Source of the DNA: Spirochaetota bacterium
GTDB taxonomy: Bacteria > Spirochaetota > UBA4802 > JAGODF01
NCBI GenBank assembly: GCA_026419015.1
Contig: JAOAAF010000021.1
Coordinates: 1-34,394 of the forward strand
DNA length: 34,394 nucleotides
Direction of reading: 5' to 3'
Shown here in pieces: positions 1 to 34,394 of the stretch (the stretch's first letter is position 1; each line of letters begins with the position of its first letter). The notes under the pieces were generated by a model. That model was not told the origin of the DNA and did not search any database. It saw nothing but the letters and a program-made list of their open reading frames with translations. The translations under genes were made by a program, and so were the position numbers.

Positions 1-373
1 ACATTTCAATGAATTGCTGTTTGGTTACCTGTACCGGAAGAGGGCTAAAGCGCATCAAAAGCGGTCGATACGAAAAACTCATAATAGATGAATATATACC
101 AGATTGGTTAAAAGTTGTGCCAAGGTAAATGCTCCGTTTTTCATTGAGCGCAAAAAACGTGGCTTTCCGTCCCATTGGCTTTTGCGTACCACTCGATTCA
201 AGAATATACTCCCCTTCGATAAGCTGATCGAAGATGCTCAATATCGTATTCATCGAATAGCCCGAAAGCACGCGTGCTTGAATTTTTGACAAAAGGCCAT
301 ATCTCCGAAACAAATCCACCACGTGATTTCTTTTATTCTTCTTTCGCAAATCTATTCGCGATCCAATTGCCAT
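1..373 (-). CDS. ROK-family (NagC/XylR-like) transcriptional regulator, N-terminal part; truncated by left window edge
   Basis: Manual translation of the reverse strand from ATG (CAT at 371-373) stays open for 124 codons to the edge: MAIGSRIDLRKKNKRNHVVDLFRRYGLLSKIQARVLSGYSMNTILSIFDQLIEGEYILESSGTQKPMGRKATFFALNEKRSIYLGTTF... It fits the ROK winged-HTH followed by the GRK..FFALN linker. AAGAAGGTG SD-like sequence lies upstream of the ATG. Missing from the ORF track because it has no stop in the window. Confidence 0.8.
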   Translation of the reverse strand, partial: MAIGSRIDLRKKNKRNHVVDLFRRYGLLSKIQARVLSGYSMNTILSIFDQLIEGEYILESSGTQKPMGRKATFFALNEKRSIYLGTTFNQSGIYSSIMSFSYRPLLMRFSPLPVQVTKQQFIEM

Positions 374-523
374 ATAATGCACCTTCTTTGCAGCCATTTT
401 AGTATGATTGTAAAACCCATCTTTTTCGATGCAACTACTTTTCTGTCCAAAAATTACATATCATTTGTGCTTTTATTTCATAAGAAAAAATTGTTGCAAT
501 GGGATGCTTCTTTACTCATTATT

Positions 524-540
524 ATTGCGAATATCGCAAT
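524..540. promoter_or_regulatory. Inverted repeat ATTGCGA-ATA-TCGCAAT, candidate operator in the ROK/gspG divergent region
   Basis: Perfect 7-bp arms with 3-bp spacer, just upstream of the AAGGAGG RBS of gspG and in the intergenic region shared with the ROK gene. Confidence 0.4.
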
Positions 541-567
541 TTGTTTTGAATTTTAAGGAGGAACAAT

Positions 568-1053
568 ATGCAAATGATCATCGACAATATTAAATTGTAC
601 TATGCCCATGTTCGCCGCACCATGTCGGAATTATTCCGTTCCGATGGTTTTTCATTGCTTGAACTTCTCATCGTAATTGTGATTATTGGTATATTAGGAA
701 CAATTGTATATACCAGATTTATGGATCTTCCCGAAAGAGCAAAAATTCAAGCAGCAAAACAACAAATCCTTATATTTAAAATGGCAATGGATCGCTATCG
801 GCTCGATCACGATGAGTATCCTTCTGGGGAACAGGGGTTAGAAGCGATTCGGAATTATTTAGACTCAAAGGAAGTTCCGCTGGATCCATGGGGAAAGGAA
901 TATATTTTACGCGTCCCTGGCGAAAATGATCGCGAATACGACATTATCAGCTGCGGTCCTGACAAACAAGAAGGGACGGATGATGATATTCGAAGCTGGG
1001 AAATTCATAAAAAAGGTGGCGCATCTGAAACAAAGAATGTCAAACAAGAATAA
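568..1053 (+). CDS. gspG: Type II secretion system major pseudopilin GspG
   Basis: Prepilin motif GFSLLELLIVIVIIGILG; DPWGKEY; C-terminal GPDKQEGTDDDI typical of the GspG calcium-binding region; RBS aaggagg. Confidence 0.95.
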   Translation: MQMIIDNIKLYYAHVRRTMSELFRSDGFSLLELLIVIVIIGILGTIVYTRFMDLPERAKIQAAKQQILIFKMAMDRYRLDHDEYPSGEQGLEAIRNYLDSKEVPLDPWGKEYILRVPGENDREYDIISCGPDKQEGTDDDIRSWEIHKKGGASETKNVKQE

Positions 1054-1654
1054 TCTATCAAAATTGCGCAGCAATATTTTTCTCGATTGGGACGGGTTCA
1101 CGCTTTTGGAACTCATTATCGTATTGGTCATCATTTCTGTAATTACGCTCATCGTGGCTCCTCGCCTTTCAGTTTTTTTTAGCAGCAGTCGAACAAATTT
1201 TATGCTATTCGCATCCATGATAGAAAAAACGTTCGATGATGCATATTTAAAAAAGAGAACGAATTTTTTAGTTCTCCACCTCGGAGAAGGTCCAAGCGAA
1301 CTTTCCGAAATTTCAGAAAAAATCTTCTCCCGCAAAAATGGCATCTCTGTCGTCAACTTTATCGACGGGAAATTCAAGGATAGCCCCAATCCATTGCTTT
1401 CGTATCGAGAATTCCCATCATCGTTCAAACTAGAAGAAGTACTATTATCGACAGGGGAAAAAGTAACCACTGGAAACGTGCTCATCCCTTTTTATCCAAA
1501 TGGTTATTCCGATGATGTAATCGTGCACATTGTAACCAATGATGAAAAATATTCCTTTCGCATTCGGAAATATCAAAAAAAACCTCAGTTCGCGAAGGAC
1601 TTCATTAATTTCGATTACGAAGAATCAGAAAAAGAATTGGAGGCAGAACTTTGA
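1037..1654 (+). CDS. gspH: Type II secretion GspH-like minor pseudopilin
   Basis: Same frame as the ORF at 926 but the likely ATG is 1037 (MSNKNNLSKLRSNIFLDWDGFTLLELIIVLVIISVITLIVAPRL); position between gspG and gspI. Confidence 0.75.
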   Translation: MSNKNNLSKLRSNIFLDWDGFTLLELIIVLVIISVITLIVAPRLSVFFSSSRTNFMLFASMIEKTFDDAYLKKRTNFLVLHLGEGPSELSEISEKIFSRKNGISVVNFIDGKFKDSPNPLLSYREFPSSFKLEEVLLSTGEKVTTGNVLIPFYPNGYSDDVIVHIVTNDEKYSFRIRKYQKKPQFAKDFINFDYEESEKELEAEL

Positions 1655-2025
1655 AAAAGCAAAACGGATTTGCTCTCATCGAAGTGCTCATCGCAACGGC
1701 AATTTTATCGATCGTTCTTTTGAGCATCATCACCGGCATCACTACTGGAATTAATGTGATTACTGGCAATAAAAATCTTACGCGCGCCGTACTGATTGCC
1801 AAAAGCCGCCTCAATGAATTTAAACTTCTTCACATGCGTGGACCCGATCTTGAAAATGAACCAGTTGAAGAATATCCAAACTTCACCTATTCGCGGCGAA
1901 TCCAGCGCTTTGAGCACGAAATTTTTGGACCAATTTCTGCAAACAGGGTTGAAATCATCGTGCGATGGAAAGAAGGTGAAAACGAAAAAAAATACTCTCT
2001 CTCGTATATTTATCCTTCCCAGTGA
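1651..2025 (+). CDS. gspI: Type II secretion GspI minor pseudopilin
   Basis: TTG start; GFALIEVLIATAILSIVLL prepilin motif; operon position; ATGA-type overlap with gspH. Confidence 0.85.
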   Translation: MKKQNGFALIEVLIATAILSIVLLSIITGITTGINVITGNKNLTRAVLIAKSRLNEFKLLHMRGPDLENEPVEEYPNFTYSRRIQRFEHEIFGPISANRVEIIVRWKEGENEKKYSLSYIYPSQ

Positions 2026-2032
2026 GTACACG

Positions 2033-2725
2033 ATGGCTCAAAAAAAATTAATTTCATCGCACAACCTTCCGTATATCTACATCGCACGAAACGGTGATGG
2101 ATTTTCGTTAATCGAAATGCTCGTTGCAATTGCTATTTCGTCTGTTATTCTTCTGATGCTGTATACCTCATATCACTCGGTAATTTCTGCTACAAGCGAA
2201 CTTTCGAAAGTTGCAAACTTTTATGAACAGATTAATTTGGCAATCCATCACATCGATCGCGACATTTCCAACGCATACGTAAATAGACAAAATAAAGATA
2301 TATTTTTTATAGGTGAAAATCAAACTTCATCTCCCTTCAAGGGCAAGCTCAATTTCGTCACTATCAATCATCGTAATTTTGTAATTAACTCGGATCCAGG
2401 AAAAGAAATTCGCTCTAGCGATGTCCACGAAGTAGGATATTATCTAAAATCTTACCGTGACAAACCCGACGAGTTTATGTTAATAAAGCGCGAACAAAAT
2501 ACCTATGATGATGAACCCGAAACAGGTGGCAACGAAAGCGTTATTCTCGATCATGTGATCGACCTTAAATTCGAATTTCGCCTTCGGAACACATGGGTCG
2601 ATTCATGGGATTCACGGAAATACATTAAATTCCCACACGCAGTAAAAACAATACTAAAAGTAAAAAACTATCGCGGTGAGGAAGAAGATTTTATTTTTAT
2701 CTCATATTTGTACATGTCAAAATAA
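2033..2725 (+). CDS. gspJ: Type II secretion GspJ minor pseudopilin
   Basis: Likely ATG at 2033 in the ORF 1796..2725; GFSLIEMLVAIAISSVILLMLY prepilin motif; operon position. Confidence 0.85.
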   Translation: MAQKKLISSHNLPYIYIARNGDGFSLIEMLVAIAISSVILLMLYTSYHSVISATSELSKVANFYEQINLAIHHIDRDISNAYVNRQNKDIFFIGENQTSSPFKGKLNFVTINHRNFVINSDPGKEIRSSDVHEVGYYLKSYRDKPDEFMLIKREQNTYDDEPETGGNESVILDHVIDLKFEFRLRNTWVDSWDSRKYIKFPHAVKTILKVKNYRGEEEDFIFISYLYMSK

Positions 2726-2729
2726 GAAT

Positions 2730-3971
2730 ATGTTTCGCAAAAAAGCCCATATTGCACTTTCTTCTGCGATAAAAATATTTCTCCACAATTATCGGAAAAG
2801 GGAGATGTTGCTCCTTGAGAAAGGGATCTTTCCGTATCTTTTACAGTCAAAGGGGTACGTCCTTGTAATTGTTCTTTTGGTCACTTCTATGCTTGTATCC
2901 ATTTCAACAGAATTTCTCATAACCGCTCAAACCAATATCAATTACCTCCAGAATGTCCGCGATGGGGCCCGCGCTCAATTGATTGCATGGACAGGCATTG
3001 AATTGTGTAAATTCTTGCTCGAGGCCGACAGAAGAGGTTTGGCAGCAGGAACCTTCCTTCAAAAAGCTGACAAAAACATCGATTGTTATGACGACCTCTG
3101 GGCATTTGAATTTCCGGAACTTCCAATTGAAGGAGCTACGCTAAAAATTAGAATTTACGATGAAAATGCAAAAATAAATTTAAGCGTGTTGGCAAACGAA
3201 TTTGTGGATCGCTCACAATTTTATGTTATCACACAGCGTTTCTTTTTAAACCTTGGCCTTCCGATGGATTTAGCAGACTGCATCCTCGATTGGGTTGATA
3301 TCGATGATCAACGTTCCCCTTTTGGAGCAGAATCTCCCGACTATTATCTTACCTTAGAACGCCCTTACCGCGCGCGCAACAAAGAACTCGACAGCCTCAA
3401 TGATCTATTTTTAATTCGCGGAATAACTCCACTATATTTTTATGGACTGGGAGGTGGAAACTTTGGGAAAGAAGAAAATCTTGTTGACGATAACATGGGC
3501 AAAAGAAAGCTACATCCATTATTGCTTTCCGATATGTCACCCGAAAAGGCAAAGGCACTATTAGAAGAAAGAGAAAGAGATGTGCAGCATCTCGAATTAA
3601 AAATAGGGAAAGAAAAAAGCCGCGCGTTCTCAGACTATTTTCGCGCTTATGGCGATAGGAGTGACGTGTATAATGAAATTAATCGAATAAATATAAATAC
3701 TGCGCCATACCGCGTGCTTTCCGCTCTCACCGATTACATGACCGATGATGTAGTTAGCGAACTAATTCGCAGAAGAATTCAACAACCATTCAGTTCTGTA
3801 AATGAAGTCAAAGAATTAATACGCGACGAAACTGTGTTAAAAAACGTGCTGACAGTGAAATCGTATATTTTTAAACTGGAATCAACTGCGAAAGTAGGCC
3901 ATTCTACAATAAAGATTACTGGCTATTACCATAGAGATGATAAACGGTTTTATTACATAAGCGAAGAGTGA
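2730..3971 (+). CDS. gspK: Type II secretion GspK
   Basis: Likely ATG at 2730; GYVLVIVLLVTSMLVSISTEF hydrophobic start, ININTAPYRVLSAL and helix-hairpin-helix-like C-terminal region typical of GspK. Confidence 0.88.
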   Translation: MFRKKAHIALSSAIKIFLHNYRKREMLLLEKGIFPYLLQSKGYVLVIVLLVTSMLVSISTEFLITAQTNINYLQNVRDGARAQLIAWTGIELCKFLLEADRRGLAAGTFLQKADKNIDCYDDLWAFEFPELPIEGATLKIRIYDENAKINLSVLANEFVDRSQFYVITQRFFLNLGLPMDLADCILDWVDIDDQRSPFGAESPDYYLTLERPYRARNKELDSLNDLFLIRGITPLYFYGLGGGNFGKEENLVDDNMGKRKLHPLLLSDMSPEKAKALLEERERDVQHLELKIGKEKSRAFSDYFRAYGDRSDVYNEINRININTAPYRVLSALTDYMTDDVVSELIRRRIQQPFSSVNEVKELIRDETVLKNVLTVKSYIFKLESTAKVGHSTIKITGYYHRDDKRFYYISEE

Positions 3972-3984
3972 TGGGAGGAACGCT

Positions 3985-5625
3985 TTGTTCGAAAAAATTG
4001 CCGCGATAGATGTTGGTACTTCTTGCATTAAGCTTTTGACAGTAAAAACAGGTATTCGAGATTTTCAAATTACCTCATTTGCGTATGAAGATATCGATCC
4101 TTTCATTGAAGATCGCGAAGAAGCACAACGGGATGCACTCGCAAAGCTTTTAGAAGGAAGAGATTTAAAGGGCTATACGATCTATACCAATCTACCGATG
4201 GAAAAAGCAATTATTCGCAACATTGCATTCCCTTTCAGCGATGTTGAGAAGATCGCTGAAGCAATACCATTCGAAGCAGAAGAAAACATCCCGTTTAAAA
4301 TCGAAGATCTCTCGATGGATTTTCAACCTTTAAAGAGCCCAAACTCTCAGGAAGGAAGGATTCTACTGGCTGCAACGCATAAGGATACTTTAATTAATTT
4401 TCTAAGCCTTTTTAAGGATTTTAATCTCCCCCCTGCGCGAATGGGTCTGGAGTCAAATGCACTGTTTGAATGTTATCGCTATTTCAACAAAATCGAAAAC
4501 GAAGCCATCATCCAGCTCGATATTGGACATTCGAAAACCATCCTCAATTTTATCGAAAACAATTCACTGCTTTTCACACGGAGCATCGCTATAGGAACCG
4601 AAGCAATAATAGATGCCTTTCAAGAAGTGTTGGGAACTTCATATGCGGAAGCAATCAGAATTTATGAAAAAGTACGCCTCGATCTCACCTCACTTGAGAA
4701 TAATCTCCAACGAGACATTTTTCGTACACTTGGGATTTCGAAACCAAAATTTCAAAAAATTTTCGCTCTTACCATTGATGTTGTCAATGAACTAATAGAA
4801 CAAATTGGACTTACGCTCAAATCGTTTCAAAACGAATACGGCCATATCGATTTTAATCGCATCATCATCTCAGGAGGAGGATCAAATATTATTGGACTTG
4901 GCCACATGCTTTCCCATGAATTTGAATTACCTGTTGTTTCTCTCCCATTCCTAGAAGGATACGAAGATGTGCGACTCCATAGCCAGTTTCCAATTGCATT
5001 GGGTACAATTCTTTCAATCCTAAACAGAAAATCGTACATTATCAATTTTCTTAAAGGCGAATTTACGCCAGACGTTCTTCACGAAACGAAAAAAATTTAT
5101 TATCTTTCGGGTACCCTTGCAGCATTTGGAATACTTGTCTTCGTGTTTAATTTAAGCATTTCTACTGCATTCGAATCGCGCACAGAAGCAAAGTACGATG
5201 CCCTTTTACAAGAACGTTTCAAACGCTATTTTCACAGTAGACACCCTGTTGAAAATCCCGTTCGCGAAGCGCAAAAAATTCTCTCTGAAGAGAAAAAAGA
5301 TCTTGCGAACCTCGAAAACATCGTTCAAAGCTCAACAAAAATAATTCATGTGCTCAAAGACATTACTGATGCCTTTCCTCGCGACGAAACATTTGTGTTA
5401 AAAAATCTCGTAATTAACGAAAATGTTGTTCGCTTTGATGGAACTGCTTCTTCGAGCAAATTGTTAGAAGATTACAAAAATAAACTCATAGAATCGAAAA
5501 AATTTGAATCTACTGTTTTAAACACGAATATAAAAAGAGGAAATCAAGTAGGATTTACTATGACTATTAAACTGAAAGAAACCAATGGGAAAAAGAATGA
5601 ATCAAAAGGAGACAACATCGAATGA
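3985..5625 (+). CDS. gspL: GspL-like protein: PilM-type actin fold, one TM helix, PilN/GspL-like periplasmic region
   Basis: TTG start with GGGAGGA RBS; AAIDVGTSCIKLL and IISGGGSNIIGL motifs of the PilM/actin fold; TM YYLSGTLAAFGILVFVFNLSIS; operon position. Confidence 0.82.
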   Translation: MFEKIAAIDVGTSCIKLLTVKTGIRDFQITSFAYEDIDPFIEDREEAQRDALAKLLEGRDLKGYTIYTNLPMEKAIIRNIAFPFSDVEKIAEAIPFEAEENIPFKIEDLSMDFQPLKSPNSQEGRILLAATHKDTLINFLSLFKDFNLPPARMGLESNALFECYRYFNKIENEAIIQLDIGHSKTILNFIENNSLLFTRSIAIGTEAIIDAFQEVLGTSYAEAIRIYEKVRLDLTSLENNLQRDIFRTLGISKPKFQKIFALTIDVVNELIEQIGLTLKSFQNEYGHIDFNRIIISGGGSNIIGLGHMLSHEFELPVVSLPFLEGYEDVRLHSQFPIALGTILSILNRKSYIINFLKGEFTPDVLHETKKIYYLSGTLAAFGILVFVFNLSISTAFESRTEAKYDALLQERFKRYFHSRHPVENPVREAQKILSEEKKDLANLENIVQSSTKIIHVLKDITDAFPRDETFVLKNLVINENVVRFDGTASSSKLLEDYKNKLIESKKFESTVLNTNIKRGNQVGFTMTIKLKETNGKKNESKGDNIE

Positions 5626-6140
5626 TCGAACTTACAGGACGCGAAAAAAAGCTTCTTCAAATTTTGGCGGTAGTGCTCGTGCTTGCATTCATTTACTTTT
5701 TTATTATCATGCCCATATCCAACAGAAGGCGTGAAAGCGCAGGGGGTGTGCGCGAGAAAATTGAAAGCATTGCGAAAATCGATCGCATATATGAAGAATA
5801 TCGCCAAGTAAAACAGAAAAAAGCACAATACATGTCCCAATTAGGAAATCGCGACGCAAACATAAATTCAATGATTGAACAATGGGCCGCAAATGCAGGG
5901 GTATCGAGCGCTCTTGCATACACGCGAAGTACGCAAACCTTAATTCAAAATAAATATACAATGGTAACGACAATTATGAAATTCGATGGTGTTGCAATTG
6001 AACCCCTTTTAAAGTTTATTTACGAAGTTGAAAATTCAGCGCTCCTTTTAAAAATAAGCTATATTCGAATGCGGGAAGCAATGAAAGGGGGAAATACGTA
6101 CGATGTCGAATTAAAAATAAACAGCTATTCATTACAATAA
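5622..6140 (+). CDS. gspM: GspM-like (PilO-like) inner-membrane protein
   Basis: Short cytoplasmic tail REKKLLQ, one TM, coiled coil, ferredoxin-like C-terminus; overlaps the gspL stop; operon position. Confidence 0.72.
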   Translation: MIELTGREKKLLQILAVVLVLAFIYFFIIMPISNRRRESAGGVREKIESIAKIDRIYEEYRQVKQKKAQYMSQLGNRDANINSMIEQWAANAGVSSALAYTRSTQTLIQNKYTMVTTIMKFDGVAIEPLLKFIYEVENSALLLKISYIRMREAMKGGNTYDVELKINSYSLQ

Positions 6141-6169
6141 TGTAATTTCAATACAATAAGGGAAATTGA

Positions 6170-7084
6170 ATGAATCTAAAAGATATGTTGCCAACAATAA
6201 AGCGTTTTATAACTAATATAAAGGCATTCATTCAAGAGACATGGAGACTTCCATATGCCAAGTTTTATTTTGCTCTCACATTTATAATGGTTCCGTTTTT
6301 TGTATTTTTTACCTTTCCGTATGAAATATTAATTCGAAATCAACTCCAAAAACTCGAGTCGACTATGGGGCGCAACATACAGATTGGGATGATCGATTTC
6401 AGCATCATTGGCGATAGCTATATTGATTATTTGAATGTTGTATTAGCTGACGGAGCAGAAATTCGATTAAAAGATATAGCTTTTAATATCTCACTCAATC
6501 CCTATCGCCTGTTCATCAGCAAAAAAATAAAAGGTGAAATTCAAATTGGTTCATTTAAATTTACAAAACAAGATATCGCAATAACACACAGCCTTAAAAC
6601 TTCTTTTAATATTCAATTCGATGGGAAAACGGGGATTCCCACAAATGGCGATATAAATCTCGATATCTCTTCAGCTTCGCTGAAAGGAATCACAATAAAG
6701 GGATTTGATATTCCACCTTTAAAATTTTCATCGATTAATGGAGATGGTACGCTAAAAAACCGCCGCCTTCGAATCGATTCATTAAAATTTTCTGGCAACG
6801 ATGTGAATGGAGAAATAAAGGGTTCAATTCAAATCGAACCCATCGCCCATGGATCAAAACTAAACCTTTACATCTATGTGAATTCCGATTCTCGCATCTT
6901 CCAAGAATATAAAATGCTATTGGATAATCTCGAAGAATCAGGGGGAAAAGTAAAAATAGAAATTACTGGCAATTTCAACAATCCGAATGTAAAGATGCCA
7001 TTTAAAGGAAGTGAAACCACAAGGCCGCCAAAAGATGAATTTGAAAAGGCCATTCAAAAACAGGGAACTTTCGATGAAGATTAA
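6170..7084 (+). CDS. gspN: GspN-like type II secretion protein
   Basis: Single N-terminal TM then AsmA-like repeated beta segments; follows gspM as in other gsp loci with gspN. Confidence 0.65.
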   Translation: MNLKDMLPTIKRFITNIKAFIQETWRLPYAKFYFALTFIMVPFFVFFTFPYEILIRNQLQKLESTMGRNIQIGMIDFSIIGDSYIDYLNVVLADGAEIRLKDIAFNISLNPYRLFISKKIKGEIQIGSFKFTKQDIAITHSLKTSFNIQFDGKTGIPTNGDINLDISSASLKGITIKGFDIPPLKFSSINGDGTLKNRRLRIDSLKFSGNDVNGEIKGSIQIEPIAHGSKLNLYIYVNSDSRIFQEYKMLLDNLEESGGKVKIEITGNFNNPNVKMPFKGSETTRPPKDEFEKAIQKQGTFDED

Positions 7085-7131
7085 TTTGACTGCAATTCAC
7101 ACTTTTACGTTCTCAGCGAATATCGAATAAT

Positions 7132-8859
7132 ATGAGAATTGAACTGTCCTCGCATTCAGGTTTCTGCATGGGTGTGCGAAATGCGGTATTAAAAGTCATA
7201 AAAGAACTCAATTCTTTAAAAGAACCAATTTATGTACATGGGCCAATAATACACAATCCACAAACAACTGCAATTCTCGAAAAGCGCGGGTTATTGTTTC
7301 TTGGCGAAAATGAATCGGTCCATGGAAAAATAATCGCAATTCGAACTCATGGCATATCCAAAGAAAAACTGTCGTACATAAAAAATAATGCAACCCGCAT
7401 CATCAATCTTACCTGTCCTCGAGTTGCAAAAGTCCAGGCAATTGTAAAAAAGAATTCAAAAGAGAATGCATTCACCATTATCATTGGCGATGAAGAACAT
7501 GCCGAAGTAATTGGGTTAAAAAGCTATGCGCAATCGGGAGTAATGGTTATATCCAACAAAGCCCAAATCGATGACATTCCACCTGCCTCTCAATATCTGG
7601 TAGTATCTCAAACAACCTACGATCGCGTTTTGTTTGAAGAAATAGTACATGCGCTTAAAGAAAAATTCAAAGATAGGGTGTTCATATTCGATACGATTTG
7701 CAATTCGACTAAAGATAGACAGCAAGACGTGATGATGGCCATTGCTCGCGGTATTAATGTGCTGGTAGTCGTTGGGGGGAAAAATTCTGCCAATACGCGA
7801 AGGCTTGCTGCGTTAGGCACTGAACACGGCATTCGCACCTATCATATTGAAAATGCTGATGAGCTGCGCACAGAAGATTTTAACAAAAGCGACTATGTAT
7901 TCATCACTGCAGGCGCTTCAACACCAGCGTGGATCATAAACAACGTTCTGGAAAAGTTATACAATATACAATATCGCCACTATGGATTTGCTGTCAATTT
8001 TTTGAAACGGCTTTTTGAATTTTTCGTTCGCACAAATATAATTTCATCTGTTTCTGCATTTTTTATCACTGCCTTTACCTCTGCATTCATAGGGATGCGG
8101 AATGGTATTATGATGCCATTGGCATCTTCCCTTTATCTTTTTTCGATGTACACTCTCAATAATTGTCTTACCGCATTGCAGCTTGTTGAAAGCAATCCGT
8201 ATAAATATTCAATTTATTCTAAAAATAAAAAATTATTCCTTGCGCTCGCAATGCTCTGTGCGATTGCGGCAAATATTTTCATATTATCCTGCGGAATTTT
8301 CGCTTTTTCCATCTACCTTTTTTCAACAGCTCTTGGAATTATATATTCCATGAACTTTTTTAAGAAAATGATCGAGAAAACAGGTATATCGCTTGTTCAA
8401 AAGGCATACAATTCAAAAACATTAGTCACGTCGTTTGGTTGGACTATTGTTTGCGCTATCATTCCAATTATTGCACTTAACATTTATAATTTTTCATCCA
8501 TTGCAGTTCTTTTTTTTGTGTTTGGATTTACTTTTTCACGAAACATCATTCTCGACATCATTGGCCTTCAGGGAGATCTCATTTTTGGGAGAGAAACCCT
8601 GCCAATTGTACTTGGAATCACATCGACTGTGCGCACCGCAATATTTGTGAACATTTTATGCTTAACGATATTTCTTTCAATAAGCTTTGCTTTGGGAAAA
8701 TTCCCCATGCTCCTTTTTGCAACTACATATCCGTATTATCTTCTCCTTTTGTTGCATATTTCAAAAAAGGAATATCTTGTGTCCCTCAAATATGAAGTTC
8801 TCACCGAAGCAAATTGTCTATATTTTATACTGCTTTACTGGATATCCTCATCGCTGTAG
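7132..8859 (+). CDS. ispH: Fusion protein: 4-hydroxy-3-methylbut-2-enyl diphosphate reductase (IspH, aa ~1-285) plus UbiA-like membrane prenyltransferase (aa ~290-575)
   Basis: IspH cysteines C12 (HSGFCMGV), C95 (LTCPRV), C190 (DTICNST) and GASTPAWII; then ~8 hydrophobic segments with RNIILDIIGLQGDLIFGRETLPIVLG matching the second UbiA Asp motif (DxxGDxxxGxxTLPVxLG). One uninterrupted frame. Confidence 0.88.
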   Translation: MRIELSSHSGFCMGVRNAVLKVIKELNSLKEPIYVHGPIIHNPQTTAILEKRGLLFLGENESVHGKIIAIRTHGISKEKLSYIKNNATRIINLTCPRVAKVQAIVKKNSKENAFTIIIGDEEHAEVIGLKSYAQSGVMVISNKAQIDDIPPASQYLVVSQTTYDRVLFEEIVHALKEKFKDRVFIFDTICNSTKDRQQDVMMAIARGINVLVVVGGKNSANTRRLAALGTEHGIRTYHIENADELRTEDFNKSDYVFITAGASTPAWIINNVLEKLYNIQYRHYGFAVNFLKRLFEFFVRTNIISSVSAFFITAFTSAFIGMRNGIMMPLASSLYLFSMYTLNNCLTALQLVESNPYKYSIYSKNKKLFLALAMLCAIAANIFILSCGIFAFSIYLFSTALGIIYSMNFFKKMIEKTGISLVQKAYNSKTLVTSFGWTIVCAIIPIIALNIYNFSSIAVLFFVFGFTFSRNIILDIIGLQGDLIFGRETLPIVLGITSTVRTAIFVNILCLTIFLSISFALGKFPMLLFATTYPYYLLLLLHISKKEYLVSLKYEVLTEANCLYFILLYWISSSL

Positions 8860-9233
8860 ATGAGAAATTCCTTTTCTGCAATTACATTCTTCCCATCGGT
8901 AATTACAATTTTATATTTCCCTTCTGGGAGATCCTCAATTGTTCCATATACCACATTCTGCTCCTTTGAAACGCGTTGTCTGTTGTGCATCACTTCTGCC
9001 CATACGATCTCCTTTTTCATAATAAATACGCCCGCATCAAATGATTCGGTTACATTTTTAAAAACAAAAACCCACTCGCGTTTTTCATCGCTTTTTATTT
9101 CCACCACCTTTGAAACTTTTCTATAATGATCATCAAATGGAGCTTTAAATCCGAAATCTCCTTCCAATTTCGCACAGCGCAAACCAATAAGCATTGCAAA
9201 CAACGCGCACGCGAGTATCCTTTGCCTCATCAT
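8835..9233 (-). CDS. Hypothetical secreted protein, possible lipoprotein
   Basis: Signal-like ILACALFAMLIGLRC with Cys; - strand; convergent overlap of ~25 bp with the ispH fusion gene. Confidence 0.6.
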   Translation of the reverse strand: MMRQRILACALFAMLIGLRCAKLEGDFGFKAPFDDHYRKVSKVVEIKSDEKREWVFVFKNVTESFDAGVFIMKKEIVWAEVMHNRQRVSKEQNVVYGTIEDLPEGKYKIVITDGKNVIAEKEFLIYSDEDIQ

Positions 9234-9439
9234 TCTACCTTATACTGGTCTTTGTTAAGCTCAATAACCTTGTCGTGCTCATTTTGATCTTTGCTTTTCC
9301 ACTGATTAAAATGGCGATTGTGAAAGCGCGAAAAATGCTTTTGCGATTGGTTACTCAACAATCGAATCACAAACATGATGATCGAATAGATGCTATATGC
9401 GATAACGAATATCAAAAAAAGACGTAGTAAAAACGACAC
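9230..9439 (-). CDS. Small single-TM protein (about 69 aa)
   Basis: GTG start at 9437-9439 preceded by aggagaggtgg; sequence VSFLLRLFLIFVIAYSIYSIIMFVIRLL...; avoids overlap with pdxJ, unlike the 97-aa track ORF. Confidence 0.55.
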   Translation of the reverse strand: MSFLLRLFLIFVIAYSIYSIIMFVIRLLSNQSQKHFSRFHNRHFNQWKSKDQNEHDKVIELNKDQYKVE

Positions 9440-9452
9440 TTTTCCACCTCTC

Positions 9453-10190
9453 CTAATGAGTAAAATGGCGAATAACATCTTTAAGCTCGCGTACCACTGC
9501 TGGTAACCCTTTAAAAATTGCACGCGAAATTATCGAATGGCCAATGTTAAGTTCCTCTAACCCCGCAAGGCCAAGTATTGGAATCACATTTTCCGAATTA
9601 AGTCCATGACCCGCATTGACACGAATCCCAATCTCAATGGCATGGTGCGCTGCACGATACAAACGTTCAAGTTCCTTTTCCATCAACGGCGTACGGAATA
9701 CATTGCAATACGTTCCTGTATGCAATTCTATGAAATCCGCACCCGCTTTCTTCGAAAATTCAACTGATTCAATATCCGGTTCGATAAACAGAGAAACCAA
9801 AATCCCTTTTTCATGAAACCGCAAAATCGTTTCTCTGATTTTTTCAAAATTCGCTTTTACATCGAGCCCTCCTTCAGTGGTAAGTTCCTGACGCTTCTCG
9901 GGTACAAGCGTTACTTGATGCGGTGCAACTTCCAGTGCAATTCGAATGATATCCTCAGAAAGTGCCATCTCGAGATTGTATTTCCCGCGCACCACCTCTT
10001 TTAATAATCGAACATCGCGATCTTGAATATGGCGTCGATCTTCGCGCAAATGAACAGTAATGCCATCTGCCCCATTTTGTTCGCACAATATCGCACCCCA
10101 AATCGGATCTGGTTCCTTTCCTCCTCTTGCTTGCCGCAGTGTTGCGATATGATCGATGTTCACGCATAGTAATACTTCTTTTGATGGCAT
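9453..10190 (-). CDS. pdxJ: Pyridoxine 5'-phosphate synthase
   Basis: VNIDHIATLRQARGG..PDP, GADGITVHLREDRRHIQDRDV, ELHTGTY, VNAGHGLN, ELNIGHSIISRAI. Confidence 0.97.
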   Translation of the reverse strand: MPSKEVLLCVNIDHIATLRQARGGKEPDPIWGAILCEQNGADGITVHLREDRRHIQDRDVRLLKEVVRGKYNLEMALSEDIIRIALEVAPHQVTLVPEKRQELTTEGGLDVKANFEKIRETILRFHEKGILVSLFIEPDIESVEFSKKAGADFIELHTGTYCNVFRTPLMEKELERLYRAAHHAIEIGIRVNAGHGLNSENVIPILGLAGLEELNIGHSIISRAIFKGLPAVVRELKDVIRHFTH

Positions 10191-10201
10191 ACGAATTTCT
10201 C

Positions 10202-11188
10202 CTACCCCTTTGTGACTCGCAATTTAATTGTGGAAGGAATTGCCACCGTCATCGTTATTCCTTCTTTATTATTTTTTGTTCCTACCTGCACTTTCATGAT
10301 GTACTCTGCGTTTTTTTCATTACCGCCGGCTTGCAGCTCCACTCTATTTACATCCACATAGGCTTCGAAATCGTCAGGTGAAACTTGTTGCCCAAAAGTT
10401 GTTTTAACATAAACCAACACCTTGCGCTTTGAAAGTTCAACGCGAAACTCCTCAGAAAGATTTTTAACGATTAAAGGAAGCTCTATTTTCTGCAAACCAT
10501 CAACTGACAAAAGCGAATATTGAACTCGAACAGATGACGGATATAACTCTATCTCTTTAATTCGCGTTCGATCTATCGGCATTTCTCTTTCGAAACGACC
10601 TACATCGCGAAACCCACTTATCATTTCTGTATATACAACACCAACTCTTCCAACTATCGATTCCGACCCGCTAATTGTGACAAATGGTGGAATGATTGCC
10701 ACGTTTCCAATAGCAAGGCTTTCTTTGATGTTATCGCTAAAAATTGCTTCCACAGGAACTTTTTTTGTTAATCGCCGTTCAATATCGACAATCACATAGT
10801 TTTTTGAGTTTGTTACCCGTATGCTTTCGGGCAACTCATTTTTAATAATCGCAATGGGGAAACGCTGATCTGTTCCCACCTTTGCATTTTCTAAGTTTGC
10901 CACTGCCCTTATGTTTTTAATATTAAAATTTGCAAAATCTTCTTTTTTTCCATTTAACCGAACGGTGATGCTCGTGAGATTCATTTTAGAAACAACAAGA
11001 GAAGGTGGGAGATTTTTTATCTCAATGGGAATGCGGTATTCAAACACCGCAAGCTTTGTGCTTCCAATATATGCCCAGAGCAATACTGCTAAAAGTAAGG
11101 ACACAAATTTTGGAACCAAATCCCTGCGCGAAATAACATCACGGATCTGTACAAGCGCCTTGCTTATTTCATACAAAATTTTTCTCAT
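10202..11188 (-). CDS. cdaR: YbbR-domain protein, CdaA regulator-like (CdaR)
   Basis: N-terminal TM, SLLLAVLLWAYIGS, repeated YbbR-like segments (IPIEIKNLPPSLVV); directly downstream of cdaA. Confidence 0.85.
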   Translation of the reverse strand: MRKILYEISKALVQIRDVISRRDLVPKFVSLLLAVLLWAYIGSTKLAVFEYRIPIEIKNLPPSLVVSKMNLTSITVRLNGKKEDFANFNIKNIRAVANLENAKVGTDQRFPIAIIKNELPESIRVTNSKNYVIVDIERRLTKKVPVEAIFSDNIKESLAIGNVAIIPPFVTISGSESIVGRVGVVYTEMISGFRDVGRFEREMPIDRTRIKEIELYPSSVRVQYSLLSVDGLQKIELPLIVKNLSEEFRVELSKRKVLVYVKTTFGQQVSPDDFEAYVDVNRVELQAGGNEKNAEYIMKVQVGTKNNKEGITMTVAIPSTIKLRVTKG

Positions 11189-11201
11189 TTTAAAATAGTT
11201 C

Positions 11202-12014
11202 TCATTTTATTGGATATTTTTCCTCATATGCGGTTTTCGGATTCATAAAATATAAAATCATATTTTTTAAATCGGCATTCCTAATTTTTGAAAACAATCT
11301 CCCATTCACCATTACTGAAATGGCACCTGTTTCTTCTGACGTGACGATCACCAATGCATCGGTTTCTTCTGCTATTCCCAAAGCTGCCCGATGGCGCGCG
11401 CCGTGATATTTTTTTAGCTGTTTTGAATCGCTTAATGGAAGATAACAAGCAGCTGCAGCAATGCGTCCTCCTTGAATGATAATTGCACCATCGTGCAGGG
11501 GAGTATTGGGGAAAAAGATAGTTCGAATGATCTCTTCCGAAACGTGCGCATTGATAACAACTCCCGATTCAATATAGCTTTTAAGCCCCGTATTTCGCTC
11601 GATGACAATTAGCGAACCAATTCTCTCTTCAGACATACTGAATACGGCATTAACAAGCTCATCCAGTTGAAAACCCTCTTCACCCGTTAATGCAGCTGCA
11701 AACCAATTGCGCTGTCCAAACTGCGTTATTAGCCTTCGAAGTTCGGGCTGGAAAAGTACAACTACCGTTATTACCAATGATGTCGCTAAATTGGTAATAA
11801 GCCAGTTTACCGTATCGAGCATCAACACCCATGAAAGTATGCCAATGAGCAAAATAACAAAAAAACCGCGAAGAAGCTGAATAGCGCGCGTGTTTGAAAG
11901 AAATGAATAAATCCAGTAAAAAATAAATGCGACGATTAAGATGTCGAGCACATTTCGAAAATATGACCAAAACACTGTAACGTAATACAATATTTTATCG
12001 AACAATGCTTCCAT
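11202..12014 (-). CDS. cdaA: Diadenylate cyclase CdaA
   Basis: DAC motifs LHDGAIII and GARHRAALGIAEETDALVIVTSEETGAIS; N-terminal TMs; track uses an upstream TTG at 12023, ATG at 12014 is likelier. Confidence 0.96.
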   Translation of the reverse strand: MEALFDKILYYVTVFWSYFRNVLDILIVAFIFYWIYSFLSNTRAIQLLRGFFVILLIGILSWVLMLDTVNWLITNLATSLVITVVVLFQPELRRLITQFGQRNWFAAALTGEEGFQLDELVNAVFSMSEERIGSLIVIERNTGLKSYIESGVVINAHVSEEIIRTIFFPNTPLHDGAIIIQGGRIAAAACYLPLSDSKQLKKYHGARHRAALGIAEETDALVIVTSEETGAISVMVNGRLFSKIRNADLKNMILYFMNPKTAYEEKYPIK

Positions 12015-12831
12015 CGAAACCAACCTTTTTTAGCATTTCTACTGCCTTGAGCGCAAGCACATGGGGCCTCACATCGTGGACGCGAACGATATCGGCTCCC
12101 AAATACACAGCAATTGCGTTGAGCGCAATCGTTGCTGGAAGGCGGTCTTCATCAGCATCGTACAGCTTTCCAATAAGCGATTTCCGAGAAAGCCCAATGA
12201 GCAGCGGAAATCCCAACTCTTTGAAAAAAGAAATATTGTTTAATATCTCATAATTTCCCTCGAGAGATTTACCAAACCCGATTCCTGGGTCAATAATAAT
12301 TTTTTCGCGCATTACCCCTGCTGCAAGCGCTTTTTCAATCGCGCGTTGTAGAAATGTGCGAACTTCCTGTAACAGATCGTCATACTCAACATTCTGCTGC
12401 ATCGTTTGTGGCGTTCCCCGAATGTGGGAAATTACCACATGCGCGTTGGCGTCAGCCACTACGCGGACCATTTCATCGTCAAAAGTTAACCCGCTGATGT
12501 CGTTAACCATCGAAGCACCACATCGAATCGCTTCGCGCGCAACGACGGCCTTCGTGGTATCGATCGATATTGGGACTTTACACTTTTTGGCAATTTCTTC
12601 AATCACCGGGCATACCCGCGAAATTTCAACCTCTGCCGGAACAAATGATGCACCCGGGCGCGTTGACTCGCCTCCCACATCGATAATGTCAGCACCCATC
12701 TCGACCATCTCCAACGCATGAGCAACGGCATCTTCAAAACTAATATATCGACCACCATCGTAAAATGAATCGGGTGTCACATTAAGTATTCCCATTATCA
12801 ACGGATATCGCTTTTCTTTATCCCAAATCAC
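11995..12831 (-). CDS. folP: Dihydropteroate synthase
   Basis: MGILNVTPDSFYDGG, IIDVGGESTRPGA, DPGIGFGKS. Confidence 0.97.
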   Translation of the reverse strand: MIWDKEKRYPLIMGILNVTPDSFYDGGRYISFEDAVAHALEMVEMGADIIDVGGESTRPGASFVPAEVEISRVCPVIEEIAKKCKVPISIDTTKAVVAREAIRCGASMVNDISGLTFDDEMVRVVADANAHVVISHIRGTPQTMQQNVEYDDLLQEVRTFLQRAIEKALAAGVMREKIIIDPGIGFGKSLEGNYEILNNISFFKELGFPLLIGLSRKSLIGKLYDADEDRLPATIALNAIAVYLGADIVRVHDVRPHVLALKAVEMLKKVGFDGSIVR

Positions 12832-12832
12832 C

Positions 12833-13843
12833 TCAAAACTCCACTAATACGGAAACCATGTTATTATATCCGCTGTTGACATTATCGTACGAAAATGCGT
12901 AGCTACATTCGATATTCAAAATATTAATTGAAATTCCTGTGGTAAAATAAGAGTTGTTTAATCCCCCATAAAGCGAAATCGAATCGGCAAGCGCATAACT
13001 TATCCCCAGATTGAGTTCATAGTTTTTCGATTCAAGCTTTCTGACCCCAGTAATCGCCAACACAAAATCCGATTCCCTGCTGGTTAGTGCCACTGCGACT
13101 TTAATAGTTGGTGTTGCAAAATCGTATTCATTTTCGATATATTCGTATTCTTTTATTGGTTTTAGGCCTGACGCGATATCGCTTACCATGCAACCTACTC
13201 GTAAAAAAGGAACAACTTCTGTTTGAACACCCACATCAACGCCACTTCCGGTATATGTTATATCGCCAATCGTTTCATATAATCCTTTCATCGACACCCC
13301 AATCGAAGTAATTCCCGAAATCCATGCATAAGAAACATATCCTACGCCTCCCCTATATGCTATTGATTTTACATAATTGCCACTTTCATCCCTCGATTCG
13401 ATATTTAACGATTGTATCCCATACACCCCCATCCCTACTACTCCTTTAAACGCAGTAAACGCAATGCCCGAAAAACCTGCTTCGCGCTCTACATCCAACA
13501 GAGCAGCCGACGCTCCAATTTGAATTACTGTCCGGGGCCCTTCTTCATCAGAAAATCGAATTAAATCATCTTCTGTGACTGCAGAAACATCTCCTTTCTT
13601 TGCTTTGCTTCTGATTTCTTCAGCGGTTAAATGCTCTTTGGATTTCAATGCAACCAAACCCGCGGGATTCCAGTAAATTGCAAAGACATCATCTACAATT
13701 ACTTCAGCCGCTTTCCCCATTGCGGCATACTTTGCACCCACAAATCCCCCGCGGGTAAACGCAGCGCGACTTCCAGCTTCCTGAGAAAAAAGAAGCGACG
13801 GTACCCACCACGCGCAAAATATTACGATCCACGTACTTCTCAT
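12833..13843 (-). CDS. UPF0164 / PorV-like outer-membrane beta-barrel protein
   Basis: Signal peptide, ...GGFVGAKYAAMGKAAEVIVDDVFAIYWNPAGLV (PorV/FadL-like N-terminus), alternating beta-strand C-terminus ending in aromatic F. Confidence 0.72.
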   Translation of the reverse strand: MRSTWIVIFCAWWVPSLLFSQEAGSRAAFTRGGFVGAKYAAMGKAAEVIVDDVFAIYWNPAGLVALKSKEHLTAEEIRSKAKKGDVSAVTEDDLIRFSDEEGPRTVIQIGASAALLDVEREAGFSGIAFTAFKGVVGMGVYGIQSLNIESRDESGNYVKSIAYRGGVGYVSYAWISGITSIGVSMKGLYETIGDITYTGSGVDVGVQTEVVPFLRVGCMVSDIASGLKPIKEYEYIENEYDFATPTIKVAVALTSRESDFVLAITGVRKLESKNYELNLGISYALADSISLYGGLNNSYFTTGISINILNIECSYAFSYDNVNSGYNNMVSVLVEF

Positions 13844-14223
13844 CGTATCACCGCTATGCGAATTGTTCTCCTTTCAAGAGTACCGAGCGAACTTTGTTCC
13901 ACAACAAGGCGAATGATATACATGCCGGGATGCACTACTTTCCCTTCGGTATTTCTTCCATACCAATAAATGGGCAATGATGAATACCAACTCTCAAATA
14001 CTCTATCGCCATTGACATCAAAAATAGTCATTTGAATTTTATCAGGTGCGGGAACATCTCGCTGCGATTCAGGGGCATAGTCGATTGTGAGAAAGTGTCG
14101 ATTTGGGTTAAAGGGAACAGGCCAAGCAACTATACGACTCGCATTCAATGCGTATGTCGAGTGGAAAATGCAAATAAAAATTATTGGGATTAATAATCTT
14201 ATAACTTTTCTCACGTGCGCCAA
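13840..14223 (-). CDS. Secreted protein consisting of one FlgD-Ig / T9SS-sorting-domain-like fold
   Basis: Signal peptide then VPFNPNRHFLTIDY...IQMTIFDVNGDRVFE...YWYGRNTEGKVVHPGMYIIRL; start 4 bp overlap with the downstream barrel gene. Confidence 0.65.
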   Translation of the reverse strand: MAHVRKVIRLLIPIIFICIFHSTYALNASRIVAWPVPFNPNRHFLTIDYAPESQRDVPAPDKIQMTIFDVNGDRVFESWYSSLPIYWYGRNTEGKVVHPGMYIIRLVVEQSSLGTLERRTIRIAVIR

Positions 14224-14331
14224 ACCTCCAATCCTTTACGGTGAAATGCTCACTTCTAATATTTTTTTCAAAAGAAGAACGGGTCAAATAATTTTTTATT
14301 AAGAAGAGAAAATTTGTGTAAATTTTTTAAT

Positions 14332-15144
14332 TTACGACGATGTGATGCGATGCGCTTCGAGTACAACTTTTGTAAGTTCTTCATCTGAAATCCTTTGCGA
14401 GATCCTATTGTGCTGGGAATAAAACCCATAAACAAAAAATTCAATGTTCCCCGCAGGACCTTTTATGGGAGATGGACAAAGTCCTCGCATGGCAAATCCT
14501 TTACTGCATAACGTTTCTAAAAGTCTTTGTAAAATTTTTTCATGCAGCGCTGCATCTTTCACTACCCCTTTTTTATGTTCCTCACGCTTTGCTTCAAATT
14601 GCGGTTTTACAAGAAAAAGATATTCGGCATCTGGGAACACGCGCGCAATTACATCGAACACTTTTGTAAGAGAAATAAAGGAAAGGTCTGCTGTGACAAA
14701 GTCAATGCGGTGATTAAAATTACAATGTACCAAATCCTTCACATGGGTGCGCTCCATAACCGCTACCTGCGGATGCTGGCGCAATCGATAATCCAGTTGA
14801 CCGTATCCCACATCAATGGCATACACATAAGCCGCACCGTGCAAGAGCATACAATGAGTAAATCCACCCGTGGAAGCACCCAAATCGGCGACAACTCGCC
14901 CGTCAAGATTTATGGAAAAACGCTTAAGTGCATAATCTAACTTTTCTCCACCTCTGCTTACAAATCTTTTCCCTGGCCGTTCGATTGAAATGCGTTCATC
15001 GCCGGTTACTAGATGAGCTGGTTTGCGAACAAGCTCACCGTTTACTCTCACCCATCCGGCTAATATCTCTCTTCGCGCTTGCTCTCTTGATTCTACATAT
15101 TCATTTTCAGTTAGATATACGTCGAGACGCTTTTTTCTTGGCAT
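14332..15144 (-). CDS. tlyA: TlyA family rRNA 2'-O-methyltransferase
   Basis: Start ATG 15144 (MPRKKRLDVYLTENEYVESREQARREILAGWVRVNGE) S4 domain; VADLGASTGGFTHCMLLHGA; DLSFISL; FEAKREEHKKGVVKD. Track ORF start (15399) is too far upstream, inside dxs. Confidence 0.93.
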   Translation of the reverse strand: MPRKKRLDVYLTENEYVESREQARREILAGWVRVNGELVRKPAHLVTGDERISIERPGKRFVSRGGEKLDYALKRFSINLDGRVVADLGASTGGFTHCMLLHGAAYVYAIDVGYGQLDYRLRQHPQVAVMERTHVKDLVHCNFNHRIDFVTADLSFISLTKVFDVIARVFPDAEYLFLVKPQFEAKREEHKKGVVKDAALHEKILQRLLETLCSKGFAMRGLCPSPIKGPAGNIEFFVYGFYSQHNRISQRISDEELTKVVLEAHRITSS

Positions 15145-17041
15145 TGAGAATCTTTTTCCCACTACATTCAATGATCTTTCCTGCGATGCTCTCAGGATCG
15201 AGTTCGTACTTTCGCAATAATTCCGGGATAGTGCCATGCGGAATAAAACAATCCGGAAATCCAGCAATGAAAAGGCATTTTTCGCGCAGTTTTGGATGAA
15301 TTGCGCTAAGAATGTATTCTCCGACGCCACCAAGACGATAGGCATTTTCAATTGTAACAAAGCACCGCGTGCGCAAAATCTCTCGTTCAATTCCTTCAAT
15401 GTCCAGCGGCTTAATCGAAAGAATATTAATAACGGCTACACTAATACCCCTTTGCGCAAGCAAGTCTGCACTTTGCAATGCGATGCGCACCATATCGCCT
15501 AAAGCGAATATCGCAACATCGCGCCCTTTTTGTGCAATGACAATTTTTCCCGGCTTAAAAATAAATTTTGATTTTGAAAACCCCTCCACTTCTGCTAATT
15601 GCCCGCGGGGATACCGAATCAAAAGGGGACCACGATCGTAGTTGACTGCAAACTCAAGGATTGCTTCAAGCTCATATGCATTTGCAGGAGCTAACATCAT
15701 GAGATTTGGCACGCCTCTAAAAAGAGCGATATCGAAAAGTCCCTGATGGGTTTCCCCATCGCTTCCAACAACTCCGGCTCTATCCACCAAAATTCGCACT
15801 GGGAGATTCATAAGCGCGACATCGTGAATTATTTGATCGACCGATCGCTGTAAGAATGTAGAATATATTGAAACAAACGGTTTAAAACCTTTCGATGCAA
15901 GCCCCGCCGCAAATGTAATCGCATGTTGTTCGGCAATGCCAACATCAAAAAATCTATGGGGGATTTTTTGCTCAAATTCATAAAGACCGGTTCCAAGCTT
16001 CATTGCCGCGGTAATCGCAATTATTTTTTTGTCTTTTCGTGCAAATTTTGCAAGAGTTCTCCCCACGAGTTCCGAATACGAAAGGCGGTACCCTTCAATT
16101 GTCTGTCCTGTCTCTCTATTAAATGGACCTATGCCATGAAAAAAGGCGGGATCGTTTTCTGCAGGTTTATATCCCCTTCCCTTCTTTGTGATGACGTGTA
16201 AAAGTTTGGGGCCATCATTGATGCTTTTTAATCGCGTAAGAATATCGATGAGCAAATAAATATCATGCCCATCGATTGGGCCGAAATACCTGATTCCTAA
16301 ATCTTCAAAAATATGACCAGGAAGCAAAATACCTTTAAAACTTGCTTCCATTTTATATAAAAAATCGTAAATTTTATTTCCTATTCGCGGTAACTTTTTT
16401 ATTATTTCATACGAACGCTTTCGCAGCCGATTATAAAAACTACCCGTTATCATTCTCATAAGATATGCAGGTAGCGCCCCGACGTTTTTTGATATAGAAT
16501 GTTCGTTATCGTTAAGAATTATAATAATATCGTTTTTTAAATGGCCAATTTGGTTAAGAGCTTCGAACGCCATACCGCCTGTAAGCGAACCATCACCGAT
16601 GACCGCAACCACTTTATACTTTTCACCTTTAAGGTCTCTGCCCACCGCTTCCCCCAACGCGAGCGATAGGCTGGTACTGCTATGACCGGTATTGTATGCA
16701 TCAAATGGCGATTCCGAACGTTTTGGGAACCCACTTATGCCACCAAATTGCCGAAGCGAAGCGAACTCTTCTCTTCTTCCCGTAAGAATTTTATGCGCAT
16801 AGCACTGATGCCCAACATCCCAAATAATCTTATCATTGGGTGTTTTAAAAACGCGATGGAGCGCAATCGTAAGTTCTACCACTCCCAACGAAGAAGACAG
16901 ATGCCCCCCCCTTTGCGCAACAACATCGATAATGTAATCGCGAAGCTCCTGTGCTAAAATTGGCAATTCTCTTTCATCGAGCTTGCGAAGGTCAGAAACA
17001 GTACGAATCGACTCGAGAATCACAGAAAAATCCCCCTGCAA
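15107..17041 (-). CDS. dxs: 1-deoxy-D-xylulose-5-phosphate synthase
   Basis: GGHLSSSLGVVELTIALHRVF, DVGHQCYAHKILTGR, GDGSLTGGMAFEALN, FDVGIAEQHAITFAAG. Confidence 0.97.
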   Translation of the reverse strand: MQGDFSVILESIRTVSDLRKLDERELPILAQELRDYIIDVVAQRGGHLSSSLGVVELTIALHRVFKTPNDKIIWDVGHQCYAHKILTGRREEFASLRQFGGISGFPKRSESPFDAYNTGHSSTSLSLALGEAVGRDLKGEKYKVVAVIGDGSLTGGMAFEALNQIGHLKNDIIIILNDNEHSISKNVGALPAYLMRMITGSFYNRLRKRSYEIIKKLPRIGNKIYDFLYKMEASFKGILLPGHIFEDLGIRYFGPIDGHDIYLLIDILTRLKSINDGPKLLHVITKKGRGYKPAENDPAFFHGIGPFNRETGQTIEGYRLSYSELVGRTLAKFARKDKKIIAITAAMKLGTGLYEFEQKIPHRFFDVGIAEQHAITFAAGLASKGFKPFVSIYSTFLQRSVDQIIHDVALMNLPVRILVDRAGVVGSDGETHQGLFDIALFRGVPNLMMLAPANAYELEAILEFAVNYDRGPLLIRYPRGQLAEVEGFSKSKFIFKPGKIVIAQKGRDVAIFALGDMVRIALQSADLLAQRGISVAVINILSIKPLDIEGIEREILRTRCFVTIENAYRLGGVGEYILSAIHPKLREKCLFIAGFPDCFIPHGTIPELLRKYELDPESIAGKIIECSGKKILNAKKKASRRISN

Positions 17042-17051
17042 ATATGGTGCT

Positions 17052-17831
17052 TCATGAACAATTTATTCTCTCGATTTTTTTCGCTTTTCCATCACAACCA
17101 ATTTCAAGTAAGATTCCACAAATCGTTGCTAAGCCTTGCGCGACTTCATGCGATTCGTATGAGTGGAGTAAGAAATTTTTTATAGATTTTTCCTTATCCA
17201 TCCCAATTACCGAATCTTGCGCACCCGTCATTCCAATATCGGTAATATACGCCGTTCCTCCTGGCAGAATTGTTTCATCCGCCGTCTGAACATGAGTGTG
17301 GGTTCCAAACAATGCAGATGCCCTTCCATCGACATACCACCCCATTGCCTTTTTTTCCGACGTAGCTTCCGCATGGAAATCAATTATTATAATACACGCT
17401 TCGCTCTGCACCCGCTCGTAAATTTCGTCGAACTTTCGAAACGGACAATCGATTGCTCTCATGTAAATGCGCCCTTGGAGATTAATCACACAGATGGGGA
17501 AATCTTTTACGCGCACTATACAATGCCCACTTCCCTCGCTCCCAGGCGGAAAGTTTGCAGGACGAAGCAATCTTTCTTCCAAAGTTAGCATACTTATGAT
17601 ATCTTTAAAACGCCAGATGTGATTCCCCGTGGTAATCACATGAATTCCATACGAAAAGAGCTCTTTCGCAACTTCCTTAGTAATACCTCTTCCATGTGCC
17701 GCATTCTCGCCATTTGCAATGACAAGATCGACAGAATGCATAGTCACCAAATGCGAAAGGCGGTCACGAACAATATGCCTTCCCGACCGTCCCACAATGT
17801 CGCCTAACGCGAGAATGCGGATGGCATTCAT
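17052..17831 (-). CDS. YmdB/TIGR00282-type metallophosphoesterase
   Basis: ILALGDIVGRSGRHIVRDRL, NGENAAHGRGIT, TTGNHIW, DFHAEATSEKKAMGWYVDGRASALFGTHTHVQTAD; adjacent to rny. Confidence 0.93.
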   Translation of the reverse strand: MNAIRILALGDIVGRSGRHIVRDRLSHLVTMHSVDLVIANGENAAHGRGITKEVAKELFSYGIHVITTGNHIWRFKDIISMLTLEERLLRPANFPPGSEGSGHCIVRVKDFPICVINLQGRIYMRAIDCPFRKFDEIYERVQSEACIIIIDFHAEATSEKKAMGWYVDGRASALFGTHTHVQTADETILPGGTAYITDIGMTGAQDSVIGMDKEKSIKNFLLHSYESHEVAQGLATICGILLEIGCDGKAKKIERINCS

Positions 17832-17859
17832 CGATCACCTCTTATGCGCGCAATGCACA

Positions 17860-19395
17860 TCACTTTGCATAATCGATTATTCTTGTCTCCCTAATAACAA
17901 TAACCCGCACAATGCCAGGATATTTTAATTCCGATTCAATTTTTTCGGCAATCTCACGCGCCAACAATGCCGCTCTCTCATCGCTGACGAGTTCATTCGA
18001 TACTATGACCCGAAGTTCCCTGCCTGCTTGAATTGCATAACATTTTTCTACACCCTTAAAGCTTAATGCAATTTTTTCCAAGTTATCGAGTCGCTTTAAA
18101 TAGGTCTCAAGCGATTCCCGCCGCGCACCAGGACGAGAAGCTGAAATCGCATCAGCTGCTTGTACAATGACAGATTCAAAACACTCATGTTCGGCATCGT
18201 TGTGGTGAGCTGCAATGATGCTCGCAACCTTTTGATTTTCGCCGAACTTTTTGACCATCTCCGCCCCTATAAGCGCATGAGCGCCTTCTCCTTCCACAAT
18301 GCTCCCCTTACCAATATCGTGAAGAAGACCTGCTCGCTTTGCTAACATTACATCGAGTCCAAGCTCTCCCGCCATGATGCCTGCTATATTTGCAACTTCC
18401 TTTGAATGGGAAAGGACATTTTGCCCATAACTCGATCGAAATTTGAGTTTTCCAATATGATACAATGCATCTTTGCTCAAACCGGGAATCCCAAGCTCAA
18501 ATGCAGCTTTTTCACCTTCTTCGAGCATGCTATCATCGAGCTCAACTGTCACCTTTTCAACCACCTCTTCAATTCGAGCGGGATGAATTCTGCCATTTTG
18601 AATAAGTCGTTCGAGCGCAAGCCGTGCAATTTCTCTCCGTATTGGATCAAAGCACGAAATGACAACGACCTCTGGCGTATCATCGATGATCATGTCCACT
18701 CCAATGAGATTTTCGAGGGTGCGCACATTTCTCCCTTCACGACCGATAATGCGCCCTTTCATGTCATCGGAGGGAAGCGAAACAGTAGTAATTGTCGATT
18801 CGGATGTGTAATCGGATGCGCTGCGCTGAATTGCGGATAATATAATTTCTTTTGCTTTTTTATCGGCAGTTCTGCGAGCCTCTTCCTCGATTTTATTGAT
18901 GAGTTTAATCGATTCAAATCTCACCTGTTGTTCTAAATTTTTTAAAAGAAGCTCTTTCGCTTCTTCCGTAGTCATCCCCGCAATTCGTTCTAACTCTTTT
19001 TTATGCTTTTCAAATTCTCTTTTAAGTTCTTCTTCCTTTTCCTGATTTTCTTGCTCTTTTAGCTGTAGGAGTTTTTCTTGCTTTTCGAGATGTTCGAGCT
19101 TTTTTTCAAGCGTTTCTTCTTTCTGCAATAACCTTCGTTCTAAGGCTTGCAGTTCTTGACGCCGTTCTCGTATTTCTTTCTCAAATTGATTATTTTCTTT
19201 GAGAATTCTATCCTTCGTTTCAAGCAACAACTCCTTTCGCCGAGCTTCAGCTTCGCGAATCGCATCTTGTATGATTCTTTGCGATTGCGATTCAGCAGAA
19301 GTAAGCTTTATTCTCCCCAGATACGCGCGCACCGCGTATCCAATAATTGCTGCCAGCGGAAGAGCAATAATCAGGAGGATTGTCGTTGTGGACAT
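17860..19395 (-). CDS. rny: Ribonuclease Y
   Basis: N-terminal TM, long coiled coil, KH region GRIIGREGRNVRTLENLIGVD, HD motif LLHDIGKG; likely ATG 19395. Confidence 0.96.
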   Translation of the reverse strand: MSTTTILLIIALPLAAIIGYAVRAYLGRIKLTSAESQSQRIIQDAIREAEARRKELLLETKDRILKENNQFEKEIRERRQELQALERRLLQKEETLEKKLEHLEKQEKLLQLKEQENQEKEEELKREFEKHKKELERIAGMTTEEAKELLLKNLEQQVRFESIKLINKIEEEARRTADKKAKEIILSAIQRSASDYTSESTITTVSLPSDDMKGRIIGREGRNVRTLENLIGVDMIIDDTPEVVVISCFDPIRREIARLALERLIQNGRIHPARIEEVVEKVTVELDDSMLEEGEKAAFELGIPGLSKDALYHIGKLKFRSSYGQNVLSHSKEVANIAGIMAGELGLDVMLAKRAGLLHDIGKGSIVEGEGAHALIGAEMVKKFGENQKVASIIAAHHNDAEHECFESVIVQAADAISASRPGARRESLETYLKRLDNLEKIALSFKGVEKCYAIQAGRELRVIVSNELVSDERAALLAREIAEKIESELKYPGIVRVIVIRETRIIDYAK

Positions 19396-19419
19396 CGCAA
19401 GCCTCCATTGTAAAATTGT

Positions 19420-19448
19420 GAGAAACACTAATCCTTTTGGTGTTTCTC
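19420..19448 (-). promoter_or_regulatory. Leader hairpin upstream of rny (GAGAAACAC / GTGTTTCTC)
   Basis: Perfect 9-bp inverted repeat with 11-nt loop, 25 nt upstream of the rny ATG. Confidence 0.5.
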
Positions 19449-19499
19449 TGTTAAAATACAAGCAATGCAAAACCCACTCATTACTTCATCAAAAGCACC

Positions 19500-20489
19500 T
19501 CATGGGCATTGCAATTGCGAAATAATCGATAAGTTGACGAGATCCATCTCGTCAGCGCCTCGTGAAATATCATTAAAAGGCTTATTGAGACCAAAAATGA
19601 TAGGGCCAACTAACTTCGCCTTACCAAAAAACTGTACAAGTTTCGAACCAATATTCGCTGCATCTAAATTTGGAAAAATGAGAATATTCGCCATCCCTTT
19701 CAGTGGACTTTCCGGTGCCTTAATTCGCGCAATCGATGGCGATATCGCTGCATCGAGTTGCAATTCCCCATCGACGACACAATTTTTAAGTTTTACTGCT
19801 GTTCGCTCTGCTGCAATTCTCATTTTATCGACCGATTTACCTTTTCCGCTTCCTTTCGTAGAATATGAGAGGAAAGCAATCTTCCCTTTTATGCCCAAAA
19901 AATTTTCCATAAAATAAGCCGCAGCTTCTGCAATTTTACAAAGAACACCCACCGAAGGATCGGGATTAACAACCGGGTCTGCCACAAGAATAACCCCGTT
20001 TTCACCAAGCTGGGGGTTATCCGAAAAAATGAGCAAAAATGACGTTACCACGCCAAACTGCCTGTTCGCCTTAATGATATTAATCCCTGTGCTCAAAACA
20101 CGCGCAGTTGTGTTCTTTAAGCCGGCAATTAGGCAATCGGCTTCATCGAAACGAAGCAAAAGTGCACCGCCTACAATTGGGTCGGCAAGTGCTTCAGCAA
20201 TCAAATCATCCTCAAGAATGCTCATCGCACGGGCCTTTTTGTATTCGTTTCGATAGCGCACTTCTTTTGCAAACACATCAGCTTCGATGACCCGAAAACT
20301 GTGTTCTGCCAAACCTTCTGCCCTGGCATTTGAAATAATAATTTCCTTTCGCCCGATTAGAATCGCTTCCCGAATAAGGTTTTCATTCACTAATTCTTTA
20401 ACCGCACGCACAACGCGGATATCATCTCCTTCAGGAAAGACAATTCTTTTGGGATTTGCTTGAACCCTTTGCTTAAATGACGCTAAAAT
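19500..20489 (-). CDS. pta: Phosphate acetyltransferase
   Basis: RIVFPEGDDIRVVRAVKE, ADPIVGGAL, LLIFSDNPQLGENG, SYSTKGSGKGKSVDKM, NILIFPNLDAANIGSKLVQ. Start placed at ATT 20489 behind AAGGAGG (see finding); the track start is 20564. Confidence 0.93.
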   Translation of the reverse strand: MLASFKQRVQANPKRIVFPEGDDIRVVRAVKELVNENLIREAILIGRKEIIISNARAEGLAEHSFRVIEADVFAKEVRYRNEYKKARAMSILEDDLIAEALADPIVGGALLLRFDEADCLIAGLKNTTARVLSTGINIIKANRQFGVVTSFLLIFSDNPQLGENGVILVADPVVNPDPSVGVLCKIAEAAAYFMENFLGIKGKIAFLSYSTKGSGKGKSVDKMRIAAERTAVKLKNCVVDGELQLDAAISPSIARIKAPESPLKGMANILIFPNLDAANIGSKLVQFFGKAKLVGPIIFGLNKPFNDISRGADEMDLVNLSIISQLQCP

Positions 20490-20627
20490 ATACGCCTCCT
20501 TCAGTTTACGGTATTGAAAAACCAAAAAACGCGAATCTGCAATGCCATAAAATCGACACTGCAAAACGCACGATTAAGTACCTTACAAAAACGGTAAGCT
20601 ATTGCGGATATGTTTTCACGCACGCAG

Positions 20628-21119
20628 TCATTCGCTGCGCGATGAAAACTTTTCTTGAAGCTTTTGCTGCACGAATTGGGGGACTAAGGTAGAAATATCA
20701 CCACCTAAGCTGGCAACTTCTTTTACTATATTTGATGAAAGAAAAGAATATTCTCCTTTTGCCATCATAAAAACTGTTTCGATATCAGGCGCGAGTTTTT
20801 TGTTCATCAATGCAATTGCATATTCGTATTCAAAATCCACTATTGCCCGAAGCCCTCTGACAATAAAATTAACATGGCGCTTTTTACAATATTCTGCCAG
20901 AAGCCCTTCAAAGGTAACTATTTCGATTCCGTTATATAGGCTCTGACAACAATGCTTTAGCATATCCAGCCGCTCTTCAATTGTAAAAAGCGACCTCTTT
21001 GCGCTATTTCGAGCAACGGCAACTATAAGATGATCGCAAATTCGCTTTGCGCGTTCGATTATATCGAGATGGCCGTTGGTCAAAGGATCAAAGGACCCCG
21101 GATATATTCCAATTCGCAT
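20628..21119 (-). CDS. coaD: Phosphopantetheine adenylyltransferase
   Basis: IGIYPGSFDPLTNGHLDIIERA, VRGLRAIVDFEYEYAIALMNKKL, SFLSSNIVKEVASLGGD. Confidence 0.97.
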   Translation of the reverse strand: MRIGIYPGSFDPLTNGHLDIIERAKRICDHLIVAVARNSAKRSLFTIEERLDMLKHCCQSLYNGIEIVTFEGLLAEYCKKRHVNFIVRGLRAIVDFEYEYAIALMNKKLAPDIETVFMMAKGEYSFLSSNIVKEVASLGGDISTLVPQFVQQKLQEKFSSRSE

Positions 21120-21202
21120 AAAAAGCTTTCAAGACCGCAATAAGCAGTACTATCATTCTATTATCGACTCATTTGTCAAGAAAATATAAAAACAAAAATA
21201 AA

Positions 21203-21232
21203 AAAAGCCGGCATGCTAATTTGCCGGCTTTT
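21203..21232 (-). terminator. Intrinsic terminator downstream of the fadD-like gene
   Basis: AAAAGCCGGCA - TGCTAATT - TGCCGGCTTTT, 11-bp perfect stem, then a long A-tract on + (U-tract on -). Confidence 0.85.
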
Positions 21233-21258
21233 ACATTTGTTTTACAAGAATGTCATTT

Positions 21259-23079
21259 TCATTCACCTTTTTCTGGTGGGTACATGCTCTCGATTTCCGC
21301 TGCATATTTTTGTTCAATTACGCGCCGTTTTACTTTTAACGTAGGAGTAAGTTCACCAGTGGCTTGAGTCCACTCCGCATCGAGAAGCTTAAATTTTCGA
21401 ATTTGTTCAACACGCGCAAAATTTTTCGTATATTTTTCAATTTCCTTTGCAATCAAGTCATTCACGCGGCTATCGTTAATGAGTTCTTGCCGGGATGAAA
21501 ACTGAATACCTTGCTTTTTGGCCCATTTTTCCACTTCGGCAAAATTAGGAATTACAAGCGCCGAGAGATATTTTCGGCGATCACCTATGACTGCAATTTG
21601 CTCAATATACTTAGAAGCTTTTACGCTATTTTCAATATTTTGTGGGGAAATATTTTTCCCACCGGCTGTAACAATGATGTCTTTTATTCTTCCAGTAATG
21701 TACAATCTTCCCTGTTCATCAATTGTGCCAATATCCCCTGTGCGAAAATATCCATCTTTTGTGAATGCTTCTCTCGTAGCTTTTCTATTTTTATAATACC
21801 CCATCATTACCTGTGGCCCTTTGATGAGTATCTCTCCTTCATCAGATATTTTGATATCAGTTTCAACAAGAGGCCTTCCAACTGACCCTGGTTTAATTTC
21901 CCCCGGTCGGTTCACATTCGTGACAGGAGTGGTTTCGGTAAGCCCAAAACCTTCCAATACAACAATTCCCATCCCAAGGAAGAATTCTGCGTCGCTGACA
22001 GAAAGCGGTCCTCCGCCCGATACGGCAAAACGAAGCCTATCCAAACCGAGCGCTGCTTTTAATTTTGAATAAAAAAGTTTATCGATAATCTTGTATTCCA
22101 GCGCTAAAATACCGCGCGGTTTTTTGTTTTGGCACACATAGGGGAGATTTCTCCGGGCTACGCTCATGCCCCATTTAAAGATGAGTTTTTTAATTCCTTT
22201 AATATCTGCAACGCGACTTAAAATTCCCGCATGGATTTTTTCGTACAAACGGGGGACGCTAATCAACACATGGGGGCGAATTTCCTGAAGATTTTGTTGA
22301 ATTGTCGAAAAATCTTCTGCAAACGCAACTTTTAGCCCCGCTGCAACTGGCATATAGTACCCAGCAGTTCGTTCGAGCGAATGCGAAAGCGGCAAGAACG
22401 ATAAAAATGTAAAATCGTCTTCAAACATATTCCCAAAATCGGCTTTAATTTGATACAGATTTGATAAGAAGTTATCGTGCGAAAGCATTACGCCTTTCGG
22501 ATTACCAGTTGTCCCCGACGTATATATGATAGTTGCCATATCTTTAAGCTTCACAGCTTTCAAGCGCCTCTCAAATTCCCCTTTGTGTTTTGCGTTATAT
22601 GCTTCTCCCTTTTTGTATGCTTCCTTAAGCGTTATTACACCGGCAGGCTTTTTTGAAATATCATCAAAAATTAGTATTCTTTTTAACGCCTTCAACTTTT
22701 TCTTCACAGCCAATACCCACGACAGATGATCTTCAGTGGCAACAATGCAGATTTTTGAACCAGAATGATCTATCACATATCTTGCTTCCTCGGCAGAATT
22801 TGTCGCATAGATGGGAACATTCACTGCGCCAATTGAAAGAATTGCCTGATCGGCAACCCACCATTCATACCGATTTGGTGAAAAAAGGGCCACCCTATCG
22901 CCCTTTTTAATCCCTTCTGCCATAAGATATCCTGCAAGTTTTCGGATTAGCGCATCCATTTCTTTCCAGGATATATCAACATACTTTCCCCCCATTTTTG
23001 CGGCAACACATGCCTTATCTTGCAATTTTTTTACTTGATCTTGAAACATTTCACCAATCGAATTGTATTCCTTTTCCAT
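21259..23079 (-). CDS. fadD: Long-chain acyl-CoA synthetase (AMP-forming)
   Basis: IIYTSGTTGNPKGVMLSHDN, EGFGLTETTPV, GYFRTGDIGTIDEQGRLYITGRIKDIIVTAGGKNISPQNIE. Confidence 0.93.
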   Translation of the reverse strand: MEKEYNSIGEMFQDQVKKLQDKACVAAKMGGKYVDISWKEMDALIRKLAGYLMAEGIKKGDRVALFSPNRYEWWVADQAILSIGAVNVPIYATNSAEEARYVIDHSGSKICIVATEDHLSWVLAVKKKLKALKRILIFDDISKKPAGVITLKEAYKKGEAYNAKHKGEFERRLKAVKLKDMATIIYTSGTTGNPKGVMLSHDNFLSNLYQIKADFGNMFEDDFTFLSFLPLSHSLERTAGYYMPVAAGLKVAFAEDFSTIQQNLQEIRPHVLISVPRLYEKIHAGILSRVADIKGIKKLIFKWGMSVARRNLPYVCQNKKPRGILALEYKIIDKLFYSKLKAALGLDRLRFAVSGGGPLSVSDAEFFLGMGIVVLEGFGLTETTPVTNVNRPGEIKPGSVGRPLVETDIKISDEGEILIKGPQVMMGYYKNRKATREAFTKDGYFRTGDIGTIDEQGRLYITGRIKDIIVTAGGKNISPQNIENSVKASKYIEQIAVIGDRRKYLSALVIPNFAEVEKWAKKQGIQFSSRQELINDSRVNDLIAKEIEKYTKNFARVEQIRKFKLLDAEWTQATGELTPTLKVKRRVIEQKYAAEIESMYPPEKGE

Positions 23080-23203
23080 CGCTCCTCCTTTAATTTTTAA
23101 AGAAATGAAGAAATTCTCATACCATTTCCCATCATTGGAAAGCGGCCTTATTTTTCAAGAAATATTTCCCCTTTTCAGGGAAATGAATCGAAGTTTCATT
23201 TTG

Positions 23204-24661
23204 CTATTTACAACTTTCAACGACTTCTTCATATACCTTCAACACCGTTTGGTCTTTTTGGGGAAAGATAGCATTTATGATCAGCATTGCGAAAAAATTT
23301 GCAAAAAAACCCGGTACAAGTTCATATACGATTTCGCTTAAACCCATTGCTTTCCACACTATCAAAACTGCGGTTCCAACAATCATGCCAACGAGCGCTG
23401 CGCGATGAGTTGTATTTCGCGAAAATAGCGCAAAAAGCACTACCGGCCCAAATGCTGCACCAAATCCACCCCACGCATGCGATACCACGCTAAATACTGT
23501 ATTCGTTCTTTCTAATGCGAACACTATTGCTACTGCTGAAACAAGTATTACGCTCAACCGTCCCATGATCACCTGTTTTCTTTCTTTTAATTTTTCTTCC
23601 ATACAAACAAGATAGATATCTTCCGTAAGATTTGATGAACACACTAACAGTTGCGAATCAGCTGTCGACATGATGGCAGAAAGAAGGGCTGAAAGCAAAA
23701 AGCCGGTTATCAATGGGGGAAAAAGCTTTTGCGTCATATAAATGTACACTTTCTCTTCCGCTCCTCCTTGAAGCCCCGGCACAAGAGAAATGCCCATCAT
23801 ACCTATTGCAATTGCTCCCCCTAAAGAACCTACAAGCCACCAAAGTGCGATCTTTCGAGCAGCAGGAATATTTTCAGCTGAATTGATTGCCATAAATCGC
23901 ACCAAAATGTGCGGTTGACCAAAATAGCCGAGCCCCCATCCCAAAAGCGAAATTACCGCACAGAACGGAAACTGACCCTCAGGAAATATGCCTGTGAAGA
24001 ATACATGGGATGCAAAGCCTCCCCACAATCCTTCCGTATGATGCACAGAAAAATACGAAATGGCCACTGTAAGAATGATCCCACAGACCATGATCATCCC
24101 CTGCAAAAGGTCTGTCCATGCAACTGCAAGAAATCCACCCAAAAAGGTATACGCAACGATTATTCCACTTCCGACCATCACGGCTATCGGATAATCGATT
24201 CCAAGGACTTCTTCAAAGAGTTTCCCCGATGCAACAAAACCCGATGAAACGTAAATTGTAAAAAAGAACAATGTGATGAGTGAAGTCACAATGCGCAGTA
24301 ACCCTGAAGTATCGTTAAACCTCCTTTCAAAAAAAATGGGAATGGTAATCGCATGCAGAGTCGCCGTATAGATGCGCAGTCGCTTCGAGACAAATTTCCA
24401 GTTCGCATACGTACCCGCAAAAAGCCCTAACGCAATCCATAGTGCCGATACACCGCGGGAATATACGGCGCCAGGCAATCCCATTAAAAGCCATCCACTC
24501 ATGTCGCTTGCCTGTGCAGAAATTGCAGTAACCCATTTGCCCAGTTTTCTGCCACCAAGAAAAAAATCATCCACATGGGATGCACGGCGATACGCATACA
24601 ATCCTATCGCAAGCATGATCGCATAATACACAATAAACGATACCACAATTGGAAGTTCCAT
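23204..24661 (-). CDS. putP: Sodium:solute symporter, PutP-like
   Basis: DFFLGGRKLGKWVTAISAQASDMSGWLLMGLPGAVY, GGFLAVAWTDLLQG, multiple TMs, SAIMSTADSQLLV; ATG at 24661. Confidence 0.9.
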   Translation of the reverse strand: MELPIVVSFIVYYAIMLAIGLYAYRRASHVDDFFLGGRKLGKWVTAISAQASDMSGWLLMGLPGAVYSRGVSALWIALGLFAGTYANWKFVSKRLRIYTATLHAITIPIFFERRFNDTSGLLRIVTSLITLFFFTIYVSSGFVASGKLFEEVLGIDYPIAVMVGSGIIVAYTFLGGFLAVAWTDLLQGMIMVCGIILTVAISYFSVHHTEGLWGGFASHVFFTGIFPEGQFPFCAVISLLGWGLGYFGQPHILVRFMAINSAENIPAARKIALWWLVGSLGGAIAIGMMGISLVPGLQGGAEEKVYIYMTQKLFPPLITGFLLSALLSAIMSTADSQLLVCSSNLTEDIYLVCMEEKLKERKQVIMGRLSVILVSAVAIVFALERTNTVFSVVSHAWGGFGAAFGPVVLFALFSRNTTHRAALVGMIVGTAVLIVWKAMGLSEIVYELVPGFFANFFAMLIINAIFPQKDQTVLKVYEEVVESCK

Positions 24662-24681
24662 AGATACCACCTCGTAAAACG

Positions 24682-24710
24682 CATCTATGCGCTATACCGT
24701 GATCTGTCAA
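24682..24710 (-). promoter_or_regulatory. Sigma70-like promoter for putP
   Basis: On - strand TTGACA (24705-24710), 17-bp spacer, TAGATG (24682-24687), 21 bp upstream of the ATG at 24661. Confidence 0.55.
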
Positions 24711-24762
24711 TCATGAATACGATGCGTTAATTTTTGGTCAAATTTTTACAGAAATCAAAAAA

Positions 24763-24786
24763 GCGAGCAATTGCTCATTTTTTTTC
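24763..24786 (+). terminator. Terminator-like hairpin in the leader of the dehydratase operon
   Basis: GCGAGC AATT GCTC followed by A and T8, flanked by A6; lies 56 bp upstream of the GTG start at 24842. Confidence 0.5.
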
Positions 24787-24841
24787 TTGCATTTTTGTGG
24801 CGCTCGCCGAGGATGGAGAAAATAGACAAAGGAGAACGTTG

Positions 24842-25873
24842 GTGCGTATACTTGCATATTTCGATTCATCGCACGACATGCCCGAGGAAATAATAATCGC
24901 TGCTGGATTTACGCCAATGAAAATAATGGGAGATGTTCATCAACCGAATGACCCGGCAGACCAATATTTGCAAAAATTCTTCTGCCCTGCTGCGCGCAGT
25001 TTCCTTACGCAAGCTCTTGCCCAATCCGCCCAATGGGCAGGGATTGTTGTTGCACACGGGTGCGATGCAACAAACAGGCACTACGATGTATGGAAGCGCC
25101 ATGTACAAACCCCCTTTCTTTACTGGTTCAACAGTCCCATTCGTAATGATGACATCGCAAAGCGTTTTTACATTGCCGAGCTTAAACGATTAATCGCTGC
25201 ACTTGAAAAACATTTCAATATTTCAATCTCGCACGATAATCTGAAATCAGCAATTGCACAATCAAACGAAATAAAAATCCGTTTAAAAACGATTGCGGCG
25301 CTGCGCTCTACGAAAGATATTTCCAACAGCGAATACTTCAACACCATCGTCGCATGCCTCACGAAACCAAAAAACGAATGCATTGACCTTTTAAAACAAA
25401 TCGAAGTTGAGTGGAAAAATAGACCCCCGTTTCCACAAAATAAAAAGCGATTTTACCTTACTGGTTCAGACATCACCTATGTAGAGTGGATGGAACTTCT
25501 GGATGAATGCAGTATTCGAATTGTCCGTGATGATCTTTCAATTGGGGAACGATATTTCACAACAACCATTCCAGAAGGCAACGATCCTCTCGAAGCAATT
25601 GCAGAATACTATCTTACCATACCACGCCCGGCAACAAAAATATCGCTTGATGGTAGAATCGAATTCATCGTAAACTCTTTGAGGGAAACGCCTGTCGATG
25701 CAGTGCTTTCCCAAAATTTGAAATTCTGTGAACCATACGCATACGATGCAGTACCCGTAAACAACGAGCTTCGCAAAAGAGGTTTTAAGGTCTTACACCT
25801 TGAGCGGGAGTTTACACCTCTATTTGACCAGCAGGTGATCAACCGAATTTCCGCATTTCGTGAGATGTTATGA
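24842..25873 (+). CDS. 2-hydroxyacyl-CoA dehydratase / benzoyl-CoA reductase family (HgdB/BcrC-like) subunit 1
   Basis: GTG start with aaaggag RBS; FFCPAARS, AHGCDATNRHYDVW, LKFCEPYAYD supply the three family cysteines. Confidence 0.82.
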   Translation: MRILAYFDSSHDMPEEIIIAAGFTPMKIMGDVHQPNDPADQYLQKFFCPAARSFLTQALAQSAQWAGIVVAHGCDATNRHYDVWKRHVQTPFLYWFNSPIRNDDIAKRFYIAELKRLIAALEKHFNISISHDNLKSAIAQSNEIKIRLKTIAALRSTKDISNSEYFNTIVACLTKPKNECIDLLKQIEVEWKNRPPFPQNKKRFYLTGSDITYVEWMELLDECSIRIVRDDLSIGERYFTTTIPEGNDPLEAIAEYYLTIPRPATKISLDGRIEFIVNSLRETPVDAVLSQNLKFCEPYAYDAVPVNNELRKRGFKVLHLEREFTPLFDQQVINRISAFREML

Positions 25874-25881
25874 GGAATACC

Positions 25882-27159
25882 ATGGCACAGCAACACGCTA
25901 CTTCACAATCGCCTATTCGAATCAAAACTCTCCCACATGCACAAGAATTAAAAAAGCCAATGATGTACTATTTTTTGCGAAGCATTATCTATCCAAAACT
26001 GCCGTGGAAGCTTACCGCATGGACAGGTGCTGGATTCCCAATTGAACTTTTGTGGGCTTACAATGTATTTCCACTTCATCCCGAAAATATGGCAACAGTT
26101 GCTGCGGCACGGAAACAATCACAGCGCCTCATTGAACATGCCGAAGGGATGGGATATTCGAGAGATCTCTGTTCGTACTGCAAAACCAATTTTGGTGCAG
26201 TGGACACGAAGATAAAAACATCGCTCGGTGGCATCGCGAAACCCGATTTCATCGCCATCACGAACACTATCTGCGATACTCATTGGAAATGGTTTCAAAT
26301 CCAAGCGCGAAACTTTAATGTTCCCGCTTTTATTTTTGATTGCCCAAGCTATGTGAGCGGCACCAGCGATGAAACCCTGGAAGGATATATCGACTATCTG
26401 GTTGAACAGTTTTTTGACTTCGCGGCATTTATGGAAAAGCATTTCGGGAAAAAGCTTACCGAAAAGAAAATGCGAAAGGTATTGGAAAAATCGGACAGGC
26501 TTTGTCAACTGTGGCAAGAAATTTACGAATTGCGGAAAGCAATTCCTGCTCCATACAGTTCAGCTGAAACATCTGCTTCGTTTTTCCCACTCGTTGTTTT
26601 GTGCGGAGTCGATGTCGGTATAAAGTTTTTCGAAAAAATTTTAGCCGATCTCAAAGAGCGTGTGGCAAAGGGTGAAGGAACTCTTACTTCGGGAAAAGAA
26701 AAATATCGCCTCCTCTTTGAAGGCATTCCTTTCTGGTATAAAATGAAATTCATGTACGAACTTGCAAACTACGAAGCGGTTGTGGTATACGAACCATATA
26801 CGTATTCCTTTGGCCCTCGAAAACCGCTTAATTTAAGCCTTGAAGAAACTCTTCGCCACGTCGCTCGTCTTATGCTCGATATCCCTTACAGTTATAATCT
26901 TGAAAAGCGCATCGATTACTTCAAACGCTGCATTGCCGAATACAACATCGATGGCGTCATTTTGCACGAAAATATGTCATGTCGGCCTTCGTGTTCTGGA
27001 ATGCTCGATTTGAAAGAAGCAATACAAAAGGAATGCAAAATACCAGTTCTTATTCTACAATGCGACATGAACGATCCCCGCGCGTATGCGGAAGGACCAA
27101 TCAAGACGCGCATCGAAGGATTTATTGAACTTTTGGCTGCCAACAAAAAAGCGAAATAA
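25882..27159 (+). CDS. 2-hydroxyacyl-CoA dehydratase family subunit 2
   Basis: WTGAGFPIELLWAYNVFPLHPEN, DLCSYCKTNFG, NTICDTHWKWFQ, HENMSCRPSCSGMLDLKE; ATG at 25882 behind gagg. Confidence 0.9.
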   Translation: MAQQHATSQSPIRIKTLPHAQELKKPMMYYFLRSIIYPKLPWKLTAWTGAGFPIELLWAYNVFPLHPENMATVAAARKQSQRLIEHAEGMGYSRDLCSYCKTNFGAVDTKIKTSLGGIAKPDFIAITNTICDTHWKWFQIQARNFNVPAFIFDCPSYVSGTSDETLEGYIDYLVEQFFDFAAFMEKHFGKKLTEKKMRKVLEKSDRLCQLWQEIYELRKAIPAPYSSAETSASFFPLVVLCGVDVGIKFFEKILADLKERVAKGEGTLTSGKEKYRLLFEGIPFWYKMKFMYELANYEAVVVYEPYTYSFGPRKPLNLSLEETLRHVARLMLDIPYSYNLEKRIDYFKRCIAEYNIDGVILHENMSCRPSCSGMLDLKEAIQKECKIPVLILQCDMNDPRAYAEGPIKTRIEGFIELLAANKKAK

Positions 27160-27252
27160 ATATCTTCGTGTTTTTCGAATAGTTTCCTTGACAAAATTTT
27201 GTTTTTCCCAATTTTGTAACTGTGATAATTTTAAAGAAACAACTATATTTTT

Positions 27253-28443
27253 ATGGAAACTGTTCCCATTAAAAAAACATACGAAGAAATAAATGCTCGC
27301 ATAAAAAAAGGTGAAGCAGTGGTAGTCACTGCTGAAGAGATGGTCAACATCGTAAAACGCGAAGGCGTAAAATCCGCTTTTAAAAAGGTAGATGTGGTTA
27401 CCACAGGTACATTCGGTGCCATGTGTTCTTCTGGGGCTTTTCTCAATTTTGGTCATACTACGCCTCGCATGAAAGCAACAAAGGTGTGGCTTAACGATGT
27501 CGAAGCCTATGGGGGGCTTGCTGCTGTTGACTGTTACATAGGTGCAACGCAAGTCCAAGAAGACGACCCTCTCAACAAAGTTCACCCTGGCAAATTTCAA
27601 TATGGCGGGGGACATGTCATCGAAGATCTCATTGCAGGAAGACCGGTACGGCTAAGAGCGAAAGCGTATGGCACTGATTGTTATCCGTTAAGGGAGTTTG
27701 AAAAAACTATTACGATACGCGATCTTCGCAATGCATTCCTCTACAATCCGCGCAATTGTTATCAAAATTATAACTGTGCAGTAAACTGTTCAAAAAAAAC
27801 AATATATACTTACATGGGAATTCTTCGGCCGCACATGGCTAATGCGACATACTCAAGCGCAGGGCAGCTCAGCCCACTGTTAAAAGATCCCTACTATTGG
27901 ACTATTGGTACTGGTACAAAAATATTCTTAGCTGGTTCGGTTGGCGTTGTCACCTGGCAAGGCACACAACATTCGCCCAATTGCATTCGTGGAGAAAATG
28001 GCATACCAAAAGAAGGTGCAGGAACCATTGCAGTAACGGGCGATATGAAACAGATGAATGCGCGATACATTCGCGGTGCTTCAATTACTGGATATGGATG
28101 CTCATTGTTTGTGGGCATTGGCATCCCAATCCCAATCCTTAATGAAGAATTAGCATATTTTACTGGAATTGGCGATGAAGAAATTTTCTGTCAGGTGATC
28201 GATTATGGAAATGATTATCCACTTGGACAGCCAAAAAGCCTTGGCGAAGTAAGCTATGCGCAACTCAAAAGCGGACAAATTCACATTTTAGGCAAAACTA
28301 TTCCTACTGCACCGCTTTCGAGCTATCCAATGGCGCGCGAAATTGCATGCAAGTTAAAACAATGGATACAAGATCAAAAATTTACATTGGGAATTCCACA
28401 ATTCCCACTACCAACAATCCCGTGTACAATTACCATTGAATAG
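27253..28443 (+). CDS. DUF39 / COG1900 homocysteine biosynthesis protein (L-aspartate semialdehyde sulfurtransferase-like), without C-terminal CBS domains
   Basis: KTYEEINARIKKGEAVVVTAEEM, TTGTFGAMCSSGAFLNFGH, GGLAAVDCYIGATQ, GGGHVIEDLIAG; 396 aa. Confidence 0.9.
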   Translation: METVPIKKTYEEINARIKKGEAVVVTAEEMVNIVKREGVKSAFKKVDVVTTGTFGAMCSSGAFLNFGHTTPRMKATKVWLNDVEAYGGLAAVDCYIGATQVQEDDPLNKVHPGKFQYGGGHVIEDLIAGRPVRLRAKAYGTDCYPLREFEKTITIRDLRNAFLYNPRNCYQNYNCAVNCSKKTIYTYMGILRPHMANATYSSAGQLSPLLKDPYYWTIGTGTKIFLAGSVGVVTWQGTQHSPNCIRGENGIPKEGAGTIAVTGDMKQMNARYIRGASITGYGCSLFVGIGIPIPILNEELAYFTGIGDEEIFCQVIDYGNDYPLGQPKSLGEVSYAQLKSGQIHILGKTIPTAPLSSYPMAREIACKLKQWIQDQKFTLGIPQFPLPTIPCTITIE

Positions 28444-29167
28444 ATTTGAAGAACCATTTTATCGCGATTTAAAAAACAATGTGCGCTGGCACACCTTTCG
28501 GGTAAAGGTGGAAACCAGCGACCTATATATTCGCGCGCACTGCGAACTTTTTAACGAAGCAAAAATTGTGGTGGAAGAACTTAGGGAACAGCTGCGCACC
28601 CATATCGCTATGCAACCCGATTTTCTAAGCGCGCTTTCCCCAATACCTCGCCTTGAAGATGTTCCCGAAATTATTGCAATAATGTACGAAGCTTCTGAAA
28701 AAGCGAAAGTTGGTCCAATGGCAGCAGTTGCAGGGGCAATCGCACAATGCGTTGGTAAAAAACTTCTTTCAAAAAGCAATGAAATAATAGTTGAAAACGG
28801 CGGAGATATATGGTTGCATGTAAATTTACCGACAACAATTGGGTTGTATGCAGGAAACTCAGCTTTTTCCTCAAAAATTGGCCTCAAAGTTTACCCACAT
28901 CAAATGCCGATGGGAATTTGTACTTCATCAGCAAAGGTGGGCCACTCATTTAGTTTTGGAAATGCCGACGCTGTCACAATTTGCGCGTGCGATGCTGCTT
29001 TAGCCGATGCCATCGCTACCGAAACGTGCAATCGCGTAAAAAATGAAAACGATATAGTGCATGCCTTAAACTATGCGCTTTCAATCGACGGCGTGTGTGC
29101 GGCAATCATCGTATTGAGAGATAAAATTGGAATTAAAGGTGATGTTGAACTTGTGGATATATCTTGA
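28436..29167 (+). CDS. UPF0280 / COG2122 (ApbE-related) protein
   Basis: TTG start overlapping the previous stop; GPMAAVAGAIAQCVG, VENGGDIWL, GICTSSAKVGHSFSFGNADAVTICA. Confidence 0.9.
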   Translation: MNRFEEPFYRDLKNNVRWHTFRVKVETSDLYIRAHCELFNEAKIVVEELREQLRTHIAMQPDFLSALSPIPRLEDVPEIIAIMYEASEKAKVGPMAAVAGAIAQCVGKKLLSKSNEIIVENGGDIWLHVNLPTTIGLYAGNSAFSSKIGLKVYPHQMPMGICTSSAKVGHSFSFGNADAVTICACDAALADAIATETCNRVKNENDIVHALNYALSIDGVCAAIIVLRDKIGIKGDVELVDIS

Positions 29168-29192
29168 CAAAATAAAGAAGGAAACCTAAAAT
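29164..29192 (+). promoter_or_regulatory. Sigma70-like promoter for the NIL-ferredoxin gene
   Basis: TTGACA (29164-29169), 17-bp spacer, TAAAAT (29187-29192); -35 overlaps the UPF0280 stop codon. Confidence 0.6.
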
Positions 29193-29280
29193 CTTAATAA
29201 TACGCATTTGTTTTTTGAATAATCGCTAACACGAATTGTTGCTTGATATTCGTTTTTAAGTTTTTAAAGGAAAAATTACT

Positions 29281-29739
29281 ATGGAAGAAAGGAAAAGCAT
29301 ATCGATAAATGTCCTTTTGATTTTCAACCAAAAGATCATGTACAAACCAATCATTTACAGACTGGCGGGGGATTTCGACATCGTGTTCAACGTTTTGGAA
29401 GCGAAAATTCTGCCAAAACAGGAAGGAAGAATAATTTTAGAATTACAAGGCAAGGAAGAAAATTTGCAGCGGTGCATTGAATACCTTAAAAACGAACAAG
29501 TGCAGGTTGAAATTCTTGCCGACAAGATGCATCGCGATGATTCGCGATGCATACACTGCGGCGCATGTACTGCTGTCTGCCGAACAGATGCTCTTTCGAT
29601 TAATCGCGCGACGATGGAAGTAATATTTATACCTGAAAAATGCGTCGCATGTGGATTATGCATCATGGCGTGTCCAATGAAAGCAATGTCGGGAATTGCC
29701 ATCGACAAAGATATTGACAACGAAACAATCGCACAGTAA
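29281..29739 (+). CDS. NIL-domain 2x[4Fe-4S] ferredoxin
   Basis: N-terminal NIL domain (KPIIYRLAGDFDIVFNVLEAKILPKQEGRIILEL) and CIHCGACTAVC, CVACGLCIMACP cluster motifs. Confidence 0.92.
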   Translation: MEERKSISINVLLIFNQKIMYKPIIYRLAGDFDIVFNVLEAKILPKQEGRIILELQGKEENLQRCIEYLKNEQVQVEILADKMHRDDSRCIHCGACTAVCRTDALSINRATMEVIFIPEKCVACGLCIMACPMKAMSGIAIDKDIDNETIAQ

Positions 29740-29783
29740 CTTAATATAAAGAGATTTTATTAAATCAATAAGGGCTTTCGCTT

Positions 29784-30695
29784 ATGGCGGGGAGAATTGG
29801 CGACGATTTCGATTTGGAGAGCGCGTTTAGCGATGATTCTCAAATCGATGCTCTTTTTGCTGATACCGAAACAACACGGCCTATCGACAATAACAAACGT
29901 TTGTCAAAAACCGTACCTCCACAAACAAAAAAAGAAATGACCAATAGCTTTTTAGAACCTGTTGAGAGTTCAGATCAAAAGAAGCGAATTGAAGAAGAGC
30001 GCAAGCGCACCTCAAAGGATTTTGAACTCAATATGGACGCGATCTTACTTACTGCCCAATCCGCGATGATCATCGAAGGTATTAAATGCTACTCAACAAA
30101 AGATTTTTCTCCTGCAACTTTACCCATTTATATTGAAGCGCTCAAAGGAATTGATCTTTATATAAAAATCATCGACCGAAATCCAACAAACTACAATAAA
30201 TTAAAAACAATCATCGATACTGACATCGACTGCCAGCGAGTCGAAAACACTGCGTTTAATCTCTTTAAAAAATTATTCGGTCGCATGCCCGATGATAATT
30301 CTGAAAAAATAATTGCATTTGAAAAGTTTCGCTTGCTTTTCGAAAATGCAAAAAACAAAGCAACCATAAGCACAGCATCCAAAACAATCAAAAAATACTG
30401 TCTCCTTTCAGGCGGAGTCGATAAAGAAAAAGTTAATAAACTGGTGCAATCGAAAGATCGGGAACTGCTAAGCGACATCAATGCGCTTTTAGGTCATATA
30501 CAGCTTGCAATCGAAATGGTAAAAACAGGAAATTTTGAAATAGTTCAGGGGCTACGGGGAAGAGATCTTAATGCATTCATCATCAATTCATCGGAGCTTT
30601 TAAGTTATTACTTTCGCACAGTGGGCAATATTCAGGCAGCTGCATACTATGAGCGAATCCACACTAACTATAAGAAATACTTTATCACCAAATGA
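29784..30695 (+). CDS. Conserved-looking hypothetical protein, 303 aa, acidic N-terminus and helical C-terminus
   Basis: Long ORF of good codon composition, follows the ferredoxin by 44 bp on the same strand; no family recognised. Confidence 0.75.
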   Translation: MAGRIGDDFDLESAFSDDSQIDALFADTETTRPIDNNKRLSKTVPPQTKKEMTNSFLEPVESSDQKKRIEEERKRTSKDFELNMDAILLTAQSAMIIEGIKCYSTKDFSPATLPIYIEALKGIDLYIKIIDRNPTNYNKLKTIIDTDIDCQRVENTAFNLFKKLFGRMPDDNSEKIIAFEKFRLLFENAKNKATISTASKTIKKYCLLSGGVDKEKVNKLVQSKDRELLSDINALLGHIQLAIEMVKTGNFEIVQGLRGRDLNAFIINSSELLSYYFRTVGNIQAAAYYERIHTNYKKYFITK

Positions 30696-30701
30696 ATCTG
30701 C

Positions 30702-31841
30702 TTATAAAAGCGGTTCAACGCATCGGTATATCACATAATCCGAAATACAAATCCCTTCTCTTGTTAAACAATACCTGCGCGTATTTCCTTCGTGCCAACA
30801 CCGAAGCAAATTTTCACGCACAAGTTCGTTTAAGCAAACAACGATGCTATCGGGAAGTTTGGTATGAAAGGTTTCTTCAAAATTTACCTCGCTAAACCCT
30901 TCAATGAGCCGAAGCCCAGTCATGAGAAACTCAGCCATCGCTGCGCGCTGCGAACGGACATCTTTTTGGTATTGTTGAAATTGAATATATTCCTCTACTT
31001 TTTGAGTATTGTAATACCTCACCAAACCAGTAAAGCCATGCGCACCCGCCCCAAATCCAAGGTATGGGTGAAACGTCCAATATTTCATATTATGTCGTGA
31101 GTGATAGCCTGAAAGGCAATAGTTTGAAATCTCATAGTGCACATATCCCTTGTGCGATAACATATCCATTGCAAATTCAAGTTGTTGGCGTTGAAATTCC
31201 AGAAAACTGTCATCGTTAAACACTGTTTTTGCAAGGGGAGTATTGCTCTCAACGGTAAGCAGATATACTGAAATGTGTTCAGGTTTCAACGAAGTGACAG
31301 TTTCGATATCGCGCGCAAGTTCTTTCTCTGTGGCATCGGGAATGCCACACATAATATCGATCCCATGCACAATTTCAAAAATGCGCATAAATTGCTCAAG
31401 TTGCGATTCCGTCGGTGCTGCGGGAATGCGGCCAATTCGGCGTCTTAAATGTTCGTGAAATGTTTGGATACCAACAGTTACTCTATTTATTCCTGCCTCA
31501 ACAAGTGGCAGAAGAACATTTTCCGCTAAATCCGATGGATTGCATTCAATGCTTATCTCGGCATCAGGCGTGATGCGGAAAAAGCTTTTTAACGCAGAAA
31601 GCACAGTCAAAATTCGATGATGCCCAAACAATGTTGGAGTCCCACCCCCAAAATACACAGTATCGACCGAAACTCCATGGAATTCCTTGTGAGAAGCGAT
31701 ATCGCCAAGCAACGCCCGCAAATAAGAATCAAAAAGCGCATTCGCTTCGCCATGCGGTGTTGGCACAGGAATAGAATAAAACGAACAATACGAACATTTC
31801 CCCTTGCAGAATGGAATATGGATGTACACTCCGTACTTCAC
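30702..31841 (-). CDS. hemW: HemW-like radical SAM protein
   Basis: YIHIPFCKGKCSYCSFYS, DTVYFGGGTPTLF, IECNPSDL, NRVTVGIQTF. Confidence 0.92.
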   Translation of the reverse strand: MKYGVYIHIPFCKGKCSYCSFYSIPVPTPHGEANALFDSYLRALLGDIASHKEFHGVSVDTVYFGGGTPTLFGHHRILTVLSALKSFFRITPDAEISIECNPSDLAENVLLPLVEAGINRVTVGIQTFHEHLRRRIGRIPAAPTESQLEQFMRIFEIVHGIDIMCGIPDATEKELARDIETVTSLKPEHISVYLLTVESNTPLAKTVFNDDSFLEFQRQQLEFAMDMLSHKGYVHYEISNYCLSGYHSRHNMKYWTFHPYLGFGAGAHGFTGLVRYYNTQKVEEYIQFQQYQKDVRSQRAAMAEFLMTGLRLIEGFSEVNFEETFHTKLPDSIVVCLNELVRENLLRCWHEGNTRRYCLTREGICISDYVIYRCVEPLL

Positions 31842-33556
31842 TTGAGCGATTTTGGAAATCCTAAATCGAAATTAATTTTCCTCTTTGGCTCAAACGAACC
31901 GCTGATGCATTCTGCAAGTTCATCGAGAGACGCCTTTGTTGCCGAAAACGTAAATATAGTAGGGGGCAAATCTTCCATTGCTGCAAGCGGAAACGGATTG
32001 CCTGTCGATAAAATGCACAGACGCAATTTTCGATCGTTGCAAAGCTTTGCAACCTGACGAATTGCCGACTCATTCGGTTCGTGCACGTGAAACAATACCA
32101 TTGGTCTTTGATCAATTTTTTCTGTCTTTTTCTTCGCTTCTTTCTCGCTATCTGTTTCTTTAATTTCCTCTATTGGAATGGTACTAATTTCGCTGCTTGC
32201 AATAAACTTTGCTCTCTCGCCGCAGAGCGCTGCAATTCCCGATTTTAAATACGCATCGTCAGTAATTACATAAAGGAGTTGTTTGCTATTGTGAAAAATT
32301 TTTTCCTCGTCATCGAATCCATGAGCGTAAATTGCCATGCGAGATATTTTTCGATTTACGCTTTCGGCATGTTCGAGTATTTCAGCATCTTCCTTTGATA
32401 TGCTAAACTTTTTTCGAACAATTTTGCCGTTTACTACTTCCATAATCTTGTACCGAAGTTTTAATTCAATAATCCGATTCACCGATGCATCGAGCCTTTC
32501 TTGAGAAATGTCACCGCGCTTCACTGCAGCGCGCAATGCGCTCTGTATTTTTTTAAGCGCGCTTCCATAACTTGAGATTAAAATGATATCCGCGCCTGCC
32601 TGTATCGCTTTCACCGCAGCTTCGCCGATGTCGTAATTTTTTGAGATCGCATGCATTTCCATATCGTCTGTCATGATTATTCCCTCAAAACCAAAATTTT
32701 TCCGCAAAAGTTCAGTAAGGAAATACGGTGAAAGTGTGGCTGGTATGGCATCTTTTAACACTTCGGGATATGCAATATGCGCGGTCATTATACCATCAAT
32801 TCCCCTCTCAATTGCGCGAATGAATGGAACAAGCTCAACTTCCATCAACCTTGCAAGCGGATAGGGAATGATTGGTAATGTGAAATGCGAGTCCTCGCTG
32901 GTATCGCCATGGCCAGGGAAATGTTTCCCTACGGCAATGCAGAGAGCTCCCTGAAGGCCAATTACGTATGCGACACCCATGCGCGATACTACAACCGGCG
33001 ATGAACCAAACGCACGGGTATTTATGACGGGATTTTTGGGATTGTTGTTCACATCGAGAACTGGTGCAAGATTCATGTTTATGCCTAACTGTCGAAGCTG
33101 CAACCCAAGAATGCGCGCAGATGTTTTAACTAAATCTTCGTCATCGCAAATGCCCATTGCCATTGCACCGGGGAACTGCGTTGCACCATCAACCACGCGA
33201 ATAACCCGCCCGCTTTCTTGATCGAGCGAGATGAAAAGCGGAAATCCAGAAACTTTCATCGACTCTTCTTGCATGTCTTCGATGAACTTTGCAGTTTTCG
33301 CTCGATCGCTTATGTTATACCGAAACAGGATAATGCCACCCGGCTGATATTTGGCTATGAGATTTCGAACCTCGCGCGTCATGGTATTTGTTGGCACACC
33401 AATCATAAGGAGCATTCCAATTTTTTGTTCCAGCGTCATCTGTTTTACAACTGTTGAAGCTTCTCTATGCATTCTTCTCACCGGACACGATGTGTACGAA
33501 AATGCGAGAAAAATGATGGAAAGTATAACAAGTGCAAGTCGTTTTTTCATACTCAT
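31838..33556 (-). CDS. nagZ: Glycoside hydrolase family 3, NagZ-like beta-N-acetylhexosaminidase, probably secreted
   Basis: SLDQESGRVIRV, NLAPVLDV, GKHFPGHGDTSEDSHFTLP, IIMTDDMEM; N-terminal signal with SYTSC possible lipobox. Confidence 0.9.
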   Translation of the reverse strand: MSMKKRLALVILSIIFLAFSYTSCPVRRMHREASTVVKQMTLEQKIGMLLMIGVPTNTMTREVRNLIAKYQPGGIILFRYNISDRAKTAKFIEDMQEESMKVSGFPLFISLDQESGRVIRVVDGATQFPGAMAMGICDDEDLVKTSARILGLQLRQLGINMNLAPVLDVNNNPKNPVINTRAFGSSPVVVSRMGVAYVIGLQGALCIAVGKHFPGHGDTSEDSHFTLPIIPYPLARLMEVELVPFIRAIERGIDGIMTAHIAYPEVLKDAIPATLSPYFLTELLRKNFGFEGIIMTDDMEMHAISKNYDIGEAAVKAIQAGADIILISSYGSALKKIQSALRAAVKRGDISQERLDASVNRIIELKLRYKIMEVVNGKIVRKKFSISKEDAEILEHAESVNRKISRMAIYAHGFDDEEKIFHNSKQLLYVITDDAYLKSGIAALCGERAKFIASSEISTIPIEEIKETDSEKEAKKKTEKIDQRPMVLFHVHEPNESAIRQVAKLCNDRKLRLCILSTGNPFPLAAMEDLPPTIFTFSATKASLDELAECISGSFEPKRKINFDLGFPKSLK

Positions 33557-33782
33557 TTACCCCCAAAGTTACAATCGCTGGCTGCAAAAAATAAACTGCC
33601 CTCGACAATTTTTTTAAGTGTGTTAAAATTATTCCACTATTAATTTATTTTTCGATAATTTAAATAAAATTTTCCATTCAGTTTTCCCGCGAATCAACAT
33701 AAAAATTGTTTTGACAAAATAATTAGTTGTTCGCACAACTTTTGTAATAAATTCATACCATAAAAAAAAGAAGGAGCATACT

Positions 33783-34133
33783 ATGGGTTGTCTTTTTTGC
33801 TATATCATTGAAGGGAAAAAGCCTTCGCAGAAGGTTTTTGAAAACGAAAAAGTATATGCGTTTCACGATATAAATCCACAAGCGCCGGTTCATGTGCTGG
33901 TGGTACATAAAACCCATACAAAAGATATTGAAGACACTCTTTCGAACCAAAAAGGTATTTTCGATGATCTTTTCGAAGGGGTGAAGGAAGTTGCAAAAAT
34001 TTTGGGATTATCTGAAAAAGGATATCGGGTAATAATCAACAATGGCCCTGCGGGGGGCCAAATCATTTGGCACATGCATGTGCACGTGCTTGGCGGAAAA
34101 GAAAATATGGGACCGATGGTTGTAAAAACATAA
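33783..34133 (+). CDS. HIT family hydrolase (HinT-like)
   Basis: GCLFCYIIEGKKPSQKVFENEKVYAFHDINPQAPVHVLVVHK and HMHVHVLGG HIT motif; RBS gaaggag. Confidence 0.96.
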   Translation: MGCLFCYIIEGKKPSQKVFENEKVYAFHDINPQAPVHVLVVHKTHTKDIEDTLSNQKGIFDDLFEGVKEVAKILGLSEKGYRVIINNGPAGGQIIWHMHVHVLGGKENMGPMVVKT

Positions 34134-34160
34134 GAAGGTCATAATTGACCTTCTTATGTT
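34127..34160. terminator. Bidirectional intrinsic terminator between HIT gene and right-edge - strand gene
   Basis: AACATAAGAAGGTCA - TAAT - TGACCTTCTTATGTT, 15-bp perfect stem containing the HIT stop codon; A5 on the left and a T-rich stretch on the right. Confidence 0.88.
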
Positions 34161-34200
34161 GTGTTGTTTTTGTCAAATTTTTACGTTTTCGCCTATTTTT

Positions 34201-34394
34201 CTACCGCAATACGCTCGCCGCTTTGCTTGCAACGCTTGCCCATTGCACAAGTTCCATATGATCCGCATCCCAGAAGAAAGCTAACGTATTTGCATCTCCG
34301 TTTCTGTTGTTTGTCAGATTTGCCGACTGGTGTGACACAAGGCCATCGTTATCGCCTTCCCATACGCACAGAATTGGCCATCCAGCTGCAAGCT
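34201..34394 (-). CDS. C-terminal part of a lipase-like alpha/beta hydrolase; truncated by right window edge
   Basis: Manual reverse-strand translation open from the edge to TAG at 34201: LAAGWPILCVWEGDNDGLVSHQSANLTNNRNGDANTLAFFWDADHMELVQWASVASKAASVLR*. GDNDGLV and DADH fit the catalytic Asp and His regions. Not in ORF track. Confidence 0.6.
   Translation of the reverse strand, partial: LAAGWPILCVWEGDNDGLVSHQSANLTNNRNGDANTLAFFWDADHMELVQWASVASKAASVLR

Follow-up and report, generated by a model that had tools for sequence, protein, structure and literature searches.

An IspH-UbiA fusion protein of Spirochaetota with an incomplete metal site in its membrane domain

Fusions of IspH with a UbiA-like membrane domain were described by Rao et al. 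in 2015 (Chem Sci, PMC4746011), who reported 47 IspH-UbiA proteins, mainly from Desulfobacterales. Citing two DxxxD repeats, they proposed that the UbiA-like domain receives its prenyl donors from IspH; expression of three such proteins was attempted and yielded no active full-length product (PMC4746011). In AfUbiA, the Mg2+ ligands are N68, D72, D198, and D202; R22 and K146 contact the diphosphate, and Y139/S140 lie close to the bond that is cleaved (PMC4106721). Exchange of N68 or D72 for alanine abolished GPP binding, and equivalents of all four ligands are required in E. coli MenA (PMC4106721).

A gene of this architecture was found in the 34,394-nucleotide stretch of Spirochaetota DNA analyzed here (the window). 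The initial annotation treated such a fusion as not known to be described, a view that the 47 proteins of Rao et al. overturn. Besides that study, our literature search found IspH-UbiA named only in the reference list of one paper, and it returned no paper naming Brachyspira, IspH, and UbiA together.

An IspH half and a membrane half in one frame

The gene runs from ATG to TAG without interruption (Table 1). The in-frame joining of IspH with a UbiA-like membrane domain, as proposed in the initial annotation, was borne out by the single open frame, by the Pfam LYTB match, and by the UbiA fold recovered with AlphaFold2 and Foldseek. The presence of IspH and a UbiA-fold membrane domain in one polypeptide is real and confirmed. 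A sequencing error hiding a stop near residues 285 to 290, which had been named as a possible source of error, is excluded, because 29 other genomes have a continuous frame across the same junction. More generally, nothing was found in favor of a frameshift, a missed stop, or an assembly chimera joining two genes; with architecture and junction repeated in 29 relatives from separate assemblies, an artifact of this kind is ruled out.

Table 1. Features of the IspH-UbiA locus (positions in the window)
Feature	Position	Strand	Basis
Type II secretion operon, remaining genes: gspG, pseudopilin-like gene, gspI, gspJ, gspK, PilM/GspL-like, gspM	568..6140	+	
gspN	6170..7084	+	TIGR04411, 88.5 bits; same neighbor in relatives
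IspH-UbiA fusion gene, 575 aa	7132..8859	+	single open frame; architecture matched in 29 other genomes of the order
IspH domain, residues 1-280	7132..7971	+	PF02401, 269.5 bits; matches to solved IspH chains; residue counts
UbiA-fold membrane domain, residues 281-575, nine long helices	7972..8856	+	PF01040 below cut-off; AlphaFold2 helices; Foldseek match to AfUbiA
Degenerate first Asp-rich motif NNCLTALQL, residues 343-351	8158..8184	+	alignment, counts, AfUbiA register
Y405 S406 ... K411 K412, corresponding to the AfUbiA cluster Y139 S140 ... K146	8344..8367	+	residue counts
Half-kept second Asp-rich motif DIIGLQGD, residues 475-482	8554..8577	+	residue counts

An AlphaFold2 model of the fusion, computed from an alignment of 32 sequences, reached a mean pLDDT of 88.7 and a pTM of 0.80. 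In this model, the IspH helix at residues 266 to 284 leads almost without spacer into a helix at residues 286 to 300, and nine long helices follow. When this model was submitted to Foldseek, IspH 3szu (E 1.8e-17) ranked ahead of AfUbiA 4tq4.

The LYTB profile (PF02401) covered residues 3 to 276 with a score of 269.5 bits against a cut-off of 24.5, and TIGR00216 matched with 257.8 bits against a cut-off of 187.85. Solved IspH chains were matched with E values of 8.6e-51 (3dnf) and, among others, about 2e-33 (3ke8). Alignment to these structures showed that the three Fe-S cluster cysteines (C12, C95, and C190) and the substrate residues are kept. Residues were counted over 30 sequences, comprising the window protein and the 29 other full-length fusions of its order; C12, H41, H73, C95, H123, E125 (E126 of E. 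coli IspH), T161, T162, C190, S219, N221, and S263 are invariant in all 30. By profile and by residues, the IspH half is a complete reductase, and HMBPP reductase activity is predicted for it. Across the assembly (2.98 Mb, 217 contigs), PF02401 matched the fused gene and no other.

Fold, motifs, and metal site of the UbiA half

Over residues 369 to 542, Pfam UbiA (PF01040) scored 26.2 bits (E 5.8e-6) and so fell short of its gathering cut-off of 34.2; among the family members, 16 of 21 matched this profile at E values up to 0.1. When the UbiA half was searched against PDB sequences, the single sequence matched nothing, and the profile matched only chlorophyll synthase, weakly. Foldseek aligned the predicted model to AfUbiA 4tq4 with a probability of 1.00, an E value of 1.1e-3, and a TM value of 0.60 of the target. 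For the assignment of the membrane half to UbiA, the predicted fold and the motifs weigh more than the Pfam score.

To place the AfUbiA register, its printed sequence was used, with INALYDRDVD aligned to INNYFDRDFL of relatives. In this register, N343, T347, and L351 correspond to N68, D72, and D76. The segment YTLNNCLTALQLVESNPY (residues 340 to 357) contains the first Asp-rich motif, which had been described as degraded. This description is correct and applies to the whole clade rather than to this genome alone: the motif does not match NDxxDxxxD, its first Asn staying in place while the window protein has no Asp in it. The D76 position is Leu in 28 of the 30 sequences. At the D72 position, Asp or Glu is present in 22 of the 30 sequences of the order, but the window's own family, with three full-length members, has Thr, Thr, and Met there. 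Brachyspira-type members and those of families f44 and f17 have a first motif without Asp.

The second motif, DIIGLQGD...TLPIVLG, starts at residue 475, as the initial annotation had placed it. Its reported retention holds in part only: D482, the equivalent of AfUbiA D202, is invariant (30/30), but the D198 position is Gly in the window protein (G478), Ala or Gly in 28 of 30 sequences, and acidic in one. DxxxD is not matched, as only its last Asp is present, together with D475, an additional Asp outside the motif that lies seven residues ahead of D482 and occurs in 28 of 30 sequences. Members of family f34 have an intact DxxxD in motif 2. The window protein lacks two of the four Mg2+ ligands of AfUbiA and MenA, having T347 in place of D72 and G478 in place of D198.

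Near-fixed polar residues of the membrane domain are R300, N343, N344, Y405, R470, D482, and E555. R300, equivalent to AfUbiA R22, is found in 28 of the 30 sequences, N343 and Y405 in 29 each, and R470 and E555, like D482, in all. S406 is conserved in 26, and Lys or Arg occupies position 411 in 27, one residue short of the K146 spacing.

Distribution, selection, and gene neighborhood

Full-length frames joining both parts, with 42 to 53% identity, are present in 29 more genomes of the uncultured Spirochaetota order to which the window belongs, and the fusion also occurs in other spirochaete families at lower similarity. The profile of the UbiA half matched 75 of 395 Spirochaetota genomes. One genus, that of Brachyspira hyodysenteriae, accounts for 26 of these, with frames mostly of about 580 to 590 aa; over a compared stretch of 8 kb, a plasmid in one of its genomes is identical to that of B. 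hyodysenteriae ATCC 27164. A scan of the genome collection with the window protein returned only spirochaetes and two clostridia, and the plasmid collection contained no match. The fusion is an old, conserved fixture of a spirochaete lineage.

Two genomes of family f3 (G005 and G015; loci L062 and L063) carry a sister IspH without the UbiA domain, and the UbiA-half profile found no match in either genome. There, the order is a gspM-like frame, gspN, IspH, and then ribH-like and nusB-like frames. In the IspH tree, in which bootstrap values were not settled, the two f3 IspHs are sister to the 30 fused sequences, and at least two changes of fusion state are needed overall. The f3 arrangement may be a loss or a pre-fusion state, as the tree fits both. 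Since these genomes have IspH alone, there are lineages in which IspH can do without the UbiA domain, a point against the explanation preferred below. Apparent split genes in three further genomes (G033, G041, and G042) were rejected as real fissions, their breaks falling at contig ends or gaps.

Some spirochaetes have two IspH genes (G026, G055, and G057; L115, L116, and L105); G026 and G055 each combine a UbiA-fused copy with a stand-alone one. Relatives of the fused domain that exist as separate UbiA-like proteins are encoded at L088 (G089:C247) in tandem copies, the second of which is interrupted, and retain both Asp-rich motifs as NRFTDIRED and DIRDVIGD. A contig of the viral collection (L102:1049-2680) encodes IspH with a hydrophobic tail of about 270 aa, to which Pfam gave no match. 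It adjoins deaminase-like and RadC-like frames and is probably a bacterial flank or contig; the tail may be a far more degenerate UbiA half.

Mean identity to the window protein was 33% for the UbiA half, compared with 55% for the IspH half. By simple counting over pairs with usable synonymous distances, several of them near saturation, dN/dS was about 0.06 to 0.20 for the UbiA half and about 0.05 to 0.11 for the IspH half. The UbiA half thus evolves faster than the IspH half, yet under purifying selection, and its dN/dS values indicate a domain that is constrained rather than decaying.

The fusion is the last gene of a run of type II secretion genes, with gspN ending 47 bp upstream. The gspN-ispH arrangement is conserved across the order: profile tests of nine relatives placed GspN directly upstream of ispH in each, and in nearly all relatives a frame of gspN-like size precedes the fusion, overlapping it by a few bases in some. 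The GspN upstream of the fusion is of the Leptospira type. Farther along the window (11202-12831), a gene for a CdaA-type diadenylate cyclase adjoins one for dihydropteroate synthase; beyond them lie genes for a YbbR-like protein and PdxJ.

A canonical UbiA is encoded elsewhere in the genome (PF01040, 186 bits; TIGR01475, 286 bits), adjoining genes for a UbiX-type protein, a UbiD-type menaquinone decarboxylase, and an aminofutalosine-type radical SAM protein. With a canonical UbiA beside menaquinone genes, prenylation of quinone (menaquinone) does not require the fused UbiA domain.

Possible roles and comparison with known systems

We assign a probability of roughly one half to the explanation that the protein is a membrane-tethered IspH with a UbiA-fold pocket for a prenyl ligand, no longer working as a standard Mg-dependent transferase. 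The fused IspH, the sole one in the assembly, would make IPP and DMAPP, and the C-terminal domain would hold it at the cytoplasmic membrane. This domain would keep a conserved polar pocket suited to a prenyl diphosphate or to another prenyl ligand whose head group is similarly polar, while having lost part of its Mg2+ coordination. Most likely, it would bind the prenyl ligand and position or tune IspH at the membrane, and it would no longer carry out ordinary Mg2+-dependent prenyl transfer; a membrane half that has lost part of its metal-binding site is probably no ordinary transferase. The fusion and its conservation, an IspH half with its key residues in place, a UbiA fold in the model, the loss of acidic ligands, and purifying selection are observed; that the protein is tethered to the membrane, binds a ligand, and has no transfer activity is inferred. 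More tentatively, the domain may in this spirochaete branch have changed from a transferase to a membrane module that binds a prenyl ligand, senses isoprenoid or passes it on, and so positions or regulates IspH, amounting to control of the last step of the MEP pathway by a pseudoenzyme.

The main rival to a tethered IspH with a noncatalytic pocket is a working bifunctional enzyme, in which IspH feeds DMAPP, IPP, or products thereof to a prenyltransferase domain whose metal site is relaxed, along the lines that Rao et al. put forward for the Desulfobacterales fusions. Their argument from two DxxxD motifs (PMC4746011) is joined here by the retained pocket residues N343, Y405, S406, K411, R470, D475, and D482 and by the occurrence of the fusion in several spirochaete families. 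The frequently acidic D72 position, together with the widespread D475, would also allow a rearranged but working metal site, which speaks against our preferred explanation. However, acidic residues are absent from motif 1 of the window protein and its motif 2 is only half there, the absent ligands are two of the four that are important in AfUbiA and E. coli MenA, and the Brachyspira-type motif 1 lacks Asp, too. We regard a bifunctional enzyme as a serious but rather unlikely alternative. Next comes a pure membrane anchor, in which the UbiA fold would be a remnant with no role other than keeping IspH at the membrane. Widespread motif loss, faster evolution of the UbiA half, and the fused hydrophobic tail of L102 would fit an anchor, which we nevertheless consider improbable: polar residues of the membrane domain are invariant or nearly so (R470, D482, E555, and N344), and dN/dS near 0.1 to 0.2 points beyond mere hydrophobic helices. 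Purifying selection and the kept polar residues argue against both an inert anchor and decay.

These findings suggest that an essential isoprenoid enzyme is membrane bound across a whole spirochaete lineage and in the genus of the cultivable Brachyspira hyodysenteriae. For this branch, the published argument for an active fused UbiA prenyltransferase is weakened, and the question of UbiA-domain activity can now be addressed with point mutants of a few conserved residues. Considering its spirochaete distribution and incomplete metal site, the locus is a variant of a known fusion that is worth a bench test, not a new system.

The "Rosetta stone" fusions of Rao et al. share with the present protein an N-terminal IspH and a C-terminal UbiA-like membrane domain in a single polypeptide, as well as a separate canonical UbiA or MenA elsewhere in the genome. 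They differ in belonging to sulfate reducers rather than Spirochaetota and in the two DxxxD motifs, which are reported for them as a property rather than set as a requirement and both of which are incomplete here; the present gene, moreover, closes a type II secretion operon. With the UbiA superfamily (AfUbiA 4tq3-4tq6 and E. coli MenA), the membrane half shares the predicted fold and its nine helices. Equivalents of AfUbiA R22, N68, Y139, S140, and D202 and the DxxxG of motif 2 are kept, whereas those of D76 and D198 are gone in nearly all members and that of D72 is gone in the window's family as well; the Pfam score, too, sets this half apart from the superfamily. IspH-RPS1 fusions, known from Clostridia and others (Rao et al. 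2015, PMC4746011), likewise have a C-terminal part fused to IspH, but this part consists of soluble S1 RNA-binding repeats instead of a membrane domain; the two long clostridial IspH frames found in our scan (L048 and L049) are probably of that kind. The IspH-UbiA architecture is thus already known, and what looks new is its spirochaete branch and the state of the UbiA site therein.
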